Shown: positions 1 to 64,000 of the stretch, one piece after another | Layout of the letters: every line of letters begins with the position of its first letter | Position numbering within the stretch: the first letter of the stretch is position 1 | Origin: Corallococcus sp. EGB | Lineage (GTDB): Bacteria > Myxococcota > Myxococcia > Myxococcales > Myxococcaceae | Reading direction: 5' to 3' | DNA length: 64,000 nt | NCBI RefSeq assembly: GCF_019968905.1 | Contig: NZ_CP079946.1 | Coordinates: 2,356,001 to 2,420,000, forward strand | Made by a program: the position numbers and the translations under genes | The notes under the pieces: generated by a model | Told to the model about the DNA's origin: nothing | Databases searched by the model: none | The model's input: only the letters and a program-made list of their open reading frames with translations

Positions 1-2
1 TC

Positions 3-2159
3 GTGCTCGGCACCTACGACGCCGCCAAGCGCACGGGACCGGCCATCTGGCTGCGCTGCGTGGTCGACCGCGTTCTGGAAGACGTCGCGCTCGAGCCCGG
101 CGTCGTGCCGATCCTCTACCTGCCCGGCGTGGCACGTCAGTCGTTGCGCGCAGGCGACGAGTGCCCGCGTGAGCTGCAGCCAGTCGTCGAGCTCCAGTAC
201 CGAGGCCGCGTCTGGCACCAGAAGAACGGGCGGGACTGGACCGTCGAGGCCTTCCTCGTCTCCGAGGACGGGCTCCAGCTCGACGTGGCCCAGGACGCCA
301 AGACCCGCGAGGCCGCGCAACGCAGCCTGCCGCTCCTCGCCGAGATGCCGCTCGACGGACTTCGCGGCCATCGCCTCGAAGCCGACGACTTCGATCGCCT
401 CGCCGTCAGCGATCCCACCCGCGACCTCCTGCGCTGGATGGGCATCGGCGATGGGCTTCGCAAGACCGAGGGCGAAGCCCGCTGGAAGGCGTTCTGCGGC
501 GTGTGCAACTCGGACTTCAAGTTCGACCCGGACAAGAAGTCACCCGCCGACGCGGCGAACGCGCTGGTGGAGGGTAGCGGCAAGTGGGCGAACGTCTGGC
601 AGCGCTTCAAGGAGGCTCCGAAGCTCTATCCCGACGTCGCCAAGCTCCTGCGCGACACCGCCACGCCGCTCCTCTATCGCGGGAGCGAGCGCGATGCGGG
701 CGGCAACTCCAAGTCCGAACAGGCGCTACGTGCGGGCCTCGAGGCGCTCGCGAACAAGCCCCACGCCACTGCGCTCGCGGAGGTGGCCGCACTCGAAGCC
801 GCGCACGGCAAGCGGCGCGAGTGGGTCTGGGCCGAGCTCGGTGAGAGCCCGCTGGCCTGTGCCCTCGCGCCTCTGGCGAAGCTCGCCGCGGCGGCGGCCA
901 ACACGCTGGGCGGCGCCACCATCGACGCCGCGGTCACCGCCTACGTGAACGACGGCTGGCGTTGCGACCGCGCTGCGCTCGAAGCCCTCGCCTCGGTGAA
1001 GCAGCCCGCTGATATGGCGCTCATCCAGAACGTCGTGCGCGCGCTCTACCTCCCGTGGCTCGATGCCTCCGCGCGCCACTTCCAGGGCCTCATCGACGGC
1101 GCGGAAAACGCCGTGCGCGCAAAGGTCACGGGGAGCCAGCACGAGAAGGACGCGTGCCTCATGTTCGCCGACGGCCTCCGCTACGACGTCGCCGGCATGC
1201 TGGCCGAGCGGCTCGAAGCGAAGGGCTATCGCGTGCGACTGAATCACCGCCTCGCACCGCTGCCCACGGTCACCTCCACGGCGAAGCCGTTTGCGACGCT
1301 CTCTCACGACAAGCTCGAAGGCGGCGAGGACATCGTCGACTTCAACCCTCGTTTCAAGAACAGCCCCCAAGCCGCGACCGCGCAGCGGCTGCGCGACGAC
1401 ATGGCGGGACGAGGAATTGATCTGCTTGGCGAGGACATCCGCCCGCCGAAGCAAGGGACGACGGGCGGATGGCTGGAGACGGGGAAGCTCGACGAGCTCG
1501 GGCACAAGCTCGGTGCGCGCCTCGCCGGGCAGATCGACAACGAGCTCGAGATGCTCCTCGACCAGGTGACCGGTCTCATCGACGCCGGCTGGACGCGGCT
1601 CCGCATTGTGACGGACCACGGCTGGCTGCTCATGCCCGGTGGCCTCCCGCACGTCGCGGTTCCCTCGCATCTCACGACGACGAAGTGGTCGCGCGCGGCC
1701 ACGGTGAAGGGCGACGCGAAGCCGTCCGTGCCCGTCCACGCGTGGCACTGGAACACGCACGTCCGCATCGCGTCGCCGCCGGGAGTCGGGAGTTTTGCCC
1801 CGAACACCGAGTACTCGCACGGCGGCATCAGCCCGCAGGAGTGCATCGTCCCCGAGCTCATCGTCGAGCGTGGCGGCGGCGGCACCTCCGCGTTGATCAC
1901 CGCCATCACTTGGCGCGGCATGCGCTGCCGCGTGTCGGTCACGACGAACGATCCCACCGTGCGCGTCGACCTGCGTACCAACTGGAAACAGGCGAACACG
2001 AGCATCGCCGCGTCGTCCAAGGAGGTTGGCCCAGCCGGCGAAGCGAGCCTCGCAGTGGCCGATGACGCTCACGAGGGCCACGCCGCCACGATCGTCGTTG
2101 TCGATGGCGCCGGCAACGTGCTCGACCGCAAGACGACGACCGTCGGAGAAGCATCATGA
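3..2159 (+). CDS. pglZ: BREX-type alkaline phosphatase-superfamily protein PglZ (5' end cut by window edge)
   Basis: PglZ is a core protein of BREX phage-defence systems and carries an alkaline-phosphatase-superfamily domain. Three metal-site or nucleophile blocks are visible: FADGLRYDV near residue 389 counted from base 3, VTDHGW near 536, and SHGGISPQECIVPEL near 605-620. The reading frame is open to the first base. The protein begins with LGTYDAAKRTGPAIWLRC, which in BREX PglZ proteins I recall lies some tens of residues in, so the true start is probably upstream of the window and the GTG at base 3 is only the first in-frame start. Its stop overlaps the brxL start (ATGA). I see no pglX methylase or brxC in the window; in BREX type 1 they would precede pglZ. 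Family call is firm; the BREX subtype is not settled. Confidence 0.85.
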   Translation: MLGTYDAAKRTGPAIWLRCVVDRVLEDVALEPGVVPILYLPGVARQSLRAGDECPRELQPVVELQYRGRVWHQKNGRDWTVEAFLVSEDGLQLDVAQDAKTREAAQRSLPLLAEMPLDGLRGHRLEADDFDRLAVSDPTRDLLRWMGIGDGLRKTEGEARWKAFCGVCNSDFKFDPDKKSPADAANALVEGSGKWANVWQRFKEAPKLYPDVAKLLRDTATPLLYRGSERDAGGNSKSEQALRAGLEALANKPHATALAEVAALEAAHGKRREWVWAELGESPLACALAPLAKLAAAAANTLGGATIDAAVTAYVNDGWRCDRAALEALASVKQPADMALIQNVVRALYLPWLDASARHFQGLIDGAENAVRAKVTGSQHEKDACLMFADGLRYDVAGMLAERLEAKGYRVRLNHRLAPLPTVTSTAKPFATLSHDKLEGGEDIVDFNPRFKNSPQAATAQRLRDDMAGRGIDLLGEDIRPPKQGTTGGWLETGKLDELGHKLGARLAGQIDNELEMLLDQVTGLIDAGWTRLRIVTDHGWLLMPGGLPHVAVPSHLTTTKWSRAATVKGDAKPSVPVHAWHWNTHVRIASPPGVGSFAPNTEYSHGGISPQECIVPELIVERGGGGTSALITAITWRGMRCRVSVTTNDPTVRVDLRTNWKQANTSIAASSKEVGPAGEASLAVADDAHEGHAATIVVVDGAGNVLDRKTTTVGEAS

Positions 2160-4210
2160 CCATGACCCTCGACCATCTCGATCAGCAGGCGGCTGCGGTC
2201 TTCGACGGCTACCTCGTTCGCAAGGACCTCGTTCGCAAGTACGCGCGCCAGTACCCGGTGCCGACCTACGTGGTCGAGTTCCTCCTCGGCCGCTACTGCG
2301 CCAGCACCGACGAGAAGGAGATCGCGGAGGGACTCCAGATCGTCGAGAAGCAGCTCCGCGACCGCACGGTGCGCACGGGTGAAGAGGAGCTGTTCAAGGC
2401 GCGCGCGAAGGACAGCGGCAGCGTCAAGCTCATCGACATCATCAAGGCGCGCCTGGACGCGAAGAACGACCGCTTCCTCGCCGAGCTTCCGAGCCTCGCG
2501 CTGCGCGACGTGCTCATCGACGACCAGCTCGTGCGCGAGAACGAACGCATGTTGACCGACGGCTTCTACGCCGAGGTCACGCTCGCCTACGACGGCGTCG
2601 CCGCGCAGGAGCAGGGAGGCCGCCCGTTCTCCATCGAGTCGATGCGCCCGATCCAGATGTCGAAGTCGGACGTGCTCGATGTGCTGGCCAAGGCGCGCCG
2701 CTCGTTCACGACGCAGGAGTGGATCGACTTCCTGATTCGTTCGATTGGCCTCGAGGCTGCCTCGTTCTCCGAGCGCGCGAAGCGCGTCGCCATCCTGCGC
2801 ATGGTCCCGTTCGTCGAGCGCAACTACAACCTCGTCGAGCTCGGTCCGCGCGGCACCGGAAAGAGCCACCTCTTCCAGCAGATCTCGCCCTACGCGCACC
2901 TCATCTCGGGCGGCAAGGCGACGGTCGCCAAGATGTTCGTGAACAACGCGAGCGGCCAGCGCGGGCTCGTGTGCCAGTACGACGTCGTCTGCTTCGACGA
3001 GGTGTCGGGCGTCTCCTTCGACCAGAAGGACGGCGTCAACATCATGAAGGGCTACATGGCCTCGGGGCAGTTCAGCCGGGGCAAGGAGAACATCCGCGCC
3101 GAAGGTGGCATCGTCATGGTCGGCAACTTCGACGTGGACGTCGAGCAGCAGCAGCGCGTGGCGCACCTGCTCAGCCCGTTGCCGCCGGAGATGCGCAACG
3201 ACACGGCGTTCATGGACCGCCTGCACGCCTTCGTGCCCGGGTGGGACTTCCCGAAGCTCAACCCCAACGACCACTTCACCGACCACTTCGGGTTGGTGAG
3301 CGACTTCCTCAGCGAGTGTTGGAGCAAGCTGCGTTCGGGCAACCGCGTTTCGGTGATGCAAGGGCGCGTGCACCTCGGCGGCGCGCTCTCCGGCCGCGAC
3401 ATCGAGGCGGTGAACAAGACGGTGAGCGGGCTGACCAAGCTGCTCTTCCCCGATCCCGAAGCGCCCGTACCTGACGAGGACCTCGAGTGGATCGTGCGCG
3501 TCGCCCTCGAATCGCGGCGGCGCGTGAAGGAGCAGCAGAAGCGCTGCTTCAAGAGCGAGTTCCGCAACACGCACTTCAGCTACATCGTCGGTCCCGAAGG
3601 CGTGGAGCAGTTCGTCTCGACGCCCGAGCTGCACAGCGACGAGGCCATCGAGAGCGATCCGCTCCCGCCCGGCCAGGTCTGGGCAGTGAGCCCCGCCAGC
3701 CCTGACGCTGGCCCGGGCCTCTACCGCCTCGAGGTCGCCAGCGGACCAGGCGCAGGCGTGAAGGTGCTCAACCAGCCGACGCCACCCGCGTTCCGCGAGA
3801 GCGTGAAGGTCGGCGAGCAGAACCTCTACACGCGCGCCAAGGAGCTCGTCGGCGACCGCAACCCACGCGAGCACGAGTTCTCGATCCAGATGCGTGCACT
3901 CGACGCCGACAAGGCCGGCGCGGGCCTCGGCGTCCCGGTGCTCGTCGCCCTCTGCGGCGCGCTTCTCGGGCGCAACACGCGCGGCGGAACCATCGTCGTC
4001 GGTGCGCTGAACCTCGGCGGCTCCATCGAGATGATCCCCAACGCGGTGAGGATTGCGGAGCTGGCGGTCGACAAGCAGGCGCAGACGCTCCTCATGCCCG
4101 TCGCGGCCCGGCGCCAGCTCAACGACCTCCCCGACGAGCTGTGGACCAAGATCAACATCGAGTTCTACAAGGACGCGTCGGACGCCGTCTTCAAGTCGCT
4201 GGTGGAGTGA
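2156..4210 (+). CDS. brxL: BREX system Lon-related AAA+ protein BrxL
   Basis: BrxL is the Lon-related effector at the 3' end of many BREX operons; known members are AAA+ proteins that form multimeric rings on DNA. The 684 residues fit the family. A Walker A motif, GPRGTGKSH, sits near residues 232-242 and a Walker B, VVCFDEVSG, near 277. A Lon-like C-terminal domain covers roughly residues 560-680. In that domain the Lon serine position (normally GPSAG) reads KAGAGLG and the lysine position (normally GGLKEK) reads GGSIEM, so I see neither member of the protease dyad. The gene starts inside the pglZ stop (ATGA), which implies translational coupling. Its own stop lies within the Shine-Dalgarno region of the following short ORF. 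Confidence 0.9.
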   Translation: MTMTLDHLDQQAAAVFDGYLVRKDLVRKYARQYPVPTYVVEFLLGRYCASTDEKEIAEGLQIVEKQLRDRTVRTGEEELFKARAKDSGSVKLIDIIKARLDAKNDRFLAELPSLALRDVLIDDQLVRENERMLTDGFYAEVTLAYDGVAAQEQGGRPFSIESMRPIQMSKSDVLDVLAKARRSFTTQEWIDFLIRSIGLEAASFSERAKRVAILRMVPFVERNYNLVELGPRGTGKSHLFQQISPYAHLISGGKATVAKMFVNNASGQRGLVCQYDVVCFDEVSGVSFDQKDGVNIMKGYMASGQFSRGKENIRAEGGIVMVGNFDVDVEQQQRVAHLLSPLPPEMRNDTAFMDRLHAFVPGWDFPKLNPNDHFTDHFGLVSDFLSECWSKLRSGNRVSVMQGRVHLGGALSGRDIEAVNKTVSGLTKLLFPDPEAPVPDEDLEWIVRVALESRRRVKEQQKRCFKSEFRNTHFSYIVGPEGVEQFVSTPELHSDEAIESDPLPPGQVWAVSPASPDAGPGLYRLEVASGPGAGVKVLNQPTPPAFRESVKVGEQNLYTRAKELVGDRNPREHEFSIQMRALDADKAGAGLGVPVLVALCGALLGRNTRGGTIVVGALNLGGSIEMIPNAVRIAELAVDKQAQTLLMPVAARRQLNDLPDELWTKINIEFYKDASDAVFKSLVE

Positions 4211-4220
4211 GGTCCGCGCG

Positions 4221-4280
4221 ATGAGCGAGACGACGACGCCACTGTGGGCCGCGCGTTCTCTGCCGAAGGGGGACTCGTGA
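4221..4280 (+). CDS. Putative 19-codon leader ORF coupling brxL to mukF
   Basis: A short frame encodes MSETTTPLWAARSLPKGDS. It starts 10 bases after the brxL stop and is preceded by a TGAGGT Shine-Dalgarno at 4208-4213. Its TGA overlaps the GTG start of the MukF-like gene (GTGA at 4277-4280). The arrangement suggests terminate-and-reinitiate coupling that sets MukF output by BrxL translation. No function can be read from the peptide. It could instead be chance or a remnant of a former gene. Confidence 0.35.
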   Translation: MSETTTPLWAARSLPKGDS

Positions 4281-5593
4281 CCGCCGCGCCCCCCTCCAAC
4301 GAACCGAACCGCGTCATCGCGTCGCTCGCACGCGACCAGGTGAACCTCGACCTCAAGACGGTCGATCTCTGCTTCCTCGCGGGACTGTACCTGCGCGCCG
4401 ACAAGGCGGCGTTGGCCTCTTTCGAGGAGGACGTGCTCATCGACATGTTTGAGCAGGTCTGCGACGTGGTGGAGCCCGGCGCCGAGAACCCGCGCAAGCG
4501 GGCGACGCACGCGATCCAGCGGCTCCGCGAGCAGCGCATGCTCGCGCGCGTCGATGGCGCTGGCATTGTGCGCGCGGGCGACTACGCGCTCACGACACTC
4601 GCGGCGGCTGTCGTCCAGTACTTCCTGACGGATGAGGCCCTGACCCGTGAGAGCCTGACCCTGCTGACGGGCACGTTGAGCGCGCAGCTCGCGGAGGTGC
4701 TCGCGGCCGCGAAGAAGGCCACGGACACGGAGACGTGGAAAAGCAAGGTGTCTGGACCGCTCCGGGTCACGGTCTCCGAGCTCGTCTCCGGCATCGAGCG
4801 CCGGCAGCGCGGTCTCGATGCGCAGCAGGAGGAAGTGCAGGCCGAGATCGCCAAGCTGCTCCAGTCGGACTGGTTCAGTGCCGTCGACCGCTGCCAGCTC
4901 CTGCTGGACACGACGACGAGCACGCTCAATGAGCTGAATGAGATCCTCCTGCGCGACACACACCTGTTCGTCGCGCTCCTGCTCGAGATCCAGGGGCTCG
5001 CCACGGCGGCCGAGAACCGCGAAGCCGAGGAGACCGTCCAGCGCGTCATCGAGCACGTCGATCGGATTGCGGCGTGGGGTAGCGCGCGGCAGCAGGCATG
5101 GTCGGAGTACTACCAGTACGTCCACCGGTATCTGCGCGACGTCGTGCGGCTCGATCCCGACCGAGCGCTCAGCCAGCGGTTGCGAGATCAGACCGCCGCT
5201 TGGCCGACTTCCCCGTTCTTCCTTCTCGTCGCGCACGCGCCCTCGATTCGGCTGTTGCGTGCGCTCGAGGCACGCGTCGAGCGTCCGCCGGTCGCGAGGC
5301 CGCGCACGGAGCGCGAAGCCGATCCCGAGTGGGTCGAGCCCGAGAACGTTCACGCCGACATCGAGGCGCTGGTCGCGCAGGCCATCGACGCAGGTGCATC
5401 GACGCTCGCGGAGGTGTCCTCGCGGGTGCTGCCCAAACTGCCAGAGTCGCTGCACTACGCCGCGGCCGGCCGCGTCGCCGACGCTGTCGGTCGCCTCGCC
5501 CGCGTTCATGGCGAGCACGAGCGTCCGTGGGCACCCGTGCTTTCGCGGCTCGAGGTCGAGGATTGGACGGTCGACGGGAGGGATACGCCTTGA
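4277..5593 (+). CDS. mukF: MukF-like kleisin of a defence condensin (JetA position)
   Basis: This is a kleisin subunit expected to bridge the SMC heads and bind MukE. Its 438 residues match E. coli MukF (440 residues) as I recall it, over most of the length: an N-terminal winged-helix region (VDLCFLAGLYLRADK, then ALTTLAAAVVQYFL), a helical block EEVQAEIAKLLQSDWFSAV followed by LLLDTTTSTLNEL, and RIAAWGSARQQAWSEYYQYV with FAQRLRQ-like SQRLRDQ. I place the start at GTG 4277, after a purine-rich AAGGGGG and overlapping the leader ORF stop; an ATG at 4244 lacks a good ribosome site. The gene holds the slot of Wadjet JetA, yet the recognisable residues are those of true MukF. The TTG of mukE overlaps its stop. 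Confidence 0.85.
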   Translation: MTAAPPSNEPNRVIASLARDQVNLDLKTVDLCFLAGLYLRADKAALASFEEDVLIDMFEQVCDVVEPGAENPRKRATHAIQRLREQRMLARVDGAGIVRAGDYALTTLAAAVVQYFLTDEALTRESLTLLTGTLSAQLAEVLAAAKKATDTETWKSKVSGPLRVTVSELVSGIERRQRGLDAQQEEVQAEIAKLLQSDWFSAVDRCQLLLDTTTSTLNELNEILLRDTHLFVALLLEIQGLATAAENREAEETVQRVIEHVDRIAAWGSARQQAWSEYYQYVHRYLRDVVRLDPDRALSQRLRDQTAAWPTSPFFLLVAHAPSIRLLRALEARVERPPVARPRTEREADPEWVEPENVHADIEALVAQAIDAGASTLAEVSSRVLPKLPESLHYAAAGRVADAVGRLARVHGEHERPWAPVLSRLEVEDWTVDGRDTP

Positions 5594-6276
5594 GCGCGAC
5601 GACTTTCCACACGCTCGAGGAGGCGCTCGATGACGAGCACTACCCGGAGGTCGACCTCGCGCTGCGGCGTGGGCGACACATCGGACGCGACGACGGCACG
5701 ATGTACGAGTACCTCGTCGACGCCCAAGCGCTGCTCGAGGCGTTCTACCGGCGTTTCGGCTGTGAGCTGATCCAGCAGAGCGACGGGTACTTCTACCTGT
5801 TGCCGTCAGGTGACCGGCTCGGGCGACGCCAGCTTTCGGCCGGCGAGATGCTGGTCGGGCAGACTCTCGCGCTGCTCTACCTCGATCCGGCGACGCTCCA
5901 GCACGGCGGCATCGTCGGGCGAGAGGCGCTCCTCCAACGCCTGTCGGCTCTGCTCGGCACCGACGTCCTCGTGCGTACCCTCGACCCGCGAAGGGCTCGC
6001 AGGGGCAAGTACGATGAGCGCATTGCAGCGGAGGCCGTGCGGACGAAGGTCGGCGACGCCCTGCGCCGCCTCGCCGACCTGGGCTTCGTCGACGTCCTCG
6101 ATGACACACGCCTGCGTCTTCGCCCCGCGCTGATGCGCTTCGCGGAGCCGGTGCGCGGTCTCGGCGATCGGAGCGTCGCGCTCGAGCGGCTCGTAGGCGT
6201 CGGCGAAGTTGTCCTCGACTACGGCGAACAGGCGTCCGACGAGGATGCGAGCCTCGATGAGGAGCCGACGCCATGA
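5590..6276 (+). CDS. mukE: MukE-like winged-helix subunit (JetB position)
   Basis: MukE-type subunits bind the kleisin and DNA in MukBEF condensins. The 228-residue product carries the hallmark stretch LALRRGRHIG near residues 20-29, then LLEAFYRRFGCELIQ and GYFYLLPSG, which line up with E. coli MukE (LRSGRHIG, LEEFYARYNVELI, GFFYLRP) as I remember it. A later block, KVGDALRRLADLGFV, matches the second winged helix. The start is TTG 5590, overlapping the mukF stop (TTGA), with GGGAGGG upstream at 5577-5583; no ATG in frame gives a complete N-terminus. The stop overlaps the mukB start (ATGA). Length and order fit a FEB operon. Confidence 0.85.
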   Translation: MSATTFHTLEEALDDEHYPEVDLALRRGRHIGRDDGTMYEYLVDAQALLEAFYRRFGCELIQQSDGYFYLLPSGDRLGRRQLSAGEMLVGQTLALLYLDPATLQHGGIVGREALLQRLSALLGTDVLVRTLDPRRARRGKYDERIAAEAVRTKVGDALRRLADLGFVDVLDDTRLRLRPALMRFAEPVRGLGDRSVALERLVGVGEVVLDYGEQASDEDASLDEEPTP

Positions 6277-9200
6277 CACGAACGACCGCCGAGGCTCTGG
6301 CGTTGGTCAACTGGAAGGGCGTGTTTTACGCCCGATACGGGCTCGATCGACATGTGACCGCGCTCGAAGGCGCGAACGGCGCCGGCAAGACGACGGTGAT
6401 GATCGCGGCCTACGTCGTGCTGTTGCCTGACATGTCGCGGCTGCGGTTCACCAACCTCGGCGAGACCGGAGCGACCGGAGGCGACAAGGGCATCTGGGGC
6501 CGACTCGGAGAATCGGGACGTCCCTCGTACGCCGTCGTCGAGTTTGCGCTGCCGGGCAAGCGTCGACTCGTCGCGGGCGTCCACCTCGAGAGGAAGGGCG
6601 AGCCCTCCGTCGAGCCGACACCGTTCATCGTCTCCGGTCTGGAAGCCGACGTTCGACTCCAGGACTTGCTGCTCGTGAAGCAGGGCGAGAACGAGGCCGT
6701 GCCCGAGCTGCAGGAGCTTCGTGAGAATGCGGTGCGCCTCGGCGGCCGACTGCAGTCCTTCACGTCTGCGCGAGATTACTTCGCGGCGCTCTTCGATCAG
6801 GGGGTCACGCCGCTTCGTCTCGGCACCGACGAGGAGCGCAACAAGCTGAACGAGATGCTCCGCACCAGCATGACCGGCGGCATCTCCCGAGCGCTCACCT
6901 CGGAGCTGCGCTCGTTCCTCCTCAAGGAAGAGGGCGGGCTCGCCGACACGCTCCAGCGCATGCGCGCCAACCTCGACGCATGCCGGCGCACGCGGACCGA
7001 GGTCCAGGAGGCGCGTCGCCTCGAGCAGGAGATCGGTGGGGTATTCGAGGCAGGCCAGACGATGTTTGCAGCGGCCCTGATCGCCACGCGAGAGCGAGCA
7101 GAGGAGCTCACCCGTCGCGTCGAAGAGGCTGAAGCCGCGCAGGCGGCCGCCGCCGAGGCGCACGATAACGCCAAGGAGGCCCTCGCGCAGACCCTCAACG
7201 CGATCGATGCCCTCGAGCGTCGGAGGGGCGAGATCGGCCAAGTCCTCGAATCGGCCCGTGCTTGGCACGTGAGATTGCGCGAAGCGCTCGCTGCGGCGAA
7301 GCATCTCGCTGAGTGTGTCGCCCAGCTCACGCGGGCAGAAGAGCTCGCGAAGACGACTGGCGCGAAGCGCGACGCGGCCGAAGCAGAGCGCGGCGCCAAG
7401 CGGGATGCGCTTCGGCGCGCGGAGGATGATTACACGCGCACCGCTGGAGGTCTCGCAGACCTCCAGCAGGGGCTCGAGGAGCTGCACCGCCGCGCCGACG
7501 CCTATCGTCAATCGACCCGCCGCTTGCGCGAGGCCGAGGAGAGCCTTGGTGGTGTGCTCATCCCTGTGCACACGTTAGAGGAGCGCGTCTCCAGCGCTCG
7601 TGACGAGCTGGCCGTGGTCGACGACGAGCGCCGTGATGCAAGGACGCGCCTCGACGACGCGGAAGCTCATCGAGCGCAACACTCCAAGGTGATGGCCGCA
7701 CTGCGAGCCCTCGTCGACGGCGATGTCGCGCTGGACGCGGCATACGAGGCTGCCCTCTCAGCCCTCCAGGAACACCGAGCTCGCTCGGAGCTCGCCGGCC
7801 GGCTTCCTTCGCTCGAGCACGATCTCGCGGAGGCACGCAGGCAGGCCACGCGACAGTCGGGCGTGCGCGAACGCGCGAAGGCGCTTGAGGTCGTCGTCGG
7901 AAACGAACCCGCTGGCCAGCTCGTCGAGCGACTTCTTGGCGAAGCCGAAACCGAGCTGAAGGACCACGAAGATCGAGAGCGCGCCGTCAAGGCTTCCGCC
8001 CAGCAGCTCGAACGAGACCTGAAGGACCTGGAGTCGCGCCGTCGTTCCCTCGTCGAACGCGAGCCCGTGTTCCGCGCTCTCGCGGAGCGCGCGGCCCGTC
8101 TCGCCGAACACCTTGGCACCCCGGTGGACAGCCGGGCCACGCTGGATACCGCCCGCGCCACACTCGGCGAACGACTCGTGGAAACGCGAAAGGCCGAGGA
8201 CGTCGCGCGCGAGGAGCACGAGGCGCTGCTACGGCAGGCTCGCGACCTCCTGGCTCAAGGTGGTCCTTTCGCGCCCGAGCTGCTGAAGCTGAAGGATCAG
8301 CTCGGCGCGGAGTTGGTGGCGGGGAGCTTCGAGGATGTCGGGCTGGACGAAGCGGGACGTCTGGAGGCGCGTTTGGGCCCTCTTGCCCAGGCGCTCGTAG
8401 TCGACGATCCGAAGGCGACAGCCCGCACCCTCGACGTGAGGTCCGACGCGCTTGCGAACGTACTGCTCGTCTCGCGTGACGCGGACCTTGAGCAACTCGC
8501 CTCGGCAACCAGCCCGATCGACGTTGGCGACCGAGACGTCGCCGTGGAGGACGGGATCGCCCTCCGCGTCTCGCGCATCCCCTCGCATCCACGGCTCGGG
8601 CGCCGAGCTCGTGAGGCCCGTGCCGCCGAGTTCAATCGTGAAGCGGATCGGAAGGCTCGCGAGCTCGAAGAAGTGAGGGTCGGACGCCGACATCTCGAAC
8701 GCCTTGTTGCCGACGGCGAGGCGCTGTTGGCGGGCCATGCGGTGTGGCTCGCTGGCGATCCGGCTCCTGCGCTGGCCGAGGTGAAGCGCTCGATCGTCGA
8801 GGCCGAGGCCCAGCTCGGGATTCATCGTGCCGCCAGTGTGGGGCACGCGGAGGCAGCGCGAACGGTGCGACCTCGCGTGAACGGTCTACGCGTCCTGCTC
8901 GGCGAAGCGCTGCTGCTCGATCCACCTGATTTCGCTGAACGCGCCCGGTCGCTGGAACACGATCTTCACGCAGCTCGGGTGGCCAAGGAGCTAGTGGCTC
9001 GACACAAGGCGAACGCCGAGCTCGTTGACCGTCATCAGACCGTTCTGCGACAGGTGCCGCTTACGAACGAGGACGTGGTCCGGCTGCGCGAGCGACTGCA
9101 GCAGCTCACGAATCGGCGCGAGCGACTGAAGGAGGGCATCGATGCGCTCGAGTACGTGCAGTCGAACGTTGAGGCCCTGGCCTGGGAGGACGCGCCCGCG

Positions 9201-10694
9201 CGGCTGGCCAAGGAGCAGGCTCTCGTTCCTGCGATCAAGCAGCAGCTTCAGGAGGCCGAGCAGCACCGAGCTGCAGTCGAGCGCGAAGCGAAGGACGCGG
9301 AACGGAGCTTCAATGCCGCACTCACCGCATTCCAAGATGCCGACGGGAAGCGGCTTGCCGCGACGCACACGCACACGCAGGCGGTAGAGCGATTCGACCG
9401 GCTCAGGATTCCTGATCCGAGCGACGAAGCGCTTGCGGTAGCGGAGAAGGAGGTCGCGCGTCTCGACGAAGAACATCGGAGTCACGACACCAGGCACCGG
9501 GAGCTGCTGACCACGAAAGGTCGTCAGGAGGGCAGCGTCAGCGAGACTGCCCGCCGTCTTGAGGAGGCCGAGGAGAAGCTCGCCAAGGAGCGTGGCGAGG
9601 CCGAGCCTGCCGTGAAGCGCTGGGACGATCTTCGCGAGCGCGCGGCGAAGTTCGGGGTCGTTGGTGTCCTCCTCACCGAAGCACCGAGAGACCTCGCCGA
9701 TGTCCGCGGCCACGTGAACCTCGTGCAGAAGGCCAACACCTGGCGAGAGCTCCTCGTCGAGCGACTGCGCGGAGCCCAAGGTGGCGCGCAGCTCCTGGCG
9801 GAACTGCAGACGCTTCGCGCCCCCTCGGAGGGCGAGTTCGCCGCGGGCGTCCTCGACCTGTGGCTCACGGTGCGCGACTGGCTTCGTCGCCGTCTGCCGG
9901 CGCAGGTCGCCGAAGTGGACGACCCTCGCGAGGCGCTCCTGCGTTTGCGCGATCAGCTCTCGGCGTTGGAGGAACGGCTCAAGAGCCAGGAGACCGTCCT
10001 CCGTGGCGCGAGCGAGGACGTCGCGCGCGGCATCGACGTGCAGATTCGTAAGGCGCGCACGCAGGTCAACCGCCTCAACAAGAACCTCGAGGGCGTCAGC
10101 TTCGGCAGCATCCAGGGAATTCGGGTCCGTCAGAACGCGGTCGAGAAGATGGAGCAGGTGCTCCGAGCGCTTCGCGACGGCGCCGCTCAGACGCTCCTCT
10201 TCCAGGCCGACATGCCGATCGAGGACGCGCTCGATCAGATCTTCCAGCGCTTCGGTGGAGGACGCACCGGCGGTCAGAAGCTGCTCGACTATCGCGAGTA
10301 TGTTCACCTGCAGGTCGAGGTACGTCGGAAGGCGGGCGCCGATTGGGAGATCGCGAACCCCGGCCGACTCTCGACGGGCGAGGCGATCGGCGTCGGCGCT
10401 GCGCTCATGATGGTCGTCCTCACGGAGTGGGAACGCGATGCCATGCTCCTTCGGGGCAAGAAGTCGCACGGCTCACTCCGTTTCCTGTTCCTCGACGAGG
10501 CCAACCGCCTTTCGCACGACAACCTCGGCGTGCTCTTTGACCTGTGCCAGGCGCTCGATCTGCAGCTCCTCATCGCCGCGCCAGAGGTCGCTCGCGCAGA
10601 GGGCAACACCACCTATCGGCTCGTCCGCAAGATGACCGCCGACGGGCGTGAGGAGGTGCTCGTCAGCGGCCGGCGAACGAGGGCCGAGGCGTGA
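6273..10694 (+). CDS. mukB: MukB-like SMC ATPase of a defence condensin (JetC position)
   Basis: This 1,473-residue SMC protein is close in size to E. coli MukB (1,486). The N-terminal head carries LVNWKGVFYARYGLD and the P-loop GANGAGKTT at residues 33-41. Long coiled coils follow. A MukB-style hinge lies near residues 690-800, ending in FSRFPEVPLFGRAARE-like SRIPSHPRLGRRARE. The C-terminal head has NRLNKNLEGVSFGSIQGIR, the signature LSTGEAIGVGAAL near 1366 and Walker B FLFLDEANRL near 1405. It should use ATP to extrude or compact DNA with MukF and MukE. The head and hinge residues are nearer to true MukB than I expect of a generic JetC. Start overlaps mukE and stop overlaps the GTG of the Toprim gene, so all three SMC genes and the Toprim gene are translationally linked. 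Confidence 0.9.
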   Translation: MTRTTAEALALVNWKGVFYARYGLDRHVTALEGANGAGKTTVMIAAYVVLLPDMSRLRFTNLGETGATGGDKGIWGRLGESGRPSYAVVEFALPGKRRLVAGVHLERKGEPSVEPTPFIVSGLEADVRLQDLLLVKQGENEAVPELQELRENAVRLGGRLQSFTSARDYFAALFDQGVTPLRLGTDEERNKLNEMLRTSMTGGISRALTSELRSFLLKEEGGLADTLQRMRANLDACRRTRTEVQEARRLEQEIGGVFEAGQTMFAAALIATRERAEELTRRVEEAEAAQAAAAEAHDNAKEALAQTLNAIDALERRRGEIGQVLESARAWHVRLREALAAAKHLAECVAQLTRAEELAKTTGAKRDAAEAERGAKRDALRRAEDDYTRTAGGLADLQQGLEELHRRADAYRQSTRRLREAEESLGGVLIPVHTLEERVSSARDELAVVDDERRDARTRLDDAEAHRAQHSKVMAALRALVDGDVALDAAYEAALSALQEHRARSELAGRLPSLEHDLAEARRQATRQSGVRERAKALEVVVGNEPAGQLVERLLGEAETELKDHEDRERAVKASAQQLERDLKDLESRRRSLVEREPVFRALAERAARLAEHLGTPVDSRATLDTARATLGERLVETRKAEDVAREEHEALLRQARDLLAQGGPFAPELLKLKDQLGAELVAGSFEDVGLDEAGRLEARLGPLAQALVVDDPKATARTLDVRSDALANVLLVSRDADLEQLASATSPIDVGDRDVAVEDGIALRVSRIPSHPRLGRRAREARAAEFNREADRKARELEEVRVGRRHLERLVADGEALLAGHAVWLAGDPAPALAEVKRSIVEAEAQLGIHRAASVGHAEAARTVRPRVNGLRVLLGEALLLDPPDFAERARSLEHDLHAARVAKELVARHKANAELVDRHQTVLRQVPLTNEDVVRLRERLQQLTNRRERLKEGIDALEYVQSNVEALAWEDAPARLAKEQALVPAIKQQLQEAEQHRAAVEREAKDAERSFNAALTAFQDADGKRLAATHTHTQAVERFDRLRIPDPSDEALAVAEKEVARLDEEHRSHDTRHRELLTTKGRQEGSVSETARRLEEAEEKLAKERGEAEPAVKRWDDLRERAAKFGVVGVLLTEAPRDLADVRGHVNLVQKANTWRELLVERLRGAQGGAQLLAELQTLRAPSEGEFAAGVLDLWLTVRDWLRRRLPAQVAEVDDPREALLRLRDQLSALEERLKSQETVLRGASEDVARGIDVQIRKARTQVNRLNKNLEGVSFGSIQGIRVRQNAVEKMEQVLRALRDGAAQTLLFQADMPIEDALDQIFQRFGGGRTGGQKLLDYREYVHLQVEVRRKAGADWEIANPGRLSTGEAIGVGAALMMVVLTEWERDAMLLRGKKSHGSLRFLFLDEANRLSHDNLGVLFDLCQALDLQLLIAAPEVARAEGNTTYRLVRKMTADGREEVLVSGRRTRAEA

Positions 10695-11671
10695 ACTGGA
10701 GATCCGACGCAGCCCGTCTCGCTCTCTTGGAGCTGCTCGTTCGCGGCTCGCTCAAGCGACGACGCGCGCAATCATCCGCCTGGGATGCCCTCGACGAACT
10801 ACCTTGGACCCGCCGCACGGGGCGACGTGACGAGGTCGGCCTTGTCGAGGAACGAAGACACGAGCTCGTCGCGCTCCTCGGGCGCGTCTGGCCGGAATGG
10901 GGCGAGGTGCTCGCAGCGCTGACGGCGCGCGGGCTCGCGCCCACACCCGACGGCTGGAGCGAGCTCGAAGACGCGCAGCGCGCCGAGGGGCTGCCGCAGC
11001 TTCCAGACCAGCTCAACCGGCGAACGGCGGCCGCACTCGTCGCGCCGCACTCGAAGGCGGCACTCACGGGTCGCCGCCTGGCCGCGCTCGGCGACGCGGA
11101 GGCCACGCACGATGGTTCGGTACGGCTCCGACCACCGCAGGGTCTCATCGCGCTCACGCCACAGGGGCGAGTCGACCTCGCGGCAGTTGCGGCTGTCCTC
11201 GGCGAGGTGTCGATCCCGGAACGTGCCCTCAGCGCAGGCCTCGCTCTCGAAGGAACGATCCGCGCAGCGCTGCTCGTCGAGAACCTCGGCGCGTTCTGCG
11301 ATCTACGCGCCGTCGATGGCTGGCTGCTGGTGCACGTGCCTGGATGGGACACGGCGACGGTCGCTCGACTTCTCGAGCGCCTCGTCCATGTGCCAGTCGT
11401 CCACTTCGGCGACCTCGACCCCAACGGCGTCCGCATCCTTCGGCATCTCCGTGCGCTCCGTTCTGACCTGCGGTGGTTCGTGCCGGAGTTCTGGAACGAG
11501 CTTGTTGAGGCGAAGGGGCTGCCGGGTGTGTGGCCCGAGGACCTCGATCTCGGCGAATCGCCGGCTCTCGTGCGGGACCTCGCGAGCCGCGGCCTGTGGC
11601 TCGAGCAGGAACCTGTCGCGGTCGACTCGAGAACGTCGGCGGCGCTGGAGGCACTGCTTGAACGCCGCTGA
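10691..11671 (+). CDS. jetD: JetD/MksG-like Toprim protein, probable DNA-cleaving subunit
   Basis: In Wadjet and MksBEFG systems the fourth subunit is a TopoVI-A-like Toprim nuclease that cuts circular plasmid DNA after loop extrusion. The C-terminal half of this 326-residue protein has the Toprim pattern: LLVENLGAFCDL with a conserved Glu near residue 197, then HFGDLDPNGVRIL with DxD near 240-242. The N-terminal half looks like the winged-helix region of the family but is weakly conserved. It starts at GTG 10691 overlapping the mukB stop and is the last gene of the operon. Classical E. coli MukBEF has no such partner, so its presence argues that this MukBEF-like complex defends against plasmids instead of segregating the chromosome. 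Confidence 0.8.
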   Translation: MNWRSDAARLALLELLVRGSLKRRRAQSSAWDALDELPWTRRTGRRDEVGLVEERRHELVALLGRVWPEWGEVLAALTARGLAPTPDGWSELEDAQRAEGLPQLPDQLNRRTAAALVAPHSKAALTGRRLAALGDAEATHDGSVRLRPPQGLIALTPQGRVDLAAVAAVLGEVSIPERALSAGLALEGTIRAALLVENLGAFCDLRAVDGWLLVHVPGWDTATVARLLERLVHVPVVHFGDLDPNGVRILRHLRALRSDLRWFVPEFWNELVEAKGLPGVWPEDLDLGESPALVRDLASRGLWLEQEPVAVDSRTSAALEALLERR

Positions 11672-11701
11672 CGCGCAGCTCGCGCCTGACCGCGCCCCGA
11701 T

Positions 11702-11736
11702 GATCAACAGTCCCACCCCCGCGTGGACAGTTGATC
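11702..11736 (+). terminator. Stem-loop after jetD
   Basis: GATCAAC at 11702-11708 pairs with GTTGATC at 11730-11736. An inner GTCCCAC/GTGGAC pairing extends the stem around a CCCCGC loop. There is no T-tract, so it could be a Rho-type end, an mRNA-stabilising hairpin or a protein-binding dyad. Confidence 0.4.
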
Positions 11737-11815
11737 GCCCGGTCACTGTCCCGGAAACCGAGGGTCGGCTGTTAACCGCGTCTCGGCTTCTCTCTCCCCG
11801 TGGGCCCGAGAAGAG

Positions 11816-11892
11816 AGCGCGAACGCCGTCCCGCGTGCGCTCGACGCGCTCGTCTTCACGCTCGCGGCGCTCTCAGCGCGAACGCCGTCCCG
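11816..11892. repeat. 18-bp direct repeat, two copies
   Basis: AGCGCGAACGCCGTCCCG occurs at 11816-11833 and again at 11875-11892, 59 bases apart, in the non-coding junction beside the defence island. Role unknown. Confidence 0.6.
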
Positions 11893-11949
11893 GCGCGCGC
11901 GATGCTCGCCGTCGCGCAAACCCTCGGGGAATCAGGGGAGAAAAGACAA

Positions 11950-11977
11950 CGGCCCCGGAGATTGCTCTCAGGGGCCG
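11950..11977 (-). terminator. Terminator-like hairpin, minus strand
   Basis: The 7-bp arms CGGCCCC (11950-11956) and GGGGCCG (11971-11977) form a stem. On the minus strand it is followed by TTGTCTTTT. It is probably a back-up stop for transcription leaving tRNA-Asn. Confidence 0.45.
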
Positions 11978-11989
11978 CTGTTAAAAGAT

Positions 11990-12015
11990 GCGGGGTCGCG
12001 TTTCCGCGACCCCGC
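11990..12015 (-). terminator. Intrinsic terminator of tRNA-Asn
   Basis: A perfect 11-bp stem is formed by GCGGGGTCGCG at 11990-12000 and CGCGACCCCGC at 12005-12015 around a 4-base loop. The minus strand continues ATCTTTTAA. It lies 5 bases beyond the 3' end of tRNA-Asn. Confidence 0.7.
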
Positions 12016-12020
12016 TTGAA

Positions 12021-12096
12021 TGGCTCCCCGACGTGGACTCGAACCACGGACATGGTGATTAACAGTCACCCGCTCTACCAGCTGAGCTATCGGGGA
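12021..12096 (-). tRNA. tRNA-Asn(GTT)
   Basis: On the minus strand the acceptor TCCCCGA pairs with TCGGGGA. The D-arm reads TAGCTCAGCTGGTAGAGC and the anticodon loop CTGTTAA carries GTT. The T-arm is GTTCGAGTC and CCA is encoded. Its 3' end faces the defence island, the usual orientation for tRNA-integrated elements. Confidence 0.95.
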
Positions 12097-12237
12097 ATAT
12101 GTCCCGTCACGGCGGTGCGTTGCCGCGACGGATGCGACTTCTAGAGAACCGAGCCTGCCCTGTCAACTGTCCTGTTCGATCCGATCTTTCGCCTTATCTC
12201 GCAGCCCTGGCCCGCGCTCCAGGGACTGAGCCCTGTC

Positions 12238-13431
12238 GTGTCCGGGGCGCTTGACCGCGTCCTCTCGGGCGACCCCGCCGAGCGCGTCCTCGACCGGACC
12301 CTGCGCGCCCACCGCGACCTCTCCCGTGAGGGACGGCAGGCGCTGAAGGAGGCTGTCTTCAACGTGGGCCTCTGGCGCCGCCGCCTGGGGTTCCTCCTGG
12401 ACTCGCCGGATGCGCCTCCCTCCCAGCTCCTCTTCGCGCTCCTGCATGGGCTCGTGGGTGTCCCCGCCGCCGACGCCGCAGCCTGGGCCGGGCTCCCGGC
12501 GCCGGTGCCTCTGCGCACTGGCGAGCCTCCGTCGCTGGCGCTCCGGGCCTCGCTGCCGGACTGGCTCGCGGACCACTTCTCCCGTGAGCTGGGAGCGGAG
12601 GCGGAGGATTTCTGCGCCCACCTCAACGTCCCGGGGCCCATCACGCTCCGGGTGAATCCGGCCCGCACCTCCCGGGAGCACCTGGCCGCTCGCCTTGCCT
12701 CCGAGGGCGTCGCGACCCGCCCCGGCTCCTGGAGCCCGCTGGCCCTTCATGTCGACGGGCCCCGCCCCAACCTCTATGGCCTGGCCTCCCTCCGTGAGGG
12801 CCTGTTCGAGGTCCAGGACGAGGGCAGCCAGCTCCTGGGGCTCCTCGTGGACGCCCAGCCCGGCGAGACCGTGCTGGACCTTTGCGCCGGGGCAGGGGGC
12901 AAGACGCTCCAGTTGGGCGCGGCCATGAAGGACTCCGGCCGGCTGCTCGCCTACGACCCGGATGCGGAGCGGCTGGACCGGCTCCTGCAACGCGCCTCCC
13001 GCGCCGGGCTCACCCGCGTCCAGGTGATCCGGACACCTCCGTCGCCGGGCCTCAACGCCGACCGAGTCCTCGCGGACGTGCCCTGTTCGGAGCTGGGTTC
13101 GCTTCGCCGCGGCCCGGACCTCCGCTTCCGGCTCACCCCGGACTCGCTCTCCCGGTACACCTCCGTCCAGCGCGACATCCTGGCCCGCGCCGGGGACGTG
13201 GTGCGCCCCGGCGGCCGGGTCGTCTACGCGACCTGCACCGTCAACCGCTCGGAGAACCAGGACGTGGTCGCGGACTTCCTTCGCTCCCGCCCTGGCTTCC
13301 GCGCGGTGCGGCCGGGCTCCGGATGGCTTCCGGACGCGTGCCTCCAGGACGGGTTCCTCTTCGTCACGCCCCACCGGCACGGCACGGATGGGTTCTTCGC
13401 GGCGGTGCTCGAACGCAGCGCGGAAGGGTAG
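12238..13431 (+). CDS. RsmB/NOP-family RNA (cytosine-5) methyltransferase
   Basis: Members methylate a cytosine in rRNA; RsmB acts on 16S rRNA C967. The 397 residues comprise a NusB-like helical N-terminus (about 1-110) and a SAM-dependent methyltransferase domain. The SAM loop LDLCAGAGGKT lies near residue 213. The two functional cysteines sit in DVPCSELGSLRRGPD (C283) and YATCTVNRSENQ (C333). GTG 12238 is the first conventional start after an in-frame stop at 12142. The frame between them (for example FDPIFRLISQPWPALQGL) looks protein-like but offers only CTG starts, so the true N-terminus may be longer. It transcribes away from tRNA-Asn. It could be a paralogue with another RNA target. Confidence 0.85.
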   Translation: MSGALDRVLSGDPAERVLDRTLRAHRDLSREGRQALKEAVFNVGLWRRRLGFLLDSPDAPPSQLLFALLHGLVGVPAADAAAWAGLPAPVPLRTGEPPSLALRASLPDWLADHFSRELGAEAEDFCAHLNVPGPITLRVNPARTSREHLAARLASEGVATRPGSWSPLALHVDGPRPNLYGLASLREGLFEVQDEGSQLLGLLVDAQPGETVLDLCAGAGGKTLQLGAAMKDSGRLLAYDPDAERLDRLLQRASRAGLTRVQVIRTPPSPGLNADRVLADVPCSELGSLRRGPDLRFRLTPDSLSRYTSVQRDILARAGDVVRPGGRVVYATCTVNRSENQDVVADFLRSRPGFRAVRPGSGWLPDACLQDGFLFVTPHRHGTDGFFAAVLERSAEG

Positions 13432-13556
13432 GGTGGCCAGCGGGCGGACGAGCGCTCCACGGAGCCTCGTTCCCCCGTCCTGCGGTACTCAACGCTTCGG
13501 ACCCCAGGCTCCCTGAAACACCGTGTCGCCCCTGTGTCGGGTGCTATGAAGCGCTC

Positions 13557-14459
13557 GTGCGTTGGCTCAAGCCCCTTCCGCTCCGTCCCCGCGACACGGT
13601 GCAGGTCGTTGCCCCCGCGGGCCCCTTCGAACAGGCTCCCTTCGAGGCCGGCCTGCGCATCCTCTCCGAGCGATACGCCCCCGTCGTCCGACCCGACATC
13701 GGCGCCTCGCATCGCTACCTCGCCGGAGATGACGCCCGCCGCCAGGCAGAGCTGTCCCAGGCGTTCCTCGACCGCTCCACCCGCGCCATCTTCTGCGCCC
13801 GGGGCGGCTATGGCAGCGCGCGCCTGTTGCCGGAGCTGCCGCTCGACAAGGCCGGGCCCGTCTCCTTCACCGGCTTCTCCGACCTGACGTCCATCCACTG
13901 CGCGCTCCAGGCCCTGCACCGCGTGTCCTTCCACGCGCCCGTGCTCACGCAGCTGGGCCGCCAGTCGTCCCAGGTCCACGACTCCCTCTTCCGCCTGCTC
14001 GAATCCCCGGAGGCCCCGCCGCCCCTCACCGGCAACGCCACCTATGTCCCCGGCACCGCCGAGGGCACGCTCGTGGGCGGCAACCTGTCCGTGTTCTCCC
14101 GGCTCCTGGGCACGCCGTACCTGCCGCCGCTCGATGGCGCCGTGCTCCTCCTGGAGGACGTCACCGAGCGCCCCTACCGCATCGACCGCATGTGGACCCA
14201 CCTGCGGCTCGCCGGTGTCTTCTCCCGCGTGCGCGGCATCGTCCTGGGGGACTTCACCGCGTGCGAGGAGAAGGACGCGAACTACTCCAGCGCGGACGTG
14301 CTCCGGGAGCTGGCTCGCGACGCGAAGCTGCCCTGCGCCGCGGGCTTCCCCATCGGCCATGGCCCCATCAACTACCCCGTCGCCCTGGGCACCCACGTGC
14401 GCCTGGACGCGGATGCCGCGCGCCTCACCTTCCTCGAAGGCGCGGTGAGCCCCGGATGA
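13557..14459 (+). CDS. LD-carboxypeptidase (peptidase family S66, LdcA-like)
   Basis: Cytoplasmic LD-carboxypeptidase removes the terminal D-Ala from murein tetrapeptides during wall recycling. At 300 residues the protein is close to E. coli LdcA (304). Family blocks visible are RGGYGSARLLPEL, GFSDLTSIH holding the nucleophilic Ser, LEDVTERPYRIDRM holding the catalytic Glu, and IGHGPINYPVALG holding the catalytic His. No signal peptide precedes WLKPLPLRPRDTVQVVAPAGP, as expected for a cytosolic enzyme. I chose GTG 13557; the upstream frame is open but uncharacteristic. The stop overlaps the next gene (ATGA), which links it to a serine hydrolase and then Mpl. Confidence 0.85.
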   Translation: MRWLKPLPLRPRDTVQVVAPAGPFEQAPFEAGLRILSERYAPVVRPDIGASHRYLAGDDARRQAELSQAFLDRSTRAIFCARGGYGSARLLPELPLDKAGPVSFTGFSDLTSIHCALQALHRVSFHAPVLTQLGRQSSQVHDSLFRLLESPEAPPPLTGNATYVPGTAEGTLVGGNLSVFSRLLGTPYLPPLDGAVLLLEDVTERPYRIDRMWTHLRLAGVFSRVRGIVLGDFTACEEKDANYSSADVLRELARDAKLPCAAGFPIGHGPINYPVALGTHVRLDADAARLTFLEGAVSPG

Positions 14460-15619
14460 GCCAACACCCCATCGCCAACCTCCAGGCCGTGCTCGATGAC
14501 GGCGTGGAGCTGGGCATCTTCCCCGCCGCCCAGGCCGTGGTGCTCCACAAGGGCGTGCAGGTCTTCGGCGGCGTCGCTGGCAACGCGAAGGGCGACACGC
14601 GCTTCGACCTCGCGTCCCTCACCAAGGTCCTCTCCACCACCGCGCTCTTCCTGCGCCTGTGGACCGAGGGCAAGGTGGGCCCGGACACGCTCGTGTCCCG
14701 CTACTTCCCCGGCTCGCCCGCGGGCGATGCGGGCGTCACCGTCGCGGATCTGCTCTACCACCGCTCCGGCCTGCCCCCCTTCGTCCCGTTCTTCGCGGAC
14801 GCCCTCAAGGCCCACCCGGAGCTGCTCGACGCGGCCTGCCCCGCGTCCCTCCGCGCCCAGGTCCACGCGGAGGTCCTCCACGCCGCCGCCGCCACGCCGC
14901 TGGAGGCGCCCATCCGCACGAAGTCCGCGTACAGCGACGTGGGCTTCATCCTCCTGGGCGACATCCTCGCCCGCGCCGGCGGCGCCCCGCTGGACGTGCT
15001 CTTCCACCGCCACGTCGCGGAGCCGCTGGACCTGAGGGCCCGCTTCCACCGCCTCACCGACTTCCCCGCGGACGGCACCACCGCGCCCACCGGCGCCATG
15101 CGCCCTCGCGAGCCCGCTCCCGGCCAGGAGTCGCTGTGGAAGGACGTGCCGTCCCAGCCGTCCCGCCCGGGCGAAGTGGACGACGACAACGCCTGGGTGC
15201 TGGACGGCGTCGCGGGACACGCGGGCCTCTTCGGCACCGCCGTGGACGTGGCCCGCTTCGGACAGGCCGTGCTGGAGGGCGCCGCGGGCCGGCACTCCGC
15301 GATTGCCCCTGGCCCCCTGTGGCATCGCGCGCTCGCCACCGACCCGTTGGTGGAGGGCAGCACCCGCTCCATGGGCTTCGACTCTCCGTCGAAGGGCCAT
15401 TCCAGCGCGGGCCGCTTCATTGGCGACACGCCTCCGGGCGCGGTGGGCCACCTGGGCTTCACCGGCACCAGCCTCTGGGTGGACCTGAGGCGGTCGCTCG
15501 TCGTCGCGCTCATCACCAACCGCGTGGTCCAGGGCCGTCAGGACCTGCGCATCCGCGACTTCCGCCCCGCCTTCCACGAGCTCGTCGTGGAGGCGCTCGA
15601 CCTCCACGTCCTCCCCTGA
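14456..15619 (+). CDS. Serine hydrolase of the class C beta-lactamase fold
   Basis: The 387-residue protein has the SxxK motif SLTK at residues 54-57 inside FDLASLTKVLSTTALF. A YSD triad in place of YxN lies near residue 159, and a late HLGFTGTSLW fills the KTG/HTG position. This is the penicillin-binding/beta-lactamase-like family of esterases, D-aminopeptidases and peptidases. No signal peptide is seen, so it may act in the cytosol, unlike secreted AmpC enzymes. It overlaps the LD-carboxypeptidase stop and ends 12 bases before mpl, so I infer a role in muropeptide breakdown or recycling. Esterase activity is equally possible on sequence alone. Confidence 0.8.
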   Translation: MSQHPIANLQAVLDDGVELGIFPAAQAVVLHKGVQVFGGVAGNAKGDTRFDLASLTKVLSTTALFLRLWTEGKVGPDTLVSRYFPGSPAGDAGVTVADLLYHRSGLPPFVPFFADALKAHPELLDAACPASLRAQVHAEVLHAAAATPLEAPIRTKSAYSDVGFILLGDILARAGGAPLDVLFHRHVAEPLDLRARFHRLTDFPADGTTAPTGAMRPREPAPGQESLWKDVPSQPSRPGEVDDDNAWVLDGVAGHAGLFGTAVDVARFGQAVLEGAAGRHSAIAPGPLWHRALATDPLVEGSTRSMGFDSPSKGHSSAGRFIGDTPPGAVGHLGFTGTSLWVDLRRSLVVALITNRVVQGRQDLRIRDFRPAFHELVVEALDLHVLP

Positions 15620-15631
15620 GGAAACCGCAGC

Positions 15632-17101
15632 ATGGCTGACGACAACGGCAACGTCCTCGACACCCTCGACCCGAAGTCCGTGCGCCGCATCCACCTGGTG
15701 GGTGTGGCCGGCACCGGCATGGGCTCCTTCGCCGGCATGCTCAAGGCCGCCGGCTACGACGTCACCGGCAGCGACGAGAACGTCTACCCGCCCATGAGCG
15801 ACATGCTCCGGACGTGGGGCATCCCCGTCAGCACGCCCTACGCGCCCGCCAACCTGGACTCGGCCAAGCCGGACCTGGTCATCATCGGCAACGTCATCCG
15901 CCGCGTGAACCCGGAGGCCACCGCCGTGCGCGAGCGCGGCCTCCCGCAGATGAGCTTCCCCGCCGCCCTGGGCACGCTCTTCCTGGACCGCTCGCACTCC
16001 GTCGTCGTCGCCGGCACGCACGGCAAGACGACGACGTCCTCGCTCATGGCCCACGTGCTGGTGGCCGCGGGCAGGGACCCCAGCTTCCTCGTGGGCGGCG
16101 TCACCCAGAACTACGCGGGCAACTACCGCGTGGGGAAGGGCCCGCACTTCGTCGTCGAAGGCGACGAGTACGACACCGCCTACTGGGACAAGGGCTCCAA
16201 GTTCCTCCACTACCGCCCGCGCACCGCCATCGTCACCAGCGTGGAGTTCGACCACGCGGACATCTTCCGCGACCTGCCCCACTACGAGGCCACCTTCGAC
16301 AAGTTCGTGCGCCTGGTGCCCGGGGACGGCCAGCTCGTCGTCTGCGCCGCGTACCCCAACGCCGTGCGCATCGCGCGTGGGGGCACCGCGCCCGTCGTCA
16401 CCTACGTGGCCAGGGAGGGCGCGGACGCGGACTACACGCCGAAGCACCTCGCCTTCGGCCCGAAGGGCGCGCGCTTCAACGTCATCGAGAAGGGCCAGGA
16501 CCTGGGCGCCGTGACGCTGCCCCTGTCCGGCGCGCACAACGTGGAGAACGCGCTCGCGGTCATCGCCGCCGCGCGCGGCCTGGGCCTCACGTTCGCTGAA
16601 ATCCAGCAGGGCCTGTCCACCTTCCAGGGCGTGAAGCGCCGCCAGGAGGTGCGCGGCGAGGTGGATGGCATCCTCGTGGTGGACGACTTCGCGCACCACC
16701 CCACCGCCGTGCGGGAGACCATCGCCGCCATCCGCCACCGCTACCCGGACCGGCGCCTGTGGGCCATCTTCGAGCCGCGCTCCAACACCAGCCGCCGCAA
16801 CATCCACCAGGAGGACTACGCGCACGCCTTCCCCGGCGCCACGCGCGCCAGCCTCAAGGTGCCCGAGCGCCACGACAAGGTGCCCGAGGGCGAGGAGCTC
16901 AACGTCCCCAGGCTCATCGAAGCGCTGAAGGGCCAGGGCATCGCCGCGGACGGCGCCACCGACGTGCAGGCGCTGGTGGACCGCGTCGCTTCCGAGGCGA
17001 AGGCCGGCGACGTGCTGCTCGTCATGAGCAACGGCTCCTTCGGGGGCTTCATCGACAAGCTGCTCACCGCCCTGAAGACCCGGGCGGGGAAGGGGGCCTG
17101 A
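15632..17101 (+). CDS. mpl: UDP-N-acetylmuramate:L-Ala-gamma-D-Glu-meso-DAP ligase Mpl
   Basis: Mpl joins recycled murein tripeptide to UDP-MurNAc, bypassing MurC, MurD and MurE. The 489 residues show the Mur-ligase Rossmann start IHLVGVAGTGMGSFAGML, the ATP loop GTHGKTTTSS near 128-137, VVEGDEYDTAYWDKGSKF, typical of Mpl rather than MurC, and SVEFDHADIF. The length also fits Mpl. It directly follows an LD-carboxypeptidase, which generates the tripeptide it would use, and a beta-lactamase-fold hydrolase. That is strong context for a recycling operon. The next gene starts 4 bases on. Confidence 0.92.
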   Translation: MADDNGNVLDTLDPKSVRRIHLVGVAGTGMGSFAGMLKAAGYDVTGSDENVYPPMSDMLRTWGIPVSTPYAPANLDSAKPDLVIIGNVIRRVNPEATAVRERGLPQMSFPAALGTLFLDRSHSVVVAGTHGKTTTSSLMAHVLVAAGRDPSFLVGGVTQNYAGNYRVGKGPHFVVEGDEYDTAYWDKGSKFLHYRPRTAIVTSVEFDHADIFRDLPHYEATFDKFVRLVPGDGQLVVCAAYPNAVRIARGGTAPVVTYVAREGADADYTPKHLAFGPKGARFNVIEKGQDLGAVTLPLSGAHNVENALAVIAAARGLGLTFAEIQQGLSTFQGVKRRQEVRGEVDGILVVDDFAHHPTAVRETIAAIRHRYPDRRLWAIFEPRSNTSRRNIHQEDYAHAFPGATRASLKVPERHDKVPEGEELNVPRLIEALKGQGIAADGATDVQALVDRVASEAKAGDVLLVMSNGSFGGFIDKLLTALKTRAGKGA

Positions 17102-17105
17102 AGCC

Positions 17106-17690
17106 ATGCGCCGTCCGTTCCTCCTCTCGCTGGGCGCCCTGGCGTTCACCCTGGGCTGCGCCATGCCGTCCTCCTCGTCGCTGCCGCCGCTCACGGACCG
17201 CACCAGCGACGCTCCGCGCTCCAGCGCCTCCGCCCTCAAGTCGTCGAACCAGGCTCCGGGACAGCCGCTCGTCTTCCAGGTGAAGCGCTACCCGGACAAC
17301 TCGACGTATGACCTGAAGAGCGACCGGGGACAGGTCGTCCTGCTGGACGTGTGGGCCACGTGGTGCGAGCCCTGCCGGGACGCGCTGCCCATGTACGCGC
17401 AGCTCCAGAAGGAGTACGGCGCGCGCGGGCTGAAGGTCTACGCGCTCAACGTGGACGAGGACGTGCGCGCCATTCCGCCCTTCCTGGAGGAGGCGAAGGT
17501 GGAGCTGCCCGTCCTCCTGGACTCCAACGCGCTGGTGGCCGAGAGCTTGCTGAAGGTGCGGCTGATGCCCACCACCTTCCTGATTGACCGCAAGGGCGTC
17601 ATCCGGCACGTGCACGAGGGCTTCGCCGAGGAGTTCCTCCAGCAGTTCCAGACGGAAATCGAGAAGCTGCTCGCCGAGCCCGCCTCCTGA
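17106..17690 (+). CDS. TlpA-like thioredoxin-fold lipoprotein
   Basis: The 194-residue protein opens with a lipoprotein signal ending FTLGCA (Cys about residue 19). It has a redox motif, WCEPC, at C87-C90 in WATWCEPCRDALPMY, and a cis-Pro loop LMPTTFLIDRKG near 155-166. TlpA/ResA-like proteins reduce or isomerise disulfides, or serve cytochrome maturation, in the periplasm. The Glu-Pro between the cysteines is common in this group. It lies 4 bases after mpl and 23 before an inositol-phosphatase gene. Shared transcription is likely, but a shared function is not obvious. Confidence 0.8.
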   Translation: MRRPFLLSLGALAFTLGCAMPSSSSLPPLTDRTSDAPRSSASALKSSNQAPGQPLVFQVKRYPDNSTYDLKSDRGQVVLLDVWATWCEPCRDALPMYAQLQKEYGARGLKVYALNVDEDVRAIPPFLEEAKVELPVLLDSNALVAESLLKVRLMPTTFLIDRKGVIRHVHEGFAEEFLQQFQTEIEKLLAEPAS

Positions 17691-17713
17691 AGCGCACCGA
17701 AGGACACGCGACC

Positions 17714-18538
17714 ATGGCCCTGGACCCGGAAAAGCCCGCCGCGCTGCGCCGCACCGCGGAGGAGGGCGCGCGCATGGCGGGCCGCCTCCTCCGGGAGCGC
17801 TTCCCCCAGCACCGCACCATCGAGTTCAAGGGCGGCATCGACCTGGTGACGGACGCGGACCGCGCCTCCGAGGAGGCGCTCCTGGACTTCATCCGGGCGC
17901 GCCACCCGCGCCACGCCATCCTCGCCGAGGAGAGCGGCGCGTCGCAGGGCAGTGACACCTTCCGGTGGATCGTGGATCCGCTGGATGGCACCACCAACTA
18001 CTCGCACCAGGTGCCGCACTTCTGCGTCAGCGTGGCGGTGGAGGGGCCCGGAGGCACCGTGGCGGGCGCCGTCTATGATCCCATGCGCGACGAGCTCTTC
18101 TCCGCCGCGAAGGGGGAGGGCGCCACGCTCAACGGCGTGCCCCTGAAGGCCAGCCCCACGGACACGCTGGAGCGGGCGCTCCTGTGCACGGGCTTCCCCT
18201 ACGACGTGCGCGAGCGGCCGGACCTGCCCGTGGGCCTCTTCACCCAGCTCATCCTCCTGGCGCAGGGCATGCGCCGCACCGGCAGCGCCGCGCTGGACCT
18301 GGCGTACGTCGCGGCCGGCCGCTTCGATGGCTACTTCGAGTTCGGCCTCAAGCCCTGGGACATCGCCGCGGGCGGCCTGCTGGTGGCGGAGGCCGGCGGC
18401 GTCATCGTGCACATCGACGGGAAGCCCTTCGACGTGCGCAAGGGCGACGTGCTGGCGAGCGGCGCGAACCTGGCGCCCCACCTCATGGCCCAGGCCCAGC
18501 GCTTCCTGCACGAAATCGGCTGGACGTCGCGCGACTAG
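17714..18538 (+). CDS. Inositol monophosphatase family protein
   Basis: This is a 274-residue Mg2+-dependent phosphatase of the IMPase/SuhB fold. The metal-site blocks are an EES triplet near residue 73, DPLDGTTNY at residues 88-96 and [17 protein letters not shown] near 215. Substrates could be myo-inositol-1-phosphate or another sugar phosphate, and SuhB members also associate with the transcription machinery. Its TAG stop overlaps the TAG of the convergent Wza-like gene (CTAG at 18535-18538). That leaves no room for a conventional terminator between the two. Confidence 0.88.
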
Positions 18539-19149
18539 AAGAAGCTCTCCGGCACGAAGACGATGTCGCCGGCCTGGAGCAGGAAGTTGCGCTCACGGCC
18601 CACGCCGATGTCTTCCACGGGCACGCGAATCTTGCGCTCCTGCCCGTCCACCACGCGCGTGACGAGCGTGTTGTTCTTCGCCGCCAGCTTGGTGAAGCCC
18701 CCGGCCAGCGTGATGGCCTGGATGATGGACACCTCACCCGTGACGGGGAAGGTGCCGGGCTTCTGCACCTCGCCGAAGACGAAGATCTTCTGCGAGTTGT
18801 ACTCCCGCACCAGCACCGACACCTGCGGGCGGCGCAGGTAGCGCGCCAGACAGTCGCGCAGCGCATCCGCCGCGGCGCTGGCGGTGAGGCCGGACAGCGC
18901 CACCTTGCCGCACAGCGGATAGTCGATGGTGCCTTCCGGCGACACGCGCCAGGTGCCGGAGTGCTCGGGCTCCTGGAAGACGCGCACCTCCACCACGTCG
19001 CCAGGGCCCAGGTTGCCGCCCGACGTCGCCGCGGCCTCCGTGGACGAGGCCGGCGTGGGCGGAGGCGGCGGCGGGCGCGTGTCCGCGTGGCACGCGCACA
19101 GCACCGCGAGGAGGGCCGGAACGAGGAGCGTGAGCCGCGAGGGACGCAT
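18535..19149 (-). CDS. Short Wza-like polysaccharide export lipoprotein
   Basis: The protein has 204 residues with a lipoprotein signal (LLAVLCAC, Cys20) and a proline-rich linker. A polysaccharide-export (PES) domain starting [19 protein letters not shown] is followed by a SLBB-type segment containing [15 protein letters not shown]. It lacks the extra domains and C-terminal outer-membrane helix of E. coli Wza, so it would be periplasmic and needs a separate outer-membrane pore. The adjacent beta-barrel gene supplies one. In M. xanthus such split Wza/Wzp pairs are established. From memory, the pair near mglBA is WzaB/WzpB of the biosurfactant polysaccharide pathway, which I cannot confirm here. 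ATG 19149 is chosen because the signal peptide begins there. Confidence 0.82.
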
Positions 19150-19160
19150 GGGCGCGAGCC

Positions 19161-20420
19161 TCAGTAGGAGACGGACACCCGCGCGTAGCCTTCGTGGCGG
19201 GTGTAGTTGAGGCCGGCGGCGCCGAGCGACGACGAGCGGGTGCCCAGCATGTAGCCCACCGCGCCCACCAGCCACGGGCGGATTTGGTACTCGGGCCCCA
19301 GGTCCAGCGTCACCAGCGTGTCGCTGCGGCCGCCCGCGAAGGAGAGGAAGTCCAGCGCGCCCGTGGCGTGCAGCGCGAGCCGGCCGCCCATGACGGAGCG
19401 CCCCTCCGCGTAGACGCGGTCGTCGCGGAAGGTGCCGTAGGCGGCCACCGGTTCGAAGGCGCGCAGGTAGCCGCCCTTCACCGTGAGCGACGGGCCCCAG
19501 AGGTACGTGCCCTCCACCTGGCCCACCATGGTGCCGCCGCCGCCCGAGCCCAGGTTCTGGCTCCAGCCGGCCTTCGCCGTCAGGGTGATGCGCGGGGACA
19601 CGAGGCCGGACACGCCCGCCATGGCGTGCAGGAGCGCCGCGCTGGGCGTGGTGGTGTCGTTGAAGTAGCCCCGGTACTCCAGGCCCGTGTCCACCACCAC
19701 CGCCGTCTTGGGCAGGAAGCGCCAGCGGCCCTCCGCGCCCAGCCGCAGGTTGCCGTAGTTGAACTGGCTGGCGGCCAGCGGATCACACGCCGCGTCGGTG
19801 CAGCCCACGGGCGTCGTGCCGCCCAGGGGCTCGAAGAACTCCATCGCGTAGGCCAGGGACGGCGTCACCTCCAGCGCGCCGCCGCCGGGCTTCCACTGCG
19901 CCTTCACGCGCGCCTCGTTGAAGAGGCTGAGGATGCCCGCGCCCAGCGCCGCCGTGCGCGTGCGGTCCGAGCGCGTCAATTCGTCGCCCACCTCCACGGA
20001 CAGCGTGCTCTCCTGGTCGAAGCGCAGCGCCAGGTCCGCCGCGCCCTCCAGGTGGGACGCCGCGCCGGAGCCCGCGGTGAGCAGGCCCGTGTAGGCCACG
20101 TAGTCCAGGTTGCCGCGCAGCGCGACGGCCAGCTTCGGCGACGGCACGTCCAGCATCAGCCCGGGGCGGATGTGCAGCGCCAGCTCTCCGGAGAGGTCCG
20201 GGGACAGGGGGCCGGAGCCCGCGTCGCGGAAGTAGCCCACGCCGCTGTCCAGCCGCGTCTCCAGATCCAGCGTCGGGTGCAGCCGCCCGTTGCCCACCTT
20301 GAGGCCATTGCCGCCCGGAGCCCGTCCGCCCACGAAGGCCTGTGCCGACGCCGTCAGCGGCAGCAGCGCCGCGAGCGCCAGGGCCCCGAGGGCCAGACGG
20401 AATGTCCCAGGCTGCGTCAT
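19161..20420 (-). CDS. Outer-membrane beta-barrel, Wzp-like partner of the Wza lipoprotein
   Basis: The 419-residue protein has a signal peptide ([20 protein letters not shown], cut before QAF). It then shows alternating amphipathic strands throughout and ends in an aromatic residue after YARVSVSY, as outer-membrane barrels do. It contains one Cys pair in GCTDAACD. No enzymatic motif is seen. It lies 11 bases upstream of the Wza-like gene on the same strand. The recalled M. xanthus model, in which a porin-like Wzp replaces the missing Wza outer-membrane segment, fits both the architecture and the pairing. Confidence 0.72.
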
Positions 20421-20529
20421 GGTGTCAGAAGCACTCCAGGTGGTGTGACGGCCGGCATAGCACGCGGGTTCCCGCACCGGAACAAACGGTCCAGGGGCGG
20501 GACCGCGGGAGGTGGCGGGCGGCAGCCAC

Positions 20530-21093
20530 TCAGTCCACGGGGCTCGCGGGCGGAGGCCGGACAAGGAGGTTCGGCGGCGGCGGGGGCCGCGTGGGGTCTC
20601 CGCCGGGGAGGTTGTCGGGCTCCTCCACCTCCACGAAGAGGTTCTCGTCGGTGCGGAAGGCGAGCTGGCCGATGCACTCCTCGGCCTCCGAGCGCAGCTG
20701 ACCCACCTTCTGCTGGGCGATCATCACCTTGGTGAACTCGTGCTCGCCGGGCGCCGCCTCGCTCTTGCTGACGGCCTCCTGGAGGGCCACGTCCGCCTGC
20801 TCGGAGATGCGCAGCAGGCCCTTGATCTGCGTCAGCTTCTCATTGGCGCAGTTGAGCTTCACCACGTCCTTGGTGCGCCGCGCCTCCTCGACCTTCTCGA
20901 AGACCTGGCGGAGCGCTTCGCGCATGCCGCCCAGGGCCTGCGTGCTGCGCTCCAGCTTCTGGCTGTCCGGCACGTCACCGGCCTTGTCCAGCGCGGGCGG
21001 AGCGGGGCGGGGCAGCGGCGCGGGCGTCTGCGCGAGCGCCATCCCGGAGGTGACGAGTCCCCCGACCACGGCGAGCATTCCCAGGGTGCGCAT
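20530..21093 (-). CDS. Secreted alpha-helical protein of unknown function
   Basis: I do not recognise this 187-residue protein. It starts with a signal peptide (MRTLGMLAVVGGLVTSGMALA). A helical, coiled-coil-like body with two cysteines (LNCANEKL and EECIGQL) and a proline-rich tail PTRPPPPPNLLVRPPP follow. ATG 21093 fits the signal peptide; an in-frame GTG 9 bases upstream is an alternative. It lies between the polysaccharide export pair and the Glt-like cluster on the same strand, so a periplasmic helper role is plausible but unproven. Confidence 0.6.
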   Translation of the reverse strand: MRTLGMLAVVGGLVTSGMALAQTPAPLPRPAPPALDKAGDVPDSQKLERSTQALGGMREALRQVFEKVEEARRTKDVVKLNCANEKLTQIKGLLRISEQADVALQEAVSKSEAAPGEHEFTKVMIAQQKVGQLRSEAEECIGQLAFRTDENLFVEVEEPDNLPGGDPTRPPPPPNLLVRPPPASPVD

Positions 21094-21212
21094 GCGCCTC
21101 ACGAGTCCTTCCGGCCCCTTCCCAATCTTCGAGAGTCGAGCGTAGGAGCGAGGCAGGGGGGTGTCAACGCAATGCCCCACCGCCCCGGAGTCCGGTTTTC
21201 AGGGGACGGCGC

Positions 21213-21659
21213 TCACTCCTGGGGCGCCAGGCGGGCGTTGGCCTCGCGCAGGCGGGCGGACAGGCTGCGCGCGATGTTCACGACGATGAAGGTGAAGCCG
21301 TCCGCGTGCGCCAGCCGGAAGGTCCGCAAATCCTGCGCGGTGAGCTGGAGCAGCTCCACCTCGCCCAGGGCGCGCACGGTGGCGGAGCGGTGGTCCTTGT
21401 CGATGAGGCCCATCTCCCCGAAGAACTCCGGCGGGCCCAGGACGGTGAGGGGCCTCACCACGCTGCCAGGGCCCCGGCGCACCACCTCCACCTGGCCGCG
21501 GACGATGACGAAGAGGCTGTCGCCCAGGTCCCCTTCCTCGAAGACCACCTCGCCATGGGCGTAGCGGTACAGCCGCGCCAGCTCCGCCAGCCGGGCGAGT
21601 TCGGCGGGGGCCAGCATTTCGAAGAGAGGGGATGTGGCGATGACGGCCAGCTTCTCCAT
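21213..21659 (-). CDS. Cyclic nucleotide-binding domain protein
   Basis: The 148 residues are essentially one CRP/PKA-type cNMP-binding domain: PLFEMLAPAELARLAELA, GEVVFEEGDLGDSLFVIVRGQVEVV, FFGEMGLIDKDHRSATVRA and a C-terminal helix. No DNA-binding helix-turn-helix follows, so it is a stand-alone sensor, not a CRP-type regulator. The phosphate-cassette position reads FGEMGLIDKDHRSATV, close to the usual FGE-(x)-RSATV pattern. A GGGGAG ribosome site precedes ATG 21659. It lies 47 bases after the FHA/AgmX-domain gene and could tune the Glt-like complex in response to a nucleotide. Confidence 0.82.
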   Translation of the reverse strand: MEKLAVIATSPLFEMLAPAELARLAELARLYRYAHGEVVFEEGDLGDSLFVIVRGQVEVVRRGPGSVVRPLTVLGPPEFFGEMGLIDKDHRSATVRALGEVELLQLTAQDLRTFRLAHADGFTFIVVNIARSLSARLREANARLAPQE

Positions 21660-21706
21660 GTGCTCCCCGCGGTTCCGGTGCCTCCGGAAGGTCCGGGAGG
21701 TCGAGC

Positions 21707-23056
21707 CTATTCCCCTGGCGAGAAGATGAACGGGTAGCTGACGGAGACTTCGCTGCTCGGTTTGAAAGGGAACGTCCAGCCGCGGATGGTGGTCTTTATG
21801 CAGCTGATGACCTCCTCGGAGCGCAGGGTGGACTCCTCCACCTCCACGTCGCTGGCGCGGCCTTCGGGAGTGAGGTTGAAGCGGACCATCACCTTGCCCT
21901 TGAGGGAGGGGTCGCGCTTGAGCCCGTTCTCGTAGCAGCGCTGGATGGTCACCTTGCGGCCCTGGATGAAGCGGGCCAGCGCCTTGGAGTTGACCTCCGA
22001 GCTGTCCACCTCCGGCACCGCGTCCACGACCTGGGGCGCCTTGACGGCCTGCTTGCGGCCCGTGTCGACGGTGCCCGCGCCGGACGTCTGCGTCGCGCCG
22101 ATGGCCGCCACCTTGCCGCCGGTGTCTCCCTGCGGATTGGCGATGCCGTTGCCGCCGCCGGAGCCCAGCGCGAGGGCGCCGCCGGACGTCGCGCCCTTGA
22201 GCGCGTCCGCCACGTTGGCGCCGCTGCCGGAGTTGCCGAGCACGTCCGCGATGGCGTCCCCGCCGCCGGGGCCCCTGCCGCCCAGCAGCTTGAGCAGACC
22301 GGTGCCCGCGACCTTCGCTTCCACCTGCTGCCGGCGCTCCGCGCTGTTGGCGGGCGCGGGCGACGGGTCCGCGGAGGCAGGCTTCTTCGGGGCGGCCTTC
22401 GCCTCGTCCGGCTTCTTCTCCGCGCTGGGGGGCTCCTTCCTGGGCTCCTCCACCTTCGCGGGCTGGGGCGGGATGATGGCGCGCACGAAGCGGTCTTCCA
22501 ACTGGTCCAGCTCCACCTCCGCCTCCACCGGCGCGGGCTGGGCGGCGATGACCGCGACGCTCAGCACGTAGAGCGCCAGCATCGTCAGCAGGATGCCGAA
22601 GAAGAGCCGGTCCACCGTACGCCACGGGCTGGCCTTCAGCTCCGGAGGCAGGGCGGGCTTCGCGCCCTCCGGGGGCGCGGGGATGAAGTGGAAGAAGAGG
22701 GTGCCTTCCGGCAGGTCCACCTTGCCGCGGGCGCTCTCCTGCAGGGGCAGGTCGAAGGTGTCGTCCGCGCGGCGGGTGGCGAGCCCCTGCGTCCGCAGGG
22801 CGTCGAAGTCCACGTCCGACGAGCCGAGGTGGACGCGGCCCTGCATGTGCTCGTCGATGATGAGGTGGAACTGCTGGCCGCGGCTCTCCAGCACCTTGAA
22901 GCGCGGCGGGCGCTCCTGCGACGGGGGCAGGACGATGGTGTTGCGCGCGTCCTCGCCGATGGTGACGGAGTCGTGGAGCAGGTGGTGCTCTTCGACGATG
23001 CGCCCGTCCTGGATGACGCCGACGCGCAGCAGCTTGGGGCGGGTTTGAAGGGCCAT
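21707..23056 (-). CDS. GltG-like inner-membrane protein: FHA-like domain, TM helix, AgmX/TonB-type C-terminus
   Basis: The 449 residues read as a cytoplasmic FHA-like domain (about 1-125), one membrane helix (FFGILLTMLALYVLSVAVIAA, about 151-172), a Pro/Lys/Ala-rich periplasmic stretch and a Gly-rich segment. A C-terminal domain from RKVTIQRCYENGLKRDPSL to VSVSYPFIF has the AgmX/PglI or TonB-like pattern with paired cysteines (QRC, ISC). This domain order resembles M. xanthus GltG, an inner-membrane part of the gliding (Agl-Glt) machinery that reaches toward the outer membrane. The FHA phosphopeptide residues are degenerate. It is in an operon with GltD/E/F-like genes; Glt membership is inferred from order and architecture. 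Confidence 0.72.
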   Translation of the reverse strand: MALQTRPKLLRVGVIQDGRIVEEHHLLHDSVTIGEDARNTIVLPPSQERPPRFKVLESRGQQFHLIIDEHMQGRVHLGSSDVDFDALRTQGLATRRADDTFDLPLQESARGKVDLPEGTLFFHFIPAPPEGAKPALPPELKASPWRTVDRLFFGILLTMLALYVLSVAVIAAQPAPVEAEVELDQLEDRFVRAIIPPQPAKVEEPRKEPPSAEKKPDEAKAAPKKPASADPSPAPANSAERRQQVEAKVAGTGLLKLLGGRGPGGGDAIADVLGNSGSGANVADALKGATSGGALALGSGGGNGIANPQGDTGGKVAAIGATQTSGAGTVDTGRKQAVKAPQVVDAVPEVDSSEVNSKALARFIQGRKVTIQRCYENGLKRDPSLKGKVMVRFNLTPEGRASDVEVEESTLRSEEVISCIKTTIRGWTFPFKPSSEVSVSYPFIFSPGE

Positions 23057-23060
23057 GGAA

Positions 23061-23351
23061 CTAGAAGGGGTCCTGCTGCACGCTCTGGACCACCTTGGGC
23101 ACGAAGCTCTCCGTGCGGTTCAGGTCGTCGAAGCTCGGCTTGGAGCGGTCGAGGAAATAGAAGGCCTCCGGCTTCTGGATGCGCCCCTCGACCTTGATGG
23201 CCTCCAGGCGGATGGCCCTGGCGGGCTTCTTCGTCGCCGGAGCCTGGGGCGCTGGCGTCGCGCCGTCCGCCGCCTTCTTCGTGGACGCGGAGTCCTCCGC
23301 CCAGGACGGACGGGCGACGGCGAGCAGCAGCAGGAAGAGGGCGGGGCGCAT
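23061..23351 (-). CDS. Small periplasmic protein, GltF-position
   Basis: This is a 96-residue protein with a signal peptide (MRPALFLLLLAVARPSWA). An Ala/Pro/Lys linker and a short conserved-looking end, IKVEGRIQKPEAFYFLDRSK followed by DDLNRTESFVPKVV, complete it. I recognise no domain by itself. It sits between the TPR lipoprotein and the FHA/AgmX protein, 4 bases from the latter. That is where Glt/Nfs-type clusters keep a small periplasmic subunit, so I infer a structural role in the envelope complex. Confidence 0.62.
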   Translation of the reverse strand: MRPALFLLLLAVARPSWAEDSASTKKAADGATPAPQAPATKKPARAIRLEAIKVEGRIQKPEAFYFLDRSKPSFDDLNRTESFVPKVVQSVQQDPF

Positions 23352-23366
23352 GGCTTCAGGTCGGGG

Positions 23367-24725
23367 CTACCGGACGTCTTGGGACACCTTACCCGAGGCC
23401 CCCGGCCGCGGGGCAGGGGGCCCTGGGGGCGGAGCAGGGGTCGGGTTTGCCTCGGGGGCCTTGGTGGCTTCGGCGGGCTTCTTCAGGCCTTCCTTCCGTT
23501 CACGCTCGCGGCGGCGGGTCTCCCGGTCGATGCCCTTCTGCGCGTCCTTGAGGTACTGGGCGGTGCGCTCGTCGGTGCCGCCCTTCGCCTGGTACTGTTG
23601 GAGGAAGGACGCGGCCTTCTGGAGGCGCTCCAGGGTGTCCATGCCCGCGGGCTCCAGGTCCAGGTGGAGCAGGCCCAGGTTGAAGTACGCGTCCTTCGTG
23701 TCGGGCTGGAGCTGGAGCACGCGCTCGTACTCCGCCAGGGCGCGGGGGAAGTCGCCCTCGCCCCGGTACGCGTTGCCCAGGTTGAGGTGGGCCGCGGCGA
23801 AGTCCGGCGCGGCCCGCACGGCGGCCTCCAGCTCCCCGCGGGCGCCGGCGTAGTCCTCGCCCTCGTTGAGGAGGGTGCCCAGGTTGTTGCGCGCCTCGGC
23901 GAAGTCCGGCCGGAGCGCGATGGCCTGCCGGAAGCGCTCCAGCGCCTGGGGGCGCTCCTTGAGGCCCAGGTGCACCAGGCCCAGGGCGTTGAGGGTGGCC
24001 GCGTCCTCGGCGTCGATGGCGAGCGCGTTGCCCAGCACCATGGAGGCGAGCTCGTACTTGCCCTCGCGGGCGTACACCTGCGCGAGCACCTGCATGGCGG
24101 GCACGTGCTGCTCACGGACCTGGAGCACGCGGCGGGCCTCCGCGACGGCGGCGGGGTGCTTCTTCTGCAAGAGCAGGTTCAGCGCCAGCGCCGTGCGCCG
24201 GGCCACCGAGTCCTGCTTCGCCAGCGCCTCGCGCAGCTCCGCCTCCAGCGACGCCGCGCGGCCCGTGCGCGCGGACAGCCGCACCAGGCAGTCCCACGCG
24301 GCCTCCTGGTCCGGCTCCAGCGCGAGCGCCTGCCGGTAGGAGCGCTCCGCGTCCGGGAAGCGGCCCTGGCGCTCCTGCACGATGCCCAGGTTCGTCCACG
24401 CGGGGCCCAGCTTGGGGGACCGCTCCAGCAGCGTCTTGAGCGCGGTCTCCGCGATGGTCAGCTCGCCGCGCCGGGCGACCTCCACCGCGCGGGTGAAGTC
24501 CCGCTCCGGTCCGGCGAGCGACTTCGCGACGGGAGCCAGCTCCGGCTTCGTCTTCGCGTCGTCGGCCTTCGCGTCGCCGCCAGCCTTCGGGGACGCGCTC
24601 ACGGCGGTGGCCGGTCCGGCTTCCGGCCCGGTGAGCTTCGAGTCCTTGCGCGTCTCCGGACCGGAGGCGCAGGCGGACAGCCAGAGCACGAGCCCGGTGA
24701 GGGCGAACCCGCGGCCCGCGTTCAT
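23367..24725 (-). CDS. TPR lipoprotein, GltE/AglT-like
   Basis: The 452-residue protein has a lipoprotein signal (LVLWLSACAS). It has about eight TPR units between residues 80 and 370, for example AWTNLGIVQERQGRFPDAER, ATLNALGLVHLGLKERPQAL and AHLNLGNAYRGEGDFPRALA, then a charged helix and a Pro-rich tail. M. xanthus GltE (AglT) is a TPR lipoprotein of similar size in the gliding machinery. ATG 24725 overlaps the stop of the giant TPR gene (ATGA). It may be a GltE paralogue or another scaffold of a related envelope complex. Confidence 0.72.
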   Translation of the reverse strand: MNAGRGFALTGLVLWLSACASGPETRKDSKLTGPEAGPATAVSASPKAGGDAKADDAKTKPELAPVAKSLAGPERDFTRAVEVARRGELTIAETALKTLLERSPKLGPAWTNLGIVQERQGRFPDAERSYRQALALEPDQEAAWDCLVRLSARTGRAASLEAELREALAKQDSVARRTALALNLLLQKKHPAAVAEARRVLQVREQHVPAMQVLAQVYAREGKYELASMVLGNALAIDAEDAATLNALGLVHLGLKERPQALERFRQAIALRPDFAEARNNLGTLLNEGEDYAGARGELEAAVRAAPDFAAAHLNLGNAYRGEGDFPRALAEYERVLQLQPDTKDAYFNLGLLHLDLEPAGMDTLERLQKAASFLQQYQAKGGTDERTAQYLKDAQKGIDRETRRRERERKEGLKKPAEATKAPEANPTPAPPPGPPAPRPGASGKVSQDVR

Positions 24726-27700
24726 GGCGTGCCCCCTTCCGTCAGCTGGGGCGCCCTGTCGGGCTCGACGTGCGCGGGGGCCGCGAGGCTGCCCAGCAGG
24801 CCATCCGGATATACGGCCTCCGTCGCGAGCGCCCCCCGGGCCTCCTTGAGGACGGGGTACTCCTTGGGGCGGAAGCGGTTGAGGGACTCCAGCGTGCGGC
24901 GCGTCCACTCGTTGGAGACGTGGTTGCTGCGGGCCTCCTTGAGCGTGGCGGCGTAGCTCTCCACCGCGCGGTCCTCCAGCGCCACGGTGCGCTGCGTGAG
25001 CATGTCCTGGTACGTCAGCACCGCGTCGTCTCCCAGGCGCTTCACCTCCGGGGGCACCGGCGCGTCCAGCAGCGTGGCGGCGAAGCGCTCCAGGGCGTAG
25101 CCGCGCCGGTAGAACGCCGCGAGCGACCACTCCAGCTGCTTGTACGGCAGCACCTTCGCGTACGCGGCATCCACCGCCTTCACGGCCTCGGTCTTCTTGT
25201 TGAAGCTCTTCTCCAGCGCCTTGCCGGCGCCGCTGAGCTTCATCGCGTCGAAGCGCTGGAACTCCAGCTCGGCCAGCTGGAAGCGGCTGTAGGCGGCGGC
25301 CTCGGCGGCGCGCGGGTGCGAGTCCGGCTTCAGCTTGCGGCGGTCGAACTCATCCGCGGCGCTGGCGTACGCGCGCTGGGCCTCCTTCGCGTTGCCTCGC
25401 TTCTTCCACGCGTCGCCCATGCGGCGCTTCGCGTCCACCACCAGCTCCACCTGCTCCGCCTTGGTGGCGAACTTGCGGACGAAGGCCTCCAGCGCCTGGA
25501 GCTCGCCCCTCGTGTCGCCCGACTTCTCCAGGATGCGGGCCGCGCGGTACTGGTTCTGCGGCGCGTTCTTCCCGTGGGGGTACAGCTCCACGCAGCGCTG
25601 GAAGGCGGCCGCGGCCTCCGCGTAGCGCTGCTGGCCTTCGAGCAGCGACGCCGCGTTGTAGAGCGCGGCCTCGCGCTCCTCGGCCTTGGGGTAGTCCTTC
25701 ACCAGCTTCTGGTAGCTGGTGACGGCCTTGTCGAAGTCGTAGGACTTCTGCGCGTTCAGGGCCACGCGGAACAGCGCGGTGTGCGCCCAGGGCGACTTCG
25801 GGTAGTCGCGGTAGATGCGCTCGTAGAGCTTCATCGCGGAGTCGAAGCGGCGCAGCTCCTCGTACGCCACCGCCGCGTTGTTGAGCGCCTTGTCCGCGAA
25901 CTCGTGGCGGGGGGCCTCCTCCACCAGTTGAAGGTACTTCTTCGCCGCCTCGTCGTAGCGCTTCTGCGTGGCCAGCTGATCCGCCAGGTTGAAGCGGCCG
26001 GCGAGCTTGAACTTCATCAGCTCGCGGTACTGCTCGCTGGAGGGATCCACCACCTGCGCGTTGCTGGCGAGCCGCGCGCTGACCTCCTCCACGCTCTTCC
26101 AGTCCTGGTCGATGAGGAAGGACTCGATGATGAGGTTGGTGGCGTAGCCGGCCACCGGGTTGCGCGGATACGTCTGGACCACGCGCTCGAAGCGGGGGCG
26201 GGCCTGGGCGAAGTCGTCGTGCGTGTAGAACAGCTCCGCGGCCTGGTACGCGATGCCCGGCGCGGCCTCTTCCCCGGGCAGCAGCGCCACGTAGGCGTCG
26301 GACGCCTTCACGAGCGCGGCCTCCGTCTCCGTCAGGGGCACGGGCGCATGCGGGCTGTCCTTGGGGCGCTCGCTGGCGCGCAGCGGCTTGCGCTCCGGCA
26401 CGCGGCCCGCCTTCACGTCCGCGTCCAGCTGCGCCTTCCAGGCGAGCACCGCGTTGTGCGCGGACACGTGGCGGTAGGTGTTGTCCTGGTTGGAGTCGCG
26501 GACGGCCTCGTACTCCTTCGCCGCCGCGCCGTACGCGTCCGAGTTGAAGAGGGACTCGGCGTGGAAGAAGCGCATCGCGTACGCGGTCTTGCTGCGCGGG
26601 AAGCGCTCCAGGTAGGAGCCATACGTGTGCGCGGCGGAGGCGTAGGTGGCCCTGGCCTCCGCGTCCTTGCCTTCCTTCTGGAAGGTCTGCGCCTGCTGGT
26701 GCTGGTACGCGGCGGCGGAGTAGAGGCTCTGCTCGGCGAGCGTCTGCGCGTGCGACAGCGCGCTCGGGTCGTCCTTGTTCTTCTCGTACCAGGCGCCGCC
26801 GGGCAGGTAGCTGTTGGCCAGCTTCTCCGACTCGAGCGCGTACAGGTCCATGCGCCGGTCGCGCTCGTAGGCCTGGACGATGCGCTGCTGCAGGCGCGGC
26901 GCGTCCGCGCTGAGCGGGTCGGTGGCCAGCACCTGCTGGTACGCGGCGATGGCCTCCTCGTTGCGGAGCTGGTCGAAGTAGACGTTCCCCAGCCGGCGGT
27001 ACACCTCGGCCTCATAGGGCCGGCCGCCGCGCTTCGCGAAGAGGTCGCGGGCCTTGGCGACGCCGCCCCATGTCTCGTCGGCCAGCGACAGCGCGATGTA
27101 CTGGAGCGCCTCCGAGCGCAGGTCGCCTTCGTCCGCCTTGCTGCCGGACTGCTGGTGGGACTGGTAGTGGTCCAGGAGCAGCAGGAAGCTGTCCACGGAC
27201 TCCTCGAACCAGTCCATCCGGTAGTACGTCCAGGCCAGCTTGTAGCGGGCCTTGTCGTAGAACCGGTGCTCCGTGTCGCGCGTGGCGGCGGTGTACGCGT
27301 CCGCGGCCTTGCGCAGCGCCTCCGGGTCGGACTCGTCCTCGAACCAGTACTCGCCGATGCGCGTCCACGCGTCGGTGGCGAAGCGGCTCTGGGGATAGCG
27401 CGTGGTGAGCTGCTGGTAGGTGGCGAGGCTCTCCTCGTCCTTGTGCTGTTCGTTGAGGCAGTACGCCAGCAGGTACAGGGAGCCGTCGTTGAGCTTGTAG
27501 TCCGGGAAGCGCGAGAGGAGCGTGCGGTACAGCCCGATGGACGGCGTGAAGTCCACCTCCGGCTCCGGCGGCAGCTCCGCCAGCGCCTCGTCGGACAGCG
27601 TGCGCACGCGCTCCGCGTAGTCCTTGCGCGCCAGCTGGTGCTCGTCCGCGGAGCGCTCGTAGTACAGCTCCGCCAGCCGGAACATCACGTCCGGCGTGGC

Positions 27701-28129
27701 GCGAGGCTCGTCCGGGTAGCGGCGCAGGAAGTCCTCGAAGCGGGCGATGGCGTCCAGCCGCTGCGTGCGCTCCTGCGACTCCAGCGCGGTGAGCGTCTTC
27801 TCGTAGGCGTTGTTGAGCGCCGCGCGCTTCTGCTGGTAGCGCCGCTCCACCAACTGCTTCACCTCGCGGTGGAAGTCGCGCGACTCCGCCTCGTAGGACT
27901 CCAGCGCGCGGCTCACGTCGCGCAGCAGCTGCTCCTGTTCCGGCGTGTGGCCCAGGCCATCCAGGTAGCGCGAGGTGGGCGCGGGCGGAGCCGTGGGCGC
28001 GGGTGGGGCCTTCGCGGGGGCGGCGGGTGGTGGGGCCTTCTTCACGGCCTGACTGGGGGCCTTGGCCTTCGCGGCGTGCGAGGCCAGCGGCGCGAGGGCC
28101 AGGAGGAGGGCGAGGGCGGGGCGTCGCAT
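24722..28129 (-). CDS. Giant periplasmic TPR protein, GltD/AgmU-like
   Basis: The 1,135-residue protein has a signal peptide (MRRPALALLLALAPLASHA) and an Ala/Pro/Lys linker. Tetratricopeptide-like helical repeats run almost to the end, many of the YxxAxxxFxxxxxxYP type (TYQQLTTRYPQSRFATDAW, AAAFQRCVELYPHGKNAPQ). M. xanthus GltD (AgmU) is a similarly large periplasmic TPR scaffold. The gene begins 6 bases after the neighbouring 802-residue TPR gene and overlaps the GltE-like gene. No catalytic residues are apparent. Membership in a Glt-like complex is inferred. Confidence 0.72.
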   Translation of the reverse strand: MRRPALALLLALAPLASHAAKAKAPSQAVKKAPPPAAPAKAPPAPTAPPAPTSRYLDGLGHTPEQEQLLRDVSRALESYEAESRDFHREVKQLVERRYQQKRAALNNAYEKTLTALESQERTQRLDAIARFEDFLRRYPDEPRATPDVMFRLAELYYERSADEHQLARKDYAERVRTLSDEALAELPPEPEVDFTPSIGLYRTLLSRFPDYKLNDGSLYLLAYCLNEQHKDEESLATYQQLTTRYPQSRFATDAWTRIGEYWFEDESDPEALRKAADAYTAATRDTEHRFYDKARYKLAWTYYRMDWFEESVDSFLLLLDHYQSHQQSGSKADEGDLRSEALQYIALSLADETWGGVAKARDLFAKRGGRPYEAEVYRRLGNVYFDQLRNEEAIAAYQQVLATDPLSADAPRLQQRIVQAYERDRRMDLYALESEKLANSYLPGGAWYEKNKDDPSALSHAQTLAEQSLYSAAAYQHQQAQTFQKEGKDAEARATYASAAHTYGSYLERFPRSKTAYAMRFFHAESLFNSDAYGAAAKEYEAVRDSNQDNTYRHVSAHNAVLAWKAQLDADVKAGRVPERKPLRASERPKDSPHAPVPLTETEAALVKASDAYVALLPGEEAAPGIAYQAAELFYTHDDFAQARPRFERVVQTYPRNPVAGYATNLIIESFLIDQDWKSVEEVSARLASNAQVVDPSSEQYRELMKFKLAGRFNLADQLATQKRYDEAAKKYLQLVEEAPRHEFADKALNNAAVAYEELRRFDSAMKLYERIYRDYPKSPWAHTALFRVALNAQKSYDFDKAVTSYQKLVKDYPKAEEREAALYNAASLLEGQQRYAEAAAAFQRCVELYPHGKNAPQNQYRAARILEKSGDTRGELQALEAFVRKFATKAEQVELVVDAKRRMGDAWKKRGNAKEAQRAYASAADEFDRRKLKPDSHPRAAEAAAYSRFQLAELEFQRFDAMKLSGAGKALEKSFNKKTEAVKAVDAAYAKVLPYKQLEWSLAAFYRRGYALERFAATLLDAPVPPEVKRLGDDAVLTYQDMLTQRTVALEDRAVESYAATLKEARSNHVSNEWTRRTLESLNRFRPKEYPVLKEARGALATEAVYPDGLLGSLAAPAHVEPDRAPQLTEGGTP

Positions 28130-28135
28130 GGGCTC

Positions 28136-30544
28136 TCAGTCCCCCCCTTCCGACGACAGGACGTCCTTGAACTCCAGGTCGAGCGCGCGCAGCGCGTCCG
28201 CCTTCTCCCTGGCGACCTTCTGGATGTTCGCGGCGTTGTCCTGCGTGCGGCTGAAGGCCACGTCCACCGTGCCGGTGTCGGCCTTGAGCACCAGGTCGTA
28301 GAACTGCTGCCGCACGCGGCGGAAGCTGTCGTAGGCGATGCGGCCCACCAGGTTGCGCGCGTCGCCGGACGCGGCGGCCACCTCCTGCTCGTAGCCCTGG
28401 AGCAGCACCTGCTCCGCGCGCACCTTGTCGCGGATGGACTTCACGCGGTGCTCCAGCCGCGAGCGCAGCGCCACCCGCGCCACCGCCACGCGGCCCCGCA
28501 GCGAGTCGATGCGCGAGCGCACCGCGTGCATGCGCAACAGCACGCGCGTGTCCTCGCCGGACAGGCGGCTTTCACCCGCGCGCAGCACGGCGTGCTCCTG
28601 CTGGAGCGCGGCGGAGTAGCGGGCGCGGATGGCGGCCTCGCCCTCCAGGGACGTGTCCGTGGACTGGCGCTCGCTCGCGAGCCGGGCGCGGGTGCGGTCC
28701 AGCTCCGCCTGCAAGTCCCTCAGCGTGGCGATCTCCGCCTGGAGCTGCACCAGGAACTCGCGCTCCTCGGCGGGGTCGGCCTGCCGCTCGTCGCGCGTGT
28801 CCTCCACCCACTTGCGGATGGCGGCGGCGTTGGCGTGCAGGCTCTGCAGCTCGTAGCCCACGCGGAAGGCCTCGCGGTCCACCGCGTCCACCTTCGCCTG
28901 CATGCGCGCTCGGCGCTCCTCCAGCTCCTTGTTGGTGGTGGGCAGCGCCGCGAACCGCAGCCGCTGGGCCTCGCGCGCGCCCTGGGCGACGAGCAGCTTC
29001 TCGCGCTCGGCGGGCGTCAGCTTCTCCTCCACCAGCTGGGCCTCCGCCTGCACCAGCGACTGCTCCACGGCGGTGAGCGCGGTGTCCACGGCCTCCGAGC
29101 GGACGTAGCCCTCCTGCAGCTCCGGGAAGGCCTCCAGCCCGCGCGCGTCCAGCGCCTCCAGGATGCGCTCCGCGATGGCCTTCGCCTCGCCCGCGCCCTG
29201 ACGGCCGCTGTCCAGGTCGCCCACCATCCGCACCGCGTCCGCGACCTCCTTCTGCGTGGAGGCGTACTTCAGCGCCAGCGGGGGCAGCAGCGTGCTCACG
29301 TCCAGCGAGCGCTCGTTGCGCGCGAGCAGGTTGTCGAAGTACGCGACCGGGTCGTGGTTCACGCGCAGGAGCGCGTCCACCTTGTCGCGCGCGGGCCTGA
29401 ACATGTTGGCCACGCCGTCATACGTCTCCAGCGCCTCGTCGTACTGGTGCAGCTTCTGGAGCAGGTGCCCCTGGAGGATGCGCCCCTCGGGCGCGAGCTG
29501 CGAGTCCGGCGCGACGAGCAGCAGGATGTCCGTGGCGTTCTTCGCCTGCGTGAAGTCCTGCTTGCGCACGTACGTCCAAGCGACCTCCAGCAGCGACTCC
29601 GGGAAGCGGTCGCTCTCGCGCGGAATCTGGCCGTAGTGGTCCAGCGCCTCGTCGTAGCGGCCCGTCTCGTACATCAGCCGGCCCAGCGACAGGAACGCGA
29701 GCTCGCGGAAGCGCTGGGCCTCCGCCTCCGGAATGCCGGTGGATACCACCGCGTCCGGACCGGTGCTCACGATGCGCTGGAACTCGGCGATGGCGGCCGG
29801 GTAGTCCCCGCTCTGCACGCTCAAGACGCCCAGGTGGTAGACGGCCTGCGCGCGGAAGGGGCCGGGCACCTGCGCCAGCGGAGCGAACAGCGCGCGCGAG
29901 CGCTGCTGGTGCTCCTCCGGCGTCAGGTCCATGCGCTTGAAGGTGCCGCGCGCGTGCACGTACGCGATGTCCGGCGCCAGCACGCCGCCCGACAGCTCCC
30001 GCGCCTTCTCCACGTACGCGTCGATGCCGTCGAACTGCTGCAGCCGTCCCGCCACCGCGAGGTAGCGGCTCACCGCCTCCTTGTAGCGCTGCGGCGTCAG
30101 GGGCAGGGACAGCACGTCGCGCAGGTACACCCGCGCGCCGATGTCGTTCTTCTGCTGGTAGAGCGCGTCCGCCAGGTAGAAGACCGCCTCCGGGTAGCGA
30201 GGGTTCGCCTTGAAGTCCGGATCGCTCACCAGGTCGTAGAAGAGGACCGACGCGGCGGCCCAGTCCCCCAAGAGCGAATACACCTCGCCCTCGGAGAAGC
30301 GCTTGAGCTGCGAGTCGGTGCTGCTCGGCTCCGGGCGTTCGGTGAACTGCGTCTCCACGAAGCGCAGCGACTGCTCCGCCGCGCGCAGCTGCGCCTCCAC
30401 CGCCTCCACGGACGCCGCGCGCGTGCTCAACGACGCGGGCATGGGTGGCAGCGCGGCCCCCGGCTTGGAGGCCTGCGCGGGCGCCGGTGCGGGCGCCGCC
30501 CCGAGGGACAGCGCGAGGGCCAGGGCGTGCAGCGTCGCGGTCAC
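28136..30544 (-). CDS. Large periplasmic TPR/coiled-coil protein
   Basis: The product is 802 residues from GTG 30544, preceded by an AGGGAG ribosome site at 9 bases. A signal peptide (TLHALALALSLGAAPAPAPA) is followed by TPR repeats in residues 80-420 (AVFYLADALYQQKNDIGARV, LAFLSLGRLMYETGRYDEAL). Long coiled coil occupies 440-740 (LEERRARMQAKVDAVDREAF). Together with the 1,135-residue protein it forms a pair of large periplasmic scaffolds. Neither has a transmembrane anchor besides the signal. The start overlaps the end of the coiled-coil protein gene upstream by 14 bases of spacing only. Confidence 0.7.
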   Translation of the reverse strand: MTATLHALALALSLGAAPAPAPAQASKPGAALPPMPASLSTRAASVEAVEAQLRAAEQSLRFVETQFTERPEPSSTDSQLKRFSEGEVYSLLGDWAAASVLFYDLVSDPDFKANPRYPEAVFYLADALYQQKNDIGARVYLRDVLSLPLTPQRYKEAVSRYLAVAGRLQQFDGIDAYVEKARELSGGVLAPDIAYVHARGTFKRMDLTPEEHQQRSRALFAPLAQVPGPFRAQAVYHLGVLSVQSGDYPAAIAEFQRIVSTGPDAVVSTGIPEAEAQRFRELAFLSLGRLMYETGRYDEALDHYGQIPRESDRFPESLLEVAWTYVRKQDFTQAKNATDILLLVAPDSQLAPEGRILQGHLLQKLHQYDEALETYDGVANMFRPARDKVDALLRVNHDPVAYFDNLLARNERSLDVSTLLPPLALKYASTQKEVADAVRMVGDLDSGRQGAGEAKAIAERILEALDARGLEAFPELQEGYVRSEAVDTALTAVEQSLVQAEAQLVEEKLTPAEREKLLVAQGAREAQRLRFAALPTTNKELEERRARMQAKVDAVDREAFRVGYELQSLHANAAAIRKWVEDTRDERQADPAEEREFLVQLQAEIATLRDLQAELDRTRARLASERQSTDTSLEGEAAIRARYSAALQQEHAVLRAGESRLSGEDTRVLLRMHAVRSRIDSLRGRVAVARVALRSRLEHRVKSIRDKVRAEQVLLQGYEQEVAAASGDARNLVGRIAYDSFRRVRQQFYDLVLKADTGTVDVAFSRTQDNAANIQKVAREKADALRALDLEFKDVLSSEGGD

Positions 30545-30557
30545 GGCCTGGCGCTCC

Positions 30558-31361
30558 CTACTTCGGCTCGCTGGAGGTGGTGGCCGGAGCCGGCATGCCC
30601 GGAGCGCCTTCCGTCGCGGCGCCGGGGACGACGCTGGGACCCGCCGGCCGGTTCGCGCGCGTGTCCTTGGCCACTTCAATGTCGTAGCGCACCGCGGGCC
30701 GGTCCTTCAGGTCCGTGGTGAGGCCGCCCTTCTCCACGCCCACCACGTTCACCGTGGTGACCTTTCCGGACTCCGCGTTGAAGGTGTAACTGGATTGCAC
30801 CTTGAACTTGTAGCCCTCCAGGTAGCTGAACACGCCGTAGCCGCTGCCCCGGTACACCAGGCGCACCGCGAGCTGGTGCTGGCCCGGCACGATGCGGCCG
30901 TTGAAGACCTCCAGCGCCTGGTGCCGGTTCAGGTCTCCCTGCGTGTCCACCTGGGTGAAGATGGGCGCGCCATCCAGCGCGTACACCACCGACTCCAGCT
31001 GGAAGGCATTGCCCATCTCGTTCTTGTGCACCAGCACCGCGCGGGCGCCGGTGGACAGCTCGCCGCCCATCACCGACTCCTGGAGCAGCAGGAGGCGCGC
31101 CTTGGAGCGGTAGATCTTCTCCTTCAGGTCGACGACCTGCTCCTCCAGCGTCTTCACGCGCGAGGTGAAGGCCTCGTCCGCGGTCTGCTCTCCCGGCGTC
31201 GCGGGCGCGGCCGGGGAGGCCCGCGGCGTGCTGGCGGCCGGGGCCGCGGCGGCCGGAGGCGCGGAAGCAGGGGAGGGGGACGCACCTTGCGCGAGCACCG
31301 ACCCGGGCAGGCCAGCGCTCAAGAGCGCGAGGAGACGGAGAGTGGCGGATGCGACTCGCAC
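30558..31361 (-). CDS. Secreted coiled-coil protein next to mglA
   Basis: The 267-residue protein has a signal peptide ending GSVLAQ and an Ala/Pro-rich linker. A coiled coil (VKTLEEQVVDLKEKIYRSKARLL) is followed by a beta-rich domain (LVHKNEMGNAFQLESVVYALDGAP, then GQHQLAVRLVYRGSGYGVFSY). I choose GTG 31361, preceded by GAGGT at 8 bases and giving a normal signal peptide; GTG 31397 would add 12 residues and lacks a ribosome site. I do not recognise a named family. Databases may call such Ala/Pro-rich proteins dihydrolipoamide acyltransferase, but no lipoyl or catalytic motif is present. It heads the Glt-like operon downstream of mglBA. Confidence 0.65.
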   Translation of the reverse strand: MRVASATLRLLALLSAGLPGSVLAQGASPSPASAPPAAAAPAASTPRASPAAPATPGEQTADEAFTSRVKTLEEQVVDLKEKIYRSKARLLLLQESVMGGELSTGARAVLVHKNEMGNAFQLESVVYALDGAPIFTQVDTQGDLNRHQALEVFNGRIVPGQHQLAVRLVYRGSGYGVFSYLEGYKFKVQSSYTFNAESGKVTTVNVVGVEKGGLTTDLKDRPAVRYDIEVAKDTRANRPAGPSVVPGAATEGAPGMPAPATTSSEPK

Positions 31362-31469
31362 GGTACGACCTCGGAAGGCGGCTCTGCCCGACGGCACGAG
31401 GTCATACCATCCTTTGCGGGGGGCTGCCCGGTAGGGGATGACCCGCCGGGCAGGGGAGCAGGCGGACTT

Positions 31470-32057
31470 TCAGCCGCCCTTGCGCAGCTCGGTGAGGACC
31501 AGCTTGGCCACGGCCTTGAGCGTGTCGAACACGCCCACGCCCGTGGGCGCCACCGCCTGGTACTCCGGGATGTTCCGCGGGTTGAGCGCCTTGCGCATCT
31601 CCTCCACGGTCACCGCGTTGGGCAGGTCGCGCTTGTTGTACTGGACCACGTACGGAATCTTGTTCAGGTCGTAGCCCTGCTCCGCCAGGTTGATGCGCAG
31701 GTTCTCCAACGACTCCATGTTGGCTTCCATGCGCTCGATCTGGCTGTCGGCGACGAACACCACGCCGTCCACGCCCTTGAGGATGAGCTTGCGGCTGGCG
31801 TCGTAGAACACCTGGCCGGGCACCGTGTAGAGGTGGAAGCGCGTCTTGAAGCCGCGGATCTCACCGAGCGACAACGGCAGGAAGTCGAAGAAGAGCGTGC
31901 GGTCCGTCTCCGTGGAGAGGGAGATGAGCTTGCCCTTCGTGTCCGCCGCGGTCTTGTTGTAGATGTACTGAAGGTTGGTCGTCTTCCCGCAGAGGCCCGG
32001 CCCGTAATAGACAATCTTGCAGTTGATTTCGCGGGATGAGTAATTGATGAAGGACAT
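31470..32057 (-). CDS. mglA: MglA, Ras-like GTPase of motility and polarity
   Basis: MglA is the cytoplasmic GTPase that sets the leading pole and drives both gliding and type IV pilus motility in M. xanthus. The 195 residues carry the P-loop GPGLCGKTT (19-27), the switch II segment TVPGQ with Thr78 where Ras has Asp (a known MglA trait), and the base-specificity motif NKRDLP. The protein matches my memory of M. xanthus MglA almost throughout. It begins 11 bases after mglB, which encodes its GTPase-activating partner. The neighbouring envelope genes are likely clients or co-evolving motility modules. Confidence 0.97.
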
Positions 32058-32068
32058 GGCTTCCCGGG

Positions 32069-32548
32069 TTACTCGCTGAAGAGGTTGTCGATATCGTCGT
32101 CGGAGATCTCGGCGAACGGCGAACCGGCTCCGGGGCTGTCGGTCTTCTTCACGAGGCTCTCGAAGATCTTCGTCAGCTCGTCGCTGGCCTTCTTGATGCG
32201 CAGGCGCACCAGACCCAGGCTCGTGCGGTTGTCGAAGATGACGACCAGCACCACCCGGCTTCCGACGATGGTCATGTAGAGGCTGTCCTTCGCCCCTTCA
32301 TGGAACTGGTTGGGGAACTCATTCTCCCCGATGAGTTTCGCGAGTCCGCCCATGGCGGCCACGTTGCCGGCCGTCAGCGACGCGAGCGACGTGGTGTCGA
32401 TGTTCTGCGTCTGGCCGGCCGAGGAGATGAGCTGGCCGTTCTTGTCGACGAGGAAGACCACCTTCGCGTTCGCGTCCTTGGTGAGCCGGTCGCAAACGGC
32501 GTTGATCTTGGTGAACTCCTCTTCGTACATCACCAGTTGCGTGCCCAT
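32069..32548 (-). CDS. mglB: MglB, Roadblock/LC7 GTPase-activating protein for MglA
   Basis: MglB stimulates GTP hydrolysis by MglA and marks the lagging pole. The 159 residues form one Roadblock/LC7 domain ([60 protein letters not shown]). An acidic C-terminal tail, [15 protein letters not shown], completes it. The protein is nearly identical to the M. xanthus sequence I recall. ATG 32548 follows GAGGAG at about 10 bases and matches the M. xanthus start; ATG 32530 (MYEEEF) is less likely. It is the first gene of the leftward cluster. Confidence 0.97.
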
Positions 32549-32732
32549 GGGCGTATGCGCTCCTCAGCGTTCGCTCGCCCCGCGCACGGCGGCGCTCCGA
32601 TGTTTCTGGAGTGAATCCCGGAGGTTAGACGAGGCGCTACCGACCGCCGTCATGCTTAGCAAAGCAGTTCCACTCCAGCAAGAAGCCAGCCGTGATCCGC
32701 GCCGGTTCTTGAAGGAATGACGGGATCGCGGG

Positions 32733-32761
32733 TTGGGACACCTGCCCACCTTCTCTATACT
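32733..32761 (+). promoter_or_regulatory. Sigma-70-like promoter, TTGGGA-N17-TATACT
   Basis: TTGGGA at 32733-32738 and TATACT at 32756-32761 are separated by exactly 17 bases. The predicted transcript starts near 32768, within a few bases of the TTG at 32772. This implies an almost leaderless mRNA for the outer-membrane protein gene. Confidence 0.6.
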
Positions 32762-32771
32762 CTCCCGGGCC

Positions 32772-34346
32772 TTGCGCCGCCCGAGCCCCCTCACCGCCAT
32801 CCTCCCGCGCCTCACCGTCCTCGTCCTGGCACTCGCCTGCGCTGGGACTGCCCGTGCACAGGTCCTCGAGCCCGAGCGCGCATCGTTGCGTCTTCGCTAC
32901 GGACTGTCCTCGCGGCAGGGCGAGCAGGTGGATGTAGGGCCCGGGCTCACCTACTCCGGTCTGACGCCGAACGACCTGGCGCTGTCGTTGATGGGCTGGG
33001 CGGGCGAACACCTGGGCGGGCAGGTGGAGCTCCAGCGCGAGGCGTTCGACCTGAAGGACGCGGGCGCGTCGTCGCGCGTGACGGGCGGCAGCCTGGTGCG
33101 CGGTTCGGTGGGCGCGCGCGGGCGCCTGTTCCTGGGGCCGGCGCGGCTGGAGCTGGGCGTGGGCTACGGCTTCGCGCAGCTGCCGCTGTTCGGCGGGTAC
33201 TCGTATGCGCCGGTGTTGCAGCGGGGCGTGCGGCACGCGGCGCTGATTTCAGGGCGGGTGCTGGTGTCGCTGCCGGCGAAGCTCCAACTGGAGGCGCGCG
33301 GTGAGGTGCCGCTGACGGTGTCCGCGCACGCGGCGGATGGGCTGAAGGCGGCGTCGTCCGGCTACGTGGTGGGCGCGGCGCTGCTGTATCCGGTGGTGCA
33401 GCGCAACGGCTGGACGGGGCGGCTGCTGCTGGACGTGCAGCAGGCGCACGACACCCTGGAGCTGGAGGACAGCGGCCTGCGCTCCGAGCAGCGGATGCGC
33501 CGCATCGGGTTGGGCTTCGAGGTGGCGTTGGGCGGCATGGGGCGGACGGCACGTCCCGTGGAAGGGCCGCGCCAGGCCTTCGTCGCGCTGAGCGTGGTGG
33601 ACGCGGAGACGGGCGCACCGCTGCCTGGCGCGCGTGTGCGTGTGCCTTCCCTGAAGACGCCGGGCACGAACGAGGACCTGGTCGCGGACGCCCAAGGACA
33701 GTTGCGGGTCCTGCTGCCCGAAGGCGCGCAGCCCACGCAGGCGAGCGTGGACGGCTATGAGGATGCGACGGAGACCGCGACCGTCAGCGTGGAGGGCTCG
33801 GAGAGCGCGCCCGTCCAGTTGCGCCTGCACAAGAAGGCTCCGACCACGGGCTCGCTCAAGGTGAAGGTGGTGCAGGGGAAGAACGGCGTTCCCGTTCCGG
33901 ACGTGCAGGTCGTCTCCGGCACCGCGCGGCTGCGCACGAACATGGTGGGCGAGGTGCTGCTGGAGGGGCTCGCGCCGGGCCCCGTGGCCGTGGCGATGTC
34001 CGCGCCGGGCTTCCGCGCCACGGAAGAGGCGGCGGTGGTGGTGGCGGGCCAGACGTCGGAGCTGGTGGTGGTGCTGTCGCAGGAGCGCAAGGGCGAGCAG
34101 GCCACGCTGGTGGGCCAGGTGCGCAGCGCCCGCAGCGGCCAGCCGCTGGTGGCGACGGTGAGCATCCCTCAGGCCAGGGTGCGCACGCGCACGGACAAGA
34201 GCGGCGCCTTCACCGCGCGCGTCCGCGGCGGCACATACCGCATCACCCTGTCCGCCCCCGGGCACCGGCCCCAGGTGAAGACCGTCACCGTGCGCGAAGG
34301 TGAGCAGGCCATTCTCAACGTCGATTTGTTCCCGAGGGGCCGGTGA
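32772..34346 (+). CDS. Outer-membrane barrel protein with carboxypeptidase-regulatory-like repeats
   Basis: The protein is 524 residues from TTG 32772. That start gives a clean signal peptide (MRRPSPLTAILPRLTVLVLALACAGTARA) and lies just after a good promoter. A TTG at 32733 is also in frame but would lie inside the -35 box. Residues 35-260 look like transmembrane beta-strands (LRLRYGLSSRQGEQVDVGPGL, GRLFLGPARLELGVGYGFA). Residues 270-520 hold three Ig-like carboxypeptidase-regulatory/PEGA-type repeats (VVDAETGAPLPGARVRVPS, GKNGVPVPDVQVVSG, RSGQPLVATVSIPQARV). Together with a FecR lipoprotein and a kinase downstream it may report on the cell surface; function unknown. Confidence 0.72.
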   Translation: MRRPSPLTAILPRLTVLVLALACAGTARAQVLEPERASLRLRYGLSSRQGEQVDVGPGLTYSGLTPNDLALSLMGWAGEHLGGQVELQREAFDLKDAGASSRVTGGSLVRGSVGARGRLFLGPARLELGVGYGFAQLPLFGGYSYAPVLQRGVRHAALISGRVLVSLPAKLQLEARGEVPLTVSAHAADGLKAASSGYVVGAALLYPVVQRNGWTGRLLLDVQQAHDTLELEDSGLRSEQRMRRIGLGFEVALGGMGRTARPVEGPRQAFVALSVVDAETGAPLPGARVRVPSLKTPGTNEDLVADAQGQLRVLLPEGAQPTQASVDGYEDATETATVSVEGSESAPVQLRLHKKAPTTGSLKVKVVQGKNGVPVPDVQVVSGTARLRTNMVGEVLLEGLAPGPVAVAMSAPGFRATEEAAVVVAGQTSELVVVLSQERKGEQATLVGQVRSARSGQPLVATVSIPQARVRTRTDKSGAFTARVRGGTYRITLSAPGHRPQVKTVTVREGEQAILNVDLFPRGR

Positions 34347-36361
34347 GTCGCGCGGCAGTGCCGCGACGCCCGTCCGTCGTCGAGGTTTCAGTGAGCCCTG
34401 TCCGCATCCTGGCGCTGTCGCTGCTCGTCCTCCTCTCCGGCTGCTCGGGGTGTGAACGCGAGGAGGCGCCGAAACCTCCACCGGCGGCGGTGGAGGTGGA
34501 TGCGGGGGCCGTCGTCCCCATCGGTCGCCTGGAAGGGCTGTCCGGCGACGTGCGCCTGGAGCGCGGCGGCAAGGTGGGGCCGGCGGTGGAGGGGCCGCTG
34601 CTCGCGGGCGACGCGGTGGAGACCGGTGAGCACGGCTCCGCGACGGTGCGCTTCCCGGGCGACCGGACGGTGGAGGTGGGCAGCGAGGGCCGGTTCGCGC
34701 TGGGCTCGGACGCGACGGGCGTGGTGATGAAGGTGGAGCGCGGCATCGTGCTGTCGCGCGTGCCCGCGGGGGCGAAGGCCGACAGCGCGGGCTCCAAGGT
34801 GACGTTGAACATCCTCACCCCCTTCGGCCTCACGCGCGTGGGGCCGGAGCCGTCGGAGGTGAAGGTCGCGGTGGCGGAGGACTCGGCGCACGTGGAGGTG
34901 AAGCTGGGCGCCATCGAGCTGGTCTCCAAGGATGGAAAGACGCTGCGCGCGGCGCAGGGCGACGCGGTGGACCTGACCCGCGAGCGCGCGCAGGTGACGC
35001 CTTCGGCCCCGCGCATCGTGGAGCTGGCGCCCATCCCGGTGACGGTGCGTGCGTCGTCCGGCGTCGCGGAGGTGAAGCCGAAGGACACGAACCGCTGGCG
35101 CAAGGTGCGCCGCGAGGGCGAGGTGCTGGCCTTCGGCGACGGCGTGCGGACACAGGGCGGCGAGACCGTGCTGACGCTCAAGGACAGCGGCACGGTGCTG
35201 ACGCTCGCGCCGGGCGCGGAGGCGGTGCTGGAGAGCGCGGGACAAAAGGGCTCCATCGACGAGGCTCGCGTCCAACTGCTCCATGGCCTGCTGGCCGTGC
35301 AGCTCGCCATGGGGCGCGAGAGCCGCGTGGTGCTGCCGGAGATGACGGTGGAGTCCGGGGGCGGCGCGCGGCTGGAGGTGCGCCGCACCGACGCCGGCAT
35401 GCAGGTGGCGGCGCACACGGGCGACGTGACGCTGCGGCGGGGCGAGGCGCGCCAGGAGCTGCGCGCCGGTGAGCGCGCCACCGTGGGCACGGACGGCAAC
35501 GCCAAGGTGGAGCCGCTGGAGGAGGCGGTGGTGGCGGTGGGTCCGGGCGAGGGGACGGAGATCTTCCATCGGGGCCTTTCGGAGGTGGCGCTCACCTGGC
35601 CGGGCGAGGGCGACGCGGTGGTGGAGGCGGCGCAGGACGCGGCCTTCAAGCGCCCGGTGCTCTGGGGCCGCGTGCACCGCGCGTCCGTCAACGTGTCCGC
35701 GCTGGCGAGGGGTACGCTGTACTGGCGGGCGCGCAAGGACGACGGCACGCAACTGGGGGCGGGCAGCATCCGCTTCGCTCCGGAGTCCCCCACGAGCGCG
35801 CTCGCGCGCGTGCGCAACGTGGTGCCGGAGGGGCCGGAGAAGACGACCATCTTCTACCAGGACAAGCCCCCCGCGGTGACGTTCACCTACGGCGAGGAGC
35901 CGCAGGCCCGTACCTATCGCGTGGCGGTGTACAAGGCGGGCTCGCTGACGACGCCGGTGATTCAGCGCACGGTGTCGGAGCCGCGCGCGGCGCTGGAGGC
36001 GGGCGCGCTGGGCGAGGGCAGCTATCTGTGGTCCGTCACGCCGCTGTCGCAGGCGGGCGCGGCGCTCAAGGGCGGGCGGATGAACAAGCTGGAGCTCGTC
36101 TACGACAACTCGGTGGTGGGGCTGGTGGTGGACAGCCCGCGGCAGGGGACCGTCGCGGCGGAGAAGGTGCGGGCCTCGGGCGTGGCGCCCGTGAGTGCTC
36201 GCCTGTCCATCAACGGACGGGACGTGCCCCTGGACGCCAAGCACCGCTTTGATACGTGGGTGCCCCCCATGGGAATGCCCCCCCTGCTGGTGTTTAAGAT
36301 GACGCGCCCCGGTGCCCCGGACGTACTCACGGTGCGCACCCTGAAAGCGCGAGGACCTTGA
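34343..36361 (+). CDS. FecR-domain lipoprotein
   Basis: The 672-residue protein has a lipobox LLVLLSGCSGC. Two FecR-like segments follow (GDVRLERGGKVGPAVEGPLLAGD and RREGEVLAFGDGVRTQGGETV), then Ig-like beta-rich stretches. FecR domains usually sense or anchor envelope signals. GTG 34343 overlaps the previous stop (GTGA). An in-frame GTG at 34391 with GAGG five bases upstream gives a shorter, more typical lipoprotein signal (SPVRILALSLLVLLSGC) and may be the real start. Four bases separate it from the kinase gene. The three genes look like one transcription unit linking the outer membrane, periplasm and cytoplasm. Confidence 0.75.
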   Translation: MSRAAVPRRPSVVEVSVSPVRILALSLLVLLSGCSGCEREEAPKPPPAAVEVDAGAVVPIGRLEGLSGDVRLERGGKVGPAVEGPLLAGDAVETGEHGSATVRFPGDRTVEVGSEGRFALGSDATGVVMKVERGIVLSRVPAGAKADSAGSKVTLNILTPFGLTRVGPEPSEVKVAVAEDSAHVEVKLGAIELVSKDGKTLRAAQGDAVDLTRERAQVTPSAPRIVELAPIPVTVRASSGVAEVKPKDTNRWRKVRREGEVLAFGDGVRTQGGETVLTLKDSGTVLTLAPGAEAVLESAGQKGSIDEARVQLLHGLLAVQLAMGRESRVVLPEMTVESGGGARLEVRRTDAGMQVAAHTGDVTLRRGEARQELRAGERATVGTDGNAKVEPLEEAVVAVGPGEGTEIFHRGLSEVALTWPGEGDAVVEAAQDAAFKRPVLWGRVHRASVNVSALARGTLYWRARKDDGTQLGAGSIRFAPESPTSALARVRNVVPEGPEKTTIFYQDKPPAVTFTYGEEPQARTYRVAVYKAGSLTTPVIQRTVSEPRAALEAGALGEGSYLWSVTPLSQAGAALKGGRMNKLELVYDNSVVGLVVDSPRQGTVAAEKVRASGVAPVSARLSINGRDVPLDAKHRFDTWVPPMGMPPLLVFKMTRPGAPDVLTVRTLKARGP

Positions 36362-36364
36362 GGG

Positions 36365-38260
36365 ATGGCTCAGCCCAACGTTCCCATTCCGGATCCCGCC
36401 GGCGCGTCCACCGCGACGCTCCTCCAGCCCTACGGGCAGTACGTGCTCGTGCGCAAGCTGGCCGAGGGCGGCATGGCGGAGATCTTCCTCGCCAAGCTGC
36501 TGGGCGCGGATGGCTTCGAGCGCAACGTGGTGCTCAAGCGGATGCTGCCCTCGCTGTCGGCCATCCCGGACTTCGTGGAGATGTTCCGCGACGAGGCGCG
36601 GCTCGCGGCGAAGCTGTCGCATCCGCACATCGTGCAGATCCACGAGCTGGGCTTCACGGACGGCTGCTACTACATCTGCATGGAGTACCTCGCGGGCGAG
36701 GACTTCTCCACGACGCTGCGGCTCGCGGGCCGCCGTCGCCAGTACGTGCCGCTGCCGGTGGTGCTGCGGGTGCTCATCGACGCGGCGCGGGGCCTGCACT
36801 TCGCGCACACCTTCACCAACGAGCAGGGCCAGCCGCTGCACGTGGTGCACCGGGACGTGTCCCCGTCCAACCTGTACGTGACGTACCAGGGCCAGGTGAA
36901 GGTGCTCGACTTCGGCATCGCCAAGGCCGAGTCGCGGCTGGTGCAGACGCGCACCGGCGTGGTGAAGGGCAAGTACATCTACATGGCGCCGGAGCAGGCG
37001 CAGGGGAAGGAGGTCGACCCTCGCGCGGACGTCTTCTCGCTGGGCGTCAGCCTCTACGAGGCCGTCACGCACGTGCGGCCCTTCTCCCGCGAGAACGACC
37101 TGGCGGTGCTCAACGCGCTGTTGCAGGGCGAGTTCGAGAAGCCGCGCGCGCTGAGGGCGGACCTGCCGCAGGGACTGGAGGACATCATCCTCAAGGCCAT
37201 GGCCTTCAAGCAGGAGGACCGGTACGCGACGGCGGAGGACTTCGCGCTCGCGCTGGAGTCCTTCGCCGAGGGCTTCCAGGGCGGCGCCGCGGGCGCCCCA
37301 GCGCTGGGTACGTTCCTGCGCAACCACTTCGGCGAGGAGCGCGTCACGGAGAAGACGCGCATCCCCACGATGGCCACGCTCTCCGCCGCGCGTCCGGTGG
37401 ACCCCGATTCCACGGCCGTCGTGCCGCCTGTCGCCGGCGTTGGCACGAACGCCTACGGGCAGCACGTGTCCCGCCCGAGCGGCACGGGCGTGAAGGCGCT
37501 GACCTCGCAGCAGCACCCGGCGGCCCCCGTGCAGGCCCCGGCTCCCGTGCCGGAGGTCGTGCCGGGCGCGCCCGCCGCGAAGCCCGCGTCCCGGCGCTGG
37601 CTCATGGGAGTGGTGGGCGGCGTGGCCCTGGTGGCCGCGGGCGCGGCGTTCGTCATCGCGAAGCCCGGAGGGCCGGGGGCAACCGTCACGCCTCACGTCC
37701 CGGCGCAGCCACCTCCCGGGCCCGTGGCCAACGCGGCTCCGACGCCCCCACCGCAGACTCCGGCGGTCGCGGCGCAGGGCACGCCGGAGGGCGCACCCAC
37801 GCAGGTGGAGTCCCTGCCTCCCGCGGGAACGACGCCCGCGGGCAACGTGCAGGACGAAACGCCGGGCGGTGACGCGGTGGCGAAGTCCGCGACGGATGCG
37901 CCCCCCGTGGACGAAGGGACGGACCGGACACGCCACCGCAAGCAGGGGACGAAGCCGGCGGTGAAGGGGCCCGTGACGCTGGACATCGACGACATCCAGC
38001 GCGTGGTGTCCGGCGGCCGCTCGAAGATCACCGGCTGCTTCGAGCGCTACAAGTCCGACCTGCCTGCGGCCTCGGGCGAGGTGCAGGTGCAGCTCACCAT
38101 CGTGTCCTCCGGCAAGGTGCGCGCGGGCACGCGCGGGCCGCTGGCGTCCACGGCGGTGGGCCGCTGCCTGGAGACGCAGGCGGAGAACCTGCACTTCCCG
38201 GCGCATCGTGACCAGGAGGTCACCGTGCTGATGCCGTTCTCGTGGAAGGTGACGCAGTAG
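36365..38260 (+). CDS. Transmembrane Ser/Thr protein kinase with AgmX/TonB-like C-terminal domain
   Basis: The 631-residue protein has an N-terminal Hanks-type kinase domain (about 24-300). Visible are the Gly-rich loop LAEGGMAEIFLA, Lys58 in VVLKRM, the catalytic loop HRDVSPSN (162-169) and DFG at 182, plus APEQ and DVFSLGVSLYE. All catalytic residues are present. A Pro-rich linker, a membrane helix (WLMGVVGGVALVAAGAAFVIA, about 411-431), another Pro/Ala linker and a C-terminal domain with paired cysteines follow (ITGCFERYKSDLPAASGEVQ, GRCLETQAENLHFP). That last domain resembles the AgmX/TonB-like modules of the Glt proteins. It is the last gene of a three-gene unit and probably transmits envelope status. 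Confidence 0.88.
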   Translation: MAQPNVPIPDPAGASTATLLQPYGQYVLVRKLAEGGMAEIFLAKLLGADGFERNVVLKRMLPSLSAIPDFVEMFRDEARLAAKLSHPHIVQIHELGFTDGCYYICMEYLAGEDFSTTLRLAGRRRQYVPLPVVLRVLIDAARGLHFAHTFTNEQGQPLHVVHRDVSPSNLYVTYQGQVKVLDFGIAKAESRLVQTRTGVVKGKYIYMAPEQAQGKEVDPRADVFSLGVSLYEAVTHVRPFSRENDLAVLNALLQGEFEKPRALRADLPQGLEDIILKAMAFKQEDRYATAEDFALALESFAEGFQGGAAGAPALGTFLRNHFGEERVTEKTRIPTMATLSAARPVDPDSTAVVPPVAGVGTNAYGQHVSRPSGTGVKALTSQQHPAAPVQAPAPVPEVVPGAPAAKPASRRWLMGVVGGVALVAAGAAFVIAKPGGPGATVTPHVPAQPPPGPVANAAPTPPPQTPAVAAQGTPEGAPTQVESLPPAGTTPAGNVQDETPGGDAVAKSATDAPPVDEGTDRTRHRKQGTKPAVKGPVTLDIDDIQRVVSGGRSKITGCFERYKSDLPAASGEVQVQLTIVSSGKVRAGTRGPLASTAVGRCLETQAENLHFPAHRDQEVTVLMPFSWKVTQ

Positions 38261-38278
38261 CCGCTGTGCGGCGCCCCG

Positions 38279-38299
38279 TCCCGCGTTCAGCGCGCGGGA
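38279..38299. terminator. Hairpin between convergent kinase and recR genes
   Basis: TCCCGCG at 38279-38285 pairs with CGCGGGA at 38293-38299 around a 7-base loop, in a 55-base convergent gap. No T-tract follows on either strand, so terminator function is only probable. Confidence 0.4.
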
Positions 38300-38315
38300 T
38301 GGAAGGGCGCAGCCG

Positions 38316-38909
38316 TCACAGGTCGCGTCGGGCGGACAGCGCCTTGGCCAGCGTGGCCTGGTCCGCGAACTCCAGGTCGCCGCCCATGGGCAGGCCCTGG
38401 GCGATGCGCGTCACCCGCAGGCCCATGGGTTTGAGGAGGCGCGTGAGGTAGAGCGCGGTGGCCTCGCCTTCGATGTCCGGGTTGGTGGCGAGGATGATCT
38501 CCTCCACCCGGCTGTCGTTGAGGCGCTGCAAGAGCTCCTTGATGCGCAGCTGCTCCGGGCCCACGCCTTCCAGCGGGGACAGCACGCCGTGCAGCACGTG
38601 GTAGCGGCCCTTGAACTCGCGGGTGCGCTCCAGCGCCATCAGGTCCGAGTACGTCTCCACCACGCACAGGGCGCGCTCGTCGCGGCGGTTGTCTCGACAG
38701 AAGCCGCACAGCTCCGAGTCGGTGAGGGAGAAACAGCGCACGCACAGGTGCACCTTCTCCTTCACCTCGCGGATGGCCTGCGAGAGGTCGACGGCGAACT
38801 CGCCCGGCGCCCGCAGGATGTGGAACGCGAGGCGCTGGGCGGTCTTCTCACCAATGCCCGGCAGCTTCGCGAGCTGGGCGACCAGGCGATTCAGCGGATC
38901 GGGGGTCAT
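38316..38909 (-). CDS. recR: Recombination mediator RecR
   Basis: RecR acts with RecF/RecO to load RecA at gaps. The 197 residues are standard for the family: a helix-hairpin-helix (LAKLPGIGEKTAQRLAFHIL), a four-cysteine zinc finger (CVRCFSLTDSELCGFC, about 57-72), a Toprim domain starting VVETYSDLMALE with NPDIEGEATALYL, and a final Walker B-like LPMGGDLEFAD. It follows ybaB by 6 bases. The dnaX-ybaB-recR order is conserved across distant bacteria. Confidence 0.96.
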   Translation of the reverse strand: MTPDPLNRLVAQLAKLPGIGEKTAQRLAFHILRAPGEFAVDLSQAIREVKEKVHLCVRCFSLTDSELCGFCRDNRRDERALCVVETYSDLMALERTREFKGRYHVLHGVLSPLEGVGPEQLRIKELLQRLNDSRVEEIILATNPDIEGEATALYLTRLLKPMGLRVTRIAQGLPMGGDLEFADQATLAKALSARRDL

Positions 38910-38915
38910 CCGTCT

Positions 38916-39233
38916 TTAATTAATGCCGGGGATCTTCACGCCGCCGGAGATCTTCGCCAGCTCCGCGTTCATGTGCTGACGGCTGTTCGCCAGGGCAGCG
39001 TTCACGGCGGCGGTGATGAGGTCCTCGAGCATCCCCGGGTCGTTGGGGTCGATGGCGCTCTTGTCGATCTTGATGCTGCGGATCTCCTGCACGCAGTTGG
39101 CGACGACCGTCACGCGGCCCTCGCCGGACTTCGCCTCGACGGTCTCTTCCGCCAGCTGCTTCTTCCGCTCTTCGATCTTCTCGGTGAGCTTGTTCGCCTG
39201 CCGGATGAAGTAGTTCAGGTCGATGCCGGGCAT
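38916..39233 (-). CDS. YbaB/EbfC family nucleoid-associated protein
   Basis: The 105-residue protein forms a dimeric DNA-binding fold in this family. Diagnostic segments are LNYFIRQANKLTEKIEERK, VVANCVQEIRSIKIDKSAI and LEDLITAAVNAALANSRQHM. GAGGAAG lies 5 bases before ATG 39233, which selects this start over in-frame upstream codons. Placement between dnaX and recR is the classic YbaB/YaaK context and suggests a role near replication-repair proteins or nucleoid organisation. Confidence 0.93.
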   Translation of the reverse strand: MPGIDLNYFIRQANKLTEKIEERKKQLAEETVEAKSGEGRVTVVANCVQEIRSIKIDKSAIDPNDPGMLEDLITAAVNAALANSRQHMNAELAKISGGVKIPGIN

Positions 39234-39331
39234 GTGCTTCCTCGGTCCCCGGTCGTGGGAGCGTGGGCCGCCATGGCGCCGCTCGGAGCAGGGACGTGGT
39301 CCGCGCACCCTAGCGGGGCCCGGCGGCGTTG

Positions 39332-40801
39332 TCAGTCGTCAGGAGCGGCGGGGACGTCCGGGAGGTTGGCCGGTGGCCGCTCGGGCTCGTAGACCTGGAT
39401 GTGTTCGATTTCGCCGCCCAGCATCTTGAGGACGGCCCGCACGGACGCGTGGGAGCGCACCTTGCCCTCGGTGGACTTCTCGTGGGTGGCGCGGCTCTGG
39501 CTGTCCTGTTCGGAGAGGCTCAGCCCCATGCCCCCGGGGAGGGCATCCTGGGTCTGGGGCACGTCCGTGATGGTGAGCTTCACGGGCCGGCCGAAGTGCG
39601 AGGCCAGCGCCGCGTCCACGGTGGCCTTGCCCACGGCGGCGACCACGGCGGCCTTGTGGAAGGCGGCGGAGGGCGGATAGCCCAGGATGATTTCACCCGC
39701 CCGCATGGACTGGAGGCGGCCATTGGCGAGCGCCGTGCCGTGGCGCACGGACGCGGCCTTCACGGTCTCCACGGCGGCGCGCCAGCGTTCAGGCAGGGGG
39801 CGGTTGGGGTTGTCGCGGCTGGTGGCGACGGGCGCCATCGCGGGCGGCGGCTCGGGTTCCGGCGGCTCCGGCTCGGGGGCGGCGGGCTCCGCGACGGGGA
39901 TGCATTCGCCGGAGGCACAGCCTTCGGCGGAGCCCTCTTCCGGGAACATGCGCTCGTCCGCGTCCCCGTCGCCGTAGGGCGGCGGTTCGGGCGGAGCCAC
40001 CGGTTCGGGCTTGCGCATGTTGGTGATGCGCACGGTGGGGACGGCGGGCTCGGGCGCGCGGGCGGCGGGCTCGGGGAGGGGCGCGGGAGGCTGGGCGCCG
40101 CCGTTGCGGAGGAAGGAGAGGGGACGGGCCGCGGACGGGGGCAGGTCGTCCATGACGACGCCCGGAGCCGGAGGGGGCTCCATCGCAGGGGCCGCGCCGC
40201 CGCCATTGCGCAGGAAGGACAGCGGGCGCGCCGCGGAGGGCGGCAGGTCGTCCATCACCACCGGCGAAGGTGGCACGGCGGCGGGAGTGGGCGCGGGACC
40301 GCTCGCGCCGCCACCATTGCGGAGGAAGGAGAGGGGACGGGCCGCCGCGGGGGACAGGCCCTCCATCAGGGCAGCCGGAGGCATCCGGGTGGCCACGGCG
40401 GACGCACCGGCCTGGACCGGCTCGCCGCGAGCCATGTCGCCTGGAGCCGGAGCCCCATGCGAAGCGGTGGCCCCCGCGTGAGTGGATGGAGCGCGAGCCT
40501 CGAAGCGCTGCGGCGCGGGACCGGCGTGCGCGGAGGCGTCCTGCACCCCGAAGGGACGGGGACTGGCGCCCACATGGGCCGTGGGGCCCGGGGTCTCACG
40601 GGAGAGTCCATTCGATGCCGGATGCGCCGGAGCGCGCGCCTCGTCGAGAGGCCGGACAGTGGCCCCCGCGTGCGCGGACGACGCCTGCGCATCGGATGGA
40701 CGCGGCATGGCGCTCATGGGCGCGGACGCACCCTGTCCTTCCGTGGCGCGCGGTGGCGCGGCTCCGGGCGCGCGGACTTCGGCCTGGGTCTCAGACGCGA
40801 A
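39332..40801 (-). CDS. dnaX: 3' part of dnaX (tau C-terminal region) in the +1 frame
   Basis: This frame continues DnaX after the first frame stops at 40791. It has no start codon of its own that makes sense. It encodes about 490 residues: a long Ala/Pro-rich linker, three near-identical motifs SAARPLSFLRNGG, an acidic segment, and a C-terminal domain (RWRAAVETVKAASVRHGTAL, GEIILGYPPSAAFHKAAV, VKLTITDVP). That domain is in the position of tau domains IV-V, which bind helicase and polymerase alpha. To join both parts the ribosome, or a corrected sequence, must move +1 (or -2) near 40799-40860. It could be programmed frameshifting, a real mutation or an assembly error. See findings. Confidence 0.7.
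   Translation of the reverse strand, partial: FASETQAEVRAPGAAPPRATEGQGASAPMSAMPRPSDAQASSAHAGATVRPLDEARAPAHPASNGLSRETPGPTAHVGASPRPFGVQDASAHAGPAPQRFEARAPSTHAGATASHGAPAPGDMARGEPVQAGASAVATRMPPAALMEGLSPAAARPLSFLRNGGGASGPAPTPAAVPPSPVVMDDLPPSAARPLSFLRNGGGAAPAMEPPPAPGVVMDDLPPSAARPLSFLRNGGAQPPAPLPEPAARAPEPAVPTVRITNMRKPEPVAPPEPPPYGDGDADERMFPEEGSAEGCASGECIPVAEPAAPEPEPPEPEPPPAMAPVATSRDNPNRPLPERWRAAVETVKAASVRHGTALANGRLQSMRAGEIILGYPPSAAFHKAAVVAAVGKATVDAALASHFGRPVKLTITDVPQTQDALPGGMGLSLSEQDSQSRATHEKSTEGKVRSHASVRAVLKMLGGEIEHIQVYEPERPPANLPDVPAAPDD
40100..40371 (-). repeat. Three-copy motif repeat in the tau linker
   Basis: Three copies of about 55 bases at roughly 40,100-40,158, 40,200-40,260 and 40,312-40,370 encode the same peptide core, AARPLSFLRNGG, preceded by DLPPS or LSPAA. 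The intervening Pro/Ala linker differs between copies. The repeats are in frame with the tau C-terminal region. Confidence 0.85.
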
Positions 40802-42002
40802 AGTTCGCGGGACCGGAGCGACCTCCTGGCGCTCCGGACGTGCTCTTCGCGGCGCCTTCCGCGCCAAGGCCCGCCGACAGCCGCTCCACGCGGGCCAGCA
40901 GGTCGGGAATCGAACCGGCGGGGGACAGCTGGATGGCCTTGAGCAGCGCCATCTCCAGCGCCAGCCGGGGCTGCGCCGCTCGCGACACGTCCCAGATGCA
41001 GCCGTGCACGATGTCGAACAGCCGCGACAGCTGCGCCGTGTCCGCTTCCTTCGCCAGCGCCACGAGCGCCTTCTGCTCGGACTCGGCCAGCTCTGCGGGC
41101 GCTTCACCCAGCGACTTGGTCACGAAGAGATGCCGCAGCTGCAGCGCCAGCTCCTCAGCCAACCGCTTCAGGTCCAGGCCCCGGTTGAACACCTCGTCCA
41201 CCCGGCCCAGCACGCGCTTCGCGTCCTTGCGGACCAGCGCCTCCGCGAAGTCCTGCACCACCGTGCGGTCGATGGCGCCCATCGCCTCCGCGACGGCCTC
41301 GTCCGTGGGGTTGGGGCCGCACGACGCCAGGATCTGGTCCAGCAGGCTCAGCGCGTCGCGCATGCCGCCCTCGGACTGGCGGACCACCAGCGACAGCGAC
41401 TGCTCGGAGATGCCCGCGCCTTCCGCCTGGCAGATCTCCTTGAGCCGCTGGAGCATCCGCGCCGCGGAGATGCGCCGGAAGTTGTGGCGCTGGCAACGCG
41501 ACAGGATGGTGTCCGGGAGCTTGTGCGCCTCCGTCGTCGCGAAGATGAACTTCACGTGACCGGGCGGCTCCTCCAGCGTCTTCAGGAGCGCGTTGAACGC
41601 CGCGCCGGAGAGCATGTGGACTTCGTCGATGATGTAGATCTTGTGGCGGTCGCGCTGCGGCAGGTACTTCGCGTTCTCGCGAATCTCGCGCACGTTCTCC
41701 ACGCCGTTGTTGGACGCACCGTCGATCTCCGCCACGTCCACGCTGGTGCCGGCGGTGATTTCCGTGCACGCCCGGCAGGCGCCGCACGGGGTCGCCGTGG
41801 GGCCCTGCTCACAGTTGAGCGCCTTGGCGAGCAGGCGGGCGGCCGTCGTCTTGCCCACTCCTCGCGGGCCACAGAACAGGTACGCGTGCGCGACCCGGTC
41901 CATCTTGATGGCGTTCCCGATGGTCCGGACCACGTGCTCCTGGCCGGTCATGTCATCGAACTTCTGCGGGCGCCATTTGCGGGCGAGGACGAGGTAGCTC
42001 AT
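40791..42002 (-). CDS. dnaX: DNA polymerase III gamma/tau subunit, clamp-loader part
   Basis: This is the clamp-loader ATPase. From ATG 42002 it opens SYLVLARKWRPQKFDDMTGQ. Walker A GPRGVGKTTAARLLAKAL, a four-Cys zinc site (CEQGPTATPCGACRAC), the DEVHML box and the SRCQRHNF sensor follow. Domain III runs to about residue 370, ending SIPDLLARVERL. The frame then passes through low-complexity sequence and stops at TGA 40791-40793, giving a gamma-sized product of 403 residues. An ATG at 42014 would add four residues. Everything needed for a clamp loader is here; the tau-specific C-terminus lies in the +1 frame. It is followed by ybaB and recR. Confidence 0.93.
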   Translation of the reverse strand: MSYLVLARKWRPQKFDDMTGQEHVVRTIGNAIKMDRVAHAYLFCGPRGVGKTTAARLLAKALNCEQGPTATPCGACRACTEITAGTSVDVAEIDGASNNGVENVREIRENAKYLPQRDRHKIYIIDEVHMLSGAAFNALLKTLEEPPGHVKFIFATTEAHKLPDTILSRCQRHNFRRISAARMLQRLKEICQAEGAGISEQSLSLVVRQSEGGMRDALSLLDQILASCGPNPTDEAVAEAMGAIDRTVVQDFAEALVRKDAKRVLGRVDEVFNRGLDLKRLAEELALQLRHLFVTKSLGEAPAELAESEQKALVALAKEADTAQLSRLFDIVHGCIWDVSRAAQPRLALEMALLKAIQLSPAGSIPDLLARVERLSAGLGAEGAAKSTSGAPGGRSGPANFRV

Positions 42003-42079
42003 GGGGGACGTCATCTAAACACGGCGGGCCGAATGATCCATGGAACGTCCATTCCGCCCGCCGTGAGACGCACTCCGGG

Positions 42080-43618
42080 TCAGCGTCCGAGCGCCTGTAG
42101 CACCACGTTGGCCGCGTTGTGGCCCGCCGCCCCGATGACACTCCCCGCCGGGTGGCAGCCCGCGCTGCAGAAGTAGAGCCCCTGCACCGGCGTCTCATAG
42201 GGCAGCCGGTCGGTGAACCCGCGCTTGTTGTCCACATGATGGATGTGGCCGCGGGTGATGCCGAAGTGGGACTCGATCTTCGGCGGCGTGAGCGCGAAGT
42301 ACTCCTGCACCAGGTCGCTGGTGCCCGGGGCGAAGCGGTCGCAGATGGACAAGAGGTGCTTCACGTAGCGCGCCTCCTCCTTCTCCCAGGTGGTGCCCTC
42401 CAGCTTCTCCGGCACCCACTCCACGAAGAGGGCGGAGTTGTGGTGGCCCTCCGCGTCCTTCAGCGACGGGTCCACCGTGGTGTGCACGTACCATTCGATG
42501 GAGGGGAACTCCGCCAGCCGTCCGGCCTTCGCTTCCTTGTAGCCGTGCGCCAGCGCCCCCAGCACGTCGTCCCCCTGCGGCAGCAGGTGGATGGTGGGAC
42601 CGAACTGGCCCCGGTCCTCCGGCAGGCAGGTGAAGGTGGGCAGCGACTTGAGGCACAGGTTCACCTTGAGCGTGGTGCCCGGCGCGGACAGCCCGTCCAC
42701 CATGCTCCGGTACTCCTTGTTCAGCGCCCCCGGGTCCACCAGCTTCAGCGTGCGGAACGGGTCCGCGTTGGAGACCACGACCTTCGCGGACAGCTCCTCG
42801 CCGTTCTCCAGCACCACGCCCTTCACCGTGCCGCCGTCCACGCGCACCGAGGCCACCTTCGCGTTCGTGCGCAGCTGGGCGCCATGCTTGCGCGCAATCT
42901 GCGCGATGCGCTGGGTGACGGTGCCCATGCCGCCTTCGACGATCATCCACGTGCCGCCACTGCCCGGCAGCCGGCAGAGGTTGTGCACCAGCAGGTTCAT
43001 GCCCGTGCCCGGCGTGTCATAGCCACCGTCCAGGCCGGAGAACGCGTCGGTGACGGCGTACATCGCCTTCACGAAGTCGGACTTGTAGCCGAAGCGCTCC
43101 AGGTACTCGCGCGCCGTGCCGCGGCACAGCCGGATGAAGTGCTGGCGCAGGGCAGGGCGCACGTAGCGCTCCGCCGTCTCCTCCAGCGACACGGGCGGCA
43201 GGAGCCACGCGGGGGCCAGGTCCTCGCGCAGCGCCGCCAGCTCCTCGTTCATGGCGACGTGGGCGTTCCAGTCCGCCTCGGAGAAGAACTCGCGGAACTG
43301 CCGCTCCAGCTCCCGCTCATCCGAGCCGAAGAGCAGGTAGCGCTTGTCCATCGTGGGCAGGAAGTAGTGCGGGTCGCGGCGCTTGAGGGGCAGCTCCAAC
43401 TGGAGCTCCTTGAGCAGCTCCGGCGGCATCAACCCCAGGAGGTACGCGCCCGTGGAGACACCCAGCTTCGGGGCCGTGCGGAACGGGTACTCCGTCTTGC
43501 ACGCGCCGCCCACCTGGTCCTTCTCCTCCAGCACGGTGACCGACAGGCCCCGGCGCGCGAGCATGGCCGCCGCGACAAGTCCGTTGTGGCCTGCGCCCAC
43601 CACGATGACGTCTGGCAT
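42080..43618 (-). CDS. FAD-dependent oxidoreductase, phytoene desaturase/PYROXD2-like
   Basis: The 512-residue flavoprotein has an N-terminal dinucleotide fold (VIVVGAGHNGLVAAAMLARRG, then VTVLEEKDQVGGACKTEYPF). A late FAD-binding segment reads GLYFCSAGCHPAGSVIGAAG. The sequence is of the phytoene-desaturase-related amine-oxidase superfamily, close to PYROXD2-like proteins, and not clearly a carotenoid enzyme. AAGGAGG lies 6 bases before ATG 43618. It is divergent from the glycosyltransferase gene. Together with that gene it separates dnaX from the SRP RNA, an interruption of the otherwise conserved neighbourhood. Substrate unknown. Confidence 0.83.
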   Translation of the reverse strand: MPDVIVVGAGHNGLVAAAMLARRGLSVTVLEEKDQVGGACKTEYPFRTAPKLGVSTGAYLLGLMPPELLKELQLELPLKRRDPHYFLPTMDKRYLLFGSDERELERQFREFFSEADWNAHVAMNEELAALREDLAPAWLLPPVSLEETAERYVRPALRQHFIRLCRGTAREYLERFGYKSDFVKAMYAVTDAFSGLDGGYDTPGTGMNLLVHNLCRLPGSGGTWMIVEGGMGTVTQRIAQIARKHGAQLRTNAKVASVRVDGGTVKGVVLENGEELSAKVVVSNADPFRTLKLVDPGALNKEYRSMVDGLSAPGTTLKVNLCLKSLPTFTCLPEDRGQFGPTIHLLPQGDDVLGALAHGYKEAKAGRLAEFPSIEWYVHTTVDPSLKDAEGHHNSALFVEWVPEKLEGTTWEKEEARYVKHLLSICDRFAPGTSDLVQEYFALTPPKIESHFGITRGHIHHVDNKRGFTDRLPYETPVQGLYFCSAGCHPAGSVIGAAGHNAANVVLQALGR

Positions 43619-43727
43619 CCTCTTCCTCCTTGGGGAAAAGGCCGTTCCTACCCGAGCCGCGACCTCCCCGACAAACGCCGAGCGTCTTGCGCTGGACGCC
43701 AGGGCCGGAAAGAGTCGCGTCCGCCAC

Positions 43728-45185
43728 GTGAACGCCCCCACCTCCGACGCATCCCCGGCCCCTGTCTCCCCCCAGGCGCCGCTGGAAGTCCCGGCCCCCG
43801 CTGCCCCGCCGGGGCTGCCCGGAGGCCTGAGCGTGCTGGGGCTCCTCGCGGTGGCGCTGGTGCCGTGCGTCCTCGCGGTGCGCGAGCTGGGGCGCATCCA
43901 CCCGGACGAGGTGTTCCAGGCGCTGGAGCCCGCGTACTGGCGCGTGCACGGCTACGGGGTGCTGGCCTGGGAGTGGCGCGACGGCCTGCGCAACTGGGCG
44001 GTCCCCGGCGTGCTGGCCGCCTTCCTCAAGGTGGCCAGTGGGTTCGGCGTCACCGACCCCCGCGTGTACCGGGGCGTGGTGGCGCTGCCGCAGTTCGCCC
44101 TGCACGCCTGGAGCCTGTGGGCCGTGTACCGCTTCGCGGAGCGCCGGGCGGGCCCGTGGGGTGGGGCGCTCGCGGTGCTGCTGGTGGGGCTGAGCGCGCC
44201 GGTGCTCCTCTTCGCCGGGCGTACCCTGTCGGAGTCCTTCTCCGCGTCCTTCCTCCTCGTGGCCATGGAGGCCCTGGACCGGCCAGACGGACACGCGCGC
44301 CGGGCGGGGCTCCTGGGCGGCGCGGCCCTGGGGCTCGCCGTGGTGACGCGCTACCCGTCCGCCCTCTTCGTCGCCGCCGCGCTCGGGTGGCTGGTCATCG
44401 CCCGGCGGTGGCGCCTGCTCGCCTTCACCTGCCTGGGCGGTGGCGCGGTGGCGGCGGGGCTGGGGCTGCTCGACTGGGGCACCTGGGGCACGCCCTTCCA
44501 CTCGTTCCGTGCCTACGTGGACTACAACGTCCTCTCCGGGAAGGCGGCCGCCGCCTTTGGCGCCTCTCCGCCGGGCTTCTACTGGGAGCCGATGCTCCAG
44601 GCCGTGCCGCTCTGGGCCTGGGCCGCCGTGCCGCTCTCGCTCAAGCCCCTGCTGCGCTGGCGCACGCTGTCCCTGCCGTTCACCTGCGCGGCCGTCTACA
44701 CCGCCGTCCTCCTGGCCACGCCGCACAAGGAGGAGCGCTTTCTCTACCCGGGGCTGGTGGTGGCGCTGCTCGCGGCCGCCGCCCAGCTGGCCGCGTACCT
44801 CGCCGCGCGTCCCTGGCAGGGCCTGAGGAACGGGGGGGCGGTGCTCGCGCTGGCCCTGGGCTTCGTGCACGGCCGCGGCTACCCGTCCAACGACCTGCGC
44901 GCGGACCAGTTTCGCGCCATCGTCCGGGCCACCCGGGGGGACGCGACGGGGCTGCTCATCGTCAACGAGGGGCTGTGGGGCTCCGGGGGCTTCTTCTACA
45001 TCGGGAAGAACATCCCCTGGCGCACCTGCGACTGGCCCCACGACGCGGCCTTCCAGGCGTCCATCCACGACCGCGCCTTCAACCGCGCCGTCACCTTCGA
45101 GGGCCGGGCCCTGCCGGAGCTCCAGGCCGCCGGCTTCCGCGTCGTCCGGGAAGTAGGACGCGAGACCATCCTCGCCCGCGACTGA
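43728..45185 (+). CDS. GT22-type (ALG9/PIG-B-like) membrane mannosyltransferase
   Basis: The 485-residue multi-pass membrane protein has the GT-C signature HPDEVFQALEPAYWRVHGYG followed by LAWEWRDGLRNW near residues 57-90, and TPHKEERFLYP near 330. Both are hallmarks of the family of eukaryotic ALG9, ALG12 and PIG-B mannosyltransferases, which use dolichol-phosphate mannose. About nine hydrophobic helices lie between. A lipid-linked sugar acceptor in envelope glycan synthesis is likely. GTG 43728 is the only reasonable start, and the preceding ribosome site is weak. Eukaryote-like GT22 enzymes are uncommon in bacteria; the donor and acceptor here are unknown. Confidence 0.8.
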   Translation: MNAPTSDASPAPVSPQAPLEVPAPAAPPGLPGGLSVLGLLAVALVPCVLAVRELGRIHPDEVFQALEPAYWRVHGYGVLAWEWRDGLRNWAVPGVLAAFLKVASGFGVTDPRVYRGVVALPQFALHAWSLWAVYRFAERRAGPWGGALAVLLVGLSAPVLLFAGRTLSESFSASFLLVAMEALDRPDGHARRAGLLGGAALGLAVVTRYPSALFVAAALGWLVIARRWRLLAFTCLGGGAVAAGLGLLDWGTWGTPFHSFRAYVDYNVLSGKAAAAFGASPPGFYWEPMLQAVPLWAWAAVPLSLKPLLRWRTLSLPFTCAAVYTAVLLATPHKEERFLYPGLVVALLAAAAQLAAYLAARPWQGLRNGGAVLALALGFVHGRGYPSNDLRADQFRAIVRATRGDATGLLIVNEGLWGSGGFFYIGKNIPWRTCDWPHDAAFQASIHDRAFNRAVTFEGRALPELQAAGFRVVREVGRETILARD

Positions 45186-45229
45186 CAGGGGGCGGCCGGG
45201 CAGGGGAGGGGTGTCAGGCCCGCAAAGCC

Positions 45230-45265
45230 GAAGCGCCGGCATCCCCGGAGGGATGTCGGCGCTTC
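45230..45265. terminator. Strong hairpin between GT22 gene and SRP RNA
   Basis: GAAGCGCCGGCAT at 45230-45242 pairs with ATGTCGGCGCTTC at 45253-45265 (13 bp with one wobble or mismatch) around a CCCCGGAGGG loop. It lies 44 bases past the GT22 stop and about 15 bases past the 3' end of the SRP RNA, so it can end transcription from both sides. Confidence 0.65.
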
Positions 45266-45280
45266 AGGTGAAACAGAACG

Positions 45281-45358
45281 GCCGGGACACACGCGGAAGT
45301 ACGCTACCGTTGCTTCCTTCCGGACCTGGCGGGGTTCGCGCCCCCACGTTGTCCCGAC
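45281..45358 (-). ncRNA. ffs: Signal recognition particle RNA (4.5S-type)
   Basis: On the minus strand the SRP core CCAGGTCCGGAAGGAAGCAA with its GGAA tetraloop is unmistakable. It is enclosed by a long stem whose ends GTCGGGAC (5') and GTCCCGGC (3') pair. It is a short bacterial form of about 80 nt without an Alu domain. Exact ends are approximate. It would bind Ffh for membrane-protein targeting. It closes the tRNA/tadA cluster, as the SRP RNA gene scr does beside tadA and dnaX in Bacillus subtilis. Confidence 0.92.
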
Positions 45359-45392
45359 CACAAAATCACTGCTGCCACTTCAAGATAACAAC

Positions 45393-45478
45393 GGAGAGGG
45401 TGGGATTCGAACCCACGATACCCTTTCAGATATACACGCGTTCCAGGCGTGCGCCTTCAACCGCTCGGCCACCTCTCC
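45393..45478 (-). tRNA. tRNA-Ser(GGA)
   Basis: Minus-strand acceptor GGAGAGG pairs with CCTCTCC and discriminator G. The anticodon stem CACGC/GCGTG encloses CTGGAAC, giving GGA. A long variable arm and GGTTCGAATCC T-arm identify a class II serine tRNA. CCA is not encoded. Confidence 0.95.
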
Positions 45479-45491
45479 AGAGACTTTGGAG

Positions 45492-45578
45492 CGGAGAGCG
45501 TAGGATTCGAACCTACGGTACCGTTGCCGGTACGCCTGATTTCGAGTCAGGTGCCTTCGACCACTCGGCCAGCTCTCC
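45492..45578 (-). tRNA. tRNA-Ser(CGA)
   Basis: Acceptor GGAGAGC pairs with GCTCTCC. The anticodon loop CTCGAAA between CCTGA and TCAGG reads CGA. The long variable arm is present and CCA is not encoded. It lies 7 bases past the tadA stop. Confidence 0.95.
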
Positions 45579-45585
45579 AGAATAT

Positions 45586-46053
45586 TCAGTTTTCGCGTCG
45601 CTTCGCGCGCAGGCGCTCGAAGAACGTCTTGAGAAGCTGGCGACTCTCTTCCGCCAGGATGCCGCTTGTGACCTGAAGCCGGTGGTTGTGCCGGGGCTCT
45701 TCCACCAGGTTGTACAGCGAGCCAACCGCACCCGCTTTCGGGTCCATTGTACCAAAGACGAGTCGGGTGACACGAGACTGCACCAGCGCACCGGCGCACA
45801 TGGCACACGGTTCCAGCGTCACGTAGAGGGTCACCCCGGAGAGCCGCCACGCATCACGCGCTTTCGCCGCGGCGGCGAGAGCAATCATTTCGGCGTGGGC
45901 AAAGGGGTTCCGGTCGCATTCGCGGCGGTTGTAACCCGTGCCCACGACGTTGCCGTCGAGCACCGCCACCGCACCGACCGGTACTTCCCCGAGTGAAGCC
46001 GCTTCCCGCGCGAGCTCTAAAGCCTGCTGCATGAAAGCGATGTCGTCACTCAT
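45586..46053 (-). CDS. tadA: tRNA-specific adenosine deaminase TadA
   Basis: TadA converts A34 to inosine in tRNA-Arg(ACG), letting it read CGU, CGC and CGA. The 155 residues carry the zinc deaminase motif HAE (53-55) and PCAMC (C83, C86), plus the substrate-loop context NPFAHAEMIAL and the C-terminal helix LKTFFERLRAKRRE. The gene lies between tRNA-Ser(CGA) and tRNA-Arg(ACG), its own substrate, 24 bases upstream on the same strand. It is probably transcribed as part of the tRNA array. Confidence 0.96.
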   Translation of the reverse strand: MSDDIAFMQQALELAREAASLGEVPVGAVAVLDGNVVGTGYNRRECDRNPFAHAEMIALAAAAKARDAWRLSGVTLYVTLEPCAMCAGALVQSRVTRLVFGTMDPKAGAVGSLYNLVEEPRHNHRLQVTSGILAEESRQLLKTFFERLRAKRREN

Positions 46054-46077
46054 GAGACGTGCGCGCCAAAGAAGAAG

Positions 46078-46154
46078 TGGCGCTCCCTGGAGGATTCGAA
46101 CCTCCGGCCTTCGGATTCGTAGTCCGACGCTCTATCCAGCTGAGCTAAGGGAGC
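46078..46154 (-). tRNA. tRNA-Arg(ACG)
   Basis: Acceptor GCTCCCT pairs with AGGGAGC and CCA is encoded. The anticodon loop CTACGAA between TCGGA and TCCGA reads ACG. Wobble A34 is the TadA target, and tadA is the adjacent downstream gene. Confidence 0.96.
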
Positions 46155-46186
46155 ATTTCTTCCGGCTGCTGCTTTACATCAAGTGG

Positions 46187-46273
46187 CGGAGAGAGAGGGA
46201 TTCGAACCCTCGATACCCTTTCGAGTATGCAGGTTTAGCAAACCTGTGCCTTCAGCCTCTCGGCCATCTCTCC
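46187..46273 (-). tRNA. tRNA-Ser(GCT)
   Basis: Acceptor GGAGAGA pairs with TCTCTCC. The anticodon loop TTGCTAA between CAGGT and ACCTG reads GCT. A long variable arm is present and CCA is not encoded. Confidence 0.95.
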
Positions 46274-46315
46274 AACTCTTCTCTGTCAAAGAACCGCGAA
46301 ACTCAAGCTCAAAAT

Positions 46316-46402
46316 CGGAGGCGGTAGGATTCGAACCTACGGAAGGCTTTCACCTTCTGCGGTTTTCAAGACCGCTGCCTTCAACCGCTCGGCCACGCCT
46401 CC
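46316..46402 (-). tRNA. tRNA-Ser(TGA)
   Basis: Acceptor GGAGGCG pairs with CGCCTCC. The anticodon loop CTTGAAA between GCGGT and ACCGC reads TGA. A long variable arm is present and CCA is not encoded. It is the tRNA nearest serS. Confidence 0.95.
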
Positions 46403-46527
46403 ACAGCAGGTGCCGCTCGGTTCCCGGCGGGCCAACCGCGCCCGTGGGGCCGCCCTTCTACATCATTTCTTCCCTGTGGCAAGAGAGATGTTGGCCCCTT
46501 TTTACGTCCGGGGGCCCATCGCCCTGA

Positions 46528-47967
<1,440 letters not shown>

Positions 47968-50900
47968 TCAGTGTTCGAGGTCGTAGATTTCGTCCTCGAT
48001 GTCCTTCTTGTCCGCCGCGTCCGGCTTCTTCGACAGGTACTCCCTGAAGGCCGTGATGGCGTCCTTGCGCTTGTTGCGCTCCTTGTAGGCGAAGCCCAGG
48101 TAGTAGAACGACTGCGGGTTCTCCGGCTCGGCGGTGGTGGCCTTCTTGTACCAGTCGATGGCCTTGGCGTGCTGGGCCTGCTCCGTGTAGGCGCGAGCGA
48201 CCTTGTAGTAGACGTACGTGAGCTTCGGATCCGCCTTGAGCGCCGCCTGGTAGCGGCGGACGGCGTCGTCCCAGCGGGCGGCGCTGAAGAGCACGTCGCC
48301 CATGGCGCCCATCACCCGCGTGCGCTGCGGATCCGCCTTGAGGCTGGCCTCGAAGGAGGCGATGGCGTCGTCGAACTCGCCGCGCTCCAGGTGCGCGTGG
48401 CCCAGGGCCTCGTGCGCGTCCGCGTAGTGGGGATCCAGCTCCACGGCGGCCTTCCACTGCTCGATGGCCTCCGGAAGCCGCTTCGCGTCGCGCAGGATGA
48501 CGCCGTACGCGTAGTGGTAGTCCGGGCGCTTGGGCGCGCGGTCCACGGCGGTCTTCATGCTGTCGAGCGCCTGGGTGTACTCGGAGCGCTTCGCGCGCAC
48601 GAGGCCCAGGTAGTAGAGCGCCTCGTGGTTGGAGGGCTCGTTGCGCAGCGCGAGGCCCAGGTTGCTCTCCGCGCCGGCCAGGTCGCCCTTCTCCAGGAGC
48701 ACCGCGCCCAGGGTGATGGGCGTGGTGGTGGAGCGGGGGTCCTCCATCTTGGCCTTCTCCAGCTCCGCGGCGGCCTCGTCCAGCCGGTGCAGCCGCCAGA
48801 GCACGAGTCCGCGCTGCAGCCGGCCGTCCTTCAAGAGGTGCGGATCCAGCTCCAGGGCGCGGTTGGCCTCCGCCTCCGCGCGGGTCGCGTCGCCGTTGAG
48901 CAGCGACACGCGCGACAGGCCCAGGTGGGCGTCCGCCAGGTTGGGATCCAACTGGATGGCGCGGTCGAACTCCTGCTGCGCGAGCAGGCTGTTGTTCTCC
49001 GCGAGCGCCAGCTCGCCCAGGCCCGCGTGCACGCCGGCGTGCTCCGGCGCCTGCTGCACGGCGGCATCCAGCAGGGCGCGCGCATCCGCGTTGCGGTGCT
49101 GCCGCAGGTAGAGGCGGCCCAGGTACAGGCCCGCGTCCACCAGCTTCGCGTCGGCGGCGGTGGCGCGCTTGAAGTGGCCCTCCGCCTCCGAGGGCTTGTC
49201 GAGCGCGTCCTCGATGCGGCCGTAGAGGTACGCGATGCGCGCCTCGTTGGGGAAGCTCTTGCTGGCGGCCTCCACGGCGGTGAGCGCGTCCTGCATCTTG
49301 CCCGTCATCACCAGCGCGGTGATGTGACCGTCCACGAACTCCAGGCTGTCGCTGTCCTCCTTCGCGAGCGAGGCATAGAGCGGCAGCGCGCCGTCGTAGT
49401 CGCGCTGCGAGCGCAGCACCTGGGCGAGCCGGGCCTTGATGAAGGAGGAGTCAGGGTTGTCCTTGAGGGCCTCCTTCAGCTCCGCCTCCGCCTCCTTGGG
49501 CTTGAACTGCTGGAAGAGGGCCACGCCCTTGAGGCCGCGGGCGCGGGCGCGCTCCGCGGGGCCCAGCTCATCCTGGAGCTTCAGGGCGCTCTCCACGGCC
49601 TGGGCGCCCTGTTCGATGTTCGACTTGCGCACCAGGAGCTCCACCGCGGCCAGCTCCACCGCGGAGGCGGCGTGCTGCGGATCCGCGGCGAGCGCGTCCG
49701 CGTAGGCCTTGGCGGCCTCGTCGGCCTTGCCCTGCGCCTGGTACAGGTTGCCCAGCGCGTGGTGGGCCTTGGCGGACTTCGCGTCCTTCTCCAGCACCTT
49801 GGTCAGCGTGGCGACGGCGTTGGGGATGTCCTTCTGCTGCGCGTAGGACTCCGCCAGGAGGAAGGAGAGCTCCAGGTCGCCCTGGTTGTCCTCGCGGACG
49901 GCGGCGTCCTGCAGGCGGGCCTGCACCTCCGCGCCCTTGCGCTGCGTGAGCGCGATGCCCGCGGCAGTCTTGATGACCTCCACGTTCTTCTCCCCCAGCA
50001 GCTCGATGGCCTCCATGCTCCGGGTGCACGTGGTGAGGTCGGCGCGGTCTCCGTCCGCGTAGCGGCGCTGCAGGTAGGCGACGGACTGGCACCAGAGGGC
50101 TCGGACCTCCGGGTACTCCGTCCTGGCCAGCACCTGGGCGCTCTTGGCGCGCGCTTCCTTGTAGCTGGCGTAGGTGTCCTCCAGGAGGCCCTTGCGCGCC
50201 TCCTCGACGAGCTTCGCCTCCGCGGAGCCGGCGGACACGCGGGCCGGGAAGAACTTGTGGCGGCCGAAGGCGCCGTAGCGGCTGAGCTCGAAGCTGGCGC
50301 CGGTGCCCAGCACGAGCACGGCCACGCCCGCGGCGATGAGGGCGGGCAGGCGCTTCTTCCACTTCGCGTCGGTGGCGCTGCGGTCCACGACGGACACCGC
50401 GGCCATGCGGCCTTCGTAGAGCTGGCGCAGCCGCTCCATGCTGGCCTGGGGGTTGGCGGGATCCGCTCCCACGGGCGCGTCCGGGGCGGGCGTGCCCGGG
50501 GTGGCCGCGAGCGGTACGGCCTTGGCGGGGCCCTCCATCAGCCGCTGGATGGCGGAGGCGAAGACCGGCACGGTGCCGATGGCGGACCACGCCTCCGAGT
50601 CCGTCGACACGTCCTCGTTGCCCAGGAGCTGGCCGTCCTCGAGCATCTTGACGATGACGCCCTCTTCGAACGGGCCGAACATCTTCCCGGAGCGGCGGCG
50701 CACGTGGAAGCGCTTCACCGGCACGCGGCCGCCGGCGTCCTTGCCGGCGCTGTCGTCGATGAAGCTGAGCATCTCCAGGCCGTCCGCGGGGCCCGCGGCG
50801 GGCGGGGGCGGCAGCGGCGCGGAGAGGTCCGCTTCCAGGTCATCCGCGGGCGCGGCGGTGGGGTCGAACTCCAGCGCGTCCGGCAGGCCCGTGGCCGCCG

Positions 50901-52863
50901 AGGCCGGCGCGGGCGCGGGGTCTCCGAAGTCCACGTCGCCGAAGTCCACGGCGGGGTTGATGCGCGCGGGCGGCGGCGGCGCGGCCGGAGCGGGGTCTCC
51001 GAAGTCCAGCTGGAAGTCCGGCGCGGGGGGCGCGGCCTGGGGCGGTGACGTGAAGTCCACGGCGAACGGATCATCCGTGGGCACCGGGGCCTGGCCGTAC
51101 GCGGGCGGCGGCTCCGCGAAGTCGAAGGACACCGCGGGCGCGGCGGGCGCGGGCAGGTCCGAGAAGTCCATGGACGGGGGCGCGGCGGGCGCGGGCAGGT
51201 CCGAGAAGTCCATGCCCGGCGTGGGGGGCAGGGCGAAGGGGTCGTCGCCCGCCGAGGGCATCCCGCCCAGGTCGTAGGACGGCGCGGCCGGCGGCGGGGG
51301 CAGGGCGAACGGATCCGCGACGGGGGGCGGGGCCGCGTAGGCGGAGGGCGGCGGGAGGCCGAACGGATCCGCCTCGGGCTCCGCGGGGGGCGGGGCCAGG
51401 GCGAACGGATCCGCCTGGGGCTCCGGGGCGCCGTAGCCGTAGGTCTGCGGGTGGGCGCGTGACGCCGCCGCGGGGCCGTGGGCGTTGGACGGGTCGTTGA
51501 TGTCGAAGGTGAACGCGTCCTCGGGGGCCGGCTGCGCGGGGACGGGCAGGTTGCCGTCGTCCGCGAAGTCGAAGTCGGGCGTGCCGAAGTCGGCCTCGGC
51601 GGGTGGTGCCGCGGCGATGGGCTCCTCGGAGAAGTCGAAGTCGCGCGCGGTGCCGGCGGGCTCGTTCGAGCCGTAGGCGGCGGGCGCGGCGGACTCGCGG
51701 AAGGCGTCGGTGGGGACGGGGATGGCGACGACGCGGGTCACGTCCTCGCGCGGCTCGGAGAAGTCGCTGGTGTCGACCGAGGCGAACTCGCCGCTGCTCA
51801 CCTCCGCGAAGTCGTCCTCCGCGGGAGCGGGGGCCACCGGCGCGGCGGCCATGTCGAAGTTGAACGCGTCATCCGAAGGGGGCAGCGGCGCGCCAGGGCC
51901 CGCGTCGAGCGAGATGGCCCGGGGCGCGGCCACGCCGGGCGAGGCGAACGCGGCGGGCGGGACTTCGTCGTCGAAGGAGAACGGATCCTCGGGGACGGGC
52001 GGCGCGGCGTGGCCCGGCAGCGGGATGGCGGCGGAGCGCGGGGCGGCCGAGCCGGGCAGCGGGATGGCCGGGCCCGCGCCCATGGGGATGGCGGCGGGTG
52101 CGGCGGCGCCGGGCAGCGGGATGGCGGCGGCGCGAGGAGCCGCGGCCCCGGGCAGCGGAATGGCGGCGGACTGCGGCGCGGCGCTCCCCGGCAGCGGGAT
52201 GGCCGGGCCGGCGCCCATGGGGATGGCGGCGGACTGCGGCGCGGCGCTGCCCGGCAACGGAATGGCGGACTGCGGCGCGGCGGCGCGAGGCGCGGCGGTG
52301 CCAGGGAGCGGAATGGCCGGGCCCGTCCCCATGGGAATGGGGGCGGACTGCGGCGCGGCACTCCCGGGCAGCGGGATGGCAGCCGACTGCGGAGCCGGGG
52401 CGGCGGCGCGGGGCGCGGCGGTCCCGGGCAGCGGAATCGCGGCGGACTGGGGCGCCGCACTCCCGGGCAGAGGGATGGCTGCGGACTGCGGCGCGGCGCT
52501 GCCCGGCAGCGGGATGGCAGCCGACTGCGGCGCGGCGGTCCCGGGCAGCGGAATGGCGGCGGACTGGGGCGCGGCGCTGCCCGGCAACGGGATGGCGGCG
52601 GACTGCGGCGCGGGGGCGCGAGGAGCCGCGGCCCCGGGCAGCGGAATGGCGGCGGACTGGGGCGCGGCACTGCCCGGCAGGGGAACGGCGGCGGGCTGCG
52701 GCGCCGCGGGGGGCGCGGCCTCGGGAGCTTCGGAGCTCGCGCCATCCGCCTTGATGGGGAACGTGGTCTGGCACCGGGCGCACTTCAGCTTCGCGCCGCC
52801 GGGCGGGATCCGCCTGTCATCGATGTTGTAATTCGTCTGGCACGACGGGCAGGAGACTTTCAT
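47968..52863 (-). CDS. Zinc-ribbon/PLPG-repeat/GYF/TM/TPR membrane protein
   Basis: A 1,631-residue protein with a striking layout. Residues 1-37 form an MJ0042-type zinc ribbon (CPSC at 5-8, CARC at 28-31). Residues about 50-300 hold a tract with 15 PLPG motifs, mostly in 13-residue units. Residues 300-700 are acidic and Pro-rich with repeated DPFALPPP and MDFSDLPAP. A GYF-like domain (KRFHVRRRSGKMFGPFEEG) begins near 713, and a membrane helix (LPALIAAGVAVLVLGTGASF) lies near 840-860. About 20 periplasmic TPR units run to the end. Cytoplasmic zinc ribbon plus GYF before a membrane helix recalls M. xanthus GltJ, whose modules contact MglA; a TPR exterior recalls GltI. No partner is proven. 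It starts at ATG 52863, divergent from the FAD enzyme. Confidence 0.78.
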   Translation of the reverse strand: MKVSCPSCQTNYNIDDRRIPPGGAKLKCARCQTTFPIKADGASSEAPEAAPPAAPQPAAVPLPGSAAPQSAAIPLPGAAAPRAPAPQSAAIPLPGSAAPQSAAIPLPGTAAPQSAAIPLPGSAAPQSAAIPLPGSAAPQSAAIPLPGTAAPRAAAPAPQSAAIPLPGSAAPQSAPIPMGTGPAIPLPGTAAPRAAAPQSAIPLPGSAAPQSAAIPMGAGPAIPLPGSAAPQSAAIPLPGAAAPRAAAIPLPGAAAPAAIPMGAGPAIPLPGSAAPRSAAIPLPGHAAPPVPEDPFSFDDEVPPAAFASPGVAAPRAISLDAGPGAPLPPSDDAFNFDMAAAPVAPAPAEDDFAEVSSGEFASVDTSDFSEPREDVTRVVAIPVPTDAFRESAAPAAYGSNEPAGTARDFDFSEEPIAAAPPAEADFGTPDFDFADDGNLPVPAQPAPEDAFTFDINDPSNAHGPAAASRAHPQTYGYGAPEPQADPFALAPPPAEPEADPFGLPPPSAYAAPPPVADPFALPPPPAAPSYDLGGMPSAGDDPFALPPTPGMDFSDLPAPAAPPSMDFSDLPAPAAPAVSFDFAEPPPAYGQAPVPTDDPFAVDFTSPPQAAPPAPDFQLDFGDPAPAAPPPPARINPAVDFGDVDFGDPAPAPASAATGLPDALEFDPTAAPADDLEADLSAPLPPPPAAGPADGLEMLSFIDDSAGKDAGGRVPVKRFHVRRRSGKMFGPFEEGVIVKMLEDGQLLGNEDVSTDSEAWSAIGTVPVFASAIQRLMEGPAKAVPLAATPGTPAPDAPVGADPANPQASMERLRQLYEGRMAAVSVVDRSATDAKWKKRLPALIAAGVAVLVLGTGASFELSRYGAFGRHKFFPARVSAGSAEAKLVEEARKGLLEDTYASYKEARAKSAQVLARTEYPEVRALWCQSVAYLQRRYADGDRADLTTCTRSMEAIELLGEKNVEVIKTAAGIALTQRKGAEVQARLQDAAVREDNQGDLELSFLLAESYAQQKDIPNAVATLTKVLEKDAKSAKAHHALGNLYQAQGKADEAAKAYADALAADPQHAASAVELAAVELLVRKSNIEQGAQAVESALKLQDELGPAERARARGLKGVALFQQFKPKEAEAELKEALKDNPDSSFIKARLAQVLRSQRDYDGALPLYASLAKEDSDSLEFVDGHITALVMTGKMQDALTAVEAASKSFPNEARIAYLYGRIEDALDKPSEAEGHFKRATAADAKLVDAGLYLGRLYLRQHRNADARALLDAAVQQAPEHAGVHAGLGELALAENNSLLAQQEFDRAIQLDPNLADAHLGLSRVSLLNGDATRAEAEANRALELDPHLLKDGRLQRGLVLWRLHRLDEAAAELEKAKMEDPRSTTTPITLGAVLLEKGDLAGAESNLGLALRNEPSNHEALYYLGLVRAKRSEYTQALDSMKTAVDRAPKRPDYHYAYGVILRDAKRLPEAIEQWKAAVELDPHYADAHEALGHAHLERGEFDDAIASFEASLKADPQRTRVMGAMGDVLFSAARWDDAVRRYQAALKADPKLTYVYYKVARAYTEQAQHAKAIDWYKKATTAEPENPQSFYYLGFAYKERNKRKDAITAFREYLSKKPDAADKKDIEDEIYDLEH
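52010..52720 (-). repeat. 39-bp coding repeat tract (PLPG region)
   Basis: About 15 imperfect units whose main period is 39 bp encode variants of PLPGSAAPQSAAI, interrupted three times by IPMG(A/T)GPA and by AAAPRA variants. The repeat is in frame with the large zinc-ribbon/TPR gene and GC-rich on both strands, so long open frames also appear on the opposite strand. Confidence 0.88.
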
Positions 52864-53091
52864 TGTTTTCCTTCGACGAGACCGGCTGACGCGCGCACGC
52901 GCAGCAACGACAGGGCGGTGCGGGGGTCCGCGCGGCGCCGTGCAGGCTAGCAGAGCCGTTTCAAGCCCGGAAAGAACGCGTCCTGGGGGCGCACCGCCGT
53001 CGCCCGGCCGGGCAAGAAGGCGGGCGCCCGCCAACACCAGGGGTGTGCGTCCCTTTTCCAGGGCCCCTCCCGGGGTGGTAGAGGGCGTCGC

Positions 53092-54405
53092 ATGGATCCC
53101 ATCGTCATCCTCGGAGCGGGCCTGGCGGGCCTCTCCACCGCGCACTTCCTCCAGCGCCCCTGGCGCCTCATCGAGAAGTCCGACCGGGTCGGAGGCCTCA
53201 TCAAGACCGAGGTCATCGACGGGTGTTACTTCGACCCCACCGGTCACTGGCTCCACCTGCGCGACCCGGAAATCCAGGAGCTGGTCAACACGCTCTGGCT
53301 CCCCGACCAGCTGGTGCGCATCCAGCGCCGCGCCGCCGTGTTCTCCCGCGACACCTTCACCCGTTTCCCCTATCAGGTGAACACCCACGGGCTGCCGCCG
53401 GAGGTCGTCGCGGAGAACCTCGTGGGCTACGTGGAGGCCATCTACGGGGAGAAGGGCCGCGCCCTGCGCGAGCGCGAGCCTGTCAACTTCGAGGAGTTCA
53501 TCCTCCGCTACATGGGCGAGGGCTTCGCGAAGAACTTCATGCTGCCCTACAACCAGAAGCTCTGGACCGTGCACCCGCGCGAGATGTCCGCCGCGTGGGT
53601 GGGCCGGTTCGTGCCGCGCCCCTCCCTCAAGGAGGTGGTGGACGGGGCGCTCGGCGCGGGCAGTGATCAGCTGGGCTACAACGCGTCGTTCCTCTACCCG
53701 CGCGAGGGCGGCATCGAGAGCCTGGCCCGCGCGATGAAGCAGCACCTGAAGGGCGGCGAGCTCAGCGTTCAGACCGAGCCGGTCTCCATCGACTGGAAGG
53801 CGAAGCACGTCACGCTTTCGGACGGACGCACCCTGCCGTACTCGGGGCTGGTGTCCTCCATCGCGCTGCCCACGCTGGTGGAGCTCATCGGCAAGGGCGC
53901 CTCCGGCGTGCCGGACGAGGTGCGGGCCGCCGCGAAGCGCCTGCGCGCCTTCATCGTCACGTACGTGTGCGTGGGTGCCCGGGGCGCGAACCGCCAGCCG
54001 TGGCACTGGATCTACCTGCCGGAGCCGGAGTTCCACTCGTACCGCATCGGGGCGCCGTCGGCGGTGTACGCGCCCCTGGCCCCGCCGGACACGGCGAGCT
54101 TCTCCGTGGAGTTCAGCCACCACGGCGAGCTGTCCGTGGCGGACGCGGAGAAGTACGCGGTGGAGGACCTGCTGCGCTCGCGGATGATCCACTCGGCGGA
54201 CGACATCCTCTTCGCCAAGGGGCGCGAGATCCCCAACGCGTATGTCCTCTATGACGACGCCTACGGACCCGCGATGGCAGAGGTGAAGCGCTTCCTGGCG
54301 CACGCCGGCATCCTCGCCGCCGGGCGCTATGGAAAGTGGGAATACTCCTCCATGGAGGACGCCATCCTGGACGGGCGGGCTTGCGCCCGGACGCTGAACG
54401 GCTGA
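53092..54405 (+). CDS. FAD-dependent amine oxidase/UDP-galactopyranose-mutase-like protein
   Basis: The 437-residue flavoprotein has the dinucleotide motif ILGAGLAGLSTAHFL (residues 6-20). DPTGHWLHL, a cofactor-site block LPYNQKLWTVHPREMSAAWVG and the closing ILDGRACARTL follow. It is similar to protoporphyrinogen-oxidase and UDP-galactopyranose-mutase-like oxidoreductases found in sugar clusters. It lies in a row with a family 2 glycosyltransferase and a polysaccharide deacetylase, which favours a carbohydrate or glycolipid substrate. I cannot assign the substrate. Confidence 0.75.
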   Translation: MDPIVILGAGLAGLSTAHFLQRPWRLIEKSDRVGGLIKTEVIDGCYFDPTGHWLHLRDPEIQELVNTLWLPDQLVRIQRRAAVFSRDTFTRFPYQVNTHGLPPEVVAENLVGYVEAIYGEKGRALREREPVNFEEFILRYMGEGFAKNFMLPYNQKLWTVHPREMSAAWVGRFVPRPSLKEVVDGALGAGSDQLGYNASFLYPREGGIESLARAMKQHLKGGELSVQTEPVSIDWKAKHVTLSDGRTLPYSGLVSSIALPTLVELIGKGASGVPDEVRAAAKRLRAFIVTYVCVGARGANRQPWHWIYLPEPEFHSYRIGAPSAVYAPLAPPDTASFSVEFSHHGELSVADAEKYAVEDLLRSRMIHSADDILFAKGREIPNAYVLYDDAYGPAMAEVKRFLAHAGILAAGRYGKWEYSSMEDAILDGRACARTLNG

Positions 54406-54483
54406 CGCAGGGAGTCGTCTCCTGTCGACGGTGGTCCGGGGGCGTGCTACGCCCCAGGGCCTTCCTTTCGGATTTCCGGACCC

Positions 54484-55194
54484 ATGGCCCTGCACCTCTC
54501 CGTCGTCATCCCCGTCTACAACGAGGAGTCCATCATCGCCCAGGCAGCCGAGGAGCTGCGCCAGGGGCTGGATGCTCGCGGGCTCGACTACGAAATCATC
54601 TTCGCGGAGAACGGCTCGCGCGACGCGACCCCGCGCATCCTGGACGAACTCTGCGCGAAGCACCCGCGCCTGCGCTGGTTCCACTCGGAGACGCCCAACT
54701 ACGGCGTGGCGCTCAAGGCCGGCATCCTCAAGGCCCAGGGCACCTACGTGGTCTGCGATGAAATCGACCTGTGCGACCTGACCTTCTACGACGCGGCGCT
54801 GCCCCGGCTGGAGCGCGGCGAGGCGGACATGGTCGTGGGCTCCAAGGCGGCCAAGGGCGCGAGCGACCAGCGTCCCCTCATCCGCCGCGCGGCCACGCGG
54901 GTGCACAACAAGCTCCTGCGCGTGACGCTGGGCTTCCAGGGCACGGACACGCACGGCCTGAAGGCGTTCCGCCGCGAAGCGCTGCTGCCCGTCATCCAGA
55001 AGTGCGTGGTGGACATGGACGTGTTCGCCAGCGAGTTCGTCATCCGCGCGTGGCGCGAGGGACTGAACGTCATGGAGATCCCCATCCAGCTCCATGAGAA
55101 GCGCCAGCCGTCCATCCACCTGTTCAAGCGCGTGCCCAACGTGCTCAAGAACGTGGGCAAGCTGTTCTACGTCATCCGCGTGCGCGGGACCTGA
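54484..55194 (+). CDS. Family 2 glycosyltransferase (dolichol-phosphate-mannose-synthase-like)
   Basis: The 236-residue GT-A enzyme has VVIPVYNEESIIAQAAEELR at the nucleotide site and EIIFAENGSRDATPRILDEL. YVVCDEIDLCDLTFYD occupies the metal-binding position where most relatives have DxD. There is no C-terminal membrane segment, so it is probably a soluble or peripheral enzyme. It follows the FAD enzyme by 78 bases and precedes the deacetylase by 15. A polyprenyl-phosphate sugar product is possible and might serve a GT-C enzyme such as the GT22 protein at 43.7 kb, but that is inference. Confidence 0.82.
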   Translation: MALHLSVVIPVYNEESIIAQAAEELRQGLDARGLDYEIIFAENGSRDATPRILDELCAKHPRLRWFHSETPNYGVALKAGILKAQGTYVVCDEIDLCDLTFYDAALPRLERGEADMVVGSKAAKGASDQRPLIRRAATRVHNKLLRVTLGFQGTDTHGLKAFRREALLPVIQKCVVDMDVFASEFVIRAWREGLNVMEIPIQLHEKRQPSIHLFKRVPNVLKNVGKLFYVIRVRGT

Positions 55195-55209
55195 GCGGAG
55201 GGTGGCCTC

Positions 55210-56157
55210 ATGACGGCGGCGCGCCTGGCGTCCATCTCCGTCGACCTGGATTCGCTGCCGCACTACTGCCGGATCCACGGGCTGCCGGAGTCACTGCTCG
55301 ACGAGCGCGCCCGCACGCTGATCCACCGCGTCGCGGTGCCGCGCTTTTTGGAGCTGTTCGCGGCGGTGGGCGTGCCCGGGACGTTCTTCGTCATCGGCGA
55401 GGACCTGGAGACGGATCCCGGCGCTACGGACGCCATGCGGCGCTCCCACGCGGCGGGCGTGGAGGTGGCCAGCCACAGCCACGCCCATGACTACGCGCTC
55501 ACCCGGCGCGGCGCGGCCGCCATCGCGGCGGACCTCCAGCGCGCGGACGCGGCCATCCAGAAGGCCGTGGGCGTGCGCCCGTCCGGTTTCCGCGCCCCGG
55601 GCTACACGCTGAACGCGGACCTGTACGCGGCCACCGCCCAGCAGGGCTACCGGTACGGTTCGTCCGCGTTCCCGGCGGCCCCCTACTACGCGGCGAAGGC
55701 GGCGGTGATGGGGGCGCTCGCGGCGCTGGGGCGGCCGTCGCGCTCCGTGCTGGACACGCCGCGGGTGCTGCTGGCGCCGCGCGCGCCGTACCGGCCGGAT
55801 CCGTCGCAGCCCTACCGGCGCGGCTCGGGGCCGGTGCTGGAGCTGCCCATGACGGTGACGCCGGTGGTGCGCTTCCCGTTCATCGGCACGTTCGCGGCGA
55901 CGCTGCCTCGCGGCACGATGCGCGCCGCGTACCGGTCCTGCCGGGCGGATGCCTTCTTCAACTTCGAGCTCCATGGTGTCGACGTGCTGGACGCCACCGA
56001 CGGCATCCCGCCGGAGCTGGTGCGCCAGCAGCGCGACCTGCGCGTGAGCGCCGCGAAGAAGATGGAGCGGCTGCGCGGCATCTTCCAGTGGCTGAAGGAC
56101 GACTACGGCGTCGTCACCCTGCGCGACGCGGCGGAGCAGCTGTCCGCGTCGCTCTGA
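55210..56157 (+). CDS. Polysaccharide deacetylase (NodB-like)
   Basis: The 315-residue NodB-fold enzyme has SVDLDSLPHY (metal Asp in D12-L-D14), GVPGTFFVIGEDLE, the metal His motif SHSHAHDY, and RAPGYTLNADLY. It would remove acetyl groups from an N-acetylated sugar. No signal peptide is seen, so it may act on a cytosolic lipid-linked or nucleotide-linked sugar. It closes a three-gene unit. Its TGA abuts the convergent DUF2252 stop with no gap. Confidence 0.82.
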   Translation: MTAARLASISVDLDSLPHYCRIHGLPESLLDERARTLIHRVAVPRFLELFAAVGVPGTFFVIGEDLETDPGATDAMRRSHAAGVEVASHSHAHDYALTRRGAAAIAADLQRADAAIQKAVGVRPSGFRAPGYTLNADLYAATAQQGYRYGSSAFPAAPYYAAKAAVMGALAALGRPSRSVLDTPRVLLAPRAPYRPDPSQPYRRGSGPVLELPMTVTPVVRFPFIGTFAATLPRGTMRAAYRSCRADAFFNFELHGVDVLDATDGIPPELVRQQRDLRVSAAKKMERLRGIFQWLKDDYGVVTLRDAAEQLSASL

Positions 56158-57591
56158 TCAGCGGGCGGCCTTGAAGGCCTTCCAGTCCGCCTCGGCCTGA
56201 TCCGCGTAGGCCTTCGCGAAGGCGACCAGCCGCTTCGTGGCCTCCTTCGTGTCTCCGCCCACCCAGTCCTCCAGGCGCGCGGCCTGCGCCTGCGTGTTGC
56301 CGTGGGCCCGGGCCAGCACGACGCCCGCCTGTTCGAAGGTGGAGCGCAGGGACTTGTTCTTCGCGAGCACGGCGTCGTCCAGCCTGTTCTTCTCCGGCTC
56401 CACCTCGCGCACGAGGAACGCGCGGCCGCCCATGTTCACCGCGCCGGTGAGCGGGTTCACCGCGCCGCCCAGCTCCGCCTGCGCCTTCACCACGTCCTCG
56501 CCGTTCGCGGGCACCGGCGGCGACGGCACCCCGAAGGCGAGCAGCTCCTTCATCTCCAGCAGCACCGGGGGCGCCTTCGGATCCGCCGCGCCCACGAGCA
56601 CATAATCGCGCTCCAGGCCGTAGCTGCTGCCGCCCGCGTCCAGCCGCCCGGCCAGGTCCAGCACCTTCAAGGGCACCGCCACGCCCTCCGCGCCGTTCAG
56701 CGTCTTCTCGTAGGAGGCCAGCGCGGTGCGCACCGCCGCCTTCTGCTCCGCGTCCAGCGGCTTGAGCGTGTCCGAGTTGATGAAGCGCGGGCCCTTCGCG
56801 CCGTCGAGCTTCACGTACTTGGACAGGGCGTCCTTCGCGGACGTGTCGCGCGCCTTGACGATGAGGTCCTTCACCGGGCCGGAGGACTCCTTCTTGCCCA
56901 GGAACGCGCCCGGGTTCTTGTCCCCATCCGCCAGGAGCTCCAGCGTCTCGAAGTAGTTCTTCGCGAGCGCCTCCACCACCTTGGTCTGCTCGCTGGTGGA
57001 CAGGCCCGCCTCGCGCGCGGTGAGCACGGCGCTGGTGGCCAGGCGCGTGAGGTCCGCCTCCGGCGACCCGGTGCCCGTCTGGTCGAAGTCGTTGATCCCC
57101 CACACCGCCTTGCCGTCCGGCCCCCGGAACGTGCCCAGGTTGCCCACGTGCATGTCGCCCACGACCCGGATGTCCGGCGCGGGCCGGTCCGTCAGCCGTG
57201 CCGCTTGCGCGTACGGGCCGCGCAGGTCCGCCTGGAAGAGGGCGGGCATGGTGCGGAACATGGCGGAGGGGCTCTGCCGCATCTGCGCCAGCTTCTCCTT
57301 CAGCCGCGCGGGCGGCAGGTCCAGCCGCGCGTTGAAGTCGCGCACGAAGGTCACGGCCTGTGAAGGCTCGCGCTCCAGGCCGGGGGAGCTGCCCTTCTGG
57401 GGGGCGAGGGTGTTCACCGCCACGGTGTTGCTCGCCCGTGACGTGGTGGCCTGGGGCTGGAAGTCGCTGACGTCGGGGGCCAGCCGGCCCGCGGCGGCGC
57501 CGGAGGAGGCGAGCGTCAGCACCGTGGCGGCGACGGTGGAGCCCGAGGCGGGCGTCCGGGAGGGCGAGGAGGGCTTGGAGGGGATGCGCAT
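56158..57591 (-). CDS. DUF2252 family protein
   Basis: This 477-residue protein has the DUF2252 core: FRTMPALFQADL, VVGDMHVGNLGTFRGPDG, GINDFDQTGTGSPEADLTRLATS, VLLEMKELLAFG and ARAHGNTQ. The GDMHxGN and NDFDQ blocks resemble the catalytic loop and metal motif of aminoglycoside-phosphotransferase-like kinases, but no activity is established to my knowledge. The N-terminal 60 residues are Ser/Ala-rich. I use ATG 57591; a longer frame back to 57822 would run under the divergent acyltransferase start and is not supported. Confidence 0.82.
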   Translation of the reverse strand: MRIPSKPSSPSRTPASGSTVAATVLTLASSGAAAGRLAPDVSDFQPQATTSRASNTVAVNTLAPQKGSSPGLEREPSQAVTFVRDFNARLDLPPARLKEKLAQMRQSPSAMFRTMPALFQADLRGPYAQAARLTDRPAPDIRVVGDMHVGNLGTFRGPDGKAVWGINDFDQTGTGSPEADLTRLATSAVLTAREAGLSTSEQTKVVEALAKNYFETLELLADGDKNPGAFLGKKESSGPVKDLIVKARDTSAKDALSKYVKLDGAKGPRFINSDTLKPLDAEQKAAVRTALASYEKTLNGAEGVAVPLKVLDLAGRLDAGGSSYGLERDYVLVGAADPKAPPVLLEMKELLAFGVPSPPVPANGEDVVKAQAELGGAVNPLTGAVNMGGRAFLVREVEPEKNRLDDAVLAKNKSLRSTFEQAGVVLARAHGNTQAQAARLEDWVGGDTKEATKRLVAFAKAYADQAEADWKAFKAAR

Positions 57592-57682
57592 GGGGGGACC
57601 TTCCGGCGGATTATCGTCAGAAGGGCATCGCGGGTTGTCGGCCCACTCCCGGTGTGCGGGCGGGGGTGCTAAGAGCGGGCCC

Positions 57683-58537
57683 ATGCTGGAGCGTTTCAGC
57701 GACAAGGTGAAGAAGGGCCTGCGCGAATGGACCGAGCGCATGGCCGGCGAGCAACAGTCCGACCAACTCCAGGCCCTGGCCCGGACGGAGAACGAGTACG
57801 GGGTGGATCCGTTCGGGTTCAACCTGGACTACAGCCTGGCCGCCATCGCCCCGTTCATGTGGCTCTACCGCCACTACTTCCGGGTGGAGGCCTACGGCGC
57901 GGACCGCGTGCCCGCCGGCCGCGTGCTGCTGGTGTCCAACCACTCCGGCCAGCTGCCCCTGGACGGCGCGATGATTGGCATCGCTCTGATGGTGGAGGGC
58001 AACCCGCCGCGCGCCATCCGCAGCATGGTGGAGAAGTGGGTGCCGTCCCTGCCGTACGTCTCCACGTTCATGGCGCGCGTGGGCCAGATTGTCGGCACGC
58101 CGGAGAACTGCCGGCGGCTGCTGGAGGCGGAGGAGGCCATCCTCGTGTTCCCGGAAGGGACGCGCGGGCTCAACAAGCTGTGGCCGCAGCGCTACCAGTT
58201 GCAGGAGTTCGGCCTGGGCTTCATGCGGCTGGCGCTGGAGACGAACACGCCCATCGTGCCCATCGCCGTGGTGGGCGCGGAGGAGCAGGCCCCCGCGCTG
58301 ATGAACCTGAAGCCCGTGGCGAAGCTGCTGGGCTTCCCGTCCTTCCCCATCACCCCCACGGGCACGCCCTTCCCGCTGCCCACGAAGTACCGCATCTACT
58401 TCGGCGACGCGCTCCACTTCACCGGCCGCGCGGACGACGAGGACAGCGAGCTGGACAAGAAGGTGCGCACCGTGAAGGCCTCCATCCAGGCGATGCTCCA
58501 CCAGGGTCTCAAGGAACGCCGGGGTGTGTTCTGGTGA
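57683..58537 (+). CDS. PlsC-type lysophospholipid acyltransferase
   Basis: The 284-residue protein has the acyltransferase catalytic block VSNHSGQLPLDGAMIG. The His and Asp are more widely spaced than in classical NHx4D, a known variant in bacterial members. FPEGTRGLNKLW and IVPIAVVGAEEQAP follow, and a hydrophobic segment near residue 50 (YSLAAIAPFMWLYRHYF) may seat it on the membrane. The next gene's GTG overlaps its stop (GTGA). Members acylate lysophosphatidic acid or related lipids. Confidence 0.88.
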   Translation: MLERFSDKVKKGLREWTERMAGEQQSDQLQALARTENEYGVDPFGFNLDYSLAAIAPFMWLYRHYFRVEAYGADRVPAGRVLLVSNHSGQLPLDGAMIGIALMVEGNPPRAIRSMVEKWVPSLPYVSTFMARVGQIVGTPENCRRLLEAEEAILVFPEGTRGLNKLWPQRYQLQEFGLGFMRLALETNTPIVPIAVVGAEEQAPALMNLKPVAKLLGFPSFPITPTGTPFPLPTKYRIYFGDALHFTGRADDEDSELDKKVRTVKASIQAMLHQGLKERRGVFW

Positions 58538-59496
58538 GCCCCTCGCACGAAGAGAAGGACGCCGCCCAGGACAAGCGCCCGGCCGTCGTCGTCACCGGCA
58601 TCAGCGGCAACCTGGGCCGCACGCTGGCCAAACAGCTGCACAAGCGCGAGCGCATCATCGGCATCGACCGGCGTCCCTTCATCGGGAAGCCGAAGGACGT
58701 CGAGATGCACCAGCTGGACTTGCGCAAGAAGAAGGCGGAGGACGTCTTCCGCAAGAACGAGGTCCGCGCCGTCATCCACATGGGCATCATGCATGACCCG
58801 CGGATGAGCGAGGAGGAGCACCACTCGTTCAACGTCGTGGGGACCACGCGCCTGCTGGAGTACTGCGCGAAGTACGGCGTGAAGAAGGTGGTGGTGCTGT
58901 CCTCGGCGAACGTCTACGGCCCCAGCCCGGACAACTCCAACTTCCTCACGGAGGACGCGCCGCTGATGGCCGCGAGCCGCTTCTCCGGCGTGCGCGACCT
59001 CATCGAAGTGGACATGCTGGCGCACAGCTTCTTCTGGAAGCACCCCGACATCGAGACGGTCATCCTGCGGCCCGTTCACATCGTGGGGCCCACCATCAAG
59101 AACGCGCCGTCCAACTACCTGCGGCTGCGCCACCCGTGGACGATGGCGGGCTTCGACCCCATGGTGCAGCTCATCCACGTGGAGGATGTGGCCCGCGCCA
59201 TGGTGGAGGCCCTGCGCCCGGAGCCCAAGGGCGTCTACAACGTCGTGGGCCCCGGCCAGGTGCCCCTGTCCGCGGTGCTGCGCGAGCTGGGCCACACCGC
59301 GATCCCCGTGCCACACCCCGTGGCCCGGCCGCTCCTGGGACTGATGTTCCGCTACCGGCTGGCCAACTTCCCGCCGCCGGAGCTGGACCACATCCAGTTC
59401 CTCTGCGCCGTGGACGGCAACCGCTGGGTCCAGGACGTGGGCTGGAAGGCCCGCCACTCCATGCGCGACACCATCCGCTCCGTCATCGGGGAGTAG
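58534..59496 (+). CDS. NAD-dependent epimerase/dehydratase family protein
   Basis: The 320-residue extended SDR has the NAD motif VVVTGISGNLGRTLAKQL near 18-35, VIHMGIMHDP, and LSSANVYGPSP in the active-site strand. The usual YxxxK is not obvious, and the sequence there runs RFSGVRDLIEVDML, so catalysis is uncertain. VILRPVHIVGP and VEDVARAMVEAL are typical. It starts at GTG 58534 overlapping the acyltransferase stop, so the two are coupled and a lipid or sterol-like substrate is plausible. Confidence 0.8.
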   Translation: MSPSHEEKDAAQDKRPAVVVTGISGNLGRTLAKQLHKRERIIGIDRRPFIGKPKDVEMHQLDLRKKKAEDVFRKNEVRAVIHMGIMHDPRMSEEEHHSFNVVGTTRLLEYCAKYGVKKVVVLSSANVYGPSPDNSNFLTEDAPLMAASRFSGVRDLIEVDMLAHSFFWKHPDIETVILRPVHIVGPTIKNAPSNYLRLRHPWTMAGFDPMVQLIHVEDVARAMVEALRPEPKGVYNVVGPGQVPLSAVLRELGHTAIPVPHPVARPLLGLMFRYRLANFPPPELDHIQFLCAVDGNRWVQDVGWKARHSMRDTIRSVIGE

Positions 59497-59535
59497 CGGC
59501 GGGGCGCGGCTTTTCGTGGGCCCCCGCCACGGTTC

Positions 59536-59553
59536 CCTGACATGCCTGTCAGG
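59536..59553. promoter_or_regulatory. Palindromic site 1, CCTGACA-N4-TGTCAGG
   Basis: Perfect 7-bp arms with a TGCC spacer, extended to 8 bp by outer C/G. It is centred about 166 bases upstream of the predicted sigma-54 start and is a candidate enhancer-binding-protein site. Confidence 0.65.
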
Positions 59554-59580
59554 GAGGACGTGGCGGGATGGCAGGGAGGC

Positions 59581-59598
59581 CCTGACAGCACTGTCAGG
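59581..59598. promoter_or_regulatory. Palindromic site 2, CCTGACA-N4-TGTCAGG
   Basis: The arms are identical to site 1 with spacer GCAC. Its centre is 45 bases from site 1 and about 121 bases upstream of the predicted sigma-54 start. Two matching dyads at this distance fit an upstream activating sequence. Confidence 0.65.
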
Positions 59599-59683
59599 CA
59601 CGGGGCGGTGAGGACGGGGTGTGAGGGCAGGCAAGTGCCTGATTTCCCGTGGGAACCGGGGGTGGGGCAGGGGGACGCGAGGG

Positions 59684-59700
59684 TTGGCACTCGCATTGCT
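59684..59700 (+). promoter_or_regulatory. Sigma-54 promoter, TTGGCAC-N5-TTGCT
   Basis: TTGGCACTCGCATTGCT has the invariant GG and GC separated by exactly 10 bases and agrees with the sigma-54 consensus at nearly every position. Transcription would start near 59711, reading right, where no plus-strand protein gene follows for over 600 bases. Confidence 0.75.
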
Positions 59701-59710
59701 CTAGAAGCCA

Positions 59711-59837
59711 GGCAACACGGCGGGGTCGCAGCGGGCCGGAAGTACCGCGCGACATCGTCACCCTGGTAGGGGGTTCCATTGGGGAGCCCTCGACGCCCAT
59801 CGTCTCGGCCGGCCCCGAGACGGTGGGCGACTTTTTT
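59711..59837 (+). ncRNA. Predicted sigma-54-dependent small RNA
   Basis: The sigma-54 promoter and the intrinsic terminator bracket a transcript of about 125 nt with no convincing start codon. Predicted structure includes a GGGTTCC/GGAGCCC stem near 59,771-59,790 and the terminator stem. M. xanthus Pxr is a known sigma-54-driven developmental sRNA; I cannot show that this is its homologue. Confidence 0.55.
59794..59837 (+). terminator. Intrinsic terminator of the predicted sRNA
   Basis: A 15-bp stem with one G-U pair (59794-59808 with 59815-59829) encloses a CCGGCC loop. AC and six T residues at 59832-59837 follow. The T-tract is on the plus strand only, so it does not serve the converging lipoprotein gene in the usual way. 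Confidence 0.85.
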
Positions 59838-59842
59838 GCAGG

Positions 59843-60292
59843 CTACGGAGATGGCGGTGCCTCCCGTGGCTCCAGCTCGCCGGCGAAGGGGCCGGACTGC
59901 TGCTTCTCCAACAGCCAGATGCCGTTGCGGAAGACGAACTCCGAGGTGACGGTGTCGGTCTGCTCGGTGGCGGAGGGCAGGCGCATCCACTGGATGCGGC
60001 TGTGGACGGTGGCGCGGCGGCCGTCGTCGGAGAGCTTCACATCCTCGATTTCGTAGTCGGTGACGGTGAGGTCCCGGTCGTCGTGGAGCTCGCGGCGCTG
60101 GCGCTCGAAGTCCTGGCGCTCCTCGGGGACGAGGAAGCTGGACAGCGCGCGGTAGTTCCTCCAGCGCAGGTTCTTGTGGAAGCCCTCCACGACGGGCTGG
60201 AGCGCTTCCAGGTCCGACTTGGGCGGCGTGTGGGCACAGGCCCCACCGAGGACCAGGGCGACCATCAGGGCAGACAGGCGTTTCATGCGCAT
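59843..60292 (-). CDS. Small lipoprotein of unknown function
   Basis: The 149-residue protein has a lipobox ending LGGACAH after a short positive start (MRMKRLSALMVAL). A mixed alpha/beta body (GFHKNLRWRNYRALSSFLVP, DDRDLTVTDYEIEDVKLSD, IQWMRLPSATEQTDTVTSEF) follows. This is typical of NTF2-like or DUF4878-type small lipoproteins, but I cannot name the family with certainty. ATG 60292 or 60286 are both possible. It converges on the predicted sRNA terminator and is divergent from the TPR gene, with an 86-base gap. Confidence 0.7.
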   Translation of the reverse strand: MRMKRLSALMVALVLGGACAHTPPKSDLEALQPVVEGFHKNLRWRNYRALSSFLVPEERQDFERQRRELHDDRDLTVTDYEIEDVKLSDDGRRATVHSRIQWMRLPSATEQTDTVTSEFVFRNGIWLLEKQQSGPFAGELEPREAPPSP

Positions 60293-60378
60293 GACGGTAC
60301 CAGCCGCTGGGCGGAACGGACGAGGGCAGTGGTATGGTCCGCGCTCCCCCGCCAACCGCACCGGAGTCGCGACTCAAC

Positions 60379-63300
60379 ATGGCCAAGTCGATGGTGGAGC
60401 GTTACGAGCAGCTCCTCCGGCAGGACCCGACCTCTTCCGTCTTCGTGGAGTTGGCGAAGGCGCTGCTGGAGAAGGGAGACGCGGCGCGCACCATCGAGGT
60501 GTGTACGCAGGGCATCTCCCACCACCCCACCTCCATCGTGGGGCGGGTGCTGTGGGGCAAGGCGCTCATCCAGCTGGGGCGGCCCGCGGAGGCGATGGAG
60601 CAGTTCGACCAGGCCATCGCCATCGAGCGGGACAACCCGTACGCCTACAACCTGATTGGCGACGTGCTTCTGCAGCGTGGCCTGTACCGCTCGGCGCTGC
60701 CGATCCTGCGCAAGGCCGTGGCGCTGCAGCCCAACAACGGGCGCGTGAAGCAGTGGTTGGATCAGGCCCAGCAGGCGCTGTCCGGTGGACCGGCGCCCAT
60801 CTTCGCGGACCTGGGCACCCTGTCGATCCCGGCGGCGGCGCCGGAAGAGGAGGCGCCGGAGCCGCCGCCTGCTTCGGAGGCGCACCCGTCCGCGTTCGAG
60901 GCGCGCGCCGCGGCGGCGGCCGGACTGGAGCCGCGCCGGCCCGCCCGGACGGAGACGCCCGCGGGGGGAGTGGAGCCGCAGGCGGCATCGAAGGTCGGCG
61001 CGGTCGAGGCGCATGGCGGGCCCATCGCCGCCACCGGGACGCCGGTGCCCGCGGACGCGCGGGACGCAGGCTCCGTGGCCGCGGCGGATCCGTCGAACGC
61101 GGGCCCGTCGGATCCGGGGCAGGAGCCGGGTTCGGGACGGGGCCGTGCGGCTTCGGATCCCGGGCAGGAGCCGGGTTCAGGACGGGGCCGTGTGGCTTCG
61201 GATCCGGGCCAGGAGCCGGGGTCATCGGGCCGGGGGCGTGCGGCCAGTGGGGCGTCGGATCCGGGGCAGGAGCCCGGTTCGGGGCGTGGGCTCGAGGCAT
61301 CAGGTGCCGGAGTGGAGCCGGGTTCGGGTGGCAGCGCTGATCCGGTGGACGGCGTGCCGTCGGCTCCGGACGCGGGCGCACCTCCCGTGTCCGCGGATCC
61401 AGGAGCCTCCGGGCGCGGGCGCAAGTCCGGAATGCTCGCGGACCTTCCCGACGCGCCTCCTCCGGATGAACCCGCCGCGTCGCAGGGCGGGGGACTGCTC
61501 GGAGACCTTCCGCCTCCGGAGGCGGCGCGGCCTCGCGCGGCCGCGCCGGTGACTCCCGCTCCGGTGGCACAGGCCGCGGGTGGCAAGCGCTCGCTGCTGG
61601 ACGACATCCCGGACGCGACGGAGCTGGCGGCGGCCGCGGCGCGCAACAAGGCGGCGGCCAACGCGAAGGACACGGAGGCGCTCGCGGCGAAGTACGAGCG
61701 CGAGATGCACGAGAAGATCGCCAAGGAGCGGGCGAAGCAGTCCCTCATCGAGCGCTATGGCGCGAAGACCGTGGCGCTCTTCGTGGCGCTCATCTTTCTG
61801 GGCGCGAGCGCCGGCTTCTTCATCCTCTACCGCTCCCGCCAGGGCGGCCAGACGCTGTCGGAGACGCTGGAGCTCTCGAAGCGCGCCGTGGCGCAGGACA
61901 CGGGCGCTTCGCTGGACGAGGCGCTCCGGCAGCTCGACCGCGCGCGCGACATGGACGAGTCCAGTCCCGCCGCATGGGCGCTCACGGGCTACGCGCACGC
62001 GCTGCGCTACCTGGACCACGGCGCCAACGCCGATGACCGACGGCTGGCGCTGGAGGCGCTGGAGAAGCCGGGCGTGAAGGAGGGCTTCAACGGCCTGGTG
62101 CTGGCCACCAACGCGCTCGTCGCCGACGACCGGGCCCGTGAGGCCGCGCACCGCGCGCTGCTCGCCTCGCAGGACGACGTGACGGAGGTGCACGCGCTCG
62201 CGGGCAGCCTGCTGCTCGCGGCCAAGGACGAGAAGAAGGCCCTGGACCGCTTCGACCGCGCGCTCAAGGCGTCGCCGGGCAACGTGCGCGCGCTGGTGTC
62301 GCTGGGCGACTACTACCTGGCCTCCGAGGACTTCCCGCAGGCGCTGGAGATGTTCAAGCGCGCTCGCGAGGTCTCCAAGGAACACCCGGCCGCCCGCATC
62401 GGCATGGCCGAGAGCCGGCTCGGGCTGGAGCAGGACCTGGACGCGGCGCTGGCGGACGTGGCGCCGCTCGCGCAGGACCCCAAGCTGCCTCCCGCGCTCC
62501 AGCCGCGTCAGCAGCTGGTGCACGGCGAGCTGCTGTCCGCGCTGGGCAAGTACGACGAGGCGCGCGAGATGCTCTCCAAGGGCACGCAGGGGCCGCTGGC
62601 CATGGACTTCCAGCTGGCGCTCGGGGCCGCGGGCCGCGCGGCGGGCAAGCTGGAGGCCGCGCAGCAGGCCTACGAGGCCGCGCTGAAGCTGCAGCCCAAG
62701 AGCGAGGCCGCGAAGGAGGGCCTGGGGCGGACGCTGGTGGACCGCGACCGCGAGAAGGAGGCCCTGCAGCGGCTGGAGGCCGACGGGGGCCGCAACGTGG
62801 CGCTGGTGCGGGGTGCGGCGTACGCGCGGCTCGGGGACTGGAAGCGCGCCCGCGCGGAGCTGGGCAAGACGCGCGTGAACGACCGCTATCCGCCGGAGGC
62901 CGTCGCGTGGCTCGCGCTGGCGGACGCCAACGAGGGCAACGGCGCCCAGGCGCGCGACGTGCTGGAGAAGGCCGTGGCCAAGAAGCCACGCACGGACCTG
63001 CGCGTGGCGCTGGGACAGGTGTACTGGCGCGAGCGCGCGCTGGACAAGGCGCAGGCCCAGTTCGACGAGGCGCTGAAGGACCCGCGCGACTACGAGGGCG
63101 CGTGCTCGCTGGGGCGGCTGCTGTTGTCGCGCGGCCTTCCGGACATGGCCCTCAAGCCGCTGACGCAGGCGGTGGAGCGCAACGGCGCGCACGGCGAGGC
63201 CCGCGACGCCCTGGGCCGCGCGCTCCTGGCGCTGGGCCGCACGCCGGAGGCGCTGAAGCAGTTCGAGGCGTGGCAGCTGGACAACCCGGGCAACGCGGCC

Positions 63301-64000
63301 GCGCAGAAGGGCTTCGCGCTGGCGCTGTACCACTCCGGCCGCCGCAAGGAGGCGGAAGGCGCGTCTGGCCGGGCGGTGAAGCTGGCGCCGGACGACGCGG
63401 AGGGGCAGCGCCTGCGCGCGGCGCTCCTGTTCGCCAACGGTGACGCGAAGGGCGGCTTCGCGGCGCTGGAGCGCGCCAACAAGCTGGACTCCAAGGACCC
63501 GAACACCTTCTGTGAAATCGCCCAGGCGTTCCTGCGCCAGGGGCAGGTGGAGAGCGCGGACGCGGCCTTCGCGGCGGCGCGGCGGGAAGGCCCGGACGCC
63601 ACGTGCGGCCGCGTGGGCGAGCTGTACACGCAGCTGCCGGGCGGCGGACGGGGCGTGGCTCGCACGCTGCAGGACCTGGCGGACAAGGCGCCCACCGTCT
63701 GGGACAAGGCCTTCGCCCAGACGACGCTGGCGCGGGTGCTGCTGGGCGCCGGAGCCATGAAGGAGGCCCGCGCGGCGGCGGACGAGGCCGTGAAGCTGGC
63801 CCCCTACAGCGGGCGCGCGTACCTGGCCCTGGGCCTGGTGGCCTTCAAGCAGCGGCAGGAGGGCCCCGCGCGCGAGGCGCTGACCAAGGCCGTGGAGCTG
63901 GAGCCCACGGACGGCCTGGCGCACCTGGCGCTGGCGGACGTGCTGGTGCGCGAGTCCTTGGAGCTGCCCCGGGCGGTGGAGGCGTACGAGGCCTTCCTGA
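60379..64000 (+). CDS. TPR membrane protein with SDPGQEPGSGRGR repeats (3' end beyond window)
   Basis: The frame is open from ATG 60379 to the right edge (at least 1,207 residues), so the gene is incomplete here. Residues 1-130 form three or four cytoplasmic TPR units (MVERYEQLLRQDPTSSVFVE, NPYAYNLIGDVLLQRGLYRS). A 300-residue Ala/Pro/Gly linker contains four SDPGQEPGSGRGR-type repeats (61,107-61,285). Short LLxDLPP-like motifs, a coiled coil, a membrane helix (TVALFVALIFLGASAGFFIL, about 461-482) and at least 15 further TPR units follow. Overall layout resembles the 1,631-residue protein at 47,968-52,863: cytoplasmic module, disordered linker, one helix, TPR exterior. Function unknown; a scaffold role is likely. 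Confidence 0.8.
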   Translation, partial: MAKSMVERYEQLLRQDPTSSVFVELAKALLEKGDAARTIEVCTQGISHHPTSIVGRVLWGKALIQLGRPAEAMEQFDQAIAIERDNPYAYNLIGDVLLQRGLYRSALPILRKAVALQPNNGRVKQWLDQAQQALSGGPAPIFADLGTLSIPAAAPEEEAPEPPPASEAHPSAFEARAAAAAGLEPRRPARTETPAGGVEPQAASKVGAVEAHGGPIAATGTPVPADARDAGSVAAADPSNAGPSDPGQEPGSGRGRAASDPGQEPGSGRGRVASDPGQEPGSSGRGRAASGASDPGQEPGSGRGLEASGAGVEPGSGGSADPVDGVPSAPDAGAPPVSADPGASGRGRKSGMLADLPDAPPPDEPAASQGGGLLGDLPPPEAARPRAAAPVTPAPVAQAAGGKRSLLDDIPDATELAAAAARNKAAANAKDTEALAAKYEREMHEKIAKERAKQSLIERYGAKTVALFVALIFLGASAGFFILYRSRQGGQTLSETLELSKRAVAQDTGASLDEALRQLDRARDMDESSPAAWALTGYAHALRYLDHGANADDRRLALEALEKPGVKEGFNGLVLATNALVADDRAREAAHRALLASQDDVTEVHALAGSLLLAAKDEKKALDRFDRALKASPGNVRALVSLGDYYLASEDFPQALEMFKRAREVSKEHPAARIGMAESRLGLEQDLDAALADVAPLAQDPKLPPALQPRQQLVHGELLSALGKYDEAREMLSKGTQGPLAMDFQLALGAAGRAAGKLEAAQQAYEAALKLQPKSEAAKEGLGRTLVDRDREKEALQRLEADGGRNVALVRGAAYARLGDWKRARAELGKTRVNDRYPPEAVAWLALADANEGNGAQARDVLEKAVAKKPRTDLRVALGQVYWRERALDKAQAQFDEALKDPRDYEGACSLGRLLLSRGLPDMALKPLTQAVERNGAHGEARDALGRALLALGRTPEALKQFEAWQLDNPGNAAAQKGFALALYHSGRRKEAEGASGRAVKLAPDDAEGQRLRAALLFANGDAKGGFAALERANKLDSKDPNTFCEIAQAFLRQGQVESADAAFAAARREGPDATCGRVGELYTQLPGGGRGVARTLQDLADKAPTVWDKAFAQTTLARVLLGAGAMKEARAAADEAVKLAPYSGRAYLALGLVAFKQRQEGPAREALTKAVELEPTDGLAHLALADVLVRESLELPRAVEAYEAFL

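Follow-up and report, generated by a model that had tools for sequence, protein, structure and literature searches.

Pxr is the well-studied developmental small RNA (sRNA) of the myxobacteria; it keeps growing cells from developing fruiting bodies, and work on its direct targets continues. The Qrr sRNAs of Vibrio are encoded by separate genes, answer to the activator LuxO and need Hfq, and GlmY and GlmZ of enteric bacteria are served by the activator GlrR and by IHF. Titrating RNAs of the CsrB/RsmZ/CrcZ type carry a GGA motif in their hairpin loops, while the terminator-loop sRNAs of Helicobacter and Campylobacter pair with G-rich mRNA leaders without Hfq. GlmY has been described as a decoy for the protein RapZ (PMC7073468), and M. 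xanthus as lacking hfq (PMC5684412).

The stretch of Corallococcus sp. EGB DNA analysed here (64,000 nt, hereafter the window) very probably encodes, judging from sequence and conservation, a further small RNA under a sigma-54 promoter that is kept across the relatives of Myxococcus (Table 1). Its promoter architecture, hairpin structure, distribution, module repetition and non-identity with Pxr can be read directly from genome sequences. We give a probability of roughly 0.6 to the reading that best explains these features, namely that this is a stand-alone sRNA gene of the Myxococcales, driven by an enhancer-binding protein and sigma-54, whose product would act in trans by sequestering a partner.

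Table 1. Features of the sRNA locus and its flanking genes, in positions of the window
Feature	Position	Strand	Evidence or remark
NAD-dependent epimerase/dehydratase gene, start approximate	58540..59496	+	PF01370, E 2.7e-28
Upstream palindrome 1, CTGACA-N4-TGTCAG, candidate enhancer-binding-protein site	59537..59552	+	
Upstream palindrome 2, CTGACA-N4-TGTCAG, candidate enhancer-binding-protein site	59582..59597	+	45 bp from palindrome 1
IHF-like site CAAGTGCCTGATT	59632..59644	-	reverse strand resembles consensus WATCAANNNNTTR, one mismatch
Sigma-54 -24/-12 promoter, TTGGCAC-N5-TTGCT (TTGGCACTCGCATTGCT)	59684..59700	+	exact match
Predicted small RNA, about 127 nt, start predicted	59711..59837	+	conserved body, fold, covariance-model match
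SL1, extra hairpin of Corallococcus/Myxococcus-type copies	59719..59759	+	
SL2, 9-bp stem, loop AUNGG	59769..59791	+	
SL3, 15-bp stem, CCGGCC loop, constant closing pairs; terminator hairpin	59794..59829	+	
Terminator T tract	59832..59837	+	
Convergent small lipoprotein-like gene, start approximate	59843..60292	-	'lipoprotein' by eye

A sequence-only reading of this DNA had considered that the RNA might be Pxr itself, a Pxr paralogue or a new regulator, and the last of these is the option left standing. The Rfam model RF01812 finds the real pxr of the genome at another locus (about C1:1194167-1194327; L078:2755-2861), with 113.2 bits over the full model length; in the same run three loci that carry the new RNA (L021, which holds the window RNA, L016 and L039) matched no Rfam family at E<=1, and RF01812 had no match in the 64-kb window at its gathering threshold. 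The covariance model of the window RNA gave no match over the pxr gene in L078, and its best score in 13 pxr loci was 18.4 bits (L128). Alignment with pxr scored 17, a value attained by 219 of 500 shuffles, so that the similarity is no better than that of shuffled sequence and paralogy is unsupported. The two RNAs do resemble each other in promoter class (for the window RNA, as judged from sequence), in size, in their hairpins ended by an intrinsic terminator, in their Hfq-less host and in their range, which in these searches was confined for both to the Myxococcus side of the myxobacteria: pxr was present in 33 and the window RNA in 34 of 59 relatives, both occurred in all 16 genomes of the window's genus, and all eight Myxococcus, Pyxidicoccus, Citreicoccus and related genomes tested held pxr as well as the new RNA. 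They differ in sequence and covariance match, in locus and in neighbours, and the tandem copies of the new RNA stand behind one promoter. Whereas pxr (L097) stands behind a PAS/GAF histidine kinase and an NtrC-type regulator, consistent with the location after pxrK/pxrR described in PMC5684412 and with the similar arrangement of nla19 described in PMC5568312, the window locus has no pxrK-pxrR, its neighbours being epimerase and lipoprotein-like genes. We therefore regard the chance that the window RNA is Pxr or a Pxr paralogue as negligible; it is very probably, on this comparison, a second and independent sigma-54 sRNA that coexists with Pxr.

Some observations concern pxr in its own right. 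We located the gene by scanning 30 of 56 activator loci, the sigma-54 activator domain PF00158 having 56 matches in the genome, some of them weak. The pxr gene has its own sigma-54-like promoter (TGGCATGGCACCTGCT), and it is followed here by a proton-antiporter (NuoN-like) gene on the other strand, not by the GNAT gene reported for M. xanthus. Two relatives, G022 and G026, hold four and five pxr-like matches within short stretches, similar to the tandem pxr paralogues reportedly present in Cystobacter.

The promoter of the window RNA had been noted beforehand as a near-perfect TTGGCAC-N5-TTGCT element, and the match is in fact exact. This exact string occurs once in the window and in none of 100 shuffles of it, and the exact pattern occurs four times in the whole 9.43-Mb genome, compared with zero occurrences of a reversed control pattern. 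With two mismatches allowed, the window still held a single match, but the shuffles held 3.4 on average, and so only the exactness of the element is telling. Our first set of homologues comprised 50 loci, 48 of them with a match, representing 37 distinct transcript sequences, with some genomes taken from two collections; two were left out, namely L020, a weak hit in another organism, and L017, whose sequence stops near the lipoprotein-like gene. TGGCAY-N5-TTGCT was present exactly once, within the stretch examined, in 48 of these 48 loci, including ones where the sequence match spanned the 3' half of the RNA only. In 10 Corallococcus-type loci the majority base was kept at 1.0 in both the -24 and the -12 block and at 0.74 in the 5-nt spacer between them. 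Among 20 further loci chosen for fetching, 12 had a slightly looser -24/-12 pattern and 12 a palindrome core within 230 bp; the others included near matches seen by eye (L162, L167, L173, L175), a second divergent copy at L168 and, at L169, a contig end. The genome's remaining three exact TTGGCAY-N5-TTGCT sites are at L059, L060 and L061, and the gene after the L059 site looks by eye like a sigma factor gene.

While the promoter and terminator anatomy given by the sequence-only reading stood, it had left out the twin palindromes and the IHF-like site that lie upstream. Within one mismatch, CTGACA-N4-TGTCAG occurs twice in the window against an expectation of 0.08, and 1 of 100 shuffles had two. 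A looser form, TGAC-N6-GTC[AG], was found at least once in 30 of 31 distinct homologous upstream regions and twice in 21 of the 31, the two sites being spaced by 45 bp in 20 of those 21 and by 47 bp in L038; a loose IHF-like pattern (IHF consensus WATCAANNNNTTR) was present in 26 of the 31. Conservation in the 10 Corallococcus-type loci follows the same elements, with 1.0 and 0.90 for the arms of palindrome 1 (spacer 0.675), 0.986 and 1.0 for those of palindrome 2 (spacer 0.80) and 0.953 for the IHF-like site, and with intermediate values between the two palindromes (0.87) and before the -24 box (0.86). An enhancer-binding protein would bind the two palindromes, which lie some 100 and 147 bp upstream of the -24 element, and IHF or a similar protein would probably bend the DNA at the site between them and the promoter. 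Upstream activator sites, an IHF-like site and a sigma-54 promoter driving a structured sRNA are likenesses to GlmY/GlmZ; however, the window RNA has no Rfam match to these, and their half-sites are arranged otherwise than the window palindromes. With the Qrr sRNAs it would share sigma-54 and an NtrC-type activator, but the window genome has no Hfq match, whereas Qrr RNAs need Hfq.

With one mismatch allowed, the 9.43-Mb genome holds five copies of the palindrome, two of which are at the sRNA locus, and a properly spaced sigma-54 element is absent beside all three others (L092, L095 and L096). We rejected L092 and L096 as further members of the regulon because no -24/-12 element lies nearby, and L095 because it lies inside a coding frame; a minus-strand promoter-like string about 120 bp from L095 is too closely spaced and reads towards the palindrome. 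The L095-type site (CTGACACGCGTGTCAG) was found again in most of the 16 genomes of the genus Corallococcus, a recurrence for which conservation of the coding sequence would account. A perfect CTGACA-N4-TGTCAG outside the sRNA locus is that at L092:1501-1516 (C1:464053 of this genome), near a gene that resembles by eye a pyridoxamine-phosphate-oxidase-type protein, and other genomes of the genus also hold further perfect sites.

By the rule that sigma-54 transcription starts about 12 nt after the GC of the -12 element, RNA polymerase would start at about 59711, and the RNA would end at the SL3 terminator. The 15-bp stem with six Ts that had been proposed as the terminator was borne out: 15 pairs enclose a 6-nt loop and are followed by ACTTTTTT to 59837, where the unit ends. 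The window holds one terminator of this form, compared with 0.3 expected from shuffles. The stretch 59705-59838 folds at -77.9 kcal/mol (z = -5.0), a value that none of 200 shuffles matched, and the covariance model scores the window RNA at 94.1 bits, the window sequence itself being in the model. In the 10 Corallococcus-type loci conservation is 0.96-0.99 over SL1-SL3, drops to 0.72 just past the T tract, and the lipoprotein-like gene reaches 0.64 over its 3' end. The predicted 127-nt transcript contains no ATG, GTG or TTG open reading frame of at least 10 codons, in agreement with the roughly 125 nt without a gene noted earlier. Such frames occur in 9 of the 37 distinct homologous transcripts, and therefore none is conserved; on this basis a coding function appears unlikely and was rejected. 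Longer GTG/TTG frames that cross the region (such as 59649-60056 on the plus strand and 59352-60386 on the minus strand) were dismissed as probable chance frames of GC-rich DNA.

The paired structure of the core, SL2-SL3, is supported by covariation. The core is gapless over 71 columns in 45 aligned sequences (37 distinct), and its fold leaves almost no unpaired stretch beyond the two short loops. In the named structure 94.9% of cells pair, two-sided changes occur at 14 of 24 pairs, and 73 cells show a two-sided change compared with 20.7 in shuffles, none of 500 shuffles reaching the observed number. Every measure falls when the partner is displaced by one, two or three columns. An unfavourable measure is the count of further pair types, which was attained by 46 of 500 shuffles. 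Two-sided changes affect 6 of the 9 pairs of SL2 and 8 of the 15 pairs of SL3, and each stem has one pair that is unpaired in 18 of 37 rows. All 45 aligned cores share the AU and GG of the SL2 loop as well as the CGACG junction; these cores were gathered with GGCCGGCCCC, part of CGGCCGGCCCCG, as anchor, so that the constancy of GGCCGGCCCC there is built in. In an anchor-free check, CGGCCGGCCCCG of SL3 was found in 48 of 48 loci of the first set and in 20 of 20 further loci. By eye, the SL2 loop and the junction are altered in the copies of family f3, and the junction reads CGGCG in four copies from the window's own family (L173-L176).

SL1 also covaries, with 33 cells showing a two-sided change compared with 12.7 in shuffles, although 22 of 500 shuffles reached the number of pairs with a two-sided change and 490 of 500 the number of further pair types. 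In 21 aligned sequences the apical GGGC of SL1 does not vary, and GGGCC (59733-59737 in the window) is shared by 20. This GGGCC is complementary to GGCCC of the SL3 loop, which may possibly reflect an internal kissing contact, or could be chance in a GC-rich genome.

These data bear on the simplest alternative, that the stem is a plain terminator of the epimerase gene beside a chance promoter-like string and that no sRNA exists. The stem does lie downstream of the epimerase gene on the same strand; however, the -24/-12 element, the palindrome arms and the transcript are all conserved above the surrounding bases, a terminator would not require such strong constraint on SL2 and the SL3 loop, and copies exist away from the epimerase. 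We consider this explanation highly improbable.

A search of the region across genomes, which the sequence-only reading had suggested, found promoter and terminator kept together, contradicting the notion that they lack conservation, and this conservation lends strong support to the predicted sRNA, driven by sigma-54 and ended by an intrinsic terminator. At the DNA level the region was found in 34 of 59 related genomes, all of them of the window's family (34 of the 35 genomes of that family searched). The covariance model of the 71-nt core matched in 101 of 145 genomes of the order Myxococcales and in 101 of 195 in the phylum, that is, 95 of the window's family, one of family f2 and five of family f3, and thus the new RNA also reaches two further families of the order in these searches. 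Among the genomes listed, one genome of the window's family had no core match (G101, 79% complete); 24 unmatched genomes in the order run and 74 in the phylum run fall outside the itemised output, and both runs used stricter filters with which weak matches may be lost. Searches of phages and plasmids gave no match to the window RNA at E<=0.01, and on these grounds we rejected a mobile origin. One genome holds a second, divergent core copy with its own sigma-54-like promoter and palindrome (L171; G023:C6:375226-375296), apparently, from its sequence, a paralogue of the window RNA. Two genomes of the window's family as small as 2.3 and 2.7 Mb have kept the RNA core (L173 and L174), and the -24/-12 pattern and palindromes were not found near the core in these two.

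The genes beside the RNA are conserved to differing degrees. Acyltransferase, epimerase and lipoprotein-like neighbours recur in most of the examined loci of the window's family, and the epimerase also adjoins the f2 copy; none of the three was found in six f3 loci (flanks from about 1 kb or less to 2 kb), where the copies adjoin other genes. The RNA is therefore not bound to a single neighbour, which speaks against a role solely in cis. The lipoprotein-like gene, for which there was no Pfam or NCBIfam match, would be the target if the RNA were a cis-acting antisense regulator of its convergent neighbour: the stop codon of the gene starts 6 bp beyond the T tract, the mRNA of the gene might overlap with the RNA, and the gene is kept in most examined family loci. 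Yet the RNA stops short of the gene, and at loci with a nearly unchanged RNA core the gene has dropped to 35-45% identity; it also went undetected in those six f3 loci within the same flanks, and in L044 it is found upstream on the same strand. Taken together, these points leave antisense action on this neighbour only a slim chance.

In 27 listed genomes of the genus g41 the core is repeated in tandem two to four times; the named tandem loci belong to Myxococcus and Pyxidicoccus, plus one record labelled Comamonas. That record (L019, Comamonas sp. KCTC 72670) has a Myxococcus-type locus with three modules in a genome that also has pxr, and its label is probably wrong. In seven aligned arrays the period is 71 nt, with 70 in one step, and each array has one promoter. 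The T tract of inner modules is interrupted, ending in G, in 10 of 11 cases, the sole exception being the first module of L012, which has kept six Ts; the tract of the final module is also interrupted (TTTCTTT) in all seven arrays. Given these final tracts and the six Ts of L012, the inner tracts are weakened only relatively. We infer from the sequences that a longer, polyvalent transcript would best account for the arrays; simple duplication with decay of the inner T tracts is a possible alternative. Repeated hairpin modules with constant loops are also a likeness to CsrB/RsmZ/CrcZ; however, the loops of the new RNA are without the GGA motif, it mostly has one module, and CsrA (PF02599) had zero matches in this genome in a search whose controls matched in 3 of 14 genomes. 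Membership of the CsrB type was rejected because of this missing CsrA match.

In the mechanism that we favour, the stand-alone gene with a sequestering RNA, the working unit would be the 71-nt two-hairpin module SL2-SL3, with its near-constant loops (AUNGG and CCGGCC) on covarying stems; Corallococcus/Myxococcus-type copies would add SL1, and Myxococcus-type loci would carry two to four modules behind one promoter. When the signal of the enhancer-binding protein is present, the loops would bind and sequester a partner in trans, most likely an RNA-binding protein, otherwise G-rich mRNA leaders reached through the terminator loop. That the loops stay constant while their stems covary suggests that something recognises them, and the repetition of modules favours titration of a partner, most likely a protein. 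We infer transcription, a single multi-module transcript, action in trans and sequestration from such features, with differing assurance: that the RNA is a trans-acting regulator is in our judgement likely, while for sequestration, which is built on module repetition and loop constancy, we would offer slightly less than even odds. The one-module state of most genomes, the window genome included, counts against sequestration, and a base-pairing role fits the constant loops equally well.

Such a role would make the RNA a trans-acting antisense sRNA whose loops, chiefly the C-rich CCGGCC, serve as seeds that pair with G-rich mRNA leaders without Hfq. Consistent with this, the SL3 loop and its closing pairs do not vary in any of the 48 first-set and 20 further loci while the stems covary, the genome gave no match to Hfq in a search that matched in 5 of 14 genomes as a control, and the GGGCC of SL1, complementary to the SL3 loop, could be an internal lock. 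On the other hand, the loops are short, at 5-6 nt, and one would less expect a pure antisense RNA to repeat its modules whole. We hold antisense pairing to be a possible but unlikely mode of action. The sequestration reading can be carried further, to an RNA decoy under a dedicated enhancer-binding protein that controls essentially one promoter, the decoy titrating a so far unrecognised RNA-binding protein, with inner terminators weakened and modules multiplied; in this full form the proposal is speculative and rather doubtful. If it were true, the decoy would give bacteria that have neither Hfq nor CsrA a new post-transcriptional hub, and Myxococcus and Pyxidicoccus would have raised decoy capacity by multiplying modules within one transcript. 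The natural copy-number series of one to four modules makes titration and antisense models directly testable against each other.

With no Rfam 15 family matching it, the window RNA would be missed by Rfam-based annotation. A sub-threshold match to the Burkholderia sRNA ncS035 (RF02870) over an f3 copy (L163:974-1084; 23.6 bits against a gathering threshold of 79, E 0.076) is probably chance, and the Rfam run that gave it showed no such match for L016, L039 or the window RNA. Our literature search returned papers on Pxr among the matches listed, and no title or abstract opening there describes the window RNA. The RNA-seq survey of Whitworth and Swain (2020) is described as giving tens of ncRNAs in M. 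xanthus (PMC8538405), among which the transcript of the window RNA may be included, and the portion of PMC9548883 that mentions sRNAs names none of them. The similarity searches used throughout favour close copies. Elsewhere in the window, on the minus strand at 45272-46403, four tRNA-Ser genes, one tRNA-Arg gene and a small SRP RNA lie within about 1.1 kb.
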